From the NCBI RefSeq assembly GCF_005771435.1, contig NZ_VANI01000004.1:62001-126000 (forward strand): a stretch of DNA of 64,000 nt, given 5' to 3'. Both the position numbers and the translations under genes were made by a program. The stretch comes from Microbulbifer harenosus (GTDB taxonomy: Bacteria; Pseudomonadota; Gammaproteobacteria; Pseudomonadales; Cellvibrionaceae). Positions 1 through 64,000 of this stretch are shown here, in pieces (the stretch's first letter is position 1; every line of letters starts with the position of its first letter). Below the pieces are notes generated by a model. It made no database searches, was not told the DNA's origin, and was given only the letters and a program-made list of their open reading frames with translations.

Positions 1-22
1 TATATTCCGTAGCGGGCTTAGC

Positions 23-53
23 AAAAACGCCACCGTTCTGGTGGCGTTTTTTG
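23..53. terminator. Bidirectional rho-independent terminator
   Basis: A-rich tract, GC stem (28-34 pairing with 40-46, loop GTTCT) and T-rich tract lie just past the stop of the minus-strand M48 peptidase gene. The flanking A and T runs let it act in both directions, so it may also end a plus-strand gene lying to the left of the window. Confidence 0.85.
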
Positions 54-61
54 TTTCCGCT

Positions 62-1354
62 TTAGCCGTTACTGCCCAGCGCCTGCACCCGCGCCTGTGC
101 CTTGGTGCCGATATCACCGCTGTCCTGGGCGGCAATCTGGTACTGGCTCAGGGCGCTCTTGGTATTGCCCTGTTGCTCGTACACCTGCCCCAGGTAATAG
201 TGTGCGTGCGGTGTGGCGAGATACTGGGTTGAGCGCTGCAGGTCGCGTTCCGCAGCCGTGTAGTTTTTCAGCTGTGCGTTGAGCATGCCGCGCATCAGCC
301 AGTTGGAAAACAGCGTCGGATTTTTCTGTACGGCGGTTTCGTAGGAGGCAAGCGCGTCCTGATATTGTTTTTTCTGCGCCAGCAGATCCCCTTCCAGCGC
401 GTAGAAAGACGCCTCTTTCGGCTGCAGTTTCTGCGCCTGGCGGGTAAGAGTCAGTGCGCGGTCGTACTCCTTTTTCTGCACCGCGGCCACGGCGTCGTCG
501 TAGTGCTTGTACGCAGCCGCGTCTTTCTTGAGTTGTGCTATGGCCTTCTGGTATTGGCTGCGGTTAGTGGTGCCGGTCGCCAGTTTCTTGGCGTGCTCGA
601 CGTTGGCATTCACTCGCGACTGCGACGGTGGGTGGCTTGCGAACAATGCATCCAGGCCGCCGGACTGGCTGCCCTTGGACAGCTCGACGAACTTCTGCTG
701 CAGGCGCACCGCGCCCTGCGGATCGTAGCCGGCGGCGGCCATGTACTTCATGCCGTAACGGTCTGACTCCAGCTCGTTGTCGCGTCCATACTTGGCGATA
801 TAGGCGGAACCGCCGAACTGGCTGCCGAGCGAAACCAGATCGCCGTAACCGGTGTTCTGGGTAGTAGCGCCGAGGATGGCAATGCCGGCGCCGAGAATCT
901 GCTGCTGCGACATGGCGGCGGCGGAGTGACGCGCGGCGGCGTGCACGATTTCGTGGCCGAGCACCGCGGCGAGCTCCGCCTCATCCTCCAGCAGCACCAG
1001 CAGGCCGCGGTTTACCGCGATCTTGCCGCCCGGCAGCGCCCAGGCGTTTGGCACGGAGTTGTTCAGTACTACGAATTCGTAGGGTAGCTGCGGCTGGTCG
1101 GAGACCTTGGCCAGCTTGTGGCCTACGCTGCTGACATAGGCCTGCAGCGCCGGGTCGACCAGGTATTCACCGCCCTGGGTCTGCTGGGCCTTGGGGTACT
1201 GTTCAACCCCCAGCGCCACCTCCTGGCTCTGGGACATCAGCGACAGTTCCTTCTTGCCAGTCACCGGGTTGACCGCGCAGCCAACGATTCCGGCAGTTAC
1301 GGAGGCCGCGACAGCGGTGGCCAGCAGCCGTTTTGCGATTGAGCGACGAATCAT
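62..1354 (-). CDS. M48 family metallopeptidase lipoprotein with C-terminal TPR repeats
   Basis: 430 residues. An N-terminal hydrophobic segment ends in a lipobox (GIVGC, Cys26), followed by the CAVNPVTGKKEL start typical of periplasmic M48 lipoproteins. The zinc motif HEIVH is at residues 134-138, and the downstream NELESD segment supplies the third (Glu) ligand. The last roughly 150 residues form TPR repeats, as in BepA. The family degrades or helps mature outer-membrane proteins. It was not assigned to bepA itself because BepA is a soluble periplasmic protein with a cleaved signal peptide, whereas this one looks lipid-anchored like LoiP/YcaL. It is transcribed alone and ends at the terminator at 23-53. 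Confidence 0.9.
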   Translation of the reverse strand: MIRRSIAKRLLATAVAASVTAGIVGCAVNPVTGKKELSLMSQSQEVALGVEQYPKAQQTQGGEYLVDPALQAYVSSVGHKLAKVSDQPQLPYEFVVLNNSVPNAWALPGGKIAVNRGLLVLLEDEAELAAVLGHEIVHAAARHSAAAMSQQQILGAGIAILGATTQNTGYGDLVSLGSQFGGSAYIAKYGRDNELESDRYGMKYMAAAGYDPQGAVRLQQKFVELSKGSQSGGLDALFASHPPSQSRVNANVEHAKKLATGTTNRSQYQKAIAQLKKDAAAYKHYDDAVAAVQKKEYDRALTLTRQAQKLQPKEASFYALEGDLLAQKKQYQDALASYETAVQKNPTLFSNWLMRGMLNAQLKNYTAAERDLQRSTQYLATPHAHYYLGQVYEQQGNTKSALSQYQIAAQDSGDIGTKAQARVQALGSNG

Positions 1355-1446
1355 GGATCACTCCCTGTATAATGCTCGGTCTTTTAATATGGCCCTGCGG
1401 GCCGGGTTCAAGGTTGAATATTGTACACAGTCCGGGGAGCGAGGTT

Positions 1447-1938
1447 ATGTCGAGCGCACTGCAGATTATCGAATTATTTGCCGGTACCAATCCCGATGGC
1501 GAGCCGGTAGTGGAGCGGCTGCAGGTGCGGGTCAACGACGACGACAGCGTGCAGCTGGTACGCTCCCCCGCGTTCATCAAGGGCATCGCCAGCGGCGACA
1601 CCATCAAGATCAACCGCCAGGACCCGGAAAAACCGGGATTCGACCTGGTAAAACGCTCCGGCAACCTGGCGATACGGGTCTTTTGCCGCGAGGACAGCGC
1701 CAAGCTCTCGGATCAGCTGAGCCCGCAGATCGAAAAGCTCGGCGGCGAGTTGGATCTTGAGAGCCCGCGCCTGCTGGTGTTCAGCATTCACGTGAGCTGC
1801 GGTTTCGAGGAAATCGAGAAAATCCTCAACAGCGTGTGCGACGGCGCCAACAGTGTCTGGTATTACGGCAATGTCTACGATCCGGTGGATGGGCAGACGC
1901 CGCTCAATTGGTGGCAAGACATCCTAAAACCGGAATAA
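1447..1938 (+). CDS. DUF4265-like conserved hypothetical protein
   Basis: 163 residues from the ATG at 1447, chosen because GGGGAGCGAGG lies just upstream; an in-frame ATG at 1333 falls inside the divergent M48 gene. The protein is soluble, with no signal peptide or membrane segment. The block LVRSPAFIKGIASGDTIKI resembles DUF4265 proteins, and the C-terminal half has an alpha/beta character (LLVFSIHVSCGFEEIEKIL). No catalytic motif was recognised and the function is unknown. It is divergent from the M48 gene and followed by a palindromic repeat. Confidence 0.75.
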   Translation: MSSALQIIELFAGTNPDGEPVVERLQVRVNDDDSVQLVRSPAFIKGIASGDTIKINRQDPEKPGFDLVKRSGNLAIRVFCREDSAKLSDQLSPQIEKLGGELDLESPRLLVFSIHVSCGFEEIEKILNSVCDGANSVWYYGNVYDPVDGQTPLNWWQDILKPE

Positions 1939-1960
1939 AACCGACCCCCATACCAATACC

Positions 1961-2028
1961 GTCATTCCGGCGTAGGCCGGAATCCAGGACTCCGACCCCT
2001 GGATCTCGGCCTGCGCCGGGATGACGAA
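1961..2028. repeat. Paired palindromic repeat, GTCATTCCGGC type
   Basis: Two head-to-head palindromes: TTCCGGC-gta-GCCGGAA (from 1965) and CTCGGCCTGCGCCGGG, bounded by TCATTCC and GGGATGA so the whole unit folds back on itself. A second member is at 50340-50418. Intergenic repeats of this GTCAT(T/C)CCGGC type are common in proteobacteria. Confidence 0.75.
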
Positions 2029-2050
2029 GTCCACAAGTAGTTGAACCGTT

Positions 2051-2830
2051 ATGCTGATCGTCATCTCCCCCGCAAAAACCCTGGATTACGAGAGTGAGAT
2101 TCCCGCACTGGACACCACCCAGCCGGATTTCCTCAAGGACTCCGCCCTGCTGATCAAAGAACTCAAGTCTCTGAGTCCGCAGGACATCTCCGCGCTGATG
2201 AAAATCTCCGACAAGCTGGGGCTGCTCAACTACGACCGCTTCCACAGCTGGAAGCGCCCGTTCACCGATGCCAATGCGCGCCCGGCACTGCTGGCGTTCA
2301 AAGGCGATGTGTACACCGGGCTCGGAGCCGAGACCATGAACAAGCGCGATTTCGACTTTGCGCAGAAACACCTGCGTATGCTCTCCGGCCTCTACGGTCT
2401 GCTGCGCCCACTGGACCTGATGCAGCCCTATCGCCTGGAGATGGGCACAAAGTTCGCGAACAGCCGCGGCAAAAACCTGTACGAATTCTGGGATGACAAG
2501 ATCACTGCCGCACTCAACGAACAGCTCAAGGCGCTGAAGAGCCGTGAGCTGGTGAATCTCGCGTCCACGGAATACTTCAAATCCATACAGCCGAAAAACC
2601 TGCAGGCAGACATCGTCACCCCGCATTTCAGGGATTGGAAAAACGGGCAATACAAGATGATCAGCTTCTTTGCCAAGAAAGCCCGCGGCATGATGAGCCG
2701 CTGGGCCATCGACAACCGGGTAAAGAAAGCCGAGCAACTCAAAGACTTCGACGTTGCCGGCTACTATTTCAGTGCGGAGCACTCCAGAGGTAACGACTGG
2801 GTGTTCCTGCGCGACGAGCAGCCAGTGTGA
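2051..2830 (+). CDS. yaaA: Peroxide stress protein YaaA (DUF328)
   Basis: 259 residues, the usual family length. It begins with the signature [15 protein letters not shown] and carries the family blocks YTGLGAETM and [23 protein letters not shown]. coli YaaA limits free intracellular iron and DNA damage during peroxide stress and is in the OxyR regulon; here oxyR lies about 13 kb away. The protein is cytosolic, and the next gene starts 2 bp after its stop, so the two are probably co-transcribed. Confidence 0.95.
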
Positions 2831-2832
2831 CA

Positions 2833-3435
2833 ATGACGGACAAGCAACTGCCAGATGCGCCCTCCACCGGGCGCAACCGCGAGCCGATCTTCGAACAGTT
2901 GCAGCGCCTGCTAAAGCGCAGCCGCCGGGTGCTGGAAATTGGCAGCGGCACCGGTCAGCATGCGGTGTACTTTGCCCCGCGACTGCCGCACCTGGTATGG
3001 CAAACCTCGGAGCGCGCGCAGAACCTGCACGAGGTGCAGGCGTGGCTCGCCAATAGCCCCGCAGACAACTTGCCGCCGCCGCTGCCGCTGGATGTCACTG
3101 GTGAATGGCCGGAGCTGCGTGTGGATGCGGTATTCACCGCGAATACCCTGCACATCATGCCGGCCAGTGCGGTGGAGACCTTCTTCGCGCGTCTGCCGCA
3201 GGTTCTGCAGCCCGGCGGCCAGCTGGTCGTCTACGGCCCGGTGAAAATCGCCGGAGAATATATCGGCCCTGGCAACGCCGGCTTCGATGAACAGTTGCAA
3301 GAGCAGGACCCGCTGCGGGGGATTCGCGATCTCGAGTGGCTGGACCGGCTCGCTGAAGCACAGGGGCTCAGCAGAACCGAAAACAATTTCCTGCCCGCCA
3401 ACAACCAGCTGCTGGTGTGGCGGTTGATCAGATAA
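2833..3435 (+). CDS. DUF938 family SAM-dependent methyltransferase-like protein
   Basis: 200 residues from ATG 2833; a GTG at 2827 overlaps the yaaA stop and is an alternative start. The SAM-binding motif I is VLEIGSGTGQHAVYFA, followed by family blocks WQTSE, ANTLHIMP and LVVYGPVKIAGEY. The order and length match DUF938 proteins, which have a class I methyltransferase fold but no established substrate. Two bases separate it from yaaA, implying one operon. Confidence 0.88.
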   Translation: MTDKQLPDAPSTGRNREPIFEQLQRLLKRSRRVLEIGSGTGQHAVYFAPRLPHLVWQTSERAQNLHEVQAWLANSPADNLPPPLPLDVTGEWPELRVDAVFTANTLHIMPASAVETFFARLPQVLQPGGQLVVYGPVKIAGEYIGPGNAGFDEQLQEQDPLRGIRDLEWLDRLAEAQGLSRTENNFLPANNQLLVWRLIR

Positions 3436-3442
3436 CGCGCTT

Positions 3443-3510
3443 TGTAGGAGCCTGCTTGCAGGCGAAAATTTCCGGGCTCCGGACTATTCGCCTGCAAGCA
3501 GGCTCCTACA
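3443..3510. repeat. REP-like 24-bp perfect inverted repeat
   Basis: Arms at 3443-3466 and 3487-3510 are exactly complementary over 24 bases; the arm begins TGTAGGAGCCTGCTTGCAGG. They enclose a 20-base loop. The unit closely resembles the Pseudomonas REP class (TGTAGGAG...), which RAYT transposases mobilise. Only this copy was noticed, and no RAYT gene is in the window. Confidence 0.85.
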
Positions 3511-3545
3511 GGCAGAGTCATCGACAAGTACAAGGACCCTTTACT

Positions 3546-3905
3546 ATGCCCCCATGGTTTGAAACCACCCTCGCCATCTTCGCCGGCATTGCCGCAGTAT
3601 TCTTCTTTGCCAAATACCGCGAGACCGCCGCGGCCCTGCACGAATCCGAGCGCATGAAGCACAAACTGTCCAAAGACCTGGACCGCTACCGCGATGTACC
3701 GCAACTGCGCGCCCTGCGCGACAGCCTCACCGGCGGGCGCAGCCTGCCAGTGGATGACGAGGGGCGCGAGCATCTGCTGATCCGCGACAGTGAGCGCAAG
3801 CTGGTACACATAGCTCTCACAAAGTCCGCCACCCGGCTTTCGGCAGACGGTACCGCGCACTATCGCATCGACGGCGAAGAGCGGAGTTTGCAGGAGTTGG
3901 ATTAA
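3546..3905 (+). CDS. Small single-pass membrane protein, hypothetical
   Basis: 119 residues from ATG 3546; the first in-frame ATG, at 3417, is rejected because it lies inside the previous gene and the frame then runs through the REP-like repeat. Residues about 7-22 form one transmembrane helix (TLAIFAGIAAVFFFA), followed by a charged, probably coiled segment and a small soluble tail. No family was recognised. Topology suggests an inner-membrane anchor with a cytoplasmic tail. Confidence 0.65.
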   Translation: MPPWFETTLAIFAGIAAVFFFAKYRETAAALHESERMKHKLSKDLDRYRDVPQLRALRDSLTGGRSLPVDDEGREHLLIRDSERKLVHIALTKSATRLSADGTAHYRIDGEERSLQELD

Positions 3906-4175
3906 TCCAGCGCTCCTTCCCACGGCTTCCCACACTATCGAGCTTGCCTGCTTCCCGCCGGGTGCGAGCCCACGCCCGGCGCCCCATACCCTCCGGTGTC
4001 CCCAGACTCAAAATGAATAAAGTTCTCAGTCTCAATGAGAAGTTTGTCACAAAATAACCCGGAAGAGCTATTGTCGCGCCAAGTGGTTAGGGCTATTTTG
4101 GCGCCGCCAATAATTCTGACTAATGGCGTGTACAAAAATTATTCTGACTGATACGAACAAAGGATCTGGTTGTTT

Positions 4176-5336
4176 ATGTGGGCCAAGAACCAAATTGCCG
4201 GCATTGTTGCGGCAGGGGCTATTCTGGGGGCGGCACCGGTAGCCGCAGAAGTATTTTCCGGTCGCGGTAGCGCCATGGCTGGCGCCGGCGTCGCCGGTGG
4301 CGACTACACCTACAGTGCGCTGATCAACCCGGCGACCCTGACCAATTTCAAAGAAAATGACGATTTCGCGCTCAATATAGATGTGGGGGCAGTCGCCAAC
4401 GACGAGAATGAGTTCTTCGATACCAGCGAGGATCTGAGCGATTTTCTCGACGACATTGACGGTTTGACCGCCACCCAGGACGATGCGAATTACATTCTCG
4501 CGCAACTGGAAATGCTGGATCAGGGGCGGCTGACCGTGGATGCCGGTGCCCAGCTGACCATTGCCGTTCCCAACAGCCTGGCATCCGGCCTGCTGTTTGT
4601 TCGCCAGTCCGCCTTCGTGGCGACGGAGATCCGGCTGGCGGATTCTGACGTGGAGCTGCTGGAAAACTTCGGTGAGCAGATTTTCGACGAAAGTGACCTG
4701 CAAACCGCAGCCGGCGCGTTTGGTTACTCCCTGCAGGAAATCGGCTTTGCCGCCGCCCGCCAATTCACTTTCGGGGGTTATCAGGTTTCTCTCGGCGCAA
4801 CGCCGAAATACCAGCGGGTTGAAACCATCGAGTACCTCGAAACGATCGCGGACTTTGACAGCGACGACTTCGACGCCGATGACTACATGCTTGAGCACAG
4901 CAATTTCAATATCGACTTCGGCGCGACCATCAACTGGGGCGAATTGCAGGGCGGTGTATCCCTGCGCAATGCCATTGCCCAGGACTACGACACCATACAG
5001 GGTGGGGTAAAAATCCAGCTGGAACCGCAACTGACCGCGGGCCTTGGTTATACCGGTGAAGTATTTACCCTGTTGGCGGATCTGGACCTGAATTCCATCG
5101 AGGCGTTCGAAAGTGCCGGTGAAGTACAGATCGCGCGTGTGGGTATGGAAGCGGACCTGTTTGACTGGGCCCAGCTGCGTGTTGGTTACCGCCACGACCT
5201 GAAAGACACCTACGATGGCGCGCTGACAGCGGGTATCGGCTTCTCGCCGTTTGACGTGGTGCAGTTCCACCTGTCCGCGATCAAATCCTCCGACGACACC
5301 TACGGCGCAGCTCTGCAGTTTGGTCTGGATCTGTAA
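4176..5336 (+). CDS. TraF-family (PF13729-like) outer-membrane or exported protein
   Basis: 386 residues from ATG 4176, with AAAGGA about 12 bases upstream. A signal peptide ends near APVAAEVF. The mature N-terminus GRGSAMAGAGVAGGDY and alternating beta-strand pattern match proteins annotated as conjugal transfer TraF in marine gammaproteobacteria, which look like FadL-type beta-barrels. The protein is strongly acidic (many D/E turns, for example DFDSDDFDADDY), as expected of a salt-adapted secreted protein. No conjugation genes are nearby, so a transfer role is unlikely. Confidence 0.75.
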   Translation: MWAKNQIAGIVAAGAILGAAPVAAEVFSGRGSAMAGAGVAGGDYTYSALINPATLTNFKENDDFALNIDVGAVANDENEFFDTSEDLSDFLDDIDGLTATQDDANYILAQLEMLDQGRLTVDAGAQLTIAVPNSLASGLLFVRQSAFVATEIRLADSDVELLENFGEQIFDESDLQTAAGAFGYSLQEIGFAAARQFTFGGYQVSLGATPKYQRVETIEYLETIADFDSDDFDADDYMLEHSNFNIDFGATINWGELQGGVSLRNAIAQDYDTIQGGVKIQLEPQLTAGLGYTGEVFTLLADLDLNSIEAFESAGEVQIARVGMEADLFDWAQLRVGYRHDLKDTYDGALTAGIGFSPFDVVQFHLSAIKSSDDTYGAALQFGLDL

Positions 5337-5356
5337 GATTCGCCGGTAGCCTGTGC

Positions 5357-5378
5357 AAGGGGCCTGCGGGCCCCTTTT
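5357..5378 (+). terminator. Rho-independent terminator after the TraF-like gene
   Basis: Stem AAGGGGCC / GGCCCCTT with loop TGCG followed by TT. It sits between the convergent TraF-like gene and phoR; its A/T flanks also allow weak use on the minus strand. Confidence 0.8.
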
Positions 5379-5404
5379 GCATTTCCGGCTCTCAGGTCAG
5401 ACAC

Positions 5405-6718
5405 TCAGGCCGAGCTGGCCAGGGTCAGTTTGTGCGTTGGGAAATTGAGCGTGAAGGTACTGCCGCGGCCAGGCACACTGCTGACCGTGAGGTTGGCACC
5501 GTGGCGCAGCAGCACATGTTTGACGATGGCGAGGCCGAGACCGGTACCGCCACTCTCCCGCGAGCGGCCCGCATCCACTCGGTAGAAACGCTCGGTGAGA
5601 CGGGGGATATGCACCGGATCTATACCGATACCACAGTCCTTCACGGAAAAATGCCCGCCCGCCGCATCCAGGCGCCAGCGCAGTTCAATCGGCCCGCCAT
5701 CAGGGCTGTACTTCACCGCGTTGAAGGCGAGGTTTGCAAACGCACTGTGCAGCTCGCCGGCGGTGCCGGTAATAGTGCAGTCCTCGATACACTCCACGGT
5801 GATCTCGTGGCGCCCGCCACTCAGTGAGCGCGCCTCACCGGCCACCTGCTCCATCAACTGCCGGACCGACACCCTGTCGCGGCCAGTGTCGCGCTCCGAC
5901 GTTTCCAGCCGCGCCAGCAATAGCAGATCGTTCACCAGCCCGGTCATCCGCACCGTCTGCTCGCTCATCTGCGTCAGCGGCCGCTCCCAGTTGCGCGGCG
6001 CCTGGCCGCTCATCTGCAGCGTCTCCAGATAACCCGCAATCACCGTCAGCGGAGTGCGCAACTCATGAGACACATTCGCCACAAAATCCCGCCGCATCTG
6101 CTCGAGGTTATGCAGTCGCGTCACATCCCGCACGATCACCAACGCCTCATCCTGACCGAAGCGCGTCACCTCCATGGTCAGAATACGCGAATCGTCCCCC
6201 GGCGCCGGAAGCGTAATCGGCTCCAGCGACGCGCGACCGCGCCCGAACATACGGTTGTGCATATGCTCCACAAACCGCGGATCGCGAACGAAGTTGACCA
6301 GCGGCTGCCCCGCATCATCCGCCTGCAGGCGCAACATCTGCCCCGCCGCCGGATTCCACCACGCCAGATTGCCCTCATCCTCCAGTGCCACAATCCCCTC
6401 GCGCAGCGCACTGGTACTGTCCTGCACCCGGCGCAGCATGGAATGGAGCTTCTGTTTTTCCTTGCGGTGGCGGCGCTGCAGTCGATAGAAATCGTCGGAA
6501 ATATCGCCCCATACTCCGAAGCTCGTCGGCGCGGGACCGCGGCGACCGTTGGCGAGCCAGCGGTCGAACTGGTTCTGCTGCCACAGCAACCAACCGAGAT
6601 ACACGGCGAGGCCGGCACACAGCGCCAGCCACCAGTTGTCGGTCGAAAAACCGAGAATGGTGGTGCCGAGGGCGATGACGATAAAGCGCGAGAACTCGCC
6701 AATACTGCGATCGAGCAT
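5405..6718 (-). CDS. phoR: Phosphate regulon sensor histidine kinase PhoR
   Basis: 437 residues from ATG 6718; the frame continues upstream to 6898, but that extension only translates the repeat at 6790-6915. Two close N-terminal membrane helices (about residues 11-46) and a short cytoplasmic linker precede a PAS domain (about 95-205). HisKA has the phospho-acceptor His218 in FVANVSHELRTPL. The HATPase N box is FNAVKYSP, with G boxes DCGIGID and GGTGLGLAIVKH. Length matches E. coli PhoR (431). It phosphorylates PhoB when phosphate is scarce. It lies 241 bp downstream of phoB, an unusually wide gap filled by a structured repeat. Confidence 0.95.
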   Translation of the reverse strand: MLDRSIGEFSRFIVIALGTTILGFSTDNWWLALCAGLAVYLGWLLWQQNQFDRWLANGRRGPAPTSFGVWGDISDDFYRLQRRHRKEKQKLHSMLRRVQDSTSALREGIVALEDEGNLAWWNPAAGQMLRLQADDAGQPLVNFVRDPRFVEHMHNRMFGRGRASLEPITLPAPGDDSRILTMEVTRFGQDEALVIVRDVTRLHNLEQMRRDFVANVSHELRTPLTVIAGYLETLQMSGQAPRNWERPLTQMSEQTVRMTGLVNDLLLLARLETSERDTGRDRVSVRQLMEQVAGEARSLSGGRHEITVECIEDCTITGTAGELHSAFANLAFNAVKYSPDGGPIELRWRLDAAGGHFSVKDCGIGIDPVHIPRLTERFYRVDAGRSRESGGTGLGLAIVKHVLLRHGANLTVSSVPGRGSTFTLNFPTHKLTLASSA

Positions 6719-6789
6719 GATGGTTGGGCCATCTGGATAGGTGAGTGAATTCTGCGATTTGATGAACAGTGCGCAGGATTCTAAGCGAA

Positions 6790-6915
6790 GGCCGGGTGCC
6801 GGGTATGTGTTTTTGAAAGCGTCGGCGACAGGGAAGTCGCCGACGCAGCGTACAGGGATGTATTCACAGGGGGACGCCCAGTCCGGTTTCAAAAACACAT
6901 ACCCGGTGGCCGGCC
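6790..6915. repeat. Mosaic stem-loop element, copy A (phoB-phoR gap)
   Basis: Outer arms 6799-6818 and 6887-6906 are exact 20-base complements (CCGGGTATGTGTTTTTGAAA on the left) and extend imperfectly outward. Inner hairpin GCGTCGGCGAC (6819-6829) pairs with 6836-6846 around loop AGGGAA. The core at 6850-6874 (ACAGGGATGTATTCACAGG) is a divergent form of the family core. It lies between two genes of one operon and would be transcribed with them. Confidence 0.85.
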
Positions 6916-6959
6916 GCCACCGGGCTCGCTACGGAGCCACATAAAGCTGGAAAAAGAGC

Positions 6960-7664
6960 TTACACTCTTTCCACAGTCTGTACAGAAAAGCGGTAGCCGG
7001 TGCCGCGCACGGTCTGGATATAGCGCTCATGGCCGTCGATGGTCAGCGCTTTGCGCAGGCGACGGATATGCACGTCCACCGTGCGCTCCTCCACATACAC
7101 ATTGCCGCCCCACACATGGTCCAGCAACTGCGTACGGGTATAGGCCCGCTCCTGGTGCGACAGGAAAAACGTCAGCAAACGGAACTCCGTCGGCCCCATC
7201 TCCACCGGCTGGCCATTGATCGTCACCCGGTGGCTGATCGGATCCAGCACCAGGCCACCCGCCGTCAGCGGCTCCTCCGGCGTCGTCGGCCCCGCGCGGC
7301 GCAGAACCGCCTTCAGACGGGCTACCAGCTCGCGCGGAGAAAACGGCTTGGTAATGTAATCGTCGGCGCCAGTTTCCAGCCCCTTGATCTTGTGATCTTC
7401 CTCGCCCTTCGCCGTCAGCATGATGATCGGCAGCGAAGACGTCAGCTCATCCCGCTTCAGGCGGCGGGCCAGCTCAACCCCGGAAACATCCGGCAGCATC
7501 CAGTCCAGCAGCACAAGATCCGGCTTCTCGTCGATCACCAGTGCGTGCGCCGCCTGCGCATTCTCCGCCTCAAGGCAGCGATAATCCGCCATCTCCAGCG
7601 CAATTCGCAGCATATCCCGGACCGGGGCTTCGTCGTCGACTATAAGGATCGTCTTGCTGTGCAT
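6960..7664 (-). CDS. phoB: Phosphate regulon response regulator PhoB
   Basis: 234 residues, family length. Receiver domain 1-120 has the acidic pair D10/D11, phospho-acceptor Asp54 (LLDWMLPDV) and Lys in ITKPFSPREL. The C-terminal OmpR-type winged helix contains RTVDVHIRRLRKAL and the closing VRGTGYRF. It activates phosphate-starvation genes by binding Pho boxes, and a good Pho box lies at 7740-7757 upstream of its own start, pointing to autoregulation. phoR follows downstream. Confidence 0.97.
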   Translation of the reverse strand: MHSKTILIVDDEAPVRDMLRIALEMADYRCLEAENAQAAHALVIDEKPDLVLLDWMLPDVSGVELARRLKRDELTSSLPIIMLTAKGEEDHKIKGLETGADDYITKPFSPRELVARLKAVLRRAGPTTPEEPLTAGGLVLDPISHRVTINGQPVEMGPTEFRLLTFFLSHQERAYTRTQLLDHVWGGNVYVEERTVDVHIRRLRKALTIDGHERYIQTVRGTGYRFSVQTVERV

Positions 7665-7739
7665 TTGCCTGCCATACCCTAGCTGGTGAATTTGTCACTT
7701 AACTGACTTTTCTTAGAGTGGCCATTTAACGTCACTTTA

Positions 7740-7757
7740 ATGACAAATATATGACAG
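7740..7757 (-). promoter_or_regulatory. Pho box upstream of phoB
   Basis: On the minus strand the sequence reads CTGTCATATATTTGTCAT: two CTGTCAT/TTGTCAT half-sites at 11-base spacing, nearly identical to the enterobacterial Pho box consensus. It ends about 75 bp before the phoB ATG. No strong -35 hexamer is seen downstream, as is usual for PhoB-activated promoters. Confidence 0.85.
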
Positions 7758-7795
7758 CTGTGCGGCGATCACGACCTCGCCGCCAAAAGGTAGGT

Positions 7796-8683
7796 TCAGT
7801 TGGCTAGAAAATGGAAAAAAATACCTGCAAAAATCGCCGCGCCAGCCCAATTATTGTTGAGAAACGCCTGAAAGCAGAGTGCCCGTTGCCGATTCCGCAC
7901 CAGCCGCTGTTGATAGATGAACAGCCCGGTCGCCGCGGCCACGCCGCAGTAAAACAGAGCACCCAGCGCCTCCCGGCTGCCCAGCATCAGCAGCGCCAAA
8001 ACGACCATCGCCTGCAAACTGCCGGTCATCACCCGGTCCATATCGCCAAACAGGATGGCGGTGGACTTGACCCCGATCCGCAAGTCGTCGTCCCGGTCCA
8101 CCATCGCGTAAAAGGTGTCGTAGGCCACGGTCCACAGCAGATTCGCGGTGAAAATCAGCCAGGCCACCGCCGGCACTTCTCCCTGCACCGCCGCGAACGC
8201 CATGGGAATACCCATGCTGAAGGCGGCGCCCAGCACCACCTGTGGCAGGTGGGTATAGCGCTTGGCAAAGGGGTAGCAAAAGGCCAGCGCCAGTGCCGGC
8301 AGCGACAACAGTACAGTGAGCCGGTTGGTCGTCAGCACCAGTAGGAAGGCCGCCAGCATCAGGCCCGCGAACAGCAGCAGAGCGCCCTTCGGCGTGGCCG
8401 CACCGGTGGCCAGGGGGCGCTGGTTGGTGCGCTTCACGTGGCCATCGATGTTGCGGTCGGCGAAGTCGTTGACGGCACAGCCGGCGGCGCGAGTGAGGAC
8501 CACACCGAGGGTGAACACCGCAAACAGATGCAGACCCGGCCAGCCCTCAGCGGCAATCCACAGGGCCCACCAGGTGGGCCAGAGCAGCAGCAGCGAGCCG
8601 ATGGGGCGGTCGAGGCGCGCCAGCTGCCAGTAGGGAAGCAGTTGCGGCCAGCGCTGTTGTATCTGTTGGCTGATCACTTGCAT
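7796..8683 (-). CDS. ubiA: 4-hydroxybenzoate octaprenyltransferase UbiA
   Basis: 295 residues from ATG 8683. The frame runs on upstream across ubiC, but family alignment starts at [20 protein letters not shown]. Prenyl-diphosphate/Mg motifs are [15 protein letters not shown] and [13 protein letters not shown]. About eight hydrophobic helices place it in the inner membrane. It prenylates 4-hydroxybenzoate in ubiquinone synthesis, using the product of UbiC encoded 25 bp upstream, so ubiC-ubiA forms an operon. Confidence 0.97.
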
Positions 8684-8708
8684 AGGTGTCTCCCGGAACG
8701 CGTAGCCC

Positions 8709-9281
8709 TCAGGCGGAGGGTGGACTGTGGGGATTGAAACTGCTGAGGAAGGTTTCCGCAACCAACAGGGGCTTGTCGCCGAGCCAGAAGGTGGAGCGGC
8801 GGCCCCAGGCGCGGGTGGCCATGTCGGCGAACTGTTCGAGCTGGCATTGGGGATTGCGCGCAAGCTGATTGAGGACGATGGGGCCGCGCCGCATATCGGA
8901 TCGGCTGAACAGGAGTTCCCCCAGGGGGCGGTTGTCGAGACTGCGCAGGTGGCGGTGTTTGCCGGCCAGGGAGCGCTCAGGCAGGATACTGCGGGCGTAG
9001 ACCCAGGGTTGGCCGCGACCGCAGAGCAAAACTTCGCGCACGAGGGCGAGGGATTTGTCGCGCAGGCCGAGGGCGCGACGCTCTTCGAGGCGCGGTTGCT
9101 GCCAGCCCTGGTTGAGTATCTGAACGTGAAACTCGCCGCTGCTGTGGTGTTTGAGAGCGGCGGTGAGGGAGCCGGGGTGCAGCAGCCAGGGCAGCAGTGG
9201 CTCCGGTGGCGTTGATCCGTGGAGGGTGTCCAGCGGGTGGGGGTGCCAGTCGCCGACGGGTTCAAAAGGGGAGTGGTACAA
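8709..9281 (-). CDS. ubiC: Chorismate pyruvate-lyase UbiC
   Basis: 190 residues. The protein makes 4-hydroxybenzoate plus pyruvate from chorismate, the first committed step of ubiquinone synthesis. Family features are [25 protein letters not shown] with the conserved Arg, the [13 protein letters not shown] block with the buried Glu/Arg region, and the terminal [21 protein letters not shown]. It is cytosolic, first gene of the ubiC-ubiA pair and divergent from the symporter gene at 9503. Confidence 0.95.
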
Positions 9282-9502
9282 CGCTGACTCCGCGCGGGTT
9301 CAAATGACCGCATTGTACCTGAGCAAGCCATTCGGGGAACGCGCTTTGCCCCTCGTGCTTGCTGCCGATATAGTGGCGCAATCTATAACTAGAGGCCTGA
9401 ACTAAGTTCGGTGGCGGCGCCTTCGCCCGGAAATTCTTGGTTCTTGCCATCCGCATATAATTTTTTGCCGCACTCGTGGTGAAAACATAAACAGGACGGA
9501 CC

Positions 9503-10819
9503 ATGGGGCTCACCAAACAAATCGTACTGGCCATGATCGCGGGCATCGCGGTCGGCCTGCTGTTCAATTTTCTCAATGTCAGCCAGATCCTTGGCGGAGG
9601 CGTAACCGGGTTTATCAATAACTACCTGACCAATGGCCTGTTCGATGTTGTCGGGCGGATCTTTATCGCGTCCCTTCAGCTGATGGTTGTGCCGCTGGTA
9701 CTGGTTTCCCTGATCTGCGGAGCCTGTGCGCTGTCGGACGGCAGCCGGGTTGGGGTGCTGGCGGGCAAGACGCTGCTGCTGTACCTGATGACCACGGCAC
9801 TGGCGATTTCGCTGGCACTGGTGCTGGCGTTGGTGTTCCAACCGGGTGCGGGTATGGAAGGAATGGCCGGTGATGCGGTGTTTGATCCCAAGCCGGCACC
9901 GCCGCTGTCGGAAATGCTGGTGAACATCTTCCCCACCAACCCGGTGGAAGCGATGGCCAAAGGCAACATGCTGCAGATCATTGTATTTGCTCTGCTGATG
10001 GGTTTTGCAATTTCCCGCAGCGGCAAGCCGGGGCAGCGCATTGCGGGCTTCTTTAATGATCTCAACGAAGTGATCATGCGCATGGTTTCGGTGCTGATGG
10101 TGTTTGCACCCTATGGGGTATTCGCGCTGTTGGCGAACAAGATTGCGCAACTGGGGCTGGATGCGATCCTGCAGTTGCTGAAGTACTTCCTTGTGGTGCT
10201 CGGCACGCTGCTGCTGCATGCCTTCGGGGTCTACTCGCTGCTGCTTAAGCTGCTGTCCGGCCTGAACCCGGTGAAGCTGATAAAGAAGATGCGCCCGGCG
10301 ATGGTGTTTGCCTTCAGTACCGCCTCTTCCGCGGCCACGATACCGGTCACATTGCAGACGGTGGAGAAGCGCCTGGGCGTGGATAACAAGGTGGCCTCTT
10401 TCACCATCCCGCTGGGTGCGACCATCAACATGGACGGCACCGCGATCATGCAGGGGGTGGCGACGGTATTCATTTCCCAGCTTTACGGGATCGAGATCGG
10501 CCTGATGGGCTACCTGACCGTGATCCTGACGGCGACGCTGGCTTCTGTTGGCACCGCTGGCGTGCCTGGTGTCGGCTTGATCATGCTGGCGATGGTGCTG
10601 CAGCAGGTGGGCTTGCCGCTGGAGGGGATCGCCATTGTGATGGGTGTGGATCGCCTGCTGGATATGGTGCGAACGGCGGTGAATATCACCGGGGACGCGG
10701 TGGTGAGTACGATTGTGGCCAAAAGCGAAGGCGCGCTCAATCTCCAGACCTTCAACGATGACAACTACAACAGCGTGGCAGACGGCAACGAACGGAGTGC
10801 GAGCAGCGCCACCTCCTGA
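9503..10819 (+). CDS. Dicarboxylate/amino acid:cation symporter (DAACS family)
   Basis: 438 residues, with MGLTKQIVLAMIAGIAVGLLF as first helix and about eight membrane helices plus two re-entrant hairpins. The serine-rich HP1 motif AFSTASSAATIPVT and the cation-binding helix motif GATINMDGTA are both intact, as is the C-terminal DRLLDMVRTAVNITGD. These residues bind substrate carboxylates and the coupling cation in GltP/GltPh. Glutamate/aspartate or C4-dicarboxylates are the likely substrates; sequence alone does not choose. It is transcribed alone, followed by a strong hairpin. Confidence 0.92.
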   Translation: MGLTKQIVLAMIAGIAVGLLFNFLNVSQILGGGVTGFINNYLTNGLFDVVGRIFIASLQLMVVPLVLVSLICGACALSDGSRVGVLAGKTLLLYLMTTALAISLALVLALVFQPGAGMEGMAGDAVFDPKPAPPLSEMLVNIFPTNPVEAMAKGNMLQIIVFALLMGFAISRSGKPGQRIAGFFNDLNEVIMRMVSVLMVFAPYGVFALLANKIAQLGLDAILQLLKYFLVVLGTLLLHAFGVYSLLLKLLSGLNPVKLIKKMRPAMVFAFSTASSAATIPVTLQTVEKRLGVDNKVASFTIPLGATINMDGTAIMQGVATVFISQLYGIEIGLMGYLTVILTATLASVGTAGVPGVGLIMLAMVLQQVGLPLEGIAIVMGVDRLLDMVRTAVNITGDAVVSTIVAKSEGALNLQTFNDDNYNSVADGNERSASSATS

Positions 10820-10832
10820 CACTGCAGAAAAT

Positions 10833-10873
10833 CACAAACAACAGGGCTGCGTTTGCAGCCCCTGTTGTTTGTG
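10833..10873. terminator. Long hairpin terminator between convergent genes
   Basis: Stem of about 18 base pairs with one bulged G and loop GTTT (arms from CACAAACAACAGGGCTGC). It lies between the symporter gene and the minus-strand exported protein. The TTGTTTGTG flank is T-rich rather than a clean T run. Confidence 0.75.
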
Positions 10874-10899
10874 CGCCTTACGTCTCCAGCGGGAAGCCG

Positions 10900-11580
10900 C
10901 TACAGCGCGGCCAGCTCCCGCAGCCGGTCCGCCTCGAGGTTTTCCTCCATGGACTCCACCAGCTGTTCCACCAGCTCGCTGAGCGCTTTCTTGATCGCCT
11001 CTTCGGTGTTGTCGTCACCGGTGCGGCCGTCGTGGTAGACGCGGGCCAGGTATTTTTCGCTGATCCTGAGTTCGTCGATATTGATCCTCTGCTCGCGCAG
11101 CGCGGTACCGCTGCGATTGCTGAGGACGTAACGGAACTCGCCGTTCAGGGTGACGTTGCCCTGCTCCAGGTCATAATCGGCCTTGGGCTTGATGCCGGCC
11201 AAGTGCTTGATGACCTTGAGGTTGAGGTTGTTTTGCAGGGTTAGAGCGCCGTCTGCCTGTACCAGCGGTACTTTCTCATCGTCCAGATACTCGTGCAGCT
11301 CCGTTGCCAGCTCGCTGTGCAGATGCTGGGTGTAGGTGCGTATCGCCTGCTGTTTCAGATCCGAAAGTGCGCCGCCGTTGCCGGCCTGGGCCAGCATAAG
11401 CTCCAGATTGCCAGCGGAAACGGGCATGGGCACATCAATCTCGATTTGTGTGGCGGCGACCACAAGACTGGGGGTGACATCATCGCCGCCCCAGAAGCCG
11501 CCCTGGGCATGGCTCTGGACAGTAAATCCAATGCTCAGCAGGCCGGCGAGCGCCAGCTTGCGCAAGGTGGGGGTTCTCAT
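10900..11580 (-). CDS. Exported protein of unknown function, downstream paralogue of a tandem pair
   Basis: 226 residues; GGGAG lies 7 bases before the ATG. The signal peptide has cleavage near SHAQGG. The body is predicted alpha/beta with no cysteines and no catalytic motif recognised. It aligns along its length with the neighbour at 11848-12549: shared landmarks are the early ATQ(I/V) segment, LTL-N near the middle, the block DYDLEQGNVTLNGEFRYVL and a final EADRLRELA. Probably periplasmic. It lies 267 bp downstream of its paralogue in the same orientation. Confidence 0.7.
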   Translation of the reverse strand: MRTPTLRKLALAGLLSIGFTVQSHAQGGFWGGDDVTPSLVVAATQIEIDVPMPVSAGNLELMLAQAGNGGALSDLKQQAIRTYTQHLHSELATELHEYLDDEKVPLVQADGALTLQNNLNLKVIKHLAGIKPKADYDLEQGNVTLNGEFRYVLSNRSGTALREQRINIDELRISEKYLARVYHDGRTGDDNTEEAIKKALSELVEQLVESMEENLEADRLRELAAL

Positions 11581-11847
11581 TCATCGCTCCCTGTTTTCTT
11601 TTTTATGCCGGGATGTCTGGTAAAGCTCTGGCGAATCAATTCGCTCTGTAATTACTGTATAACAAGTGACAGGCTGCCAGTTATTGGGACAGAGAGCAAA
11701 ATTTTTCCGTGACCTATACGTCAGTAGTCGTTCGTTTTGTGCGCGGGATCTCGGCGGGAATTTGCAAGTTCGGCTACAGCCCTTGGGGATAGCTGGCGGC
11801 TGCGTGATCGGTGGGAGGCGCGCCCCAGGGCGCGCGGCGGGAGTGGG

Positions 11848-12549
11848 TCAGCCGCCGGCGATATTCCGCAGGCTGTCTGCTTCCAGGTCGTCCTCGATGC
11901 GGTCGAGTATCCGCGCCACCAGGTTGTCGGTCAGCTTTTCCAGTTCTGCTGGCGTACTGTCTTCGGCGGCCTGGCCGTTGCTGTAGGTCTTGATCTGGTA
12001 GCTGGCCTTGATACGCAGGTCGGCGATATCCAGGCGCCGCTCTTTCAGCACCTCGCCGCCCGGCTTCTGCAGGCGGAAGTTGAAATCGCCACTGGCGCTC
12101 AGATTGCCCTTCTCCAGCTCATAGTCGTCACCGCTTTTGAGTCCGCTCAACTGCTTGACGATGGAAATGTCGATGAAGTTGTGCAGGGTCAGCGAATGGT
12201 CGCTGGCAGCGAGCTCCACCTGTTCCTCCGCAAAAAAATCCCGCAGCGCGTGTTCGAGCTTGCTGCGCAATTGTTCGCTGAAGGCGCGGGTGGCTGCGTC
12301 CCGCGCGGCTGCCAGACCCTCGCCGGAGGCGGCCTGGGCGAGCAGCGCCTGCATGTCGTTTCCTTGCAGCGGCGTGGGGATTTCCGCGGCCACTTGGGTG
12401 CGCGCCAGGGTGATCTGGGGGAGTGGCGGTTCATCGCTGCTGCCAAACAGGCCGAGGGCCAGAGAGGGTGCGGAGGGCAGCGTCAACATGGCACAGACGA
12501 CAAGGCGGCTGCCGGCGGACACAAGATTGTGCCTGAATGAGCGGTTCAA
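11848..12549 (-). CDS. Exported protein of unknown function, upstream paralogue of a tandem pair
   Basis: 233 residues. The start is TTG at 12549, supported by AGGAAG 6 bases upstream. A signal peptide precedes LALGLFGSSDEPP. It contains DDYELEKGNLSASGDFNFRL, corresponding to DYDLEQGNVTLNGEFRYVL in the downstream paralogue, and ends EADSLRNIAGG. The middle of the protein is helical and charged. No named family was recognised. The shared layout and adjacency indicate an old tandem duplication; both are presumably periplasmic. Confidence 0.7.
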   Translation of the reverse strand: MNRSFRHNLVSAGSRLVVCAMLTLPSAPSLALGLFGSSDEPPLPQITLARTQVAAEIPTPLQGNDMQALLAQAASGEGLAAARDAATRAFSEQLRSKLEHALRDFFAEEQVELAASDHSLTLHNFIDISIVKQLSGLKSGDDYELEKGNLSASGDFNFRLQKPGGEVLKERRLDIADLRIKASYQIKTYSNGQAAEDSTPAELEKLTDNLVARILDRIEDDLEADSLRNIAGG

Positions 12550-12800
12550 GTGAGTCTTCCTGTGGTTTTCGCGAGGTTACGCCATGTCGGCGCCGAGGGT
12601 TGTTGTACGTGCGTGAGCAACTCTCCAGCGGAGGCTGCCACTGCCACGGTGCGAGTGCAAAAATATTGGTGACTGTTCTTGACCAGTTGGTCTCTGCAAG
12701 GGGTGGCGGCTTCGAAAAAGGCGCAGCGCTTCACAAAGCCGGGAAAAGCTGGAGGGAAACTGTATAGCTAAGGACCGTGTAGCGTTGCGCACCGCCCCCA

Positions 12801-14939
12801 TCAGGCCTCCGCGAAGCGCGGCTTGTTGTGCAGCCAGCGTCGCACCAGTGCCGCGCGTGCCCTGTGGTCCAGGCGGGGGTCGGCGGCGATTTTCTGCACC
12901 AGTGGCAACAGGTGCGCATCCCGCTGCAGGTCCGCGATGCGGTGCTGGATCTCGCCGGTCTGGCGGGTGCCGAGGATTTCGCCGGGGCCGCGCAGGCGCA
13001 GATCTTCCTCGGCGATGGCGAAACCGTCGGCGTGGCTGCGCAGGGCCTGCAGGCGCGCGCGGCCGTTGGCAGACAGCGGCGTGGTGTACATCAGCACACA
13101 GTGACTGGCGATGCTGCCCCTGCCGACGCGCCCTCTCAGCTGATGCAGCTGTGCGAGACCCAGGCGTTCAGGGTTCTCGATGATCATCAGGCTGGCATTG
13201 GGCACATCCACGCCCACCTCGATCACGGTAGTTGCGACCAATAAATCCACGTCGCCGGCCTTGAAGGCCTTCATTACCAGCTCCTTGGCGTCGGGCTTCA
13301 TGCGCCCGTGCACCAGGGCCACGCGCACGCCGTCGAGGGTATCCGCCAGCTCCTCGGCGGTGGATTCGGCGGCCTGCGCCTGCAGCGTTTCCGACTCTTC
13401 AATCAGGGTGCACACCCAGTAGGCCTGGCGACCCTCGCGCACCGCGTTCTGTACCCGCTCCATCACCTCGTAACGGCGCTCGCTGGAGATGGCCACGGTG
13501 TTGATCGGCTGGCGGCCGGGGGGTAGTTCATCGATCACCGAACAGTCCAGATCCGCGAATGCCGACATCGCCAGAGTGCGTGGAATCGGGGTGGCGGTCA
13601 TGATCAGCTGGTGCGGTTGGGTGCGGGCCGCGCCCTCGACAGAGTCATTTTCTCCGCTGGCGGCGCCCTTTTCCCGCAGCTGCAGCCGTTGGCGCACGCC
13701 AAAGCGGTGTTGTTCGTCGATGATCACCAGCGCCAGGCGGTGGAACTCCACGCCATCCTGAAACAGTGCGTGAGTGCCTACCACCAACTGTGCGTCGCCG
13801 GTGGCGATGGCCGCCAGCTGCGCGCGACGCTCCGATACTTTCATACTGCCGGTGAGCCAGGCCACGGTGATGCCCAGGGGTTCCAGCCAGCCGCAGAAGT
13901 TGATCCGGTGCTGCTCGGCGAGAATCTCCGTGGGCGCCATCACCGCGCATTGATAGCCGGCGCCGATGGCCTGCAGAGCGGCGCGCGCGGCCACCAGGGT
14001 TTTCCCGGAGCCCACGTCGCCCTGCAGCAGGCGCATCATTGGCACCGAGCGCGTGAGATCGTCGGCAATCTCTTTTCCCACGCGCTTCTGGGCATTGGTG
14101 GGCGCAAACGGCAGGCGCGCGAGAAAATCCCGCTCCAGCGCCGCGTTGGGGGTGAGTGCGGGTGCGGAGACCCTGGAGGTGCTGCGGCGCAGTTCCAGCA
14201 GGCTCAGGTGGTGCGCCAGCAATTCTTCCAGCGCCAGCCGTTGCTGTGAAGGATGCTGGCCTTCCGCCATTTGCGGCAGGTCCGCGTCTGCCGGCGGCTG
14301 GTGCAGATACATCAGCGCGCCTGCCAGTGGAATCTGCAGGGAGCGCGGCAGCAGTTCCGCCGGCAGCAGTTCGGTGACATTGTTGCCGGCGAGCCAGTCG
14401 AGCCCCTGCCCGATCAACGCGCGCAGCCGCCCCTGCCCGAGGCCCTCGGTCAGCGGGTATACGGGCGTGAGGGTGTCGGCAGTGGGGGAAATTTCCTCGC
14501 CGAGAATCTCGGTTTCCGGGTGATAAAGTTCGATACCCGCACTGCCGCGGCGGGCTTCGCCGTAGCAGCGTATGCGGGTGCCGGGGGCCAGGCGGTTTTT
14601 CTGCGCGGCGGTGAAATGGAAAAAGCGCAGCGTGACACTGCCGCTGCTGTCCTGCAGGCGCACCGCCAGGCTGCGGCGACGGCCGAGCACCACGTCCGCG
14701 GCGCGCACTTCACCCTCGATGACCGCATCCATGCCCGGGCGCAGGCCCGCCAGCGGGACTACGCGGGTGCGATCCTGGTAGCGGGCCGGCAGGTGGAACA
14801 GCAGGTCCTGCAGTGAGCTGATATGCAGTTTGGCGAGGGTCTCCGCGAGCTTGGCGCCGACGCCTTTGAGGGCGGTAACGGGGATTTCCGCCAGCGGTTT
14901 CTGGCCCTGGCGTTGGCTTTGGTCTTGTCTCTGGCTCAC
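12801..14939 (-). CDS. recG: ATP-dependent DNA helicase RecG
   Basis: 712 residues from GTG 14939, which overlaps the oxyR stop as GTGA; a GTG at 14957 would add six residues. The N-terminal wedge/OB domain begins ALKGVGAKLAETLAKL with FHLPARYQDRT. Helicase motifs: Walker A QGDVGSGKTLVA, DEQH box (DEQHRFGVRQR), motif III MTATPIPRTLAM, and VI QLRGRVGRG. It remodels stalled forks and Holliday junctions. The overlapping start suggests translational coupling to oxyR. Confidence 0.95.
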   Translation of the reverse strand: MSQRQDQSQRQGQKPLAEIPVTALKGVGAKLAETLAKLHISSLQDLLFHLPARYQDRTRVVPLAGLRPGMDAVIEGEVRAADVVLGRRRSLAVRLQDSSGSVTLRFFHFTAAQKNRLAPGTRIRCYGEARRGSAGIELYHPETEILGEEISPTADTLTPVYPLTEGLGQGRLRALIGQGLDWLAGNNVTELLPAELLPRSLQIPLAGALMYLHQPPADADLPQMAEGQHPSQQRLALEELLAHHLSLLELRRSTSRVSAPALTPNAALERDFLARLPFAPTNAQKRVGKEIADDLTRSVPMMRLLQGDVGSGKTLVAARAALQAIGAGYQCAVMAPTEILAEQHRINFCGWLEPLGITVAWLTGSMKVSERRAQLAAIATGDAQLVVGTHALFQDGVEFHRLALVIIDEQHRFGVRQRLQLREKGAASGENDSVEGAARTQPHQLIMTATPIPRTLAMSAFADLDCSVIDELPPGRQPINTVAISSERRYEVMERVQNAVREGRQAYWVCTLIEESETLQAQAAESTAEELADTLDGVRVALVHGRMKPDAKELVMKAFKAGDVDLLVATTVIEVGVDVPNASLMIIENPERLGLAQLHQLRGRVGRGSIASHCVLMYTTPLSANGRARLQALRSHADGFAIAEEDLRLRGPGEILGTRQTGEIQHRIADLQRDAHLLPLVQKIAADPRLDHRARAALVRRWLHNKPRFAEA

Positions 14940-15859
14940 GGACTCTTGAGCTGGCACTGGTTGATGGCGTCGCGCAGCATGTCGATGGCGCGGTGTCGCG
15001 GGAAACTCGCCCGCCAGGCCAGGGCCACGGTGCGCCGAGGCGCCGGTGCCACAAATGGGCGGGTTACCAGCACACCGGTGGCGTACTGGGAGGCCGCCGC
15101 CGCCGAAAGTGGCAGCACGGTAATGCCCAGGCGGGAGGCCACCATATGGCGCAGGGTTTCCAGTGAGCTGCCGTCGGCCGCGGTGCGGATATGACCACTG
15201 GCGGCCTCTTTTTCAATCGACTGCTGCAGCTGCGGGCAGGCCTCCAGCACCTGGTCGCGGAAGCAGTGGCCTTCCCCAAGCAGCAGGACATTGTCTTCGC
15301 ACAGCTGCTCCGGGCTCAGCGCTTCAAACTTGGCGAGTGGGTGATCCGAGGGCATCAGCACCACGAAGGGTTCATCGTACAGCGGTTGGGTGACCACATC
15401 CGGTTCGGTAAATGGCAGCGCAATGATTACCGCGTCCAACTCGCCTTTGCGCAGGCGCGCCCGCAAAGTGGAGGTGTAGCCCTCCTCTACATACAGCGGC
15501 ATCTGTGGTGCCAGGTGTTGCAGCTGTGGAATGAAATGCGGGAATAAGTAGGGCCCAATGGTAAAGATGGCCCCGACGGACAGCGGGCTGCTCAGTTGGT
15601 CCTTGCCGGCGCTGGCGATGTCCTTGATGGCCGCCGACTGTTCCAGTACCAGCTGTGCCTGGGCGACGATACGCTCGCCCAATGGGGTGGCTTGCACCCG
15701 GGTCTTGGAGCGTTCGAACAGGGCGACCCCCAGCTCTTTCTCCAGCTTTTTGACGGCGATGGAAAGTGTGGGTTGGCTCACAAAACAGCGCTCGGCGGCG
15801 CGGCCGAAATGCTGCTCCTGAGCGAGGGTAACGATGTAGCGCAACTCGTTTAATGTCAT
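14936..15859 (-). CDS. oxyR: Hydrogen peroxide-responsive LysR-type regulator OxyR
   Basis: 307 residues from ATG 15859, the position that aligns with OxyR proteins; a TTG at 15874 is possible but lacks a ribosome site. The winged helix-turn-helix is in FGRAAERCFVSQPTLSIAV. The redox pair falls exactly at Cys199 (EGHCFRDQ) and Cys208 (EACPQ) in this numbering, as in E. coli, so disulfide switching should be intact. The later block SSLETLRHMVASRLGITVLP is also canonical. It overlaps recG and is divergent from the GlsB-type gene. Confidence 0.95.
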   Translation of the reverse strand: MTLNELRYIVTLAQEQHFGRAAERCFVSQPTLSIAVKKLEKELGVALFERSKTRVQATPLGERIVAQAQLVLEQSAAIKDIASAGKDQLSSPLSVGAIFTIGPYLFPHFIPQLQHLAPQMPLYVEEGYTSTLRARLRKGELDAVIIALPFTEPDVVTQPLYDEPFVVLMPSDHPLAKFEALSPEQLCEDNVLLLGEGHCFRDQVLEACPQLQQSIEKEAASGHIRTAADGSSLETLRHMVASRLGITVLPLSAAAASQYATGVLVTRPFVAPAPRRTVALAWRASFPRHRAIDMLRDAINQCQLKSP

Positions 15860-16092
15860 GGCAAACGCAATCAAGGAAAACTTGGCGATAGAGTTTATTC
15901 ATAAACGCCCCCAGGCGGCCAGCAAAACTGCCACCCGGATGTGTAAATGTCTCAAACCAGAAAAAAATGCTATTAATCAGCTTTATAGTTAGTAATTTTT
16001 GCTATTAACTTTCGCTCTTCGCAGTGGTGTGGCGCTTTATTTGCTATACGTTAAAGGGCAAGTGTTCAATACACACAAAGCGGAGAATCGCT

Positions 16093-16350
16093 ATGGGAAT
16101 CTTGTCTTGGATAATTCTCGGCCTGATCGCGGGCGCGCTGGCCAAGTGGATCATGCCGGGTCCGGACCCGGGCGGCTGGATTGTCACGATCATCATCGGC
16201 ATTGTCGGTGCGATCATCGGCGGTTGGCTCGGCTCGCTGGTTGGTATCGGCGGACCTGTCACCGGCTTTGCGCTTGGCGATATCATCACTGCAGTGATCG
16301 GTGCCGTCATCCTGCTGTTTATCTACAGGATGGTGAAGTCGCGCAGCTGA
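16093..16350 (+). CDS. GlsB/YeaQ/YmgE family stress-response membrane protein
   Basis: 85 residues, almost entirely hydrophobic, with three predicted helices rich in glycine (IIGIVGAIIGGWLG) and a short basic tail VKSRS. The opening GILSWIILGLIAGALAKW is the family signature. Members are transglycosylase-associated or stress-induced inner-membrane proteins of unclear mechanism. The GGAG of CGGAGAATCGCT precedes the ATG. Confidence 0.92.
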   Translation: MGILSWIILGLIAGALAKWIMPGPDPGGWIVTIIIGIVGAIIGGWLGSLVGIGGPVTGFALGDIITAVIGAVILLFIYRMVKSRS

Positions 16351-16375
16351 CTGCGGAATCGGAATACCGAGTGCA

Positions 16376-16401
16376 GAGGCCCACGGCGCGCTGTGGGCCT
16401 C
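16376..16401 (+). terminator. Probable terminator after the GlsB-type gene
   Basis: Stem GAGGCCCAC / GTGGGCCTC around an 8-base GC-rich loop, followed by a weak GTTCAC tail. Good stem, poor T tract. Confidence 0.5.
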
Positions 16402-16569
16402 GTTCACAGATTGCGATGAGCAAACAGGTTATAAATGGGTTTGCTGACTGAGTATTCGCAATAATTCACAAATTGTTCTCACATTCAACTTAGAAAAGGG
16501 TGCCGGAGCGATTGCGGCACCGGACATATTGGGGCCGACGTTCGGACCTGGGGGTTTATTCAAGCGGTT

Positions 16570-17448
16570 ATGGCAAAGGAAAAAGTCTGGATCTTCGGCT
16601 GCGGCGATCTGGGGACTCGTCTGGCATTGAAGCTGGATCGCAAGGCGTACGACGTATTTGGCGTGCGACGCAATCCGCTGCAGGCGCTGGCACGCAAGCG
16701 CCGGGCAGACGTCGTCAACTGGCGCCGCGGCGACGCTACCCGGGCGGAAGACATCCACAGGCATCTCGATGGGGGTGCGGATGTGGTCATCGCAACCTTT
16801 ACCCCCGGCGCCAGCACGCCGCAGGCATATCAACGCGCCTATGTGGAAACCGCCAGCGCCATGCGCCAGGCCCTTGCGGATATGCAAAAGCCACCGCGTC
16901 TGCTGCTGTGGATTTCCTCGTCCCGTGTTTACGGCCAGAGCGGCGATCAGTGGCTGGACGAGCGCTCACAACCGCTGCCCAGCAGTTACCAGGGCGAAGC
17001 ATTGCTGGCGGCGGAAAAGATCATTCAACAGAGTGTGGTGGAAACCTGTGTCGTGCGTTTCGCCGGCATATACGGCCCCGGCCGCGATCGCCTGCTTTCG
17101 CAAGTGCGCGCCGGCCGCTGCGCACCGCCCTCGCCGCCGCAATACAGCAACCGGATTCATGTGGATGATGCGGTGGGTTTTCTGGCCCATCTGATCGAGA
17201 ATCAGAAAAGCGGCCGCGCCATTGAAAAACTGTATATCGGTGCCGACTGCACGCCGGTGCCCATGTACGAACTCCAGAGCTGGCTGGCCAAATCCATGGG
17301 ATATACCAGCGCACATCTACGCGAAGAAGTGCCCACCAGCGAACGCCGCTCGAAGAAGCTGAGCAACAAGCGCATGCTGGAAAGTGGTTATGAAATGCTG
17401 TATCCCGATTATCGCGCGGGCTATAGCACCCTGCTGGAAAACGACTGA
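16570..17448 (+). CDS. NAD-dependent epimerase/dehydratase-like SDR protein (YeeZ-type)
   Basis: 292 residues. Rossmann motif VWIFGCGDLGTRLA is at the N-terminus, an unusual G-C-G-D-L-G form typical of YeeZ-type atypical SDRs. The active-site region has ISSSRVYGQ with Tyr but lacks a clear YxxxK in the usual place; residues GPGRDRLL and NRIHVDDA follow. Reaction unknown; members are annotated as nucleoside-diphosphate-sugar epimerases without biochemical support. It stands alone between the GlsB-type gene and ridA. Confidence 0.82.
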   Translation: MAKEKVWIFGCGDLGTRLALKLDRKAYDVFGVRRNPLQALARKRRADVVNWRRGDATRAEDIHRHLDGGADVVIATFTPGASTPQAYQRAYVETASAMRQALADMQKPPRLLLWISSSRVYGQSGDQWLDERSQPLPSSYQGEALLAAEKIIQQSVVETCVVRFAGIYGPGRDRLLSQVRAGRCAPPSPPQYSNRIHVDDAVGFLAHLIENQKSGRAIEKLYIGADCTPVPMYELQSWLAKSMGYTSAHLREEVPTSERRSKKLSNKRMLESGYEMLYPDYRAGYSTLLEND

Positions 17449-17522
17449 CAGGCTTCCGCGGAGCCATCTTCCCCGAAATCCACGCAGCGCGCCGCTTGTT
17501 CAAAGCGCGCGCGACCTCCTGC

Positions 17523-17906
17523 TCAGATCACCATCACCGCTTCGGCTTCAAACTGCGCCCCCCGCGGCAGCTGGCTGACACCTACCGCAGCGCGCGCCGG
17601 GAAGGGCTTGGTGAACAGCTCGTCCATCACTTCATTGACGGTGGCGAAGTTGCTCAGATCGGTGAGGTACAGGTTCAGTTTGACGATGTGGTCCAGCGAG
17701 CCGTTGGCCGCTTCGCATACCGCCCGCAGGTTCTTGAACACCTGCAGGGCCTGCTCGCGGAAGTCCTCGGAGACGAGCTCCATGGTTTCCGGCACCAGTG
17801 GAATCTGGCCGGACAAGTAGATGGTGTTGTCGACTTTGACGGCTTGCGAGTAGCTGCCGATGGCGGCCGGTGCCTTATCGGTCTTTATCACGGCGCGATT
17901 GGGCAT
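17523..17906 (-). CDS. ridA: RidA family 2-iminobutanoate/2-iminopropanoate deaminase
   Basis: 127 residues from ATG 17906; the longer frame to 18143 is not supported. It begins KTDKAPAAIGSYSQAV, has YLSGQIPLVP and ends with PRGAQFEAEAVMVI, where the family's catalytic Arg is the R of LPRGAQFE. It hydrolyses reactive enamine/imine intermediates made by PLP enzymes. It is last in the gmk-rpoZ-spoT-ridA series, the same order as in Pseudomonas, but separated from spoT by 557 bp of repeats. Confidence 0.95.
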   Translation of the reverse strand: MPNRAVIKTDKAPAAIGSYSQAVKVDNTIYLSGQIPLVPETMELVSEDFREQALQVFKNLRAVCEAANGSLDHIVKLNLYLTDLSNFATVNEVMDELFTKPFPARAAVGVSQLPRGAQFEAEAVMVI

Positions 17907-18123
17907 GGGGTTACTTCTCCGGGCCCTGCGGGGCCTGCTTGCTGAAAAAGAAAGCGGGAGAATATAGCGCGGTTTAAGCCGATTGGGGAGAAATGTGAGG
18001 CAGTCGGAAACGATATGCGAACCCATCCACAATCCAGAAAAAATTGTGCAAATCCCTTCCGAATTTAACAAAACCTCCGCAACCACCATCCGCCAGCAAC
18101 CACAATTCAGAAGCCACAAATGA

Positions 18124-18196
18124 GGCCCGTCACCGGTGCCCACCCGACAAACGATTGCCGACAGGTTGTTTGGCGGGTGGGCACCGGTGGCGGGCC
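18124..18196. repeat. Simple 29-bp inverted repeat B (ridA-spoT gap)
   Basis: Arms 18124-18152 and 18168-18196 pair with two mismatches over 29 bases (inner part CACCGGTGCCCACCCGAC on the left). The loop is 15 bases and holds no AACCCATCC core. It may be a degenerate relative of the neighbouring element C or an unrelated palindrome. Confidence 0.75.
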
Positions 18197-18272
18197 GGGC
18201 TATCCGACCACTTGTGTGACCGCAGGCTCCGGGTGCTCCGTAGCTGAGCGCGGGCGCTTCGTAGTGATATCT

Positions 18273-18408
18273 GTGGCGGCACTGCTACCGGTGACTGCTC
18301 GCGGGACACGAGCTAGGCGCCCCCCCTCAACCCATCCATGGGGGCTCGGCTGCGGCCATCCAGGCCGCAGACGGTCCCGCGAGCAGTCCCCGGCATCAGT
18401 GCCTTCGA
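18273..18408. repeat. Mosaic stem-loop element, copy C (ridA-spoT gap)
   Basis: Outer arms 18288-18307 (CCGGTGACTGCTCGCGGGAC) and 18374-18393 pair with one mismatch. The core at 18329-18347 is AACCCATCCATGGGGGCTC, preceded by GAGCTAGGCGCCCCCCCTC. The inner hairpin CTGCGGCC-ATCCA-GGCCGCAG is at 18350-18370. Family termini TGGCGGCACTGCTACCGG and CCGGCATCAGTGCCTTCGA flank it. The core matches copy D, the inner hairpin copy E, and the outer arms match neither. Confidence 0.88.
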
Positions 18409-18463
18409 TTCTGAGATTTTAGTATTAACTGGCCCGTCAAACCGTCACCGGGTAAATGCGTAT

Positions 18464-20581
18464 TTACGGACGAGCGATCTTCAGAACCGCGGGCAGGTTG
18501 CGCAGACGTTTCATCACCCGCGCCAGGTGCACCCGGTTGGTGACCTCCAGAGTGAGGGAGATCACGCTGTGCTGAGCATCCTTCTCGTCCACATGGATCT
18601 GTTCGATGCTGGCGCCCTCCTCCGTGATACGCGTCGCCAGGCGCGCGATGATGCCGCGCTCGGATTCGACTTCCACCCGCACATCACCGAGGAAATCCCC
18701 CTTCACATCCGGCGACCAGTTCACCGCCATAATATTTTCCGGGTGCTCGCGCAACTCCGCCGCATTGCGGCAGGTATCGCGGTGCACCACCACACCCTTG
18801 CCGGAACTGATATGGCCCATGATGGTATCGCCTGGAATCGGCCGGCAGCAGCGGGCGAAACTGATCATCATGCCCTCCTGGGCGTCGATGGTCAGCGGCG
18901 ACGAGATATGGCTGGCTTCGGTTTCCGTGGTGCCCGGCGGTACCAGTAGCTTGGCGGCGGAGAAGGCGGCGCGGTTGCCGAGGCCGATTTCTTCCAGCAG
19001 GTTGTCAAAGCTCTCGCAGCGCGCCTCTTTTACTCCGCGCTGGATCTGCTCTTCCGTAAGATCGGTGATTTTGAAGTGGAACTTCACCAGCGCCTTTTCC
19101 AGCAACCGCCGTCCCAGAGCGATGGAGTCGTGGTGGCGCTGGTGTTTGAGGAAATGACGGATGGCGCTGCGCGCCTTGGCGGTGACCACAAAGTTGAGCC
19201 AGTTGGGGTTTGGCTGCACATTCTTGCTGGTGAGAATTTCCACCTTTTGGCCGCTCTCCAGCGGCTGCGACAGCGGTGCCAGGCGCTGGTTGATGCGCAC
19301 CGCGACACAGGAGTTGCCGATATCGGTGTGCACCGAGTAGGCAAAGTCCACCGCGGTGGCGCCGGCGGGCAGGTCGATGATTTTGCCTTTGGGCGTGAAT
19401 ACATAGACCTCGTCCGGGAAGAGGTCGATCTTCACGTTTTCGATAAACTCCAGCGAGTCGCCGGCGCGCTGCTGCATCTCCAGCAGGCCCTGTACCCAGC
19501 GGCGCGCGCGCACCTGGCTGGTGCCGCCGGTGTTCAACACCTCATCCCCGGAGGACTTGTACAGCCAGTGGGCGGCGATGCCGCTGTTGGCCATCTCGTC
19601 CATTTCCTTGGTGCGGATCTGCACCTCGATCGGCACCCCGTGCATGCCCAGCAACACCGTGTGCAAGGACTGATAACCATTGGATTTGGGGATGGCGATA
19701 TAGTCCTTGAACTCGCTGATCACCGGCTTGTACAAGTTGTGGATAACGCCGAAGGTGCGATAACAGGTATCCACGCTGTCGACGATGATGCGGAAGGCGT
19801 AGACGTCCATGATTTCCTTGAACGACTTCTTCTTCGAGCGCATCTTTTGATAAATGCTGAACAGGTGCTTCTCGCGCCCGATTACCAGCGCATCGATATT
19901 TTCCCGCTCCAGGCGCAGCTCGATGGCGTTCTGGATCTTTTCCAGCAGTTCCTTGCGGTTGCCGCGTGCGGCCACCAGCGCGGCGCGCAGGCGGCTGGCG
20001 CGCAGCGGGTAGATGGCGAAAAAGGCGCGGTCCTCGAACTCGATGCGCACATCGTTCATACCCAGGCGATTGGCGATGGGCGCGTAGATTTCCAGGGTTT
20101 CGCGGGCGATGCGCGCGCGCTTTTCCGGTTTCAGCGAGCCGAGGGTGCGCATGTTGTGCAAACGGTCGGCGAGCTTGACCAGAATTACGCGGATATCCCG
20201 CGCCATGGCCAGCGCCATTTTCTGGAAGTTCTCCGCCTGTTTTTCCGCCGGGCTGTCGGTTTCGAACTGGGTGAGCTTGGAGACCCCGTCCACCAGGTCC
20301 GCCACCTCGTCGCCGAACTGTTCCGCCAGTGCCGCCTTGGGGATGCCGGTGTCTTCGATCACGTCGTGCAGCATGGCCGCGGCCAGACTCTGGGCGTCCA
20401 TGTGCATGCCCGCCAGGATGGTGGCGACGGCGAGGGGATGGGTAATGTAGGGTTCACCAGAGCGCCGCGTCTGGCCGTCGTGGGCCTGTTCCGCATAGAA
20501 GTACGCGCGGCGGACGAACTGGATCTGATCGGGCGGAAGATAGGACGAGAGGCGATGGGCCAGACTGTCGATAGTATGCAA
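18464..20581 (-). CDS. spoT: Bifunctional (p)ppGpp synthetase/hydrolase SpoT
   Basis: 705 residues, standard length. The hydrolase HD domain is intact (HDVIEDTG and KLADRLHNMRTLG). The synthetase domain has YRTFGVIHNLYKP and the GYQSLHTVLLG block. A TGS domain (VFTPKGKIIDLPAGATAVD), a helical region, a zinc-finger-like segment FARCCRPIPGD and a C-terminal ACT domain follow. It controls the stringent response. It sits 58 bp downstream of rpoZ in the conserved gmk-rpoZ-spoT order. Confidence 0.97.
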   Translation of the reverse strand: MHTIDSLAHRLSSYLPPDQIQFVRRAYFYAEQAHDGQTRRSGEPYITHPLAVATILAGMHMDAQSLAAAMLHDVIEDTGIPKAALAEQFGDEVADLVDGVSKLTQFETDSPAEKQAENFQKMALAMARDIRVILVKLADRLHNMRTLGSLKPEKRARIARETLEIYAPIANRLGMNDVRIEFEDRAFFAIYPLRASRLRAALVAARGNRKELLEKIQNAIELRLERENIDALVIGREKHLFSIYQKMRSKKKSFKEIMDVYAFRIIVDSVDTCYRTFGVIHNLYKPVISEFKDYIAIPKSNGYQSLHTVLLGMHGVPIEVQIRTKEMDEMANSGIAAHWLYKSSGDEVLNTGGTSQVRARRWVQGLLEMQQRAGDSLEFIENVKIDLFPDEVYVFTPKGKIIDLPAGATAVDFAYSVHTDIGNSCVAVRINQRLAPLSQPLESGQKVEILTSKNVQPNPNWLNFVVTAKARSAIRHFLKHQRHHDSIALGRRLLEKALVKFHFKITDLTEEQIQRGVKEARCESFDNLLEEIGLGNRAAFSAAKLLVPPGTTETEASHISSPLTIDAQEGMMISFARCCRPIPGDTIMGHISSGKGVVVHRDTCRNAAELREHPENIMAVNWSPDVKGDFLGDVRVEVESERGIIARLATRITEEGASIEQIHVDEKDAQHSVISLTLEVTNRVHLARVMKRLRNLPAVLKIARP

Positions 20582-20639
20582 AGCCGCGCTCGCCTCTTAG
20601 ATTTCCTGCAAATCCTGCATCAATACGTCGGTAACCGGA

Positions 20640-20903
20640 TTACAGGTCCTGCTCGGACAGGAATACAGGTGCCGGCGCGGCTCGGCGGACTGGCTCTTCT
20701 TCCGGCTCGTCGAGGATGCTGGCGTCCACGAAGCCCTCTTCGATTTCGCGCAGGGCGATCACGGTGGGCTTGTCGTTTTCTTCCGGTACAAACGGGTCGC
20801 GGCCGCCGGTGGCGATCTGGCGGGCGCGCTTGCTGCCGACAATCACCAGTTCAAAGCGGTTGTCTACGTGGTCGAGGCAATCTTCAACGGTAATACGTGC
20901 CAT
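20640..20903 (-). CDS. rpoZ: RNA polymerase omega subunit RpoZ
   Basis: 87 residues. It begins [20 protein letters not shown], then [11 protein letters not shown] and [16 protein letters not shown], all diagnostic. Omega helps beta-prime assembly and, in enterobacteria, forms part of a ppGpp site, fitting its place just before spoT. The C-terminal tail is acidic with prolines. Confidence 0.97.
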
Positions 20904-21047
20904 AAATCTTCTGTTCCAGTGTGGGTACGCCCGGGTGGGCGAGAAAGAGCGAATTCTGTCGTCCGCCGGGTTTAGACCCGGATGGATTGGGGGTAGCTAT
21001 TCTACCGGACCGCGCGGTGTACGCAAATCGAACAGTGCACGGATCAA

Positions 21048-21187
21048 GATGCGAAGGTGGCGATGCCGGGTATAGGTTTGTGAGACCTTCCGCGAGAGGG
21101 ACCTCGCGGAAGAGCCCCCATGGATGGGTTGAGGGGGGGCGCCTAGCCCGTGTCTCACAAACCTATACCCGGTAGCGCCGCCGCCAC
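21048..21187. repeat. Mosaic stem-loop element, copy D (gmk-rpoZ gap)
   Basis: Outer arms 21066-21086 and 21152-21172 are exact 21-base complements (left starts CCGGGTATAGGTTTGTGAGA). Inner hairpin CTTCCGCGAG-AGGGAC-CTCGCGGAAG occupies 21087-21112. The core reads on the minus strand (21112-21130 on the plus strand is GAGCCCCCATGGATGGGTT). Its core and adjoining GGCGCCCCCCCTC are shared with copy C, but the inner hairpin is that of copy F. With the short rpoZ leader it fills the roughly 300 bp gap. Confidence 0.9.
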
Positions 21188-21210
21188 GGAATACGTTTAG
21201 AACGGGTGGC

Positions 21211-22011
<801 letters not shown>

Positions 22012-22046
22012 TCAGCAAAAGTGCGGGCTACAGCGGATTCCTAACG

Positions 22047-23309
22047 TTAATGACTAACGGAGGCGACTGTATCGCCTTTGCCATTAAAAACCAACCACCA
22101 CCAGAGCGCGGCGCTGGCCACACAATAGCCGGCAACCGCGGCCCAGGTCGCCTGGGGCAACAGCGGCAGCGCGGCCAGCAGCGCGCCCAGCCGGCCCGGT
22201 TCCCACAAGCGGGTGCGCACTTCGCCATCCAGAATACGCCCGTTCACCACCAGCCCCGCCACCAGCATCAGCACCAGCAGCGCGGTGGTGGCGTAGTCCA
22301 GGGTTTTGCCGTACTGCAGCAGCGCGAGCGTGGCGATGGAATAAACCAGGTGCTGCGCCAGCGCATACCAGCGCAGGCCGCGGGCGACCTTGGGGTCGTA
22401 GCGCTGGAAATTGGCCAGATCGCAACTGGGCACCGGCATCGCCGCCTCTGCATCCGCGGGGCGGTAACCGGTGGCGCGGAACCACAGGGTAAGTTTTTCC
22501 TTCCAGCTTTTGGTGTACACCGCGTCGAGCCACATGCGCTTGAAGTGCTGCAGGTTGGCGGCGAGCGGATCAAAGCTGTTCAGCGGTTTGCGCACGCCAT
22601 AGATGCAGGGTTCCTCGTCCAGCTCCTCCTGGTATGTGCCGAACAGGCGATCCCAAATAATCAGCACGCCGCCGTAATTGCGGTCCACATACACCTTGTT
22701 CTGGGCGTGGTGCACCCGGTGGTTGGAGGGGGTGACGAGGATCCATTCCATCCAGCGCATCCCTCTTTTAAAAGCGGGAATCTTCTGGGTGTGCACCCAG
22801 AACTGGTAGATCAGGTCGATGGCGCCGGCGGTGACCAGCAGTTCCCACGGCAGGCCGATCAACAGCAGCGGCAGGTAGAAGATCCAGCCCAGCGGCACCA
22901 GGTCGCTGGACTGGCGCAGCGCGGTGGTGAGGTTGTAGTCCTCACTCTGGTGGTGCACCAGATGCTCCGCCCAGAAGATATTGATTTCGTGACTGACGCG
23001 GTGCTTCCAGTAGTAACAGAAGTCGTACGCGATCACGGCCAGCAGCAGGTGCCAGGGGTTGTCGAGGGACCAGCTGATACCGAGCTGCCGGTAGACGGGT
23101 TCCAGCCATTGGTACAGGGGAATGTAGAACAGCACCAGGATGCCCGCCCGCACCAGACCGAGGATGCGGCTGAGTATGCCGGCGCCGAGACTGCCGATGG
23201 CGTCGTTCAGCCGGTACAGGCCCCAGCCGCGCCAGCGGTCCAGTGCCAGTTCAATCAGTACGGCGAGCAGGAAAAATGGAATGGCGGCGGTAACGAGTCC
23301 CACGGACAC
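22047..23309 (-). CDS. Sterol desaturase / fatty acid hydroxylase family membrane oxygenase
   Basis: 420 residues with N-terminal membrane helices, the di-iron histidine clusters HRVSH, HLVHHQ and HRVHHAQNK in the usual order, and a further hydrophobic C-terminal domain of about 100 residues (four helices). The extended form resembles alkylglycerol monooxygenase-like members of PF04116 more than simple C-5 sterol desaturases. Substrate unknown; membrane lipid hydroxylation is plausible. It is transcribed alone and divergent from the alcohol dehydrogenase at 23459. Confidence 0.88.
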   Translation of the reverse strand: MSVGLVTAAIPFFLLAVLIELALDRWRGWGLYRLNDAIGSLGAGILSRILGLVRAGILVLFYIPLYQWLEPVYRQLGISWSLDNPWHLLLAVIAYDFCYYWKHRVSHEINIFWAEHLVHHQSEDYNLTTALRQSSDLVPLGWIFYLPLLLIGLPWELLVTAGAIDLIYQFWVHTQKIPAFKRGMRWMEWILVTPSNHRVHHAQNKVYVDRNYGGVLIIWDRLFGTYQEELDEEPCIYGVRKPLNSFDPLAANLQHFKRMWLDAVYTKSWKEKLTLWFRATGYRPADAEAAMPVPSCDLANFQRYDPKVARGLRWYALAQHLVYSIATLALLQYGKTLDYATTALLVLMLVAGLVVNGRILDGEVRTRLWEPGRLGALLAALPLLPQATWAAVAGYCVASAALWWWLVFNGKGDTVASVSH

Positions 23310-23458
23310 CTCGGAAATTGTCTATATCGTTATCGTTGTTTTGACCTCGCGGGTAATGTTGCCACAGGCCGCGACGTGAACAATGTCCAGCGGAGACCGG
23401 ATTCCGAAATCCGTACGCTATTGTCACCTATTCACCGCCAACACAAATGGGAGTCACC

Positions 23459-24466
23459 ATGATCAACGCCTACGCCGCCGACAGCGCCGGTGCCGAGCTC
23501 AAGCCCTTCAGCTATGACCCGGGCAGCCTTCCCCCCGGCCAGGTGGAAATCGCGGTGGAGTACTGCGGCCTCTGCCACAGTGATGTGAGCGTGGTGAATG
23601 ACGAATGGGGCATGACCGCCTTTCCTGTTGTGCCCGGGCACGAGGTGGTGGGCCGTATCGCGGCACTGGGCGACGGCGTTAGCCACCTGAAGAAAGACCA
23701 GCGTGTCGGGCTCGGCTGGCACGCTGGATTCTGCGGCCACTGTGGCGAGTGCGACACCGGCAATCAAAATCTCTGCTCTCAGGCTCAGCCCACCATCATC
23801 GGCCACCACGGTGGCTTTGCTGACAGGGTGCGCGCCAGTGCCAGCAGTGTGGTGCCGATCCCCGAGGGGCTCGACCCGAAAGTGGTCGGCCCGCTCTTCT
23901 GCGCGGGCATCACCGTGTACAACCCGTTGGTGCAGTTCGACATCAAACCCAACAGCCGCGCCGGCGTCATTGGCATTGGCGGCCTCGGCCATCTCGCCCT
24001 GCAGTTCCTGAATGCCTGGGGTTGTGAAGTGACGGCGTTTACCTCAAGCGACAGCAAACGCGACGAGGCGCTGTCACTGGGGGCGCACCACACGCTGGAC
24101 AGTCGCGATCCCAAAGCGTTGAAGGCCGCCGCCGGCAGTTTTGACCTGATTATCTCCACCGTGAACGTGAAGCTGGACTGGAACACTTACCTCGCCACGC
24201 TGAGGCCCCGCGGTCGCCTGCACTTTGTCGGTGCCACCACCGCGCCGCTGGATCTCAATGTGTTCAATCTGCTGATGACCCAACGCCAGGTCTCGGGTTC
24301 GCCCGTGGGCAGCCCCGCCACCATTGCGGATATGCTCGAATTTGCCGCCCGCCACGGGATCGCGCCAAAAGTGGAGCACTTTCCCATGAGTGCGGTAAAC
24401 GAAGCGTTCGAGCGGCTGGAGAGCGGCAAAGCGCGCTATCGCATCGTTCTGGAAGCGGGAAAGTAA
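23459..24466 (+). CDS. Zinc-dependent NAD(P) alcohol dehydrogenase (MDR family)
   Basis: 335 residues from ATG 23459, chosen over ATG 23447 because GGGAG lies 6 bases before it. The catalytic zinc site is YCGLCHSD with PGHEVVG; the structural zinc cysteines are HAGFCGHCGECDTGNQNLC. The Rossmann motif is GIGGLGHLALQF. The pattern matches YahK/CAD-type aldehyde reductases acting on primary alcohols with NADPH. It is not obviously co-operonic with either neighbour. Confidence 0.9.
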   Translation: MINAYAADSAGAELKPFSYDPGSLPPGQVEIAVEYCGLCHSDVSVVNDEWGMTAFPVVPGHEVVGRIAALGDGVSHLKKDQRVGLGWHAGFCGHCGECDTGNQNLCSQAQPTIIGHHGGFADRVRASASSVVPIPEGLDPKVVGPLFCAGITVYNPLVQFDIKPNSRAGVIGIGGLGHLALQFLNAWGCEVTAFTSSDSKRDEALSLGAHHTLDSRDPKALKAAAGSFDLIISTVNVKLDWNTYLATLRPRGRLHFVGATTAPLDLNVFNLLMTQRQVSGSPVGSPATIADMLEFAARHGIAPKVEHFPMSAVNEAFERLESGKARYRIVLEAGK

Positions 24467-24471
24467 GCAGT

Positions 24472-24494
24472 AAAAAGGCCGGCGGATGCCGGCC
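24472..24494 (-). terminator. Terminator for the secreted subtilase gene
   Basis: Stem GGCCGGC-GGAT-GCCGGCC; on the minus strand it is followed by TTTTTA. It lies between the convergent alcohol dehydrogenase and subtilase genes. Confidence 0.8.
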
Positions 24495-24542
24495 AGAAAG
24501 GAAGAGGTGAATTAGTTTGGAATCGAGCGGATCGGTTCGCGA

Positions 24543-26624
24543 TCAGGGCGCGGCTTCCGCCTGCAGTGTGACGCCTGAATAGGCGCTGTAACCGCGGATA
24601 CTGATATACCAGGTGCCGGCCTGTGGATTGCTGAAACTGCAGCTCTCGTTATTGCCGTTGCGGTAGGGGCGGCAGTTGTAGCTGCTGGTGGTGGGTTGTG
24701 CGCCGTACCGTACGTACAGGTCGCCGTCGCCACTGCCGCCGCTCATCAGTACTTCCAGCGCCGCCATGCCGCTGTTCACATCCAGAGTGAAGTGCTGCCA
24801 GGACCCCGAAGCGCCCGAGAGGTTGCTTTCGGTCCAGCCTGTGGCGCCACCGCCACTGCCGCCCTCGTCAAAGCTGCCCGTAAGGCTGACGCCGGAGAAG
24901 CTGCTGTAGGCCTGCAGCATCACGTGGTAAGTCCCCGCCTGCACATTGCTGATATTGCAGGTTTCGTTGTTGCCATTCAGATAGGGGCGGCAATCGTAAC
25001 TGCCGGTGGTGGGCTGGCTGGCATAGCGCACATACAGGTCCGCATCGCCGCTGCCACCGGAGATAGAGAAGCTGAGGTTGCTGGCGCCGGCCGGCACTTC
25101 AAGCGTGAAGTACAGGGCCTGTCCACTGCTGGCGGAAAGGCCGGTCACCGCGACGCCGTTGGTGAGTTCGCCGTCGCCGGGTTCCGGATCACTGCCGCCG
25201 CCACCGTTGGCTGCCGCGACCGCTGCGGAGGCATCCACGATACCGGAGCCGCACTGGTTGCAGGTGCCGGGAAAGCTGCGCGCGGTGTTCTTCAGGATGG
25301 ACTCCACGTCGCTCGGTGTGATGCCGCTATCCACTGCGTACAGCAGTGCGGCGGCACCGGCCACATGCGGCGCGGCCATACTGGTGCCCTGGTAGAAGGC
25401 ATAGCTGTCACTACCTGGGCCCTGACTGCCACTGTTGAGGGTGGACAGCACGCCGTTGGAGCTCACTGAGGTTTCACCGCCCGGTGCCGCCACATCCACC
25501 ACGCTGCCGTAGTTGGAGTAATAGGCGCGGCTGCCGGCGCGGTTGGTGGACGCCACGGAAATGACACCGGAACAGCTGGCGGGACTGTAGTTGCCGGCAT
25601 TGGCGTTGGAGTTGCCCGCGGCTACTACCACGGTGGTACCTAGACTGCGAGCAGTATTGATGGCGTTTTGGGTGGTGGTGTCACAGCTGCCGCTGCCGCC
25701 GAGGCTCAGGTTAAGAACCTGCGCGGGATTCTGGTTGGCCGGCACACCGCTGACGCTACCGCCAGCGCCCCAGATTATGCCGTCGGCAATATCCGAAGTG
25801 TAACCGCCGCAGCGGCCCAGCACCCGAATAGGCACAATCTTGGATTTATACGCCACACCCGCCACACCGGTGCCGTTGTTGGTCACAGCGGCAATGGTGC
25901 CGGCCACGTGGGTGCCGTGCCAACTGCTGTTGCGCGCGGGTTGCCCGGCGCCACAAGCACCGGCGGGAGACCAGTCGCCAGGATCACTGGCATCGGAGTC
26001 GCGACCGTTTCCATCCTGGGCTACCGTGGTGTCGGAGATCATGTCGTAACCCGGCAGGATATTGGCGTTCAGGTCCGCGTGCGGGCGGTAACCGGTGTCG
26101 ATTACTCCCACTACCACGCCTTCTCCCTGAGTCACATCCCAGGCGGTCGGCAGGTTCAGGCCGCCGGTGGCTTCAAAGTAATGCCACTGCTGGTTGTAGT
26201 TGGTGTCGTTGGGGACAGCCATGGGTTGCATCAAACGGTCGGGTTCGGCGTATTCCACCTGCGGGTCCTGCTGCAGGCGCGCGATAATGGCATCGAGTTC
26301 CGCTTTACTGGTGCGCTGCTCCAGCTTCATCAACTGTGCCCCGGTGGCGAGACGGCGCATATGTGTGACGCGGTGCCCTGCGGTTTGCGCAATACGGTCC
26401 ATTGCGGTCTGCGACATGGACATCGCATTGGCACCCGCCATGGTGCTCTTGTATTTCACGATGATGCGGTCTGTCACCACTTCGTCCGGCGCCACCGCCA
26501 TAGCGGACAGCTCCGGTTCCACCGCCTGCGCAGTGAAACTCATGCCGAAAGTGGCACTGAACAACAGTGTTGCTGCGCCGAGCACGGCGCCGGGTCGCTG
26601 TTTCAATAATGCTGAAAATTTCAT
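24543..26624 (-). CDS. Secreted S8 family serine peptidase (subtilase) with two PPC domains
   Basis: 693 residues from ATG 26624; ATG 26642 would add six residues. A signal peptide ends near FTAQAVEP and is followed by an inhibitor-like propeptide (DRIIVKYKS to about residue 130). The S8 triad is Asp176 (GVIDTGYRPH), His236 (SSWHGTHVAGT) and Ser415 (YQGTSMAAPHVAG). Two bacterial pre-peptidase C-terminal domains end the protein, each carrying DLYVRY-AQPTT and a CRPY-NGNNE-C motif. Probably an exported extracellular protease whose PPC domains are trimmed or bind substrate. Its own terminator is at 24472-24494. Confidence 0.95.
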   Translation of the reverse strand: MKFSALLKQRPGAVLGAATLLFSATFGMSFTAQAVEPELSAMAVAPDEVVTDRIIVKYKSTMAGANAMSMSQTAMDRIAQTAGHRVTHMRRLATGAQLMKLEQRTSKAELDAIIARLQQDPQVEYAEPDRLMQPMAVPNDTNYNQQWHYFEATGGLNLPTAWDVTQGEGVVVGVIDTGYRPHADLNANILPGYDMISDTTVAQDGNGRDSDASDPGDWSPAGACGAGQPARNSSWHGTHVAGTIAAVTNNGTGVAGVAYKSKIVPIRVLGRCGGYTSDIADGIIWGAGGSVSGVPANQNPAQVLNLSLGGSGSCDTTTQNAINTARSLGTTVVVAAGNSNANAGNYSPASCSGVISVASTNRAGSRAYYSNYGSVVDVAAPGGETSVSSNGVLSTLNSGSQGPGSDSYAFYQGTSMAAPHVAGAAALLYAVDSGITPSDVESILKNTARSFPGTCNQCGSGIVDASAAVAAANGGGGSDPEPGDGELTNGVAVTGLSASSGQALYFTLEVPAGASNLSFSISGGSGDADLYVRYASQPTTGSYDCRPYLNGNNETCNISNVQAGTYHVMLQAYSSFSGVSLTGSFDEGGSGGGATGWTESNLSGASGSWQHFTLDVNSGMAALEVLMSGGSGDGDLYVRYGAQPTTSSYNCRPYRNGNNESCSFSNPQAGTWYISIRGYSAYSGVTLQAEAAP

Positions 26625-27003
26625 TGTTGCGAATTTCTCCATAATTATTTTTATCGACGGAGCTGGGTAGAGCCGTCGTCAACCACACTGCGGAACTCCT
26701 GGGCAGTAGGCCCCGAATGCCAAGTACAATTTTGTTGTATCAACGTTTCGAGGTAATGGTTTAACGAGGAAGATGGTTGCGCCCGCAATTGAAAATTGGG
26801 ACAACTCTTTGGAATTTGCGCCAAAATCAGGATTTACTTGGTACGCGCGTTTTAGGTGGGTTTGGGTCTGTGACGGAAGTCTCCGCGGGTGGCGCACAAA
26901 GAGTTTTCATCTGGCTGAGATAAAGCGGAGTAAAAACAGGAAAGCCGCGCGGGCGTGGTGGGCGCAAGGATGACCTGTGCAAGATAGCAGCGGGTTGTTG
27001 AAT
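26625..27003. other. Intergenic region, no gene recognised
   Basis: About 380 bp between the start of the subtilase gene and the end of hipB. It is clearly more AT-rich than its surroundings. Small palindromes are seen (CGACGG/CCGTCG at 26655-26678; TACAA-TTTTG-TTGTA near 26725-26739). It must hold the subtilase promoter, but no convincing -35/-10 pair was found. Confidence 0.4.
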
Positions 27004-27312
27004 TTATTGCTTCACTTGCTGTGTCAGAAGTTTTTGCACCACGTGGGTGTGTATAGGTACCAGGCCCGCCCGCAAGCCGAAGGGCTTGAATACTTTATTG
27101 ATAACCGTATTCGCGGGGCTGCTCTTGTCCCGCTCCAGGTCCGAGAGTGTTCGTCGGCTTATATTGACGAGTTCGGCGTACTGAGTTTGGTTGAGGCCGA
27201 GTATTTCCTTGCGTAAATACTGCAGTAGTTGTCCTTGGGTAAGTTTTCCCAACATGTAGTTCGTCAGCAATTCGATCAGAAGGGCTTGTCTCTGTTCTGC
27301 GTTGAGGATCAT
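27004..27312 (-). CDS. hipB: HipB-like helix-turn-helix antitoxin/repressor
   Basis: 102 residues from ATG 27312, which overlaps the hipA stop as ATGA. The helix-turn-helix is in LGLNQTQYAELVNISRRTLSDLERDKSSP, typical of the XRE/HipB fold, with an N-terminal helical extension. The tail TVINKVFKPFGLRAGLVP is the usual HipB dimer strand. It should repress its own promoter with HipA; palindromic candidate operators lie upstream of hipA. The order hipA then hipB is the reverse of E. coli. Confidence 0.87.
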   Translation of the reverse strand: MILNAEQRQALLIELLTNYMLGKLTQGQLLQYLRKEILGLNQTQYAELVNISRRTLSDLERDKSSPANTVINKVFKPFGLRAGLVPIHTHVVQKLLTQQVKQ

Positions 27313-28640
27313 ATCAGGTCCCAGCGTTTCAGTTTTTGATCCAGAAAATCGAACCCAACCGCGGGCATGGATAAAATCCGCTCGGGCACCCCCCGCCGTT
27401 GCAGCCGGCCTTTCAACCCCTGCAGTTGTCCGGCCGTTTGCCGCAGTGTTTGCAGTATCTTTTGTGGGGGGCATCGTGAACCCAGTTTTTCCGCAATTTT
27501 CTCCCAGTGATATTCTCCCCCCTCCTCGTAGGGACTTCCCCAGGTCATGGTTCGGGTAATGCCTTCCGGGTCTGCTTTCATGGGGGCAAAGTCATAAATT
27601 GGTGACAGTCGTATCGAGCCGTTGTTTTTAATAAAAGCAGTATTGCGTCCGTGGTTGTCTGAATTTGCGAAGGCAATATTGAGCAGGTCGCGTTTAATCC
27701 ATTCGCAGACGAAGGCTTCCTGGTCAAAATCTTCACCTCTTTTGCCGAGCAGTTCGCACAGCGTGTCGAGAGTGTCAAAATGGTTGAGGTAACTGCCCGC
27801 CGGTTTATCGAGTATCGATAACACGGATTCCAGCCCGTATCGCTGCCACTTACCGTCATGCCAGCACACATCAAACCGGGGTAGCCACAGCGACGGATAG
27901 CGCTCCCCTTCCATTAGCCGCATATTCTTTGTGGCGATGGTTTCCACACCCATCGCTTCCAGCTCGTGGTAGAAGTGATATTCGGCGCGGAGGATGTCGC
28001 AATCGTCGACGCCTCTATTACCCCGCGGGAATTTCACCAGGTAGTGTTCGTCGGAATTGGTGAAGTCATCCTGGTAAGTGTCGATCCAGATGGCATTTTC
28101 TTTTGAGCAGCGCAGCAGCAATTTCGGCGCTTCGCCACCGGCGCCGGTAGCGCCGCCGCTGATGGCCCCCATTTGCTGTGCATATTCGAGAAAATCCGTG
28201 TGCCGTTCGATAACATCCGTCACGTTAAAGCGCCGCAAGTGCAGGGTGCTGTCTTCCTGCCGTGGAGGCAGTGCTTCCTTGATTCGTAGATTACCCACCG
28301 GTGCTATGGTGCCCTTCTCCAGCAGCGCTGTGTCCTGTTGTGCCGCCGTTGCACTTTGCAGTCCGAGATAGTTCACCCAGTAGCGCCGGGCTGCACCGGA
28401 GGGAACAATGTCTTCGAGAAAGCGAAGCCATTGCGGTGCTTCGTGGGCGATCATTATCGCCACCGGCTGGTTGAGGCTGCAGGCGTGTTCATCGTCCCGC
28501 TCCATCCACCGCAGGGCGTAGTCGAGGTTGTAGCCCAGGGTTGTGGGGCTGGCGGCACCCCGCTCCGGCTGGGACAGAGTCAGTTCGGCGGCGTCCTGCC
28601 ACTGGCCGTCCACGAGTATTTGCACCGTCAGTGATTTCAT
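27309..28640 (-). CDS. hipA: HipA family serine/threonine kinase toxin
   Basis: 443 residues. The N-terminal subdomain is followed by the ATP-site strand with Lys203 (HYLVKFPRG), an earlier glycine-rich segment (GGATGAGGEAPKLLL, about 161-175), catalytic loop NSDNHGRN (326-333) and the metal Asp in PIYDFAPM (about 350). These match HipA kinases, which phosphorylate GltX or related targets and induce dormancy. Paired with hipB by a 4-base overlap. The pair is a probable transferred module: its upstream region is AT-rich compared with its neighbours. Confidence 0.88.
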   Translation of the reverse strand: MKSLTVQILVDGQWQDAAELTLSQPERGAASPTTLGYNLDYALRWMERDDEHACSLNQPVAIMIAHEAPQWLRFLEDIVPSGAARRYWVNYLGLQSATAAQQDTALLEKGTIAPVGNLRIKEALPPRQEDSTLHLRRFNVTDVIERHTDFLEYAQQMGAISGGATGAGGEAPKLLLRCSKENAIWIDTYQDDFTNSDEHYLVKFPRGNRGVDDCDILRAEYHFYHELEAMGVETIATKNMRLMEGERYPSLWLPRFDVCWHDGKWQRYGLESVLSILDKPAGSYLNHFDTLDTLCELLGKRGEDFDQEAFVCEWIKRDLLNIAFANSDNHGRNTAFIKNNGSIRLSPIYDFAPMKADPEGITRTMTWGSPYEEGGEYHWEKIAEKLGSRCPPQKILQTLRQTAGQLQGLKGRLQRRGVPERILSMPAVGFDFLDQKLKRWDLI

Positions 28641-28647
28641 AAACGCA

Positions 28648-28671
28648 TTTTGAGCAAAAATTCACTCAAAA
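28648..28671. promoter_or_regulatory. Candidate Hip operator 1
   Basis: TTTTGAG and CTCAAAA form perfect 7-base arms with a 10-base spacer, directly upstream of the hipA ATG (28640). It contains the half-site TGAGCAA also found in the second palindrome. Confidence 0.6.
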
Positions 28672-28731
28672 ATAGCACCAAGCTTATATTTTGGGAATTT
28701 TTTTGCACATAAAACCGCTAACCCTAAAAAA

Positions 28732-28751
28732 ATGAGCAAAATATTGCTCAT
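28732..28751. promoter_or_regulatory. Candidate Hip operator 2
   Basis: ATGAGCAAAATATTGCTCAT is a perfect palindrome (8-base arms, 4-base centre) about 90 bp upstream of hipA, sharing the TGAGCAA half-site with operator 1. Two operators flanking an AT-rich promoter region fit HipB-type autoregulation. Confidence 0.65.
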
Positions 28752-28786
28752 CAGGTCGTGGTGATGGCGCGAGTGTTAACGCCGAT

Positions 28787-30010
28787 TTATGTGCCGGCAG
28801 CCTTGTTCTTGGCTTCGATCCAGCGGCTCATGAATTCCTCGGCACGATGCTCGGTGCGCCTCAGGATGCGCCCCCAAATATTGCGCTTGCGATGCTCCTG
28901 CAGGTTCGCGGTGATATTTTCCAGTCGCTCGATAAATGCCGCCGCATGCTGCGTGTAGCAAAAGTTGTCGGCAAGTGCGCGGCAGCCGGCATCGCGCACC
29001 CTGAGCCATGCGGTTTTGTCCTGATAGAGGCGCGCCGTGGTTTGCGCAAACTGATCCGCATCGTCACTGAGCGGGTATCCCCAATCGCCCTCACCGGCCA
29101 TGGATTCGGCGCCTACAGGTGTGGTAACCGTAGGTGTGCCGGAGAGCCAGCCGTCCAGAATTTTGCCTTTCTGCCCGGCGCCGAAGCGCAGTGGCGCCAG
29201 GTTCAGTCGGTAGCGCGCAAGCGTGGTCAGGGCGTCGTCGGCGCGCCCGTAAATGCGCAAGCCTGTCTTGGGACTGGTGAGTCGATGCATCGCGTGATCC
29301 GAGTAGGCGCCGTATACGTGGCACTCCACACCGGGCAGCAGTGGGTGCAGTCGCGGCCAGATGGCCTCGGCAAACCAATTGGTGGCATCGCGGTTGGGGG
29401 CGTGTTTGAACCCACCGATCATCACCAAGTGGCGGCGCGCGTCAAAGCCCGGCAATGAATTCATATCGGGCAGTTCCCGCACCAGGAAGGGCAGGTAGTA
29501 CAGCTGCCAGTCCGGCAGGGCGAAGTGCTGTTTCAGCAGCTCCACCTCGACTTGCGAAATCATTACCGCGAGATCGCAGCGCGCCATGGCCGCCACTTCG
29601 CGCTCGGCGATGGGGTGAAACAGGTCCAGTGGTTGCCCGCTTTTCAGTGCCTGGTGGCGCGCCTCGCGCAGGCTGTGGAAATCGCTGGTGTCGAGCAGGG
29701 TGACCGCTTTCGGGCACTGCGCGTGTACCCGCCAGCCAAACTGTTCCTCCATGACAAAGCGATCGTAAATCACCAGTGCGGGATCCAGTGCGCGCACCCA
29801 GGCATCAAAACGGTCGTCGTTGACCGCGATCTGATGCTCGCCGTAACCTGTGCTGGCCTGAAATGGTGTGGGCTGTGCGGGGCTGGCGATTTCAATCCGG
29901 TAGCCCGCCTCCGCCAGTAGATCGAGAATATCCAGCGTGCGCCGGCCGGCGGCGGTAGACGCTGGCTCGGGCCACTGCTTGGCGAGCAGCAGTGCGGTTT
30001 TGCCCGGCAT
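28787..30010 (-). CDS. Group 1-like glycosyltransferase
   Basis: 407 residues from ATG 30010; a GTG at 30022 would add four residues. Two Rossmann-like halves: N-terminal TALLLAKQWPEPASTAAGRR, C-terminal HLVMIGGFKHAPNRDATNWF and the donor-site block LAPLRFGAGQKGKILDGWLSGTPTVTTPVGAESM, matching GT4-type enzymes. The GAGQKGKI-E-like site normally binds the nucleotide sugar; the usual E-x7-E is partly altered. Acceptor unknown; no polysaccharide cluster surrounds it. It lies 20 bp downstream of yicC and is probably co-transcribed. Confidence 0.82.
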   Translation of the reverse strand: MPGKTALLLAKQWPEPASTAAGRRTLDILDLLAEAGYRIEIASPAQPTPFQASTGYGEHQIAVNDDRFDAWVRALDPALVIYDRFVMEEQFGWRVHAQCPKAVTLLDTSDFHSLREARHQALKSGQPLDLFHPIAEREVAAMARCDLAVMISQVEVELLKQHFALPDWQLYYLPFLVRELPDMNSLPGFDARRHLVMIGGFKHAPNRDATNWFAEAIWPRLHPLLPGVECHVYGAYSDHAMHRLTSPKTGLRIYGRADDALTTLARYRLNLAPLRFGAGQKGKILDGWLSGTPTVTTPVGAESMAGEGDWGYPLSDDADQFAQTTARLYQDKTAWLRVRDAGCRALADNFCYTQHAAAFIERLENITANLQEHRKRNIWGRILRRTEHRAEEFMSRWIEAKNKAAGT

Positions 30011-30029
30011 GCCGGAAGACACCTGAAAA

Positions 30030-30899
30030 CTATTCGATATTCTGCACCTGCTCCCGCATCTGCTCGATCAGCACTTTCAGCTCCACCGCGGCCTGGGTGG
30101 TATCGGTCACCACCGCTTTTGACGACAACGTATTCGCCTCGCGATTGAACTCCTGCATCAGGAAATCCAGACGCCGGCCGATGGGACCACCGTTTTTAAG
30201 CACCCGGCGGGTCTCGGTGATGTGGGCGTCCAGGCGGTCGAGTTCTTCGTCGACGTCGGCCTTCTGTGCCAGCAGGGCGATCTCCTGCTCAATGCGGTCC
30301 TTGTCGATTTCCTCCAGCAGCTCCTGCAGGCGGGTTTTCAACTTCTCGCGCTGGTTCTGCAGTATCTGCGGCAGCAGCGCGCGCACCTTTGCGACCTGTT
30401 CGCCGATGCCCTTGATGCGCGCTTCGATAAAGCCAGCCAGTTCCGCCCCCTCGCGCTCGCGGTTGTCCACCACCTGCGTCAGCGCCTGTTGGAAGCCGTC
30501 GAGGATGGCGCGGGCCTGTTCGGCGGTGTCGGTTTCCGGCTCGGCGATGACACCCGGCCACTTGAGTACTTCCAGCGGATTGAGTGGCTGGCTTTCCGGG
30601 GTCACCTGCATTGCGGCCCTGACCAGTTCCTCGACCAGCGCCTGATTGATCTGCAGGCCGGTTACTTCACCGCTGTTGGCCTTGAGGTTCAGGGTCATTT
30701 CTACCTTGCCGCGGTTCAGGTTCTTGCGCAGCAGCTCGCGCAGTTTGGGCTCCAGTGCGCGGGCGGCTTCCGGCAGGCGGAAGTGGGGCTCCAGGTAGCG
30801 ATGGTTGACGGAGCGCATTTCCCACACGGCGGTGCCGGTGGAGTAGTTCACTTCCGCGCGCCCGAAGGCGGTCATGCTGCGCACTTTGTCGTTGGCCAT
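30030..30899 (-). CDS. yicC: YicC family endoribonuclease-like protein
   Basis: 289 residues. Diagnostic blocks are SMTAFGRAEV at the N-terminus, EMRSVNHRYLEPHFRLPE, and the C-terminal GRRLDFLMQEFNREANTLSSKA. E. coli YicC (RnaY) promotes decay of the small RNA RyhB. The middle is a long coiled segment. It is divergent from rph, the arrangement seen in Pseudomonas. Confidence 0.96.
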   Translation of the reverse strand: MANDKVRSMTAFGRAEVNYSTGTAVWEMRSVNHRYLEPHFRLPEAARALEPKLRELLRKNLNRGKVEMTLNLKANSGEVTGLQINQALVEELVRAAMQVTPESQPLNPLEVLKWPGVIAEPETDTAEQARAILDGFQQALTQVVDNREREGAELAGFIEARIKGIGEQVAKVRALLPQILQNQREKLKTRLQELLEEIDKDRIEQEIALLAQKADVDEELDRLDAHITETRRVLKNGGPIGRRLDFLMQEFNREANTLSSKAVVTDTTQAAVELKVLIEQMREQVQNIE

Positions 30900-31108
30900 A
30901 ATGCCGTGCTCCAGAAAAGCTTTGCAGGCACCTCTGAAAATCTACTGCGGATGTGCCTGGCGGCGCCCGCTCGCAGCGGTTTTTTAAAGGTGCCCTGGAA
31001 TCGGGGTGGAAAAAAGAGCGGCAAAGCATAGCACAGGGTGATAGCCGGATTTGATGGCTATAATGGCCGGCCTTGAAGGATCTTATTTGATAGAACATGA
31101 GGTGTTAT

Positions 31109-31828
31109 ATGCAGCGACCGAGCGGCCGCAAACCAGAGCAACTGCGCGATGTGCGCATCACCCGCCACTACACCCGTCACGCGGAGGGGTCGGTGCTGGT
31201 GGAGTTCGGCGATACCAAGGTGCTCTGCAACGCGTCGGTTGAGGCGGAAGTTCCGCGGTTTTTGCGCGGTAAGGGCAGTGGCTGGTTTACCGCGGAGTAC
31301 GGCATGCTGCCCCGCTCTACCGGCTCCCGGATGGGGCGCGAGGCGGCGCGCGGTAAGCAGGGCGGGCGCACGGTGGAGATCCAGCGTCTTATCGGCCGCT
31401 CCCTGCGCGCAGCGGTAGATTTGACGCTGTTGGGCGAACACCAGATCACTCTCGACTGCGATGTGATCCAGGCAGACGGTGGCACCCGCACCGCATCCAT
31501 CACCGGCGCCTGTGTGGCGCTGGTGGATGCCATTCGCTATATGCAGCGGGAGAAAATGATTGCCACCGATCCGCTGAGAAATATGGTGGCGGCGATTTCC
31601 GTGGGCATCTACGGCGGTGTACCGGTGCTGGATCTGGATTACCCGGAAGATTCAAACGCCGACACCGATATGAATCTGGTGATGGCGGAAGACGGCGGCA
31701 TGATTGAGGTGCAGGGCACCGCGGAGGGCGCGCCGTTCTCCGAGCAGCAGTTTGCCGAAATGCTGGCGCTGGGCAAGGCGGGCATCCGCGAGCTGATCGA
31801 GATCCAGAAAAAGGCGCTGGCAGAGTAG
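31109..31828 (+). CDS. rph: Ribonuclease PH
   Basis: 239 residues from ATG 31109 (GAGGTG upstream), matching the 238 of E. coli; ATG 31097 would add four. Family blocks are [53 protein letters not shown] and [19 protein letters not shown]. It trims tRNA 3' ends by phosphorolysis. In Pseudomonas it lies beside crc and pyrE; here a TPR gene lies between rph and the crc-like gene. Confidence 0.97.
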
Positions 31829-31951
31829 TCAGGCCGTCACTTCAAAAACAGGCGGACTTTGCCACTTCAAGTGGCGGGCCGCCGCCCGTTTTGTCATAGG
31901 CTGTTCTCCAGGTTCGCTCCAGGAACCTCAACCAAAATAGCGAGAGAGCCG

Positions 31952-33652
31952 ATGACAAGAATGTCCCTTGCTGCGGTGTTTGCCGCGTTGGTGACCGGTG
32001 CGCTGCCCATCGCTGCGCAGGAAACCCGCGAGGAGCCGAGCGCCCGCCACAAGCACTACCACGAGCCTGACGTCGGCGATCAACCCTCGCCCACAGGTAG
32101 CCTCGCCCCCCGCCTGCAGAATCTCGGCAAACACACCTTCCCGGTGAGCTGCGCCTCTGAGAAGGGGCAGCAGTACATCAATCAGGGCGTGAACCTCGCC
32201 TACGGTTTCAACCACGCGGAAGCCGGCCGTTCGTTCCGCGAAGCGGCGCGGTTGGACCCGGATTGCGCCATGGCCTACTGGGGGCAGGCGCTGGTGCTCG
32301 GGCCAAACATCAATGCGCCGATGGATCCGGAGGCAGAGCCGCAGGCGCGCGAGCTGGTACGCAAGGCGCAGGCCCTGGCGAGCAGTGCCAGTGCACGGGA
32401 GCGCGCGCTGATCGAGGCGCTGAGTAACCGCTATACCGGTGACCCGACGGAGCGCAAAAAGGCGGATGTGGCCTATGCCGCAGCCATGGCCCAGGTGGCG
32501 CAGAAGTATCCCGACGATCTGGATATCGCCACCCTGTACGCGGAGTCGATGATGGACCTGCGGCCGTGGAATTACTGGATGCGGGACGGCACACCCTATG
32601 CAGGCACCGAGGAAATCGTCGCGCTGCTGGAAAAGGTGATGGCGCAGAACCCCGAACACCCGGGTGCCCTGCACCTGTATATCCACCTGATCGAACCCAC
32701 CGACACACCGGAGCGCGCGGAAAAAGCCGCGGATACCCTGCGCGGCCTGATGCCTGGCGCCGGCCACATCGTGCATATGCCGGCACATATCTACCAGCGT
32801 GTCGGCCGCTACGCGGATTCCGCGAGTGCCAATGAGCGCGCCATTGCCGCGGACGAGGATTACATCAGCCAGTGCCGCGCCCAGGGCCTTTACCCCATGG
32901 CCTATTACCCGCACAACCTCCACTTCCTGTGGTTCGCCACCACCGCCCAGGGGCGCAGTGCCGCGGCGATCGACGCCGCAGAAAAGACCGCGGCGCAGGT
33001 CAGTGATGAATCCCTCGCGCAGATGCCGATGCTGGCGGGCTTCCGCGTAATTCCCTACTGGTCGCTGGCGCGGTTTGGCAAATGGGATCAGGTGCTGGCG
33101 CTGCCGAAGCCGGCGCAGGACCCGTTCCTCACCGGTGCCTGGCACTATGTGCGCGGTCTCGCCTTCATCGGCAAAGGGCAGCTGGACCGTGCGGAAGCGG
33201 AACTGAAGCAGGTGCAGACCATTGCCGCCAGTCCATCGCTGGACTACGCGATGTTCTCGCCCAACAGCGCCAAGCAGATTCTGGCCATCGCACCGGAAGT
33301 GCTGGCAGGGGAGCTGGCGGCGGCGAGAAAGGATTACGCCACCGCGATAGGTCATCTTGAGCGTGCGGTGCGCCTTGAAGAGGGGCTTGTGTATACCGAG
33401 CCGAACGAGTGGCACTATCCGCCGCGGCTTGCGCTGGGGGCCATTTTGCTGGCCGCGGGGCGCCCGGCGGAGGCGGAAACGGTGTACTGGCAGAACCTGT
33501 CGCGGTACCCGGCCAATGGCTGGGGCCTGTTCGGGCTTGCCCAGGCGCTGCGCGCCCAGGAAAAAACGGAGGAGGCGGCATTGATTGAGGGCCGCTTCCA
33601 GCGCGCGTGGCGCGACGCTGATATCAAGCTTGCGGCTTCCCGTATCCAGTAA
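31952..33652 (+). CDS. Exported TPR-repeat protein
   Basis: 566 residues from ATG 31952 (GAGAGA upstream). A signal peptide ends at PIAAQETRE. A His-rich segment HKHYHEPD follows. The rest is repeated helical pairs: an early TPR (VNLAYGFNHAEAGRSFREAARLDPDC), a conserved middle HPGALHLYIHLIEPTDTPERA with HIVHMPAHIYQRVG, and C-terminal TPRs. The family is widespread, probably periplasmic, with no known function. The His residues in HLYIHLIEP, VHMPAHIY and YPHNLHFL could form a metal site. Transcribed alone. Confidence 0.85.
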   Translation: MTRMSLAAVFAALVTGALPIAAQETREEPSARHKHYHEPDVGDQPSPTGSLAPRLQNLGKHTFPVSCASEKGQQYINQGVNLAYGFNHAEAGRSFREAARLDPDCAMAYWGQALVLGPNINAPMDPEAEPQARELVRKAQALASSASARERALIEALSNRYTGDPTERKKADVAYAAAMAQVAQKYPDDLDIATLYAESMMDLRPWNYWMRDGTPYAGTEEIVALLEKVMAQNPEHPGALHLYIHLIEPTDTPERAEKAADTLRGLMPGAGHIVHMPAHIYQRVGRYADSASANERAIAADEDYISQCRAQGLYPMAYYPHNLHFLWFATTAQGRSAAAIDAAEKTAAQVSDESLAQMPMLAGFRVIPYWSLARFGKWDQVLALPKPAQDPFLTGAWHYVRGLAFIGKGQLDRAEAELKQVQTIAASPSLDYAMFSPNSAKQILAIAPEVLAGELAAARKDYATAIGHLERAVRLEEGLVYTEPNEWHYPPRLALGAILLAAGRPAEAETVYWQNLSRYPANGWGLFGLAQALRAQEKTEEAALIEGRFQRAWRDADIKLAASRIQ

Positions 33653-33655
33653 ATA

Positions 33656-33691
33656 AAAACGGGCGCATCGAGTTCTCGATACGCCCGTTTT
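33656..33691. terminator. Bidirectional terminator
   Basis: AAAACGGGCG and CGCCCGTTTT close a stem with internal hairpin ATCGAG-TTCT-CGAT, between the TPR gene (+) and the crc-like gene (-). A and T runs on each side fit use in both directions. Confidence 0.85.
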
Positions 33692-33722
33692 AGTGCCCTA
33701 TTCAGCCCGGCTCAGGCGACCA

Positions 33723-34490
33723 TCAGACTTCCAGATCGTAATCCATGATCACCGGCAGGTGGCTGGAGAACGCCACATTCTTGTTAATGGCGCCGTACTC
33801 GATCTTGTTTTTCAGCGTCTGGGAGACGATCTGCATGTCGGTGCGCCAGCCATCGCCCTCGCCCACCTTGCCGCTCGGCCACCAAGTAAACTCATCGGGG
33901 TCTTTCACGATGCGGCGGAAGGCGTCCACGTAGCCGATCTCGTTGAACAGCTGGTCGAGCCAGCGCTGCTCGTGGCGCATGAAGCCGGGGGTGTCCTGGT
34001 GGTCCTGCCAGTTCTCCACATCGGCGCGGCGGTGCGCCATGCCCCAGTTGCCGCAGAAGATGAAGTCGCGGCGTTTGCGGCTGATCTTGGCCAGATGTGC
34101 CTGCATATCGTCGAAAAACTGCACTTTCACTTCCAGCGAGGCCTCATCAGTCGCCACCGGAGCCAGCAGTGAGCCGACGCTCAGGCGTTCGAAATCCGCC
34201 TGTAGGTAACGGCCGTACATGTCGACGCCATTGGCAAAGCCCATGCCGTAGATCAGTGCCTTGGGCTGGGCGCGCGTATAGATGGCGACGCCATTCTCGT
34301 GGGGAGTGCCGGAATCGAAGAAATAGCTGTAGTAACCGTCCGGATGGAAAATGGGATGATCCAGTTCCGGTTCCAGTGAGCGCAGATCCTGCAGACAGAT
34401 GATGTCCGCGTCCTGATCTGCCAGCCAGTCGTAGAGCCCGCGCTGTGCCGCCTGGTGCACTCCATCCACGGACAAACTCACTATTCGCAT
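33723..34490 (-). CDS. crc: Crc-like catabolite repression protein (degenerate exonuclease III fold)
   Basis: 255 residues. It has the ExoIII/AP-endonuclease fold but with altered catalytic residues: N7-site is SVDG, E34-site is Asp35 (CLQDLR), the GDxN site reads FCGNWG (Asn148, Gly150), and the terminal SDH reads SSH (242-244). Pseudomonas Crc shows the same kind of losses. Shared blocks include GRYLQADF, the CLQD motif and PGF--xE-xWLD. The gene is divergent from pyrE as in Pseudomonas. Crc works with Hfq to repress translation of mRNAs for non-preferred substrates. Automatic annotation would likely call it exodeoxyribonuclease III. Confidence 0.85.
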   Translation of the reverse strand: MRIVSLSVDGVHQAAQRGLYDWLADQDADIICLQDLRSLEPELDHPIFHPDGYYSYFFDSGTPHENGVAIYTRAQPKALIYGMGFANGVDMYGRYLQADFERLSVGSLLAPVATDEASLEVKVQFFDDMQAHLAKISRKRRDFIFCGNWGMAHRRADVENWQDHQDTPGFMRHEQRWLDQLFNEIGYVDAFRRIVKDPDEFTWWPSGKVGEGDGWRTDMQIVSQTLKNKIEYGAINKNVAFSSHLPVIMDYDLEV

Positions 34491-34612
34491 TATTAGCCCC
34501 TTACCAGCGGACTGTGTAAAATTGCAGTCGTTATTCGTCTGAACATTCTATGATCGTCGCCCCCATTTTCCGGGGGTTATCCTTCACCTTAGCCAATAGT
34601 TATCAAATTGCC

Positions 34613-35269
34613 ATGCAGCAGTACCAGCGCGACTTTATTGAACTGGCCCTGGAGCACGATGTGCTCTGTTTCGGAGATTTTACGTTGAAATCCGGGCGCC
34701 AGAGTCCCTACTTCTTCAACGCCGGCCGTTTCCACAGCGGCGCAGCGCTCGCCGCACTGGGCAATGCCTACGCGGAGGCGATTATTGCCTCAGGTGTGGA
34801 GTTTGATGTCATTTTCGGGCCGGCCTACAAGGGCATCCCGCTGGGTGCGGTGACCGCGGTGGCACTGGCGCAGAAAGGCGTAGACAAACCCTTCTGTTAC
34901 AACCGAAAAGAGGCCAAGGACCACGGCGAGGGCGGAACCTTAGTGGGTGCGCCGCTTAAAGGCAAGGTTTTGATCATTGACGACGTGATTACTGCGGGTA
35001 CCGCGGTGCGCGAAGTGATGCAGATCATCCACTCCCAGGGAGCCGAGCCCGCCGGGGTGGTGATTGGCCTGAACCGTCAGGAGAAGGCTGGGGAGGATTC
35101 CGAGCTGTCGGCGATCCAGCAAGTAGAAAGGGAATACGGCATTCCTGTGATCGGCATTGTGGAACTGGACGATATTATTTCCTATCTTAAGTCGCAGGCC
35201 GCCAGCGACGAGCTGTTGCAGCGGATCATCGACTATCGGCAGCGCTATGGCGTAAGTTCTGAGGGCTGA
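34613..35269 (+). CDS. pyrE: Orotate phosphoribosyltransferase
   Basis: 218 residues from ATG 34613; an ATG at 34550 lies too far upstream. N-terminal [29 protein letters not shown]-type block, PRPP-binding loop [14 protein letters not shown], and [12 protein letters not shown] (Lys/flexible loop) are all intact. It makes OMP in pyrimidine synthesis. Divergent from the crc-like gene with about 120 bp between them. Confidence 0.97.
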
Positions 35270-35360
35270 ACTTCAGAGCTCGTCATAGGAATGAGGCGCG
35301 TGAAACGGCTTCTGCTGACCCCAAAATAATTGGCGCGCATATATTAATGACGAGGCAGGC

Positions 35361-35957
35361 GTGAAAACCGCATTTGCGCTGGCAATGGCCGGCGTCCTTC
35401 TGACACTGGATGCCGGCGCTTCCACTCAGGGGTGGGATGGCAGGAAGCTGTACCGCTACACCAACGAACACGGCGTACAGGTGCTGGATGATCAGGTACC
35501 TCCCCGTTACGTGGCCGGTGGTTATGAGATTTTGACCTCAACCGGGCGGGTGCTGGAGGTGGTGGCGCCAGAGCTTACCGGCGAGCAATTGGCGGAAAAG
35601 GAGCGCCGCGAGGCGCGGGAGGCGGCGGACCTGCAACTGCTCAAGCGCTACAACAGCGTTGCCGACATAGAGTCCGCGCGCAAGCGCAAGCTCGCCATCG
35701 TGCAGCAGGACATGGCGATCCTGCGTTCCAACATTGCCTCCCTGAACCGCCAGATCGAACACGAAGAGTCCACTGCCGCGCGCACCCAGCGCAATGGCGG
35801 TGCCGTAGCACCGGAACTGCTGGAGCGGATCGCGAATCTGCGCAAGGAAGTCGAAGTGGTCAGCGAGCGTCTCTCTCTGCGGGAAAAAGAAGCCCAGGCG
35901 ATCAACAGCGAGTTTGACCTCGCCGCCAGTCGTTATCAGGAAATAGCCGGCAAATAA
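35361..35957 (+). CDS. Exported DUF4124-type protein with coiled coil
   Basis: 198 residues. The signal peptide ends near AGAST. A DUF4124-like N-terminal domain follows (RKLYRYTNEHGVQVLDDQVP), then a long Glu/Arg-rich helix of about 110 residues likely to form a coiled coil (ELLERIANLRKEVEVVSERL). The family is common in gammaproteobacteria but without assigned function; it is predicted periplasmic. It starts 91 bp after pyrE. Confidence 0.78.
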   Translation: MKTAFALAMAGVLLTLDAGASTQGWDGRKLYRYTNEHGVQVLDDQVPPRYVAGGYEILTSTGRVLEVVAPELTGEQLAEKERREAREAADLQLLKRYNSVADIESARKRKLAIVQQDMAILRSNIASLNRQIEHEESTAARTQRNGGAVAPELLERIANLRKEVEVVSERLSLREKEAQAINSEFDLAASRYQEIAGK

Positions 35958-36005
35958 TTGGTTTGCCGGCAGCAGTGCCGCCACAGCAGCCTAAACAGAA
36001 CTGGC

Positions 36006-36617
36006 TTAACCCTGCGCAGCCAGCGCACTCTCCCTGAAGAATCCAGCAACCAGTACCGGCCACTGCTCTGCCCAGAATTCCGTCGGGCGGCGTTTGAAGC
36101 CGCTGCGCACATACTGGACGATGCGGCCCTCGGCGCTTGCCAGCAACAGGTTGGCGGCGGCGGTCAGTGGGATCGCGGGGCGCAGCTGTTCGCGCAGCTC
36201 CGCTTCGCGCAGGATCTGCTTCAGCTGGGTTTCCAGGCGGTCGAACAGTTGCAGAATGCGGCTGTGCAGGCGCTCGGTCTCGCCGGTGAGGGCGTCGCCG
36301 GTGAGCAGGCGGGTGATACCGGGGTTGCGTTCGCAGAAGGCCAGCACCAGGTGCAGGATTTTCTGGCAGCGGGCGAGCGCGGTGGGCTCGTCCTGCATGA
36401 TGATCTTGATGCGGCTGAAGATGGTCTCTTCGATAAATTCGATCAGCCCCTCAAACATCTTGGATTTGCTGGGGAAGTGGCGGTAGAGCGCCGCTTCGGA
36501 GAATCCCACTTCCTTGGCGAGTGCCGCCGTGGTGATACGGGCGCCGGGACTGGCCTCCAGCATATGGGCCAGGGCCTGCAGTATCTGCTGGCGCCGATTG
36601 ATTTTTTCGCTGCTCAT
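36006..36617 (-). CDS. slmA: Nucleoid occlusion factor SlmA (TetR family)
   Basis: 203 residues. Helix-turn-helix is in [30 protein letters not shown], and the full-length match includes [32 protein letters not shown] and [10 protein letters not shown]. SlmA binds dispersed DNA sites and inhibits FtsZ over the nucleoid. The order argB-slmA-pyrE matches Pseudomonas, where it was once named ttk. Confidence 0.95.
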
Positions 36618-36831
36618 TAACTGCCTTTACCCGGAATATTCAGCCGGGAACTGATTTTGTTGTTGTGCCGGAATTGTTCTCATTGGTCGGCTCAGCGGCA
36701 ATTCCGGGATGGGGAGCGTCAGAAACCCGCTGGAATTTGCCGAAAGCCCGTTAACCGGCGCCAGAATCCTAACGATTCGGCGCCACGGCATCAATTGTTA
36801 GTGACCGTTAACAACTGGAATGTGACCAGAT

Positions 36832-37797
<966 letters not shown>

Positions 37798-40161
37798 TCA
37801 GACCTGAGGCAGCGCCAGGGCGGGATCGAGTTTGTGGAGCTGTGCGGCCACCAGCGCGCGGATGCGCGCGAGAGCGGCCTCGTTGTCGGCTTCAAAGCGC
37901 AGGGTCAGCGCGGCACTGGTATTGGACGCGCGCACCAGGCCCCAGCCATCGGCGAATTCTATGCGCAGACCATCGATGGTATTGAGGTCTGCATGCTCAA
38001 ATTTAGCCTCTTTGCGCAGGCGGTCGATGAGTGCGAATTTAGCATTTTCCGGCACCGGCAGCAGGATTTCCGGGGTATTCACCATGTGTGGCAGGGAGTC
38101 GAGCAGTTCGTCCAGGCTCTGCTCGCGCAGCGCCATGATTTCCAGGATACGCGCGGCGGCGTAGATACCGTCGTCGAAACCGTACCAGCGATCCTTGATA
38201 AAAATATGCCCGGAGAGTTCGCCGCCGAGCGCGGCGCCGGTTTCCAGCATCTTGGTTTTCATCGGCGAGTGGCCGGTTTTCCACATGATGGGGCGGCCGC
38301 CGTACTGAGTGACCAGATTGGCCAGTGCGCGGGTGCTCTTCACATCAAACACGATATCCGAGCCCGGATTGCGCGCGAGAATATCCCGCGCCAGCAGCAT
38401 GACAAGCTGGTCCGCCCACACGATGCGGCCGCTGCCGGTAATGAGGGTGACGCGGTCGCCGTCGCCGTCGAGGGCAATCCCCAGATCGGCACCTTCCGCC
38501 TTCACCTTCTGGATCAGGTCCTGCAGGTTTTCCGGGCGCGATGGGTCCGGCGCGTGGTTGGGGAAGTTGCCGTCTATTTCGCAGTAGAGGGTTTCCACCT
38601 GACAACCCAGTTGCTCAAACAGCTCCGGCGCCAGTTCCGAGGTGGCGCCGTTGCCGGCGTCGATGACGATGCGCGGCTGCCCCGCCAGCGCGACGTCGTT
38701 GAATATCTCGTCGATATACAGGCCGCTCACATCCTGGAAGTTGTGGCTGCCCTGGCCGCTGGCAAACTGGATGGTCTGCATCATGGCGCGCAGTTTCTGC
38801 AGTTTTTCCTCCGCTAGCGGGCGGCCCTTCATCACAATCTTGAAGCCGTTGTACTCCGCCGGGTTGTGACTCGCGGTGACCATCACGCCGCTGTTCGCGT
38901 TCTTGCTGCGGGCGCAGGCGAAGTACAGCAGTGGCGACGGCACCAGGCCGAGATCCACGGTGTCGCAACCGCTTTCCAGAATCCCCTCAATCAGGCAGTC
39001 GCGCAACAGCTCGCTGCTGTTGCGGCCGTCGCGCCCCACCAGCAATACGTCCTGCCCGGACTGTTTGGCGATACTGCCCAGCGCGCGGCCCAGCTGGTAG
39101 GCAAATGGCTCGTTAATCTCCTCGCCGGCGACGCCGCGGATATCGTAGGCGCGGAACACGTGGGCGGGGATTTCGGTGCTCGGGGTGCGCATCAAATCGC
39201 CGCGATCCGGCTCCTCTGCCTGTGGCGCCGCTGGCGCCGGTGCGGTGGCCACCGCGGTGCTGACGTTTTCCGACGCGGCAGGGGTTTTTTGCAGGTCTTC
39301 CTTGCGCAGCCCCGCTTTCGTCGGAGCGCGGCTGCCGCGGGCGGCTTTCTCCCAGGGCGCCGCGCCGCCGTCGGCGGGCATCAGTTTCCACAATCCGAAC
39401 AGGCTGCCCAGAAGACCAAGCAGGGCGATGCCGTACACCAGACCGGCGGGAATGCTGTGGTTGGCGGCGAACGCCGACGACGGCGTAAAGACGATTTTGA
39501 GATAGGTGCCGGGCACTGCGGCGCTGGCGGCAGCACTCTGCACTTCCGATCCCTCGGCTGGAGAGCTCCACAGCGACCGCGCCGGACCGTCGGGGAACTG
39601 CTGATTGATCTGGATGGCACCGGCACTCAGGTCCAACTGGCGGAGCGCGCGCTCGAACACGTCGAATGGCTGGCTCACCAGCAGTGCGCCATCGGCCTCG
39701 GCGCGAGCGCTGTAGAGCTGCCACTGGTTCTGGCCGTCGCGCAGGAACTCCGGCTTTGGATTGCCCTCTTCGCGGCTGCGCTTCAGCAGATCCACCAGGG
39801 CAAAGTTGAGCGGCGGCTGGCCCGCGCCCACATGCAACTGCTCCGGGGTAAAGAACTGCAGTGATGCCTGGCTGGGCTCGCCGGCCGTAGAGCGAATGCT
39901 GGATTTCCGCAGCGGCTTCAGCCCGCGCAACTGCTGTAAGCGCTGGGCGAAAAACTGCTGCAGTTGCAGCGCGTGGTTATCGGCCACCTGTTGCGCGGCC
40001 CGCTGCACACTGTCGGTATTGCGCCCTTCGATTACCTTGGTCATCAGCAGGTGGCTACCGCCCAGCCACACTGCGGCGGCGAACAGGGCGGGCAGCGTCA
40101 GACTACTGTGCCACAGCGGTTTTCTTGCGGATTGATTGGCAGATTGATTGTTTGAAGCCAC
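37798..40161 (-). CDS. algC: Phosphomannomutase/phosphoglucomutase AlgC with membrane-anchored N-terminal extension
   Basis: 787 residues. Residues about 21-42 and 235-262 are membrane helices bracketing a predicted periplasmic domain; a Pro/Ala-rich linker leads to the catalytic part from about 335 (VFRAYDIRGVAGEEIN). Catalytic serine lies in GVMVTASHNPAEYNG and the metal site is IALDGDGDRVT; RYGG-like and substrate motifs (GGELSGHIF) follow. Similar two-helix extensions occur on pseudomonad AlgC. It interconverts 6- and 1-phosphates of mannose and glucose for LPS and exopolysaccharide. dut, normally just upstream, is absent. Confidence 0.93.
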   Translation of the reverse strand: MASNNQSANQSARKPLWHSSLTLPALFAAAVWLGGSHLLMTKVIEGRNTDSVQRAAQQVADNHALQLQQFFAQRLQQLRGLKPLRKSSIRSTAGEPSQASLQFFTPEQLHVGAGQPPLNFALVDLLKRSREEGNPKPEFLRDGQNQWQLYSARAEADGALLVSQPFDVFERALRQLDLSAGAIQINQQFPDGPARSLWSSPAEGSEVQSAAASAAVPGTYLKIVFTPSSAFAANHSIPAGLVYGIALLGLLGSLFGLWKLMPADGGAAPWEKAARGSRAPTKAGLRKEDLQKTPAASENVSTAVATAPAPAAPQAEEPDRGDLMRTPSTEIPAHVFRAYDIRGVAGEEINEPFAYQLGRALGSIAKQSGQDVLLVGRDGRNSSELLRDCLIEGILESGCDTVDLGLVPSPLLYFACARSKNANSGVMVTASHNPAEYNGFKIVMKGRPLAEEKLQKLRAMMQTIQFASGQGSHNFQDVSGLYIDEIFNDVALAGQPRIVIDAGNGATSELAPELFEQLGCQVETLYCEIDGNFPNHAPDPSRPENLQDLIQKVKAEGADLGIALDGDGDRVTLITGSGRIVWADQLVMLLARDILARNPGSDIVFDVKSTRALANLVTQYGGRPIMWKTGHSPMKTKMLETGAALGGELSGHIFIKDRWYGFDDGIYAAARILEIMALREQSLDELLDSLPHMVNTPEILLPVPENAKFALIDRLRKEAKFEHADLNTIDGLRIEFADGWGLVRASNTSAALTLRFEADNEAALARIRALVAAQLHKLDPALALPQV

Positions 40162-40273
40162 GACGGTTTTACGTCTCCCCAGCCTTTCCAGGCCAGTACC
40201 CTGACCGGTCCAGTATTTTCTGAATCTTGTGTGTTGTGGTGTTGTACAGCGTTGATTTCTTTCTTATTTATTT

Positions 40274-41488
40274 TTATTTCTTCGCAAAGGCCCTGTCTGC
40301 AATCAGTGTCACCAGTTGGCTGGCGAGCTCCGTCTTGAGCGCCGGCGGCAGCGGCTGGCGGCCGCTGCGGTCGATGAGGATCACCTCGTTGCGGTCGCTG
40401 TTGAATCCACCTTCCGGGTCACTCACATCGTTGGCCACGATCATGTCGAGATTCTTGCGCGCGAGTTTGCCCTCGGCGTGCTCCACGACGTTCTCCGTCT
40501 CCGCGGCGAAGCCCACCACGAACGGGCGCTTGTCGCTGCGCGCGGCGATGGTGGCGACGATATCCGGATTTTTCACCAACTGCAGCACGTCGTGGTCGTC
40601 GCCCTCGCTCTTTTTGATCTTCTGTGAAGAGACTACTTCGGGGCGGAAGTCCACCACTGCGGCGGCGGCGATAAACAGGTCGCAGTCATCCGCCGCGCGC
40701 TCGGCGGCGGCGAGCATTTCCTCGGTACTGATGACGTCCACGCGGTTTACCCCGGCGGGCGTGGCGAGGCGCACCGGCCCGGCTATCAGGGTAACCTCGG
40801 CGCCCGCGCGGGCGGCAGCGGCGGCGATGGCAAAACCCATCTTGCCCGAGCTGTGATTGCTGAGGTAGCGCACCGGGTCCAGGGCCTCGCGGGTGGGGCC
40901 GGCGGTGATGGCGACTTTTTTACCGGCGAGGACCTGTTCCGGGGCTAGCTGCTGGATCAGTCCGTCGACGATTGCCAGCGGCTCCAGCATACGCCCGGGG
41001 CCCACGTCGCCGCAGGCCTGGCTGCCGGCATCCGGTCCCAGCAGGGTAACGCCGCGGCTTTGCAGCGTCTGCATATTGGCCTGGGTGGCGGGATGACGCC
41101 ACATGGCCTGATTCATCGCCGGCGCGAGCACCACGGGCGCTTCGCTGGCGAGGCACAGGGTGGTGAGCAGGTCGTCGGCCATGCCGGCGGCGAGCTTCGC
41201 CATCACGCTGGCGCTGGCCGGAGCAATCAGGATCACATCGGCCCACTTGGCCAGTTCGATGTGCCCCATGGCGGCCTCGGCGGCCGGGTCCAGCAGGTCG
41301 GTGTGCACCGGGTTGCCGGAAAGCGCCTGAAAGGTGAGCGGGCGCACGAACTCCTGGGCACCGGCGGTCATGACCACGCGCACGGTGGCGCCGCGATCCT
41401 GGAGCCGGCGTACCAGGTCGGCGCTTTTGTAGGCGGCGATACCGCCGGTCACGCCAAGCAGTATCCGTTTATCGGCCAGAGAGGGCAT
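40274..41488 (-). CDS. coaBC: Bifunctional phosphopantothenoylcysteine decarboxylase/synthetase CoaBC
   Basis: 404 residues from ATG 41488; upstream ATGs belong to a non-conserved leader. The CoaC half has [21 protein letters not shown], and the active-site His/Cys regions are in [17 protein letters not shown]. The CoaB half begins [25 protein letters not shown] and includes [13 protein letters not shown]. Makes 4'-phosphopantetheine for coenzyme A with CoaD, encoded 4 kb away. Divergent from radC. Confidence 0.97.
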
Positions 41489-41615
41489 ATTCGGTGGTTC
41501 CGGAACTCTGAGAACGCGTAAGATTACCATCTTAGTGTCCGGGGCCATATGGCCCATTGGGTGCGCGTTCGGGCTCACATTGGACGTGGGCATTTACTGT
41601 TTCCAGGGAGGGACT

Positions 41616-42290
41616 ATGGCGATTACGGATTGGCCGGCGGAGGAGCGTCCGCGGGAGAAGTTGCTGGCGCGAGGCGCGGAGGCGCTGTCGGATGCGGAGC
41701 TACTGGCCATTTTCCTGCGCACGGGGTTGCCGGGGGTGTCGGCGGTGGATCTGGCGCGGCAGTTGTTGTCGGATTTCGGTGGGCTTAGACCTTTGTTGGA
41801 GGCGGATCGCAAGGCGTTCTGTGCCGGCAAGGGTCTGGGGGATGCGAAGTTTGTGCAGTTGCAGGCGGTGCTGGAGATGGGGCGCCGCCATCTGGCAGAG
41901 CGTCTGAAGCGCTCGGATGCGCTGACGAGTCCGCAGGCGGTGCGTGACTATTTGGCTGCGCAGCTGCGCCACCGCACCCGGGAGGTGTTCTGCTGTCTGT
42001 TTCTGGACAGCCAGCACCGGGTGATTGCCTATGAGGAGTTGTTTGAGGGTACGTTGAATGCGGCGAGCGTGTATCCCCGCGAGGTGGTGCAGGCGGCACT
42101 GGCCAAGGGAGCTGCGGCGGTTATTCTGGCGCACAACCACCCGTCGGGGGTGAGTGAGCCCAGTCAGGCGGATATTCATATTACCCAGCGGTTAAAGGAT
42201 GCTTTGGCGCTGGTGGATATCCGGGTGCTGGACCATCTGATTGTCGGTGAGGGGGGAGGTTGTTCCTTTGCAGAACGAGGTCTCATTTAA
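41616..42290 (+). CDS. radC: RadC family JAB/MPN domain protein
   Basis: 224 residues from ATG 41616, with AGGGAGG upstream; an in-frame ATG at 41535 lacks conservation. N-terminal DNA-binding-like domain [24 protein letters not shown], then the JAMM zinc motif with Glu in [19 protein letters not shown] and [14 protein letters not shown]. The DNA-repair role once claimed is disputed. Divergent from coaBC with about 130 bp between them. Confidence 0.95.
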
Positions 42291-42395
42291 CCCCCGGCAC
42301 TCGACCTTCGCGTCACGTCACGCGCTTCGAAGCTAGCCCGTTATTGGATCTCGGCGCCCAGTGGCCAATCAGACAGCAAAAACATTGATCAAAAC

Positions 42396-42424
42396 TTGCC
42401 CCCCATAGGGTGTTCTGGTATAAA
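42396..42424 (+). promoter_or_regulatory. Sigma-70-type promoter for rpmB-rpmG
   Basis: TTGCCC (42396-42401) and TATAAA (42419-42424) with 17-base spacing, about 120 bp upstream of rpmB. Strong -10, fair -35. The intervening leader to the ATG holds no recognised regulatory fold beyond a GC-rich stretch at 42430-42500. Confidence 0.75.
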
Positions 42425-42543
42425 ACGCCGCTCTTTGCGGCCGGGCCAGATTCTGTACAGATCCCGCGGTCCGCTGGATAACGAATTTAGTCCCTGCCCC
42501 GCCCTTGAGCTGAGGGCACGAGAGTTTTAAAGAGGCCAATCAG

Positions 42544-42780
42544 ATGTCCAAGGTATGTCAGGTAACCGGTAAGCGCCCGGTAACCGGAAACAACGTTTCT
42601 CACGCCAAAAACCGCACCAAGCGTCGCTTCGTGCCGAACCTACAGTCCCACCGTTTCTGGGTGGAAGCAGAGAAGCGCTTCGTTAAGCTGCGTGTATCCA
42701 CCAAAGGCATGCGTATTATCGATAAGAAAGGTATCGATAGCGTACTGGCCGAGCTGCGCGCGCGCGGCGAAAAAGTTTAA
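42544..42780 (+). CDS. rpmB: 50S ribosomal protein L28
   Basis: 78 residues. [37 protein letters not shown] and [20 protein letters not shown] are the full set of L28 blocks. The zinc-binding cysteines of some L28 forms are reduced to one (Cys5), as in proteobacteria. AGAGG precedes the ATG. First gene of the rpmB-rpmG operon. Confidence 0.98.
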
Positions 42781-42813
42781 TTGCTGCTCTGACAGCAGAT
42801 TGGAGATAGAACA

Positions 42814-42969
42814 ATGCGTGACAAGATTCGTCTGAATTCCAGCGCCGGCACCGGCCACTTCTACACCACTGACAAGAACAAGCGCAACATGCCTGAGAAA
42901 ATGGAGATCAAAAAATACGATCCCGTTGTTCGCAAGCACGTTGTGTACAAGGAAGGCAAAATCAAGTAA
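42814..42969 (+). CDS. rpmG: 50S ribosomal protein L33
   Basis: 51 residues: [19 protein letters not shown], then [19 protein letters not shown] and a basic tail. It is the cysteine-free form of L33, so not zinc-binding. It starts 33 bp after rpmB (GGAGA upstream) and ends before a strong terminator. Confidence 0.98.
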
Positions 42970-42991
42970 TTGATTGCCTTGCTAGTTCACG

Positions 42992-43018
42992 AAAAAGCCC
43001 GGTTTTCCGGGCTTTTTT
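42992..43018 (+). terminator. Terminator of the rpmB-rpmG operon
   Basis: AAAAAGCCCGG and CCGGGCTTTTTT with a 4-base loop (TTTT) and a terminal T run: a textbook intrinsic terminator just after rpmG. Confidence 0.95.
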
Positions 43019-43041
43019 GTGCCTGAAAGAACCCAACCGTC

Positions 43042-43167
43042 GATGCGAAGGCTTCGATAGGGATGGCCCTTTGCCAGACCGTCTGCGGCCTGGATGGCCG
43101 CAGCCGAGCCCCCATGGATGGGTTTACGGCGTGTCTGGCAAAGGGCCATCGCTAGCGGAGCCGCCAC
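43042..43167. repeat. Mosaic stem-loop element, copy E (rpmG-mutM gap)
   Basis: Outer arms GATGGCCCTTTGCCAGAC (43062-43079) and 43133-43150 are exact 18-base complements. Inner hairpin CTGCGGCC-TGGAT-GGCCGCAG at 43083-43103 is the same module as in copy C. The core reads on the minus strand (GAGCCCCCATGGATGGGTTT at 43106-43125). The termini GATGCGAAGGCTTCGATAGG and GCTAGCGGAGCCGCCA recall the family ends. Confidence 0.9.
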
Positions 43168-43200
43168 TGAACTACCTAGTGGCTACCCGGAACCCAAACG

Positions 43201-44016
43201 ATGCCCGAACTACCGGAAGTAGAAACCACCAAACGCGGCTTGGCTCCCCATCTTGAGGGCCGAAAGGTAAAGCTGTGTGAGATCCGCCAGCACAGCCTGC
43301 GCTGGCCGGTGGATGCGGACTTTGCCGAGAAGATTCAGGGTGCCCGGATTCAGCGCCTGGATCGCCGCGCCAAATACCTGCTGGTGGAAACCGACAAAGG
43401 CCTCGCCATCTGGCACCTGGGCATGTCCGGCAGCCTGCGCATCGTCGACGGTAAACTGCCGCCGCAAAAACACGACCATATCGACTGGCTCCTCGACAGC
43501 GGCCAGCGCCTGCGCTTCCACGACCCGCGCCGCTTCGGCGCCCTGCTGTGGACCACCGACGATATCACCGGTCACGAACTCATCGCCCACCTCGGTCCCG
43601 AGCCCCTGAGCGAAGAATTCCACGGCGACTACCTGTTCATCGCCTCCCGCAACCGCAAAGCCCCGATAAAGAGCTTCATCATGGACGGCCGCATCGTCGT
43701 CGGCGTCGGCAACATCTACGCCAGTGAAGCCCTGTTTATGGCCGGTATTCGCCCGCAGACCCCCGCCGGCAAAATCTCCCGCCCGCGCTACCAGCGGCTA
43801 GTGGAAGCCATCAAAACCGTCCTCGCCGCGGCCATCGAACAGGGCGGCACCACCCTAAAAGACTTCGTCGGTGGCGACGGGAAACCGGGCTACTTTGCTC
43901 AGCAATTAAATGCCTACGGCCGCGCCGGTCTGCCCTGCCCCCGCTGCCCCGGCACCATCCGCGAACAGATCATCGGCCAGCGCAACACCTTCTTCTGCCC
44001 GCGCTGCCAGCGCTGA
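43201..44016 (+). CDS. mutM: Formamidopyrimidine-DNA glycosylase (Fpg)
   Basis: 271 residues. Catalytic N-terminal Pro-Glu in MPELPEVETT, the conserved Lys in LDRRAKYLL, helix-two-turn-helix KSFIMDGRIVVGVGNIYASEALF, and the C-terminal CxxC zinc finger (CPRCPG...CPRCQ) are complete. It removes 8-oxoguanine. Its stop codon is immediately followed by the convergent stop of ggt, with no bases between. Confidence 0.97.
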   Translation: MPELPEVETTKRGLAPHLEGRKVKLCEIRQHSLRWPVDADFAEKIQGARIQRLDRRAKYLLVETDKGLAIWHLGMSGSLRIVDGKLPPQKHDHIDWLLDSGQRLRFHDPRRFGALLWTTDDITGHELIAHLGPEPLSEEFHGDYLFIASRNRKAPIKSFIMDGRIVVGVGNIYASEALFMAGIRPQTPAGKISRPRYQRLVEAIKTVLAAAIEQGGTTLKDFVGGDGKPGYFAQQLNAYGRAGLPCPRCPGTIREQIIGQRNTFFCPRCQR

Positions 44017-45753
44017 TTAACGCCCGACCGCGCTGCCCTCGCGACGGGTATCGGCACCGCCGTGGAGTTGATCATGCATCAGCGCGATCGCGTGAATGCC
44101 GCTGTTCAGTTCCTTGCGCACGACCTTGTGGCCCATCTCCTCCAGCTTTTTCAGTTCAGTATCGGAAAGGGCTTCGGGTTCCACTTCCACCTGGTAACCG
44201 ATTGCGGTGATGTTGCCCGCGTGGATGGCTTCGGCAATGGGCATTCCTTTGACCAGGTGATACAGGATCGTGCGCGCGGTGTAGTCGATGATGCGCGAAC
44301 CGCCGGGTGATCCCACGAGCAGTCGCAGGCTGCCGTCCCGGTTGAACACCATTGTGGGCGACATGGACGAGCGCGGGCGCTTGCCGGGTTCGATGCGGTT
44401 GGCCACTTTTCGTTTGTCCGCATTCGTGGGCACGAAGGAGAAGTCCGTAAGCTGGTTGTTGAGCAGGAAGCCCTTTACCAGCAAGCGCGACCCGAAGCCG
44501 GTTTCGATACTGGTGGTCATGCTCACGCCGTTGCCGTACTGGTCGACGATGGACAGGTGGCTGGTGTTTGGCAGCTCGGGGGACTGGGCGACCTGGCGCT
44601 TGCGGGCAAAGCCCGCCGGGTCGCCGGCGCTCGCCGGTTGGGCTTTCGTCGGGTCGATCAGCTTCGCGCGCGCAGCGAGATAGTCCGCGGATACCATCGC
44701 TGCCGTCGGCACTTCCACGAAATCCGGGTCGGCGGAGTAGGCGTTGCGATCCGCGAAAGCGAGTTCGGAGGCTTCTACAAACAGGTGCGTGAGCTCGGCA
44801 CTGCCCACATCGGCCGTTTCCAACGGAAAATGCTGCAACATACCCAGCAGCGCGCCGACGGTGGTGCCGCCGGAAGACGGCGCCGCTGCGCCACAGACTT
44901 CATAGACGAGGAAGTCCGCGCACACCGGCTCCCGCACCCTGGCGCGGTAGCTGGCCAAATCCTTGCGGGTCATCAGCCCGGGGTTTTGCGGGTCGCTCCG
45001 CACCGCATCCACAATAGCTTCGGCGATTTCACCCTCATAAAACGGCTGTACACCCTTTTCCGCCAGGAGTTGCAGAGTTGCGGCGTACTCCGGGTTTTTC
45101 AGCCGGTGGCCCACCGGCAGCGGCTTGCCGTCCTTACCGAAAAAGTAGTCGCGGATCGCCGGGCGCACCGCCACCCTCGGCATCTGTTCGAGCAACTGGT
45201 GCAGGCGCGGGGATATTTCAAAACCCTGCTCGGCAAGTGCAATGGCCGGCTGGAACAGATCCTTCCACGGCAGCTTGCCATCGCGCATATGCGCGAGCGC
45301 GAGCATGCGCATCACGCCCGGCACGCCCACCGAGTAGCCGCCGATCACCGCGTCGAGAAAACCCCGCGGCTGACCGTCGCGGATAAAGTAGTTTTCATCC
45401 ACCGCCATCGGCGCCGTTTCGCGACCGTCGTAGGAGAAGAGTTTTTTCTGATCGGCGCGGTAGCTCAGCATGAACGCGCCGCCGCCGATCCCGGAGGACT
45501 GAGGCTCCACCAATCCCAATACCAGCTGTGCGGCAATCGCCGCGTCCACCGCGCTGCCGCCCTTGGCTAGCATCTGCTCGGCGGCAGCGGAGGCGTGCGG
45601 GTTGGCGGTGACCGCCATATATTTGCTGGCCGTTGCGGATTTGATTTCCGTGCGCCCGGTGGCGATCTCCGGCTGTACTTCAGGCGGCGGTGACGCGTAG
45701 GCGGCGGCGGAGAATAGTAAGGCGGAGAGGGAGGAAAGCAGAATTCTGTTCAC
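44017..45753 (-). CDS. ggt: Gamma-glutamyltransferase
   Basis: 578 residues with a signal peptide (cleavage near AYASPP). The proenzyme cleavage site and nucleophile Thr are in LPNTSHLSIVDQYGNGVS. The large subunit has SGIGGGAFMLSYR and the small subunit GSPGGSRIIDY. Periplasmic; it cleaves glutathione and other gamma-glutamyl peptides. It converges on mutM with abutting stop codons, leaving no room for a terminator between the two genes. Confidence 0.96.
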   Translation of the reverse strand: MNRILLSSLSALLFSAAAYASPPPEVQPEIATGRTEIKSATASKYMAVTANPHASAAAEQMLAKGGSAVDAAIAAQLVLGLVEPQSSGIGGGAFMLSYRADQKKLFSYDGRETAPMAVDENYFIRDGQPRGFLDAVIGGYSVGVPGVMRMLALAHMRDGKLPWKDLFQPAIALAEQGFEISPRLHQLLEQMPRVAVRPAIRDYFFGKDGKPLPVGHRLKNPEYAATLQLLAEKGVQPFYEGEIAEAIVDAVRSDPQNPGLMTRKDLASYRARVREPVCADFLVYEVCGAAAPSSGGTTVGALLGMLQHFPLETADVGSAELTHLFVEASELAFADRNAYSADPDFVEVPTAAMVSADYLAARAKLIDPTKAQPASAGDPAGFARKRQVAQSPELPNTSHLSIVDQYGNGVSMTTSIETGFGSRLLVKGFLLNNQLTDFSFVPTNADKRKVANRIEPGKRPRSSMSPTMVFNRDGSLRLLVGSPGGSRIIDYTARTILYHLVKGMPIAEAIHAGNITAIGYQVEVEPEALSDTELKKLEEMGHKVVRKELNSGIHAIALMHDQLHGGADTRREGSAVGR

Positions 45754-45792
45754 AGGGCGATCCGGTGTTGCGCTCGCGGGATCGCCCGAGTG

Positions 45793-45828
45793 TATCAGAC
45801 CTGAATCCCGCGGGGTTCAGGTCTGATA
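45793..45828 (-). terminator. 13-bp perfect hairpin downstream of coaD
   Basis: TATCAGACCTGAA (45793-45805) pairs exactly with 45816-45828 around loop TCCCGCGGGG, between coaD and ggt, both minus strand. No T run follows, so it may be a weak terminator or attenuator-like 3' stem. Confidence 0.55.
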
Positions 45829-45841
45829 CTGGATATCGCCA

Positions 45842-46333
<492 letters not shown>

Positions 46334-46416
46334 TCACTTCGCCTTGCCGGCCAGAGGGGACGCGCATCTTAAACAATTTAGCCGCATCCCTCAAAAAATC
46401 GCGGAACGGGCGCCGA

Positions 46417-47007
46417 TCACGCGCGGAACAGGCGCATACAGACCTGTCCTGCGTGTTTTTCTTTCTCCAGCCGCCAGTCCGCGGGTGTGGGGATGGGGGT
46501 GCTGCGCGGGGATTCCACATAAATGAACGCGCCCGGCCGGATGCGATCACCGGCGACCAGAGTCTGCAGGGTGTTGGCCCACAGATCGCCGGCAAACGGC
46601 GGATCGACAAAAATCACATCCCAGGCTTCTCCGGGCTGCTCCAGAAAGACCTGCGCCGGGCAATTGTGCACCCGCGCCCCTTCTGCCTGTAGCAGGTCCA
46701 ACTGCTGGCGCAGCATCTGCGCCGCGCCCCTATCGAGCTCGACAAAATCCACCGCCGCCGCACCCCGGCTCAGAGCCTCGAGCCCCAGAGCGCCGGAACC
46801 GGCAAACAGGTCCAGGCAGCGGGCGCCGGGCAGATGGAACTGCAGCCAGTTGAACAGCGTCTCCCGCAACCGATCGCCGGTGGGGCGCAGTCCTTCGATC
46901 GGCGCGAACGCCACTTTGCGACCGCGCCAGCGCCCGCCGATGATGCGCAATTGCGATATGGCACCGGCAGCGGTGCGGGATTTTGTGGGCGGTGGCTTTC
47001 TGGGCAT
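46417..47007 (-). CDS. rsmD: 16S rRNA (guanine966-N2)-methyltransferase RsmD
   Basis: 196 residues. It opens with a basic N-terminus and LRIIGGRWRGRKV, then RPTGDRLRETLFNWLQ. The SAM site is CLDLFAGSGALGLEALSRGA and the catalytic D/NPPY-type motif is IFVDPPFAG. It methylates G966 of 16S rRNA. Divergent from ftsY, as in many gammaproteobacteria. Confidence 0.96.
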   Translation of the reverse strand: MPRKPPPTKSRTAAGAISQLRIIGGRWRGRKVAFAPIEGLRPTGDRLRETLFNWLQFHLPGARCLDLFAGSGALGLEALSRGAAAVDFVELDRGAAQMLRQQLDLLQAEGARVHNCPAQVFLEQPGEAWDVIFVDPPFAGDLWANTLQTLVAGDRIRPGAFIYVESPRSTPIPTPADWRLEKEKHAGQVCMRLFRA

Positions 47008-47153
47008 CGGGCTCGAATCTTGACTGCAGGCAAATTGGGCGGGGTATGACTGTGTGTTAAATGGTCAGCGGTGCTAAGATTACCGCCTTTCCGCGGCCGG
47101 CCGCCAGTCGGCACCCGCCAGTCATTGATTTCCTGTCAAAGAATCCACACGCG

Positions 47154-48398
47154 ATGATTTTTGATTTCCTGCGCAAGAAGAAGCCCGAGGGCGAATCCGG
47201 CGATAACGAATCCACCCAGGTGGAAGCCAGCAACCCGCTGGTGGAAGAGCCGGCGTTCGAGATTCCGGACAACCTGAAGGCGGCACCCGCCGAAGCGGAG
47301 GTGGTCGCAGAGGCCGCGCCTGCGCCGGAAGTGGAGGAAAAACTCTCCGTGGAAGAGGCGCCGGAAGCCGCCTTCGACCCGGCGGCGGAAGTGGCCGCAG
47401 CGCCGGCGCCCGCAGTCGCGGAAGAAGAAACCGCGCCGCCGCAGCCCGTCACCCAGGAAAAGCCGCAGAAGGAAGGCTTCTTTGCCCGCATCCGCCGCGG
47501 CCTGTCCCGTACCAGCAGCCAGTTCGCCGAGGGTATGGGCAACCTGTTCCTGGGCGCGAAGGAAATCGACGAAGACCTGATGGAGGAGCTGGAAACCCAG
47601 CTGCTGATGGCGGATGTGGGTGTGGACGCCACCACCGAGATCATCGACCGCCTCACCGAGCGCGTATCCCGCCGCGAGCTATCCAATGGCGAAGCCCTGT
47701 ACAAGGCGCTGCAAGAGGAACTGGCGAGCCTGCTGGACAAGGTCGAGGCGCCGCTCGCCATAGACATGGCCAAACAGCCGTTTGTGATTCTGGTGGTGGG
47801 CGTCAACGGCGTCGGCAAGACCACCACCATCGGCAAGCTCGCCCACCGCTACCTGAACGAGGGCAAGTCGGTGATGCTGGCCGCCGGCGACACCTTCCGC
47901 GCCGCGGCGGTAGAGCAGCTGCAGGTGTGGGGGCAGCGCCACAATGTGCCGGTGGTGGCTCAGCACACCGGCGCGGATAGCGCTTCGGTCATCTTCGATG
48001 CCATTCAGTCCGCCAAGTCCCGCGGTGTCGATGTGGTGATCGCGGATACCGCCGGCCGCCTGCACAACAAGGTGCACCTGATGGAGGAGCTGTCCAAGGT
48101 GCGCCGGGTGATGGGCAAGCTGGATGAGTCTGCGCCCCACGAGGTACTGCTGGTACTGGACGCGGGCACCGGCCAGAACGCGATCTCCCAGGCCGAGACC
48201 TTCAAGAGTGCCACCGGTGTCACCGGTCTGGTGCTGACCAAGCTGGATGGCACCGCCAAGGGCGGGGTGATTTTCGCGCTGGCGCAGAAGCTGGGGATTC
48301 CGGTACGCTTCATCGGCGTTGGCGAGCAGTCGGAAGACCTGCAACCGTTTGTGGCGAAAGATTTTGTCGCCGCGCTGTTTAACCGGGCCCAAGGCTGA
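47154..48398 (+). CDS. ftsY: Signal recognition particle receptor FtsY
   Basis: 414 residues from ATG 47154; upstream in-frame ATG 47061 is not conserved. The N-terminal A domain (about residues 1-110) is short, acidic and Ala/Glu-rich after MIFDFLRKKKPEG. The NG domain has GVNGVGKTTTIGKLAHR, DTAGRLHNKVHLMEEL and TKLDGTAKGG. It docks SRP-ribosome complexes at the membrane. The ftsY-ftsE-ftsX-rpoH order is intact but interrupted by repeat F. Confidence 0.97.
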   Translation: MIFDFLRKKKPEGESGDNESTQVEASNPLVEEPAFEIPDNLKAAPAEAEVVAEAAPAPEVEEKLSVEEAPEAAFDPAAEVAAAPAPAVAEEETAPPQPVTQEKPQKEGFFARIRRGLSRTSSQFAEGMGNLFLGAKEIDEDLMEELETQLLMADVGVDATTEIIDRLTERVSRRELSNGEALYKALQEELASLLDKVEAPLAIDMAKQPFVILVVGVNGVGKTTTIGKLAHRYLNEGKSVMLAAGDTFRAAAVEQLQVWGQRHNVPVVAQHTGADSASVIFDAIQSAKSRGVDVVIADTAGRLHNKVHLMEELSKVRRVMGKLDESAPHEVLLVLDAGTGQNAISQAETFKSATGVTGLVLTKLDGTAKGGVIFALAQKLGIPVRFIGVGEQSEDLQPFVAKDFVAALFNRAQG

Positions 48399-48432
48399 TT
48401 GCAGCGAGCAGAACATTTTCACAGAACACGTT

Positions 48433-48600
48433 GGGTGGCGGCGCTGCTACCGGGTTCGGCCTTGTGAGACACGCCGTGAACCCATCCCTGGGGGCTCTTC
48501 CGCGAGGTGGCCCGGCCGCTGCATGTATTCGCGGCGCCTCCGGCCCCTCTCGCGGAAGGTCTCACAAGGCCGAACCCGGTATCAGCGCCTTCGCGTCGAG
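48433..48600. repeat. Mosaic stem-loop element, copy F (ftsY-ftsE gap)
   Basis: Outer arms 48448-48470 and 48559-48581 are exact 23-base complements (left starts TACCGGGTTCGGCCTTGTGA). The core AACCCATCCCTGGGGGCTC is at 48479-48497. The inner arms CTTCCGCGAG (48497-48506) and CTCGCGGAAG (48549-48558) enclose a further nested structured segment, unlike copy D, which has the same inner arms with a 6-base loop. Family ends GGCGGCGCTGC and GTATCAGCGCCTTCGCGTCGA are complete. Confidence 0.92.
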
Positions 48601-48652
48601 CTGATCACTTCGATCAGAGTCCGAAGAATCAAAGAACAACAAAAACGCGCTC

Positions 48653-49336
48653 ATGATCCAATTCGATAACGTCAACAAACGCTACGAGTCCGGGCAGGAC
48701 GCGCTGGGGCGTGTGAGCCTGGAGATCGAGCGCGCGGAGATGGTGTTCCTCACCGGCCACTCCGGTGCCGGCAAAAGTACCCTGTTGAAACTTCTCACCG
48801 CCATAGAGCGTCCCACCCGCGGCAATGTCATTGTCGGCGGGCAGAATCTCAACCGGCTGCGCAACAGCCAGATCCCCTACTACCGCCGCAATCTGGGCAT
48901 CGTGTTCCAGAACCACCAGTTGCTGTTCGACCGCAGTGTGTTCGACAACGTCGCCCTGCCGCTGTCGGTTTCCGGCTGTAGCAAGCGCGAGGTGGGTCGG
49001 CGGGTGCGCGCGGCGCTGGACAAGGTGGGGCTGCTGCACAAGGAAAACCAGAATCCCATCGTGCTCTCCGGCGGTGAGCAGCAGCGTGTCGGCATTGCGC
49101 GCGCGGTGGTGAACAAGCCGGCGGTACTGGTGGCGGACGAGCCCACCGGTAACCTGGACCCGAAGCTGTCGGAGGAGATCATGCGCCTGTTCCGCGATTT
49201 CAATGCGGTGGGCACCACGGTGCTGATCGCGAGCCACGATCTCGAACTGATCGCGCGCATGAGGCAGCGCGTCCTTACCCTGCAGCAGGGGCAACTGATT
49301 TACGACGGATACCCGAGCCGTGAACCAGCGTATTAA
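48653..49336 (+). CDS. ftsE: Cell division ATP-binding protein FtsE
   Basis: 227 residues. Walker A TGHSGAGKSTLLKLL, signature VLSGGEQQRVGIARA and Walker B VLVADEPTGNLD are canonical. With FtsX it forms an ABC-like complex that activates periplasmic amidases through EnvC-type partners at the septum. The end overlaps ftsX by 17 bases. Confidence 0.97.
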   Translation: MIQFDNVNKRYESGQDALGRVSLEIERAEMVFLTGHSGAGKSTLLKLLTAIERPTRGNVIVGGQNLNRLRNSQIPYYRRNLGIVFQNHQLLFDRSVFDNVALPLSVSGCSKREVGRRVRAALDKVGLLHKENQNPIVLSGGEQQRVGIARAVVNKPAVLVADEPTGNLDPKLSEEIMRLFRDFNAVGTTVLIASHDLELIARMRQRVLTLQQGQLIYDGYPSREPAY

Positions 49337-50330
49337 CTCTCCCTTACGAGCCTCTCAGGCCCAAGCGGAGCGCCCGCGCTCCACCGGCGCGGTGACCGCG
49401 CGCACTAGCGGCGGCGACCGCCTGCGCAGCTGGCTCGGCCACCACAGAGAGATGTGGCACGAGTCCTGGGTGCGCTTTTTTGCCTCGCCCATGTCCAGCG
49501 GTATGACCGCGCTGGTGATCGCCATCGCGCTCGCCCTGCCGGCGGCGCTGCAGCTGGGGCTCACCAACTTCCAGCGCGCGGTGGCGGGCTGGGACGGGCA
49601 GCCGCAGATTTCGGTGTTCCTGCACAAGGGCGCCAAACAGGAGGCGGTTTCCGCCTGGACCGACAAGCTGCGCGCGGACCCGCTGGTGGCGGAGGTGACC
49701 TACATTTCCCCGGAGCAGGCGCTGGCGGAGTTCCAGCAGGCGTCGGGTCTCGGCGATGCGCTGGTGGGGATGGACAGCAATCCGCTGCCGGCCGTGCTGC
49801 TGGTGCGGCCATCCGGTTCAGACAGCGCGGCCCTGGAGGCGCTGGCGGAGCGGTTGCGGGAGAGTGCGCTGACGGATTCGGTGGTGCTGGATATGGCTTG
49901 GGTGCAGCGGCTGGCGCAGCTGACAGAACTCGGGCGGCGCATGAGCCTGGGGCTGGCGTTCCTGCTGGCGCTGGGGGTGCTGCTGGTGGTGGTCAACAGT
50001 ATCCGCCTGCACATCGAGAACCGACGCGAGGAGATTCTGGTGGTGAAGCTGGTGGGCGGCACCGATGCGTTTGTGCGCCGGCCTTTTCTGTATACCGGAC
50101 TGGTGTACGGCCTGGTGGGCGGGCTGATCGCCTGGCTGCTGGTGAGCGTCGGCGTCTGGCTGCTGGCGGGGCCGGTGAGTGGGCTGGCGGGTTCCTACGG
50201 CAGCGGCTTTGAGCTTGATGGCCCGGGAGTCACTTACCTGCTCGGGCTGGCTGGCGGTGCAGCGCTGCTGGGGCTGACCGGGGCCTGGCTGGCGGTGGCG
50301 CGGCATATTTCCGCGATCCAGCCGCGCTAA
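49320..50330 (+). CDS. ftsX: Cell division protein FtsX
   Basis: 336 residues, GTG start inside ftsE. Four membrane helices: one after a basic N-terminal tail (GMTALVIAIALALPAALQL) and three at the C-terminus, with the large periplasmic loop between. Typical segments are VSVFL-like QISVFLHKGAK and IENRREEILVVKLVGGTDAFVRRPFLY. It converts FtsE ATP cycles into periplasmic amidase activation. Confidence 0.96.
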   Translation: MNQRINSPLRASQAQAERPRSTGAVTARTSGGDRLRSWLGHHREMWHESWVRFFASPMSSGMTALVIAIALALPAALQLGLTNFQRAVAGWDGQPQISVFLHKGAKQEAVSAWTDKLRADPLVAEVTYISPEQALAEFQQASGLGDALVGMDSNPLPAVLLVRPSGSDSAALEALAERLRESALTDSVVLDMAWVQRLAQLTELGRRMSLGLAFLLALGVLLVVVNSIRLHIENRREEILVVKLVGGTDAFVRRPFLYTGLVYGLVGGLIAWLLVSVGVWLLAGPVSGLAGSYGSGFELDGPGVTYLLGLAGGAALLGLTGAWLAVARHISAIQPR

Positions 50331-50339
50331 AACATCCCC

Positions 50340-50418
50340 GTCATCCCGGCATTGAGCCGGGATCTAGATTCTACGGGGCTCCGAGCTTGCACTGGATACC
50401 GGCATGCGCCGGTATGAC
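50340..50418. repeat. Paired palindromic repeat, GTCATCCCGGC type, second copy
   Basis: TCATCCCGGC-ATTGA-GCCGGGATC and ATACCGGC-ATGC-GCCGGTATGA form two facing palindromes, the same type as 1961-2028. It lies just after ftsX, before the rpoH promoter region. Confidence 0.75.
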
Positions 50419-50717
50419 CCAAGGGTCGGTCAAGATTCGTAAAGTCCCCTTTTCCGCGCGGAACTCCCCCTGTGGATAACCCTCTAACCCACCGAAAATC
50501 AAGGCCTGGCGCGGTTTGCCGGGCCGCCGCAAACGGGGTTCCATTTCCGTCTGTGGGTGCTAAACTGTGGCCAACTTTGCACGTCCGGTGCCGCTTTGAG
50601 GCTAAATCAGCCAAGGGCCGGGGGAGCAAGCCGCCGCAAAATACTGGTCCCGGTATGAAAATAGTCCGGGCAGCAAGTGCCAAGCGGGGCAACTGAGCGA
50701 TACGAGGAGAATCCTGA
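50419..50717 (+). promoter_or_regulatory. rpoH upstream region
   Basis: About 300 bp with no gene. It contains a GTGGATAA-like segment and the rpoH ribosome site ACGAGGAGAAT before ATG 50718. Stress promoters (sigma-32, sigma-24 or sigma-54) are expected here from other gammaproteobacteria, but none was identified with confidence. Confidence 0.4.
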
Positions 50718-51572
<855 letters not shown>

Positions 51573-51600
51573 TTCGTTTCCTGATTCAGCCGGATTCTAG

Positions 51601-51627
51601 AACCGCGCTCTATGCGCGGTTTTTTCT
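51601..51627 (+). terminator. Terminator after rpoH
   Basis: AACCGCGC-TCTAT-GCGCGGTT followed by TTTTC, 29 bases past the rpoH stop. Confidence 0.92.
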
Positions 51628-51675
51628 TATCTGGAGGTATGGTGATTTTTGGTGGGGTGCTCTGAAGCCGGCTCG

Positions 51676-51820
51676 GTGGCGGGTGAGCACTGGGGGCGGG
51701 TTTTCAGGACCGCTGTGAACCCATCCCTGGGCGCTGCGGCGCAAAGTGTCCGGCCGCTTCAACGCGGCGCCTGCGGCCCTGTTTGCGACGCTTCCGAAAA
51801 CCCATACCCGGCACCGCCCC
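51676..51820. repeat. Mosaic stem-loop element, copy G (rpoH-DUF423 gap)
   Basis: Core GAACCCATCCCTGGGCGCTG (51718-51737). Inner arms GCGGCGCAAA (51736-51745) and TTTGCGACGC (51782-51791) enclose a nested hairpin-rich segment. The outer stem is imperfect here: the right arm TTCCGAAAACCCATACCCGG (51792-51811) is nearly that of copy H, while the left arm keeps only GGGTTTTC. Confidence 0.82.
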
Positions 51821-51871
51821 TTCTCTTCCAATTTCTGTACTTCGTGAGCCATCTGAGAAAGGACATTTTTA

Positions 51872-52249
51872 ATGGCTAAATTGTATTTACTGTTGGCTGC
51901 ATTTTTTGGCGGCACGGGTGTAATCCTCGGTGCTTTCGGCGCACACGGTCTGCGCGACAAAGTCGCGGAAAACCTGCTGGAAGCCTATAAAACCGGAGTG
52001 CACTACCAGATGATCCACGCACTGGCGCTGATCGGTATTGTGCTGCTGATCAACCAGATCGGTGCAAAAACCTCCTTGATTGTCAGCGGCGCACTGTTCG
52101 CTGTCGGCATACTGTTTTTCTCGGGGAGCCTCTATGGGCTGACATTTGGTGGCCCGCGTTGGTTGGGCCCGATCACCCCACTGGGGGGCACCCTGATGAT
52201 CGGCGGCTGGATTGCCCTATTTATCGCCGCACTCGGCTACACAAAGTAA
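51872..52249 (+). CDS. DUF423 family membrane protein
   Basis: 125 residues in four hydrophobic helices. It opens LAAFFGGTGVILGAFGAHGL and has YKTGVHYQMIHALALI and the family ending GPITPLGGTLMIGGW. The family (YgdD-type) is a small inner-membrane protein of unknown function. It is flanked on both sides by inverted copies G and H of the mosaic element. Confidence 0.92.
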   Translation: MAKLYLLLAAFFGGTGVILGAFGAHGLRDKVAENLLEAYKTGVHYQMIHALALIGIVLLINQIGAKTSLIVSGALFAVGILFFSGSLYGLTFGGPRWLGPITPLGGTLMIGGWIALFIAALGYTK

Positions 52250-52287
52250 GCGCCAATAAGCAACGAAGTAAAAAAAACCAAATTGAA

Positions 52288-52398
52288 GGCCAAGTGCCGG
52301 GGATGGGTTTTCGGAAGCGTCGCAAACAGGATGTTTGCGCCGCAGCGCCCAGGGATGGGTTCACAGCGGTTCCGAAAACCCATACCCGGTGCTTGGCC
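52288..52398. repeat. Mosaic stem-loop element, copy H (DUF423-trmB gap)
   Basis: Outer arms 52288-52316 and 52370-52398 (29 bases each) pair at 26 positions; two of the three differences are G-T wobbles. Inner hairpin CGCAAACA-GGA-TGTTTGCG at 52321-52339. The core reads on the minus strand (CAGCGCCCAGGGATGGGTTC at 52343-52362). It is the inverted counterpart of copy G. Confidence 0.9.
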
Positions 52399-52469
52399 GC
52401 CCCAGCACCAGCTACGAAGCACCCAACCCAATGAACAGTGCTCCGAAGCAACGAGGTAACCACACAGCG

Positions 52470-53207
52470 ATGCAAGAAGAACCCATCAACGAACAAACGG
52501 GCGAGGAAGAAGACTTCCCTTACCGCACCGAATTCAAAAAGAAATCCATCCGCAGCTACGTGATCCGCGCCGGCCGCATGACCGAAGGCCAACGTCGCGC
52601 GTTCGACAACTACTGGGGCAGCTATGGACTGTCGCTGTTCAACGGCAGCATCGACCCCAAAGAAGTGTTCGGACGCGAAGCGCCGGTGGTGCTGGAGATC
52701 GGTTTCGGCATGGGCGACTCCCTGCTGGAAATGGCGACCGCCGAACAGGACAAAGACTTTATCGGCATCGAAGTGCACCCGCCGGGCGTCGGCCGCCTGA
52801 TCAACAATGCTGGCAAAGAAGAACTAAAAAACCTGCGGGTGTACATGGCCGACGCCGTCGACGTGCTGAATGACTGCATTGCCGACGCCAGCCTCGACCG
52901 CTTCCAGCTGTATTTCCCCGACCCATGGCACAAGAAAAAGCACCAGAAGCGCCGCATCGTGCAGCCCGAGTTTGTGAAACTCCTGTGCAACAAACTGAAG
53001 CCCGGCGGCCTCATGCACATGGCCACCGACTGGGAAAACTACGCCGAACAGATGCTCGAAGTACTCGAAGCGGAAAGCATGTTGGAAAACACCGCGGGCA
53101 AAGGTAATTATGCGCCCCGCCCCGAATTTCGCCCCCAAACCAAATTCGAACGCCGCGGCGAGCGCCTCGGTCACGGAGTATGGGACCTGTTGTACCGCCG
53201 GCGCTAA
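52470..53207 (+). CDS. trmB: tRNA (guanine46-N7)-methyltransferase TrmB
   Basis: 245 residues from ATG 52470; an alternative in-frame ATG is at 52431. Family blocks are [33 protein letters not shown] (SAM motif), [15 protein letters not shown] and the catalytic [20 protein letters not shown]. Makes m7G46 in tRNA variable loops. Transcribed after copy H. Confidence 0.96.
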
Positions 53208-53210
53208 ATC

Positions 53211-53245
53211 AAAAAACTCCCGACAGCTTGGCTGGCGGGAGTTTG
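53211..53245 (-). terminator. Terminator between trmB and the DUF1254 gene
   Basis: AACTCCCG / CGGGAGTT stem; on the minus strand it is followed by TTTTTT, so it mainly serves the DUF1254 gene, while the plus side has only a short T run. Confidence 0.75.
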
Positions 53246-53257
53246 CCGCACTTGTGG

Positions 53258-54682
53258 CTACGGCACCTTTACCACCGGAGGCGGGCTCCAGGAACCGTCC
53301 AGAATGGATGGAGATTTTTCACTCGGCCAATAAAGCCGCAGCATCAGGTTGAATTTCCCCGCGGGTGCCGGAAGCCAGTTGGCCGTTTTATCGCCACCTG
53401 GGTCGTCCGCCTGAATGTAGAGCGTCACCGAGCCATCAGGATTGGTTTTAAGGGAATTGCGCTGGCTGAGTGTGTATCGATTCAGAGGGTTTTCGACAAA
53501 GAAAAACTTGTCGTTGTACATGGTCAGCGACCAGAACCCGTTGACCGGAGGTAACTTGCCTTTGGGAAAGGTAAGGGTGTAGCGATTTTTTCCGTCCAGT
53601 GGTTGGCCGGATGCGTCGACATCCAGCGTCGGATACACCGCGTCTTGCGGGCGGTTGGCGCCGAGCCCGATGGCGGTAATAAATGCTCGCTGTAGATAAT
53701 CTGTCCCGTAGACGCCGGTATCGGTGGTAAACAACCAGCCATTGATGTGTTTGCCCGATACTTTTGAGTGCGCCATGATTTTCTCAAAGGATATTTCCGG
53801 AACATCGCGGATCGCATCCTGTACCGCTTTGCTCAGCCTGGAAAACTCGAAAGGTTTTCCCGGTTCAATTCCGAGGCGCGCAAATTTTTTCAGTGCCGGG
53901 GCATCCGCCGCTGTCGGAGGATTGTCCTTCATCAGCCGTGCCAGCAGTTTGAAATAAGCCTCTGTCGTCAAGCTGTTTACCTGATCGCGCACCGGCGTTT
54001 TCATATCCACTGAAGGATCGACTTTGCCCGCGGGAGGCGTGTAATTTTTTCCATATGCGCTCAGCGGTATTGCGGAAATTTCATTCTGTAGTTTGTGGAC
54101 CTCCGCGTAGTCCTTTTGGGTGCCGCTGGAATAAATACGGCCGAGCACCCACACCATCGATGTGGGGGATTTGTACTCTTTGACGCCCGCCGGTAGCTGT
54201 CCCTCCCATCCGGGCCCGGTGATGGCGTATTGTTGGGCGCCTGTGCCGGTGGTGCGCTTGCCGGGTACCTGGAAGACGGTGGTCCAGCCGTCCAGCATCG
54301 GGAATAAGTAGTATCGGTCGTGCATGTCGGGCAGGGAGACGATCCAGGGCTCCTTGCCCACATCCAGCCAGGCAACGGTATATAGCGTGTCCGCATTGGG
54401 TGCAGTGACATCGTGAAACGCCGCGGTCGGGTATTCCCGCAAGCGTGCAAACTGGCCCACGGGAGCGTGGGCCCCAGAGGGCTTGGCGACATTCGTCGTC
54501 ACCCGCCGTGTCATCTCCATGGTGACCAAGGGGTATCCGTAGATGTAGGCATCGATGGCAATGGCTTTGGCTTCTTCCGGGGTGAGACTGTGTTCCGTTT
54601 GCGATTGCACAAGCGGCGCAAGACCTATGGCGCATAGAGCGGTAGAAAGCATGGCAGTTCGCCAGTGACGTAGAGTGTTCAC
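53258..54682 (-). CDS. Exported DUF1254/DUF1214 domain protein
   Basis: 474 residues with a signal peptide (cleavage near PLVQSQTEH). The DUF1254 half contains IDAYIYGYPLVTMEMTRR and APNADTLYTVAWLDVGKEP. The DUF1214 half has NGFWSLTMYNDKFFFVENP and ADDPGGDKTANWLPAP. This two-domain exported protein is widespread and of unknown function. It is a single-gene unit ending at the terminator at 53211-53245. Confidence 0.92.
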   Translation of the reverse strand: MNTLRHWRTAMLSTALCAIGLAPLVQSQTEHSLTPEEAKAIAIDAYIYGYPLVTMEMTRRVTTNVAKPSGAHAPVGQFARLREYPTAAFHDVTAPNADTLYTVAWLDVGKEPWIVSLPDMHDRYYLFPMLDGWTTVFQVPGKRTTGTGAQQYAITGPGWEGQLPAGVKEYKSPTSMVWVLGRIYSSGTQKDYAEVHKLQNEISAIPLSAYGKNYTPPAGKVDPSVDMKTPVRDQVNSLTTEAYFKLLARLMKDNPPTAADAPALKKFARLGIEPGKPFEFSRLSKAVQDAIRDVPEISFEKIMAHSKVSGKHINGWLFTTDTGVYGTDYLQRAFITAIGLGANRPQDAVYPTLDVDASGQPLDGKNRYTLTFPKGKLPPVNGFWSLTMYNDKFFFVENPLNRYTLSQRNSLKTNPDGSVTLYIQADDPGGDKTANWLPAPAGKFNLMLRLYWPSEKSPSILDGSWSPPPVVKVP

Positions 54683-54895
54683 ACGTACCTCGCGGGGTGT
54701 TTAGGACTTACCGGAAACGATGTCCCTGCCAGCCCAGGAAACATCTTCTTGGAAAAAGCATAGTCGCCAAATACCACCTGTCGCGCGAAATCACTCGCTT
54801 CATTTGGATGACAATCCTGGAAATAAGACAACCTCTGCTATCTTCATTGTTCAGGGATAGAGCCGGGAAACAGGAAAGGGAAGCCTGGAACCACA

Positions 54896-55723
54896 ATGTA
54901 TAAAAATGACCGTAATCGTAATACAGCTGCCACATATGCGGCACTGACCGCGGCCTTGCTGGTTGGTAGTGCCCAGGTGGCCACCGCGGATCAGGAGGGC
55001 ACACTCACCTTGTACCTCAATGGCGGCCAGTACTGGTTCGATGAAGACCGCCTCTCGGGGACGCCCTATATCGGCTACGAGCTGGAAGACAGCGCCGGCG
55101 GTGGTTTCGGTTTCGGCTATAACGTCACTGATCGCTGGGCCGTGGAAGGGGTTTACGACTATTTCAGCGTCAATGTGGAAGACACTCGCGAAGATGTGAG
55201 CGTACAGAACTACCACCTCGACCTGATGTACCAGTTCGCCGGGCAATTCTGCGGCAACTACGACTGGCAACCCTATGTGGTGGTAGGTGCCGGTGAAATC
55301 AGGATCAATGAAGATTCCTTCGGCTATCCGGACAACTGGCACGCCCGCCAGACCATGGTCAACTTTGGCGCCGGCATCAAATATCGCCTCGGCCCACGCT
55401 GGCAGCTGCGCGGCGACGCGCGCGGATTTCAGGGGGTTGAAGAGGGCGGCCTGGATGGCTTCGTGAGCCTCGCCATCGGTTACCAGTGGACAGACGAAGT
55501 GACGCCGAGGGATTGGGACGGCGATGGTGTCTACAGCAACGTCGACCAGTGTCCGCAAACTCCTGTCGGCATCGACGTGGACGCCCGCGGCTGCCCGCTC
55601 GACAGCGACGGCGACGGTGTCCCGGACTATATGGATCAGTGCCCGGCGACCCCCATGGGGATGGCGGTGAATGAAGACGGCTGCCCGCGCGAGCCCTACA
55701 CCCCCGGGGACTTCTCCAAGTAA
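54896..55723 (+). CDS. OprF-like outer-membrane beta-barrel with calcium-binding TSP3 repeats
   Basis: 275 residues; the signal peptide is cleaved near VATADQEG. The eight-stranded barrel (about residues 33-195) starts GTLTLYLNGGQYWFDEDR and includes FGFGYNVTDRWAVEGVYDYF. Two thrombospondin type 3 repeats follow, DWDGDGVYSNVDQCPQTP and DSDGDGVPDYMDQCPATP. The protein ends after the repeats (EPYTPGDFSK) without the OmpA peptidoglycan-binding domain that normally follows in OprF. This is a natural stop with no frame-shifted OmpA domain seen downstream, and a terminator-like hairpin begins within five bases. Confidence 0.88.
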   Translation: MYKNDRNRNTAATYAALTAALLVGSAQVATADQEGTLTLYLNGGQYWFDEDRLSGTPYIGYELEDSAGGGFGFGYNVTDRWAVEGVYDYFSVNVEDTREDVSVQNYHLDLMYQFAGQFCGNYDWQPYVVVGAGEIRINEDSFGYPDNWHARQTMVNFGAGIKYRLGPRWQLRGDARGFQGVEEGGLDGFVSLAIGYQWTDEVTPRDWDGDGVYSNVDQCPQTPVGIDVDARGCPLDSDGDGVPDYMDQCPATPMGMAVNEDGCPREPYTPGDFSK

Positions 55724-55725
55724 AC

Positions 55726-55756
55726 CTGTGTCGGGCGACATTGCCGCCCGACACAG
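55726..55756 (+). terminator. Perfect 12-bp hairpin after the OprF-like gene
   Basis: CTGTGTCGGGCG pairs exactly with CGCCCGACACAG around loop ACATTGC, followed by TGGTTT. It lies between convergent genes. Confidence 0.7.
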
Positions 55757-55775
55757 TGGTTTGCGGTAGCTTGGG

Positions 55776-57686
55776 TTACGCGTCCCGCGCCGCCTCCAGC
55801 TGCTCAGAAATTTCCAGCCACTCCATTTCCAGCGCTTCCAGCGTCTCCCGCGCCTGCCCCTGGGCCTGGGTCAGGCGCGCGATTTCGTCTTGCTGGCCGC
55901 CGCTGTAGAGGTTCTCGTCGGCAAGCTTCCGCTCGATGTCCTGAACCTCTTTTTCCGCCTTTGCCATTTTCTGTTCAATGGTCTTTATCTTGTTGGTGAG
56001 CGGTTTCAGCTGTTCCCGCAGTGCGGCGGCAGCGCGGCGCTGGGCCTTTTTGTCTTCCGCGGGTTTGTTGTCCATTGCACTTTGGATCTCGGTGCCCTGG
56101 CGTTTTTCCTCGCGCTTAAAACTGAGCAGCCACTGCTTGTAATCGTCAAGGTCGCCGTCGTAGGGCTCGGCGCGGCCCTCCGCCACCAGAATGAATTCGT
56201 CGGTGGTGTTGGCCAGCAGATGGCGATCGTGGGAGACCAGCAGCATGGCGCCGGGGAATTCCGCCAGCGCCATGGTCAGCGCGTGGCGCATCTCAAGGTC
56301 CAAATGGTTGGTGGGTTCGTCCAACAGCAGCAGGTTGGGTTTCTGCCACGCCAGCAGCGCCAGTGCCACCCGCGCCTTTTCTCCACCGGAGAAGCCGCCC
56401 ACCGGCTCGAACACGCGGTCGCCGATAAAACCGTAGCCACCGAGGAAATCCCGCAGCTGCTGCTCGCTGGCATCCGGTGAAAGCCGCTGTACGTGCAGCA
56501 GCGGCGAGGCTTTGGCATCCAGCGCCTCCAATTGGTGCTGGGCGAAATAGCCGATCTTCAGGTGCTCGCCGCACTGGCGCTCTCCGCCGAGCAGCGGCAA
56601 CTCGCCGGCGATGGTTTTGATCAGCGACGATTTACCGGCGCCATTTGGCCCCAGCAGCCCGATACGGCGGCCGGGCTGAATGCCCAGCTCCACCCGCGGC
56701 AAAATGGTTTTGCCGGGGTAGCCGATCGCCGCTTCGCGCAGATCCACCAGCGGGTTGGACACCTTGTCCGAACACGGCAGGCGGAAACGGAATGGCGAGT
56801 CCACGTGGGCCGGGGCGATTTCCGCCATGCGGTCCAACGCCTTCAGGCGGCTCTGGGCCTGCTTAGCTTTGGACGCCTTGGCGCGGAAGCGCCGCACGAA
56901 GTCTTCCATGTGCGCGCGTTCGGCCTGTTGCTTCTCGTACTGTACCTGCTGCTGCGCGAGGCGCTCGGCGCGGGTGCGTTCAAACGCGGTGTAGTTGCCG
57001 CTGTATAGCACCAACGACTGCTGTTCGAAACTGACGATGCTGTCCACCACCGCGTCGAGAAAATCGCGGTCGTGGGAAATGATCAACAGAGTGCCAGGGA
57101 AGCGTTGCAGCCACTGCTCCAGCCACAGGGTTGCGTCCAGATCCAGGTGGTTGGTGGGTTCGTCCAGCAACAGCAGGTCCGCGGGGCACATGAGTGCGCG
57201 CGCCAGGTTCAGGCGGATGCGCCAGCCACCGGAAAAGCTTTTTACCGGGCGCTGCTGGTCCGCGTGGGAAAAACCGAGGCCGTCCAGCAGTTGCGCAGCG
57301 CGCGCCGGGCCGGAATAGCCGTCTATGGCCGCCATGCGCTCGTGCAGCTCGCCGATCAGCCGGCCATCGCTGCCGTCGGCTTCCGCCGCTTCAAGCGCCT
57401 GTTGCAGTTGGCGCAGGCGGTGGTCGCCGTCGAGGGCGTAGTCCAGGGCGCTGCGCTCACTGGCGGAGACTTCCTGAGCCATGTGCGCCACTTCCCAGCC
57501 GGAGGGCACCTCTACCGAGCCGGCGTCACTCTCCTGCTGCTTGAGCAGCATTTTGAACAGGGTGGACTTGCCGCAGCCGTTGGCGCCGATGACGCCGACC
57601 TTGTGGCCGGGGAAAATGCGGCAGCTGGCATCGCGCAGCAGGTCGCGTCCGCCTACCTGCAGCGATACGCCTTGCAGATTGATCAA
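55776..57686 (-). CDS. yheS: ABC-F family ATPase YheS
   Basis: 636 residues with two ATP cassettes: Walker A IGANGCGKSTLFKMLL and LGPNGAGKSSLIKTI, signatures SFSGGWRIRL and FSGGEKARVA, and two LLLDEPTNHLDL Walker B motifs. The linker (about 240-300) is Arg/Lys-rich, and the C-terminal coiled coil includes LKPLTNKIKTIEQKM. This is the YheS form, a ribosome-associated translation factor, not an exporter. In Pseudomonas it neighbours algP as here. Confidence 0.95.
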   Translation of the reverse strand: MINLQGVSLQVGGRDLLRDASCRIFPGHKVGVIGANGCGKSTLFKMLLKQQESDAGSVEVPSGWEVAHMAQEVSASERSALDYALDGDHRLRQLQQALEAAEADGSDGRLIGELHERMAAIDGYSGPARAAQLLDGLGFSHADQQRPVKSFSGGWRIRLNLARALMCPADLLLLDEPTNHLDLDATLWLEQWLQRFPGTLLIISHDRDFLDAVVDSIVSFEQQSLVLYSGNYTAFERTRAERLAQQQVQYEKQQAERAHMEDFVRRFRAKASKAKQAQSRLKALDRMAEIAPAHVDSPFRFRLPCSDKVSNPLVDLREAAIGYPGKTILPRVELGIQPGRRIGLLGPNGAGKSSLIKTIAGELPLLGGERQCGEHLKIGYFAQHQLEALDAKASPLLHVQRLSPDASEQQLRDFLGGYGFIGDRVFEPVGGFSGGEKARVALALLAWQKPNLLLLDEPTNHLDLEMRHALTMALAEFPGAMLLVSHDRHLLANTTDEFILVAEGRAEPYDGDLDDYKQWLLSFKREEKRQGTEIQSAMDNKPAEDKKAQRRAAAALREQLKPLTNKIKTIEQKMAKAEKEVQDIERKLADENLYSGGQQDEIARLTQAQGQARETLEALEMEWLEISEQLEAARDA

Positions 57687-57753
57687 TGGAAACCTCTTTG
57701 AATTCGTCGGATTTTGACTAGGCTATCCGAAAACAAAACGCCGGAATTCTATC

Positions 57754-58320
57754 GTGACAGAAACCGCACCTCCATCTCCGCCGCTCTCCCCGCTGCAGAA
57801 TCCGTTGTGGGATTTCAGCCTTGAGTTCTACCGCCAGCCGCAAGTGGCCGAATTCCTGCTGGAATGCCAGGACGTGCGCGGCGCAGACGTGTGCCTGTTG
57901 CTGTGGGCCAGTTACACCAGCGCCTGCGGGCGGCAGTTGAGCGACGAGAGCTGGCGGGTGGCGGACCGCGGTCTGGCGCCGCGCCGGCGCATGATCAACA
58001 GTGTGCGCAATCTGCGCCGCTGGCTTGCGCGGGTCAACAAAGGGGGCGGGTTGTACGAGTGGTGCAAGCGCTGTGAACTGCGCATGGAACAGCGGCAACT
58101 GGCCGCGCTGTGGAAGCTGCACCGCGAGTCCTGGCCGGAAACCCGTTCACCACTGGAGCTGGCGGGACAGCAATACGGCCTGCTGCAAAAAGATCAGGCC
58201 CGCTGGGCGGGCCTGATCGATGCTTATAGTACCGCTGCGATAAGCGGTGCCGGAGCGACTGGCGAAGCCCCCTCTGTGGATGCCATCACCGGTTCCGGCG
58301 GTGCAGCCGACAGCGGTTGA
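57754..58320 (+). CDS. TIGR02444 family protein
   Basis: 188 residues, GTG start at 57754. Family landmarks: NPLWDFSLEFYRQPQVAEFL, ECQDVRGADVCLLLWASY and YEWCKRCELRMEQRQLAALW. Members are about 150-190 residues, soluble and uncharacterised. The last 35 residues (Gly/Ala/Ser-rich) are poorly conserved. It is divergent from yheS and ends 19 bp before the AlgP-like gene, convergent with it. Confidence 0.85.
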   Translation: MTETAPPSPPLSPLQNPLWDFSLEFYRQPQVAEFLLECQDVRGADVCLLLWASYTSACGRQLSDESWRVADRGLAPRRRMINSVRNLRRWLARVNKGGGLYEWCKRCELRMEQRQLAALWKLHRESWPETRSPLELAGQQYGLLQKDQARWAGLIDAYSTAAISGAGATGEAPSVDAITGSGGAADSG

Positions 58321-58339
58321 GTGGGCCTCGAGGTCAAAC

Positions 58340-59326
58340 TCAATACTTGTGTTTGTGTTCTTCCGGCCCGTAGTGCGGATTTTCCTCGGTGGCAAACAGG
58401 CTGTTGGCCGGGGTGCTGGGCGTGATGCTCGGGGTTACCGGGTTGATCGCGATGGCACTGGATTCCGGCATCAGCGGCTTCGGATCTGAAGGCTTGCCCA
58501 TAACCGGCTCGGGGGTGCTGATCGCCGGCGCTGATTCCTGAGTTTTCACCGCGGGTTTGCTGCCATTGGTTTTGGCGGGCTTGTCCGTTGCGGATTTGGC
58601 GGTTGCCTTTGGGCTGGCCGCCTTCTTCGGAGTGGCCTGTTTGGCCACGGTTTTCTTTGCGCTCGTTTTTTTCGCCGGCTTGTCTTCCGCGGTTTTCGCC
58701 GTCGACTTTACTTCCGCTGCGGGGGCTTTCTTTGCCGCGACTTTCTTGGCAGTCGCTTTCTTCGCAGCTGTCTTTTTCGCAGCGGCTTTCTTTGGCGTTG
58801 CCTCTTTTTTCGCTTTTGCCGCGCCGGCTTTCTTGGCAGTAGCGGTTTTCGTTACCGCCGCCTTCTTGGCAGAGGCTTTTTTGCCGGCCGCTTTCTTCTT
58901 GGGCTTGTTCGCGCCCATGGCTTTTTTACCCGCGGCTTCACCCGCCTTGCGAATGGTTTCGGCGGTTTTCACCGCCAGTTTGGCGGCGGACGCTGCGGCA
59001 GCGGCGTCAGATGCCAGCTTGGCTGCGTCCTTGGCGGACTTATCCAGTTTGGCGAGGTTGGCCTTGGCGGTATCGACTTTTTTCTTTGCGGAGGCCTTTG
59101 CCGCGGCGGTTTTGGCCTTGCTGGCGGCGGCGCGGGTGGCAGCCAGTTTATCCTTGGCTTTCTTCACCTGCGCTTGCGCACTGGCGGCATCCTTGGTGGC
59201 TTTTTTCAGAGCCTTCTCGGCATCGGCCGCTTCCTTGGTCCGCGCCTTGTCGAGTTGGGTGATGATCGAGGCAATCTGTTTTTCCAGATCGGCAATGGAT
59301 ACAGCGGCTTTGCGTTTGGCGGCCAT
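58340..59326 (-). CDS. algP: AlgP-like Lys/Ala-rich histone H1-like protein
   Basis: 328 residues from ATG 59326. The N-terminal part is coiled (SIADLEKQIASIITQLDKAR); from about residue 120 it is an array of AKKA/AAKK-type repeats resembling histone H1 tails, as in Pseudomonas AlgP, and the last 60 residues are Pro/Ser/Thr-rich, ending GPEEHKHKY. It presumably coats DNA. The repeated composition makes it prone to slippage and length variation. The order yheS, algP, FKBP gene, algQ is as in Pseudomonas. Confidence 0.82.
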   Translation of the reverse strand: MAAKRKAAVSIADLEKQIASIITQLDKARTKEAADAEKALKKATKDAASAQAQVKKAKDKLAATRAAASKAKTAAAKASAKKKVDTAKANLAKLDKSAKDAAKLASDAAAAASAAKLAVKTAETIRKAGEAAGKKAMGANKPKKKAAGKKASAKKAAVTKTATAKKAGAAKAKKEATPKKAAAKKTAAKKATAKKVAAKKAPAAEVKSTAKTAEDKPAKKTSAKKTVAKQATPKKAASPKATAKSATDKPAKTNGSKPAVKTQESAPAISTPEPVMGKPSDPKPLMPESSAIAINPVTPSITPSTPANSLFATEENPHYGPEEHKHKY

Positions 59327-59793
59327 GAGTCGAAATCCTGCGGTTGAATCGGGTTGTCGGAATCTGTTTGGTCGGAACCCTGGGCTCACTTCCGGCAGCG
59401 CAGCACCGCCTATCTTCCGGAGGAAAAAATCAGGGTTGAACGCTGATAATAGCGCTGTTATTTGGGAAGTGCATCCCTGATACCCTGCCGATTTTGCGCA
59501 CTTTTTACCGACCCGCACCCTTCTGCTGCGTGTGCGCTCCGGCGTGCTTGCGCGCGGTGCAAAATAAATTACGCGGAAATGAAACATCCGGCGCGAATTG
59601 GCGTCTTACCCGGCAGTGTGCAGCCTCAACCTGCATGGGGTAGACTTGCCTGTCGCTGGCCGGACTCGACGTAACTGTGACCTGCCGCACAATGCGCACA
59701 GTGGTCTGGGTGTACAACAGCAGAGAAGGGTGGACGGATCTGTAGCCCTGCTCGATATAAAATTTGCTTCACGGAAATAAAGAGAACTTTCTC
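59327..59793. other. Intergenic region between algP-like and FKBP genes
   Basis: About 467 bp separating divergent genes. It must carry both promoters. A TATAAA at 59756-59761 sits 33 bases before the FKBP ATG with only a weak -35 partner (near 59733). No small gene, repeat element or RNA was recognised, so its length is unexplained. Confidence 0.5.
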
Positions 59794-60594
59794 ATGAATA
59801 AAACTTCTTTGGCTGCTGCGGTTGCGCTGGGTATTGCACTTGTCGGCTGTAACAAACAGGAATCCGCGAGCAGCGCGGATATCAAGCTCGAATCCCAGGA
59901 GCAGAAGGTCAGCTATATCATCGCCGAAGATATGGCCAACCGCCTGAAATCCCAGGATGTCGCGCTGGACCCGAAAATTGTCGCCATGGCGCTGGAAGAT
60001 GTGGCCAGCGGCCGCGAGTCCCGCCTGAGCGAAGAAGACAAGCAGCAGGTGATCCAGGTATTCCAGGAAAACATGCAGGCCAAGCAGAAAGAGCTGATGG
60101 CTAAGCAGGAGGCTGAATTCAAGGCCGCCGCTGACAAGAACCTGGAAGACGGCAAGAAATTCCTGGAAGAAAACGCCAAGAAAGAAGGCGTAAAAACTAC
60201 CGACTCCGGCCTTCAGTACAAGGTGATCACCGAGGGTAGTGGCCCGAGCCCCAGCGAAACCAGTGTGGTGGAAGTCGACTATAGAGGCACCCTGATCGAC
60301 GGCACCGAGTTCGACAGCTCCCACAAAAACGGCAAACCGGTGCAGTTCCCGGTAAACGGCGTGATCAAGGGCTGGACCGAAGCGCTGCAGCTGATGAAGG
60401 AAGGCGCCAAGTGGGAACTCTACATTCCCTCTGACCTGGCCTACGGCCCGGGCGGTGCGGGCGGCCTGATTGGCCCCAACTCCACCCTGATTTTTGAAGT
60501 GGAGCTGCACAAAGCGGACGTCAGCAATGATGAAGGTGCCGCGGAGCAGAACGCGCCGGAAGAAGGCAAGGCAGACGACGGCCACAACCACTAA
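59794..60594 (+). CDS. FKBP-type peptidyl-prolyl isomerase lipoprotein (FkpA/Mip type)
   Basis: 266 residues from ATG 59794 (AAAGAGAAC upstream). The lipobox is ALVGC (Cys near residue 19). A helical dimerisation domain covers about 30-125, then the FKBP domain ([47 protein letters not shown]) with the usual YxG and W residues. The C-terminal tail is acidic with His (GKADDGHNH). It folds periplasmic and outer-membrane proteins. This is the gene adjacent to algP in Pseudomonas. Confidence 0.93.
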
Positions 60595-60624
60595 GGTCAG
60601 TGCCGCGAAGCGTTATGCGCAAGC

Positions 60625-60653
60625 AATAAAAAAGGGGCCGCGGCCCCTTTTTT
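60625..60653. terminator. Bidirectional terminator
   Basis: AAAAAAGGGGCCGCGGCCCCTTTTTT palindrome region between the FKBP gene (+) and rsd (-), with A and T runs on both sides. Confidence 0.93.
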
Positions 60654-60671
60654 ATGTGCCAGAGAAATCAC

Positions 60672-61139
60672 TCAGGCCAGTTGATTTTTGTGTGCGGTGT
60701 GCAGTGTGTCGATCATGCGATCTTCCGCCGCGAAGCGGGTTTCCAGAGCAACGCCCAGCTCGGAGAGATCCTGCGCGAGGGACCCGAGATCGTCGGTCTC
60801 CTGATACTTGTCGTTGAAGTCCACGGCCACGTCGGTGGTGGCGTCGATTTCCCGGTACAGCGCTTTCGCCTGCTGCAGGCCCTCGCTGTCGCCGAATGCC
60901 TGACCTTCCTGGATCAGCTGGTCGTACACTTCGAAGTGGCCGGCGGATACGTAGTCCACCAGCTGCTGGCACAGGGTGCGCACACCGGCTTCCGCTTCCC
61001 GGTTGCCATCGGCGATTTCCTTTTTCTCCGACAGATGGCAAAAGCTCACCAGCAGTGCCTGCCGGGAGTGTAGCCAGCGGTCAATAATCTGGCTGACACC
61101 GCCCCAGCGCTCCTGCGCGTTTTTACAGTTTTCCAACAT
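60672..61139 (-). CDS. rsd: Anti-sigma-70 factor Rsd / AlgQ
   Basis: 155 residues from ATG 61139, with AAAGGA upstream; the extended frame to 61172 adds 11 unconserved residues. The conserved blocks are IIDRWLHSRQALLVSFCHL, LCQQLVDYVSAGHFEVYDQL and LGVALETRFAAEDRMI. Rsd binds region 4 of sigma-70; AlgQ in Pseudomonas affects alginate and siderophore genes. It is divergent in sense from the FKBP gene and convergent with it at the terminator. Confidence 0.93.
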   Translation of the reverse strand: MLENCKNAQERWGGVSQIIDRWLHSRQALLVSFCHLSEKKEIADGNREAEAGVRTLCQQLVDYVSAGHFEVYDQLIQEGQAFGDSEGLQQAKALYREIDATTDVAVDFNDKYQETDDLGSLAQDLSELGVALETRFAAEDRMIDTLHTAHKNQLA

Positions 61140-61253
61140 CTCCAAGTTTCCTTTTGTGACTTCTACAACCACTTACTGGAATGTAGAAGCTTATGCCGCC
61201 GGCGGCAAGGAGAACGCGGGGAAAAACGTCACAATGAAAAAACGTCGGATCCC

Positions 61254-62006
61254 TCAGCCGACAAACAGCGGTAGCAGCAGCGCGGTCAATGCTCCGCACA
61301 AACCCATGGCCAGCGCGGAAAACGCGGCGCAGAGGGCGCTGATCTCCAGTGCGCGCACGGTGCCGATGGCGTGGGCATTGATCCCGAGGCTCAGTCCCAT
61401 CACACGTTCGTCTGCGATACCCAGCAATCGCAGCAGGCCAGGGCCAAACACCGCGCCCACAATACCGGTAAACGCCACCACGCCGGCGGCAAGGCTCTGG
61501 ATGCCGTGCAGCTCCTGAGCCAGCGCCAGCGCTACTGGCGTGGTTACGGACTTGGTGGTGAGTGCAATGATGACCGTGCGACTGCCGCCGAGCAGTGCGG
61601 CAATGACCACCGCGACCAGAGGGGCTGCAATGGCGCCGACCAACAGCCCGAGCATCATGGGCCATCCTGCCCGGCGCACCATGGCCAGGTTCTGCTTCAG
61701 GGGAATCGCCAGCGCGACCACTGACGGCCCCAGCAACAGGTAAAGCAGACCGCTGCCCCGCTGGTAACCGGGAAAGTCCACATCCATCAGCCACAAGCCC
61801 GCAAACACCAGCAGGCTGCCCCCCACCACCGGGTGCAGCAGCGGAGTACCGACGCGACGGTAAAATTTGAGTCCGAGCCAGAAGGCGGCAATATTGAGTG
61901 GCAGTATTACCAGTGGGTGAGATGCCGAAAGGGGATCGGCAAATGCGCCGGCCACCTGTTGCAGTTGCGACAGCCAGCGTGGCCACGCGCCTGCCGCTTC
62001 AGTCAT
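61254..62006 (-). CDS. lrgB: LrgB family membrane protein
   Basis: 250 residues from ATG 62006, 8 bases inside lrgA; GGGAG precedes it by 9 bases. Multiple membrane helices with LTTKSVTTPVALALAQEL and GIVGAVFGPGLL and GLSLGINAHAIGTVRALE, diagnostic of CidB/LrgB. With LrgA it is thought to move small organic acids or modulate holin-like activity. The overlap with lrgA implies translational coupling. Confidence 0.93.
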   Translation of the reverse strand: MTEAAGAWPRWLSQLQQVAGAFADPLSASHPLVILPLNIAAFWLGLKFYRRVGTPLLHPVVGGSLLVFAGLWLMDVDFPGYQRGSGLLYLLLGPSVVALAIPLKQNLAMVRRAGWPMMLGLLVGAIAAPLVAVVIAALLGGSRTVIIALTTKSVTTPVALALAQELHGIQSLAAGVVAFTGIVGAVFGPGLLRLLGIADERVMGLSLGINAHAIGTVRALEISALCAAFSALAMGLCGALTALLLPLFVG

Positions 62007-62397
62007 GCTGCCCATCTCCCGCGCCGTGCGCTGTGCGGTGCGCGATCAACCGATTCAGCAGTGCCGCGGTGAGCGCGAAGCTGATCAGCGTGCCGAGCAC
62101 CATGGCGGCAACGAGGGCGAGCCAGTCACCGCCGGACAGGTCGCGCACAAAGTACACACCCACCGAGGCGGGAAGAAAAATTAACACCAGCAGGCGCAGT
62201 ATCTGTTCGCTGACGGTCGCGAGCCCTGTTGGCACACGCCCATACAGCATCAGTGCCAGCATCAGCAGGAGCATACCGAGCACGGGGCCCGGCACTGGCA
62301 GCGATAACGCAGCACCGAGACTGCGCCCCGCCAGGTCAAAGACCAGCAGCAGCGCGGCGCCGAGCAGCCAGTGCAGAAATTTCTTGAGCCGCGCCAT
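61999..62397 (-). CDS. lrgA: CidA/LrgA family holin-like protein
   Basis: 132 residues, four helices; LPVPGPVLGMLLLMLALML and LIFLPASVGVYFVRDLSG are family blocks. The C-terminal tail is short and His-rich. It starts 6 bp downstream of the dsbB stop and overlaps lrgB. Confidence 0.92.
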   Translation of the reverse strand: MARLKKFLHWLLGAALLLVFDLAGRSLGAALSLPVPGPVLGMLLLMLALMLYGRVPTGLATVSEQILRLLVLIFLPASVGVYFVRDLSGGDWLALVAAMVLGTLISFALTAALLNRLIAHRTAHGAGDGQHD

Positions 62398-62403
62398 GGA
62401 TAT

Positions 62404-62895
62404 TCAGCGCTTGCGGAACGCCTGCCACAGGCCGAACAGGATCAGCCCGACAAACCCCACAGCCGCCCAGCCGGGGATGGAGAGACCGAGCAGGGTCCAC
62501 TTTACCTCGGCGCAGTTGCCGTCGCCGGTAAGCAGGGTCTTGAGGACTTCCGACATGGGGAACATTTCCACCATATAAGTGATGCCGGGGCCGCAGGCTG
62601 GCACCTGGTCTTCCGGCAGGCTCTGCAGCCACAGCTGGCGGCCGGAGAAGTACAGGCCGCCCAGTGCCCACAGGGAGACCAGCAAGCCGTAGATACGGCG
62701 GCCGATGACCTTGGGGTTGTGCAGGAAGGCGATCAGGGAGACCAGGCCCACACCGAGGAACATGACGCGCTGGGTGATACACAGCGGGCAGGGCTCGAGC
62801 CCCATGGCGTATTCCATATAGAACGCGGCGGCGAGTACGAAGATGACCGCGAGGAACATCAGCAGGAAGGTGGTGCGGGGGCTTGGCAGGGTCAT
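62404..62895 (-). CDS. dsbB: Disulfide bond formation protein DsbB
   Basis: 163 residues from ATG 62895; the longer frame is not conserved. Four membrane helices. Active cysteines: CPLC pair in GLEPCPLCITQR and the second pair in QVPACGPGITY and GNCAEVKW. It reoxidises DsbA with ubiquinone, linking to the ubi genes of this window. In Pseudomonas a dsb gene also follows algQ. Confidence 0.95.
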   Translation of the reverse strand: MTLPSPRTTFLLMFLAVIFVLAAAFYMEYAMGLEPCPLCITQRVMFLGVGLVSLIAFLHNPKVIGRRIYGLLVSLWALGGLYFSGRQLWLQSLPEDQVPACGPGITYMVEMFPMSEVLKTLLTGDGNCAEVKWTLLGLSIPGWAAVGFVGLILFGLWQAFRKR

Positions 62896-62900
62896 GGCAA

Positions 62901-63509
62901 TTATTTTCCGGGGTAATTCTGGTTCTGGTGCTGTTGCCGGAACAGCGCGGCCTGTAGCGTCAGATCCGTATACAGTGTGTGAAATTCGCGCTCCAGCAAT
63001 ACACGATCTGCCTGCAGCAACGGCAGCATATCTACCAAAGGCTGCGGTCGCCGCAGTCTTTGGCCGACGCGCTCCAGGGTGCGCTGGATGACGCCGACGT
63101 CGCGATAGCCGGGCAGCAGTGTAAATTGCTCGGCGCGCTGAATAAATGCCCGAGCGTTCTCCGGGATCCACTGCTGGCGCTGGCGGAAGTTGGACCAGCA
63201 GGTGTCGACGAAGGTTTCCAGCGGTACCGGGGTCCATTGCTGCCAGCTGTCGGCGAGCAGGTGGTCGAACCAGATATCAAGGGCGATGCCGCCGAGGCGG
63301 CGCCACCGGGGGCCGAGGCGGGCGAGTGCGGAGAGGTAGGCGGGATGTTGGTCACTCAGCAGGTCGATGCGCCGGTGCAGGCGGATACCGTCTTCGATGG
63401 CCTGCGGGCGCTCACCTTTGAGGGGACCTTTGACGAAATCGCCGAGCAGTCCGCCCAGCTGCCAGTCCGGATCGGGGCCGGATAGAAGCAAGTGGGCGAG
63501 GTAGTTCAT
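62901..63509 (-). CDS. acpH: Acyl carrier protein phosphodiesterase AcpH
   Basis: 202 residues from ATG 63509. MNYLAHLLLSGPDPDWQLGG, GDFVKGPLKG, HRRIDLLSDQHP and GIALDIWFDHLLADSW are the DUF479/AcpH set with the conserved His-Asp residues. It removes 4'-phosphopantetheine from ACP, a theme shared with coaBC and coaD in this window. It starts 5 bp upstream of dsbB. Confidence 0.93.
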   Translation of the reverse strand: MNYLAHLLLSGPDPDWQLGGLLGDFVKGPLKGERPQAIEDGIRLHRRIDLLSDQHPAYLSALARLGPRWRRLGGIALDIWFDHLLADSWQQWTPVPLETFVDTCWSNFRQRQQWIPENARAFIQRAEQFTLLPGYRDVGVIQRTLERVGQRLRRPQPLVDMLPLLQADRVLLEREFHTLYTDLTLQAALFRQQHQNQNYPGK

Positions 63510-63534
63510 TGGGGGAGTACTTCGAACGGATTCT

Positions 63535-63662
63535 GTGGCGGCACCGCTACCGGGAGTTGGTGTGTGAGACGCGCCGTGAACCCATCCATGGGGGCTCTGC
63601 AAAAACATCCTGTTTTTGAAGGTCTCACACACCAACTCCCGGTATCGGCGCCTTCGCGTCGA
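63535..63662. repeat. Mosaic stem-loop element, copy I (gshA-acpH gap)
   Basis: Outer arms 63548-63570 and 63622-63644 are exact 23-base complements (left starts TACCGGGAGTTGGTGTGTGA). Core AACCCATCCATGGGGGCTC at 63579-63597. Inner hairpin CAAAAACA-TCC-TGTTTTTG at 63600-63618. Full family ends TGGCGGCACCGC and CGGCGCCTTCGCGTCGA. Outer arms differ from copy F only in the middle part. Confidence 0.92.
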
Positions 63663-63665
63663 GGT

Positions 63666-64000
63666 TCAAAGGTCTCGTTGGCAGAACACGTACTGCGCAT
63701 AATAGCTGCCGAGATAATCCTCAAAGCTGCCCTTGTCGGCATCTTCTATGGCTTTCTGTTTTTCCAGTGACTCTTCGGCAAGCCGCTCGAACTTCGCCTG
63801 TTCTGCCGCGTCCAGCGGGCGCTCGAGGAAGTACTGGCGGTGCTGTTCGGCCTTGGCTTTGGCCCACTGGAAGAAGGTCTGCCCGTGCTCGTGCATTTCC
63901 GCGAGCATCTGCGCGGCGGGGGTCGGGGTAATGCCTGCGATCTTGTCGCGCTGGGCGCTGACCGCGCGCTGGTAGTCGTGGCTGGCCCAGGCCTGATCCA
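63666..64000 (-). CDS. gshA: Probable glutamate-cysteine ligase GshA, C-terminal part (cut by window end)
   Basis: Frame open to the window edge; 111 residues visible, ending FCQRDL. The stretch TPTPAAQMLAEMHEHGQTFF, then YFLERPLDAAEQAKFERLAE and KQKAIEDADKGSFEDYL, resembles the tail of proteobacterial GshA (ARxLAxM--HG ... S--xQ--IE-AD--xF--YL). The catalytic domain lies outside the window, so the name rests on the tail only. It would supply glutathione, the substrate of Ggt. Confidence 0.65.
   Translation of the reverse strand, partial: DQAWASHDYQRAVSAQRDKIAGITPTPAAQMLAEMHEHGQTFFQWAKAKAEQHRQYFLERPLDAAEQAKFERLAEESLEKQKAIEDADKGSFEDYLGSYYAQYVFCQRDL

Follow-up and report, generated by a model that had tools for sequence, protein, structure and literature searches.

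Copies C and D are two members of a palindromic, multi-copy repeat family with elements of approximately 120–137 nt, for which a covariance model search, with at most 150 candidates scored, found at least 145 distinct places in this genome. Judged from the sequence, these elements are probably mobile or converting 3′-end repeats with a putative dual CsrA/RsmA-type site, a reading that we hold with somewhat better than even confidence.

In the 64-kb stretch of DNA analyzed here (the window), copy C (18273..18408, minus strand, the strand given being the one with the GGA loops) is located between spoT and ridA, which belongs to the Rid family, and copy D (21051..21187, plus strand, likewise the GGA-loop strand) between gmk and rpoZ. 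Consistent with the preliminary description, which claimed more than 30 identical bases, the 32-base GGCGCCCCCCCTCAACCCATCCATGGGGGCTC is found at 18316-18347 on the plus strand and at 21112-21143 on the minus strand without mismatches, and it occurs twice in the window compared with a mean of 0.00 in 100 shuffles. This common core is composed of two modules, hairpin 2 (CCCATCCATGGG, 18331-18342 in copy C) and part of an optional third hairpin (GGCGCCTAG) that is present only in some copies. Hairpin 2 of copy D is CCCATGGATGGG (21117..21128, plus strand, apex ATGGAT), and its third hairpin reads GGGC-GCCTA-GCCC (21137..21149, plus strand), which in other copies is GGAC..GTCC or GAGC..GCTC. The class c inner hairpin of C (18350..18370, minus-strand apex GGA) is common to copy E, and CTGCGGCCATCCAGGCCGCAG plus its flanks were recovered in both; the class a inner hairpin of D (CTTCCGCGAGAGGGACCTCGCGGAAG, 21087..21112, plus strand, apex AGGGAC) is common to copy F, and the two have CTTCCGCGAG...CTCGCGGAAG in common, as had also been proposed. 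The outer arms of C (CCGGTGACTGCTCGCGGGAC at 18288..18307 and, complementary to it with one mismatch, 18374..18393) and of D (CCGGGTATAGGTTTGTGAGAC at 21066..21086, and 21152..21172) had been described as unrelated, which we do not uphold: in a 45-copy alignment they form one 29-pair stem in which both partners have changed at 26 pairs, and they are two variants of this single, strongly covarying stem.

Further copies are dispersed in the window. Copies E (class c, 43045..43167, plus strand), F (48435..48594, minus strand) and a class f copy (63535..63657, minus strand) have a short core; F has a class a stem, and a nested hairpin has been inserted into its inner loop. Subtype II is represented by copy G (51676..51825, minus strand), whose arms contain mismatches and whose inner loop also holds a nested hairpin, and by copy H (52283..52403, plus strand), which is separated from G by a DUF423 gene and oriented head to head with it. 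The G–H interval was considered as a gene cassette and rejected, the enclosed gene being the DUF423 gene between rpoH and trmB. A subtype III copy (6785..6920, plus strand) has a hairpin 2 that includes GTACAGGGATGT, an exact CsrA consensus site.

According to sequence analysis, the GGA strand fits a long stem opening into a three-way or four-way junction, which bears two GGA-apex hairpins, joined by a third in some copies. The stems vary with compensation and the apices are nearly invariant. Two alignments were used, of 68 copies and of 45 copies of subtype I; in the latter, 33 of 45 pairs are changed on both sides and 97.6% of cells are paired, compared with 79.3% in shuffles, and covariation is far above both the shuffle and the slide controls. 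Of 91 places, three (L022, L059, and L073) were judged not to belong to the family and removed, and one analysis, from which L038, L055, and L069 were additionally left out, examined 85 copies. Wobble pairs number 50 on the GGA strand versus four on the opposite strand, and the better fold is that of the GGA strand in 82 of 109 copies and that of the opposite strand in 25. Both strands fold very stably in the five copies folded, and the outermost foot pairs on the non-GGA strand only. The element ends are GCGAAGG and CCGCCAC, with GTAG occurring within the stem only. Among the matches listed, a 21-base core is common to different genera.

Exchange of modules between copies, as suggested in the preliminary description, is supported for inner hairpins and cores, which occur in all combinations tested; the arms are covarying homologues rather than unrelated modules, and mixing is not free. 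Mixing was judged by contingency counts, and the distances between arms were assessed by permutation. For each pair of inner hairpin classes (a/b, a/c, and b/c), all four combinations with long and short core were found, and the long core is present in the two other subtypes as well. Orthologous slots were compared in 40 genomes each, giving 23 loci at gmk-rpoZ (among which L116 and L117 represent other places and L112 ends within a partial match) and 24 at spoT-ridA. At gmk-rpoZ, five relatives have arms close to those of D (1, 3, 3, 2, and 1 of 21 positions differing) and a changed inner hairpin or core; at spoT-ridA, one relative (G050) has the hairpin class of C but a short core. Two genomes with flanks mostly 92–97% identical differ strongly in nine of 13 slots, a comparison that excludes three copies (two of L322, one of L334) with no counterpart in the stretches compared. 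The subtypes largely retain their own hairpins, and the TAC-type hairpin 2 travels with its own inner-hairpin set; the subtype line has been crossed at least once, as L084 combines a stem resembling class j of the TAC-type set with a CCC-type hairpin 2. Gene conversion, template switching, or re-insertion may be the route of exchange, and the templated hairpin repair put forward in the preliminary description would fit the inner arms, in which wobble pairs are nearly absent (6 of 900 cells). This scarcity would be odd if selection acted on RNA alone.

The apex of hairpin 1 is GGA in 102 of 107 copies of this genome, over 25 stem strings, and in 65 of 79 copies elsewhere in Gammaproteobacteria, among which 62 stem strings occur; as it was the loops that suggested the CsrA idea, these counts do not amount to an independent prediction. 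A GGA-bearing hairpin 2 is also visible in the alignments. The copies thus have the hairpin-apex GGA near RUACARGGAUGU that characterizes sites of the CsrA/RsmA type. Across the genome, which contains one csrA gene, this consensus has 43 perfect sites versus one for the reversed control, and 39 of the 43 lie within copies on the GGA strand, these 39 being related copies rather than independent events. Similar to the hairpins of CsrB-type RNAs that bind CsrA/RsmA, the repeat has apical GGA and, in hairpin 2 of subtype III, the exact consensus; it differs in that its predicted sites are dispersed after genes and not gathered in a single sRNA gene.

Among known RNA families, TwoAYGGAY (Rfam RF01731), which shares clan CL00106 with CsrB, has a similar long outer stem and two GGA-loop hairpins and matches on the GGA strand. 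The sequences described here differ from it in that they form a dispersed repeat, occur as head-to-head pairs and can carry a third hairpin, and many loops are AGGGAT or AGGGAC instead of AYGGAY. No gathering-level match to RF01731 was found in the window, and the best scores obtained in any locus were 40.3 and 29.8 bits versus a cut-off of 43; a match below cut-off was present in one of ten own loci and absent from another set of six loci, and mir-876, an unrelated microRNA hairpin model, reached an E-value of 0.0005 compared with 0.0007 for TwoAYGGAY. A table in PMC2864571 rates TwoAYGGAY as probably RNA and probably not cis-regulatory and lists it for human gut, gamma-Proteobacteria, and Clostridiales; its Rfam type is cis-regulatory. 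The Yersinia sRNA Ysr224 (RF02770) has a consensus, GACGCCGUAAAUACAUCCAUGUAGGCUCG, that equals the opposite strand of the core, and it has matches in several loci (best 44.7 bits versus a cut-off of 70), but these sit on the strand opposite to the GGA loops. ERIC (127 bp) and YPAL (about 168 bp) are palindromic intergenic repeats considered to affect mRNA stability, according to PMC2229807; ERIC was rejected as the same family, one E. coli ERIC scoring 1.6 bits with our model with filters off. A catalogue of stem-loop families for 40 genomes has been published (PMC2267715), and in the open-licence literature searched, no paper on this repeat was found.

Copies occur in either orientation and often as head-to-head pairs, which account for 30 of 33 neighbor pairs within 1 kb and for 22 of 26 hand-picked pairs in fetched loci. 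Of 88 copies, 64 lie 15–80 nt past a facing stop codon. A bias toward mRNA sense was looked for and not found, orientation to neighboring genes being even (33 versus 29 tandem copies). This orientation analysis took 330 bases on each side and a codon model for which 37 ORFs served as training set; 58 of the 88 contexts are weakly scored in it and the ends of some copies (e.g., L028, L042, and L046) are wrongly set, and none of the 30 well-scored contexts is divergent.

Several features sit uneasily with a CsrA function, including this even orientation, the thin Rfam support with TwoAYGGAY always below cut-off, the outermost foot that pairs on the opposite strand only, the inner arms nearly without wobble pairs, and a 31-nt insert that disrupts the apex of one copy. 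A REPIN-like miniature transposon, with hairpins as ssDNA transposase signals, the apex as recognition site, the head-to-head pair as replicative unit, and a CsrA likeness arising by chance, is unlikely. The repeat resembles REP/REPIN sequences in being extragenic and palindromic, in its inverted doublets, in its position after genes, and in its variable copy number, as these are described in PMC3116915 and PMC3733652; counts of an exact 14-base core range from 0 to 42 across genomes of the genus, and close genomes differ in presence and absence of copies. However, the model had no matches in 31 loci with Y1_Tnp genes (RAYT or IS200 type), which total 100049 bases and come from 11 of the 12 genomes searched, a weak negative with Y1_Tnp as the sole transposase type searched, and the subtype III apex is the exact CsrA consensus. 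PMC3733652 defines REP units as 20–40 bp long and tagged at one end by unpaired GTAG or CGTC, whereas the elements here are 120–137 nt with their own foot sequences, and no such end tag was found in the aligned copies.

The placement past stop codons, the lack of divergent contexts, and the stability of both strands would suit a plain 3′ structure with an incidental apex, at which transcripts arriving from either direction are stopped or protected; we regard this as unlikely, since a stabilizer needs neither a near-constant GGA apex under many stems nor a 21-base core common to genera. It is quite unlikely that modules are added rather than exchanged, with small mobile hairpins entering loops and junctions and the combinations arising from insertion and loss. 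An exact 31-nt hairpin is indeed inserted at the inner apex of one of two otherwise near-identical copies, and similar inserts occur in F, G, L090, L055, and hairpin 2 of G052; but inner stems of classes a and c, which are of about equal length, replace each other at gmk-rpoZ, indicating a swap and not an insertion. A clean exact empty site was not found, and the best case of presence and absence (the 104k slot) retains an apparent remnant of the 3′ foot. A merely accidental resemblance among short G+C-rich hairpins is almost certainly not the explanation and was rejected: the hairpins are short, but 32 exact bases stand against none expected, the model finds at least 145 places, and covariation is well beyond shuffles and slides.

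Under the favored reading of a mobile or converting 3′-end repeat, a CsrA/RsmA dimer would bind the two GGA hairpins as a dual site, located in the 3′ region of those transcripts that contain the GGA strand, and the predicted site might affect mRNA stability or titrate CsrA. Modules would move by ectopic conversion between copies, aided by the common core and foot sequences and by single-strand folding. A broader proposal can be put forward only tentatively: mobile repeats throughout Gammaproteobacteria may have scattered putative dual CsrA/RsmA sites, about 150 or more in this genome, with stems swapped by constant conversion under a fixed GGA apex. The repeats might then act as an evolving CsrA sponge or as local 3′-end regulators, smaller hairpins would parasitize their loops, and head-to-head pairs would give a read-through transcript one site on either strand.

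To our knowledge, many dispersed palindromic repeats are without a known partner protein. Here the conserved part indicates one named, well-studied regulator, CsrA, which would open the function of a repeat family to CLIP and to standard binding assays. Comparison of the slots, in which parts of a folded element are replaced between close genomes, opens the way to a direct test of mutual conversion among repeats, and these repeats are testable candidates for scattered, fast-changing regulatory RNA elements.

Copies C (18273-18408, between spoT and ridA) and D (21051-21187, between gmk and rpoZ) of the palindromic repeat have 32 exact bases in common where none would be expected by chance, in agreement with the preliminary description of more than 30 identical core bases. 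A 19-base core occurs exactly at 27 places in the genome, and a 14-base version with at most one mismatch at 91. The covariance model, built from aligned copies including places fetched outside the window, gave at least 146 matches in the 4.67-Mb genome, at no fewer than 145 distinct places; 109 copies (fetched loci and window) were counted on their better strand. NCBIfam provided the names of the neighboring genes (spoT, gmk, rpoZ, a Rid-family gene, rpoH, and trmB). A second palindromic repeat, GGTGCCCACCCGACAAAC...GTTTGGCGGGTGGGCACC, lies beside C at 18124-18196, and several relatives carry similar hairpins, with altered stems, at the corresponding position. Another repeat-like hairpin, the perfect 24-bp inverted repeat TGTAGGAGCCTGCTTGCAGGCGAA, is located at 3443-3510.

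Along one strand of the element, GCGAAGG is followed by a weak outer stem, then by an inner arm of approximately 20 pairs and by hairpin 1 (the inner hairpin), which a short linker joins to hairpin 2 (CCCAKGGATGGG or TACAGGGATGTA). Next come TTYACGGCG, or a longer form that includes a third hairpin, then the second arm, and finally CCGCCAC. Across 45 copies of subtype I, 97.6% of cells pair versus 79.3% after shuffling, and both sides have changed in 33 of 45 pairs. Wobble pairs number 50 on the GGA strand, which carries GGA at the hairpin apices, versus four on the opposite strand, and the better fold belongs to the GGA strand in 82 and to the opposite strand in 25 of the 109 copies, although the outermost foot, which pairs on the opposite strand only, speaks against the GGA-strand reading. 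Of 900 inner-arm cells, 881 are Watson–Crick, six wobble, and 13 other combinations, even though 55 subtype I copies differ on average at 6.8 of 20 positions. This near-complete pairing despite the divergence indicates that changes in the two arms nearly always coincide. The outer arms of C and D, previously regarded as unrelated, are instead covarying homologues. In copy G (51676-51825), the inner arms are mismatched at six of 20 positions, and the right arm agrees with the left arm of the neighboring copy H (52283-52403), as after a one-sided exchange.

Both the long core (with optional hairpin 3) and the short core are combined with every one of the inner-hairpin classes a, b, and c, in 5 and 17 (a), 4 and 8 (b), and 2 and 7 (c) copies. 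The third hairpin is also present in a few copies of subtypes II and III. Among 51 subtype I copies, arm distance was associated neither with inner-hairpin class (148 of 1000 permutations reached the observed value) nor with core length (946 of 1000). The TAC-type hairpin 2 is accompanied by its own set of inner hairpins, which indicates that subtypes mostly cohere, although a class-j-like stem is joined to a CCC-type hairpin 2 in copy L084. The proposed combinatorial modules hold for these hairpin classes and core lengths, but less so between subtypes. Three near-identical copies (L026, L057, and L088) sit within a larger inverted repeat, TGTTCACTTAAGCA ... TGCTAAGTGAACA, an arrangement that resembles carriage by a miniature transposon.

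Modules are indeed exchanged, as a comparison of close genomes makes visible. From 40 genomes, 23 gmk-rpoZ loci were fetched, 21 of them at the slot, with the element in one orientation in six genomes (including M. harenosus), in the other orientation in four, one locus ending in a partial match, and no match in 10. Arms of the five same-orientation relatives differ from those of D at 1–3 of 21 positions, and those of the closest other copy in the same genome as D at three. The inner hairpin is of class a in the M. harenosus genome, c-like in G051 and G050, and of class a′ in G041 and G044, while an insert precedes it in G024; among the six same-orientation genomes, the long core occurs only in M. 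harenosus and G051. A spoT-ridA copy was found in three of 24 fetched loci, and in G050 the hairpin class of C is retained with a short core. These two slots bear out the suggestion of module exchange, as arms at gmk-rpoZ remain near those of D while inner hairpin or core differs. The G024 insert (L106, 1693-1870) places a different sequence, GATTCGCTTCGCTCACCC...GGCGTCC, between arm and inner hairpin.

Thirteen slots were compared between two close genomes, using blocks mostly 92–97% identical (88–91% around one slot). Four copies agree fully or almost fully (124/124, 121/121, 123/123, and 135/136); in one, the differences amount to a single base and an exact insertion of a 31-nt hairpin at the inner apex, and another is identical at 129 of 137 positions. 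Five copies are strongly altered in the same orientation, one of them retaining inner arms and hairpins 1 and 2 with a different core length and outer stem, and another having hairpin 1 swapped with lesser changes elsewhere. The element is in opposite orientation at one slot (95/125), and three slots are unequal in copy number (1 versus 2, 2 versus 0, and 0 versus 1). By slot, three are unchanged, one has point changes, and nine are strongly different. The 31-nt hairpin, of the GCCGAAGGCGCC...GGCCGGGCC type (L334 7422-7574 versus L324 13679-13800), separates GGG from AC at the inner apex; related inserts occur in F (48435-48594), G, L090, and L055, and also in hairpin 2 of L113.

A search of 38 genomes, taken as relatives and including that of M. 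harenosus, identified the exact 14-base core in 18, with counts from 0 to 42 within the genus. A 21-base core occurs in at least 119 stretches of named records and, among the matches listed (80 loci), in Stenotrophomonas, Xanthomonas, Halomonas, Shewanella, Marinobacter, Methylotuvimicrobium, Rheinheimera, Saccharospirillum, Pseudomonas, and Microbulbifer. In samples of the class, the exact core was present in seven of 274 genomes and a model match under strict filters in seven of 56 (M. harenosus included), which indicates that most sampled genomes are without the repeat. The highest model scores belong to four Microbulbifer loci.

Among 88 copies, the flanking genes are both read on the TCC strand (opposite to the GGA strand) in 33 cases and both on the GGA strand in 29, and they are convergent in 20 and divergent in six; the 30 well-scored contexts comprise 26 tandem, four convergent, and no divergent ones. 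A facing stop codon is present for 80 of the 88 copies, at a distance of 15–80 nt in 64 (median of 33 nt in the well-scored contexts). Neighboring copies are head-to-head in 30 of 33 pairs in the genome census and 22 of 26 in the fetched loci. The repeat shares its inverted doublets and its position after genes with REPs as described in PMC3116915 and PMC3733652. No repeat copy adjoined any of 31 Y1_Tnp loci searched with the model.

Of the 109 copies in this genome, 107 yielded hairpin 1 in a scripted search; 102 have an apical GGA, and 25 stem strings were counted. For the 80 named loci, the hairpin was recovered in 79 of 85 copies, 65 of which have an apical GGA; these 79 comprise 62 stem strings. 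High-affinity CsrA binding involves RUACARGGAUGU with GGA in a stem-loop, according to PMC5694010 and PMC6692469, the latter also citing CANGGANG. The genome contains 43 perfect RUACARGGAUGU sites versus one for the reversed pattern; 33 fall within listed copies, every one at hairpin 2 on the GGA strand, six more in copies recognized on inspection, and four outside copies. Rfam gave no match in the window at the gathering threshold. Under lax limits, TwoAYGGAY, which shares a clan with CsrB, matched the GGA strand of one of 10 loci (L016, 40.3 bits versus a cut-off of 43) and of L132 (29.8 bits) and was absent from a further set of six loci, and Ysr224 matched the opposite strand (at best 44.7 bits versus a cut-off of 70). 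Unrelated microRNA hairpin models reached similar E-values, so that the Rfam E-values by themselves lend weak support. Judging from the sequence, the most likely role of the repeat would be that of a dual CsrA/RsmA-type site in 3′ regions.
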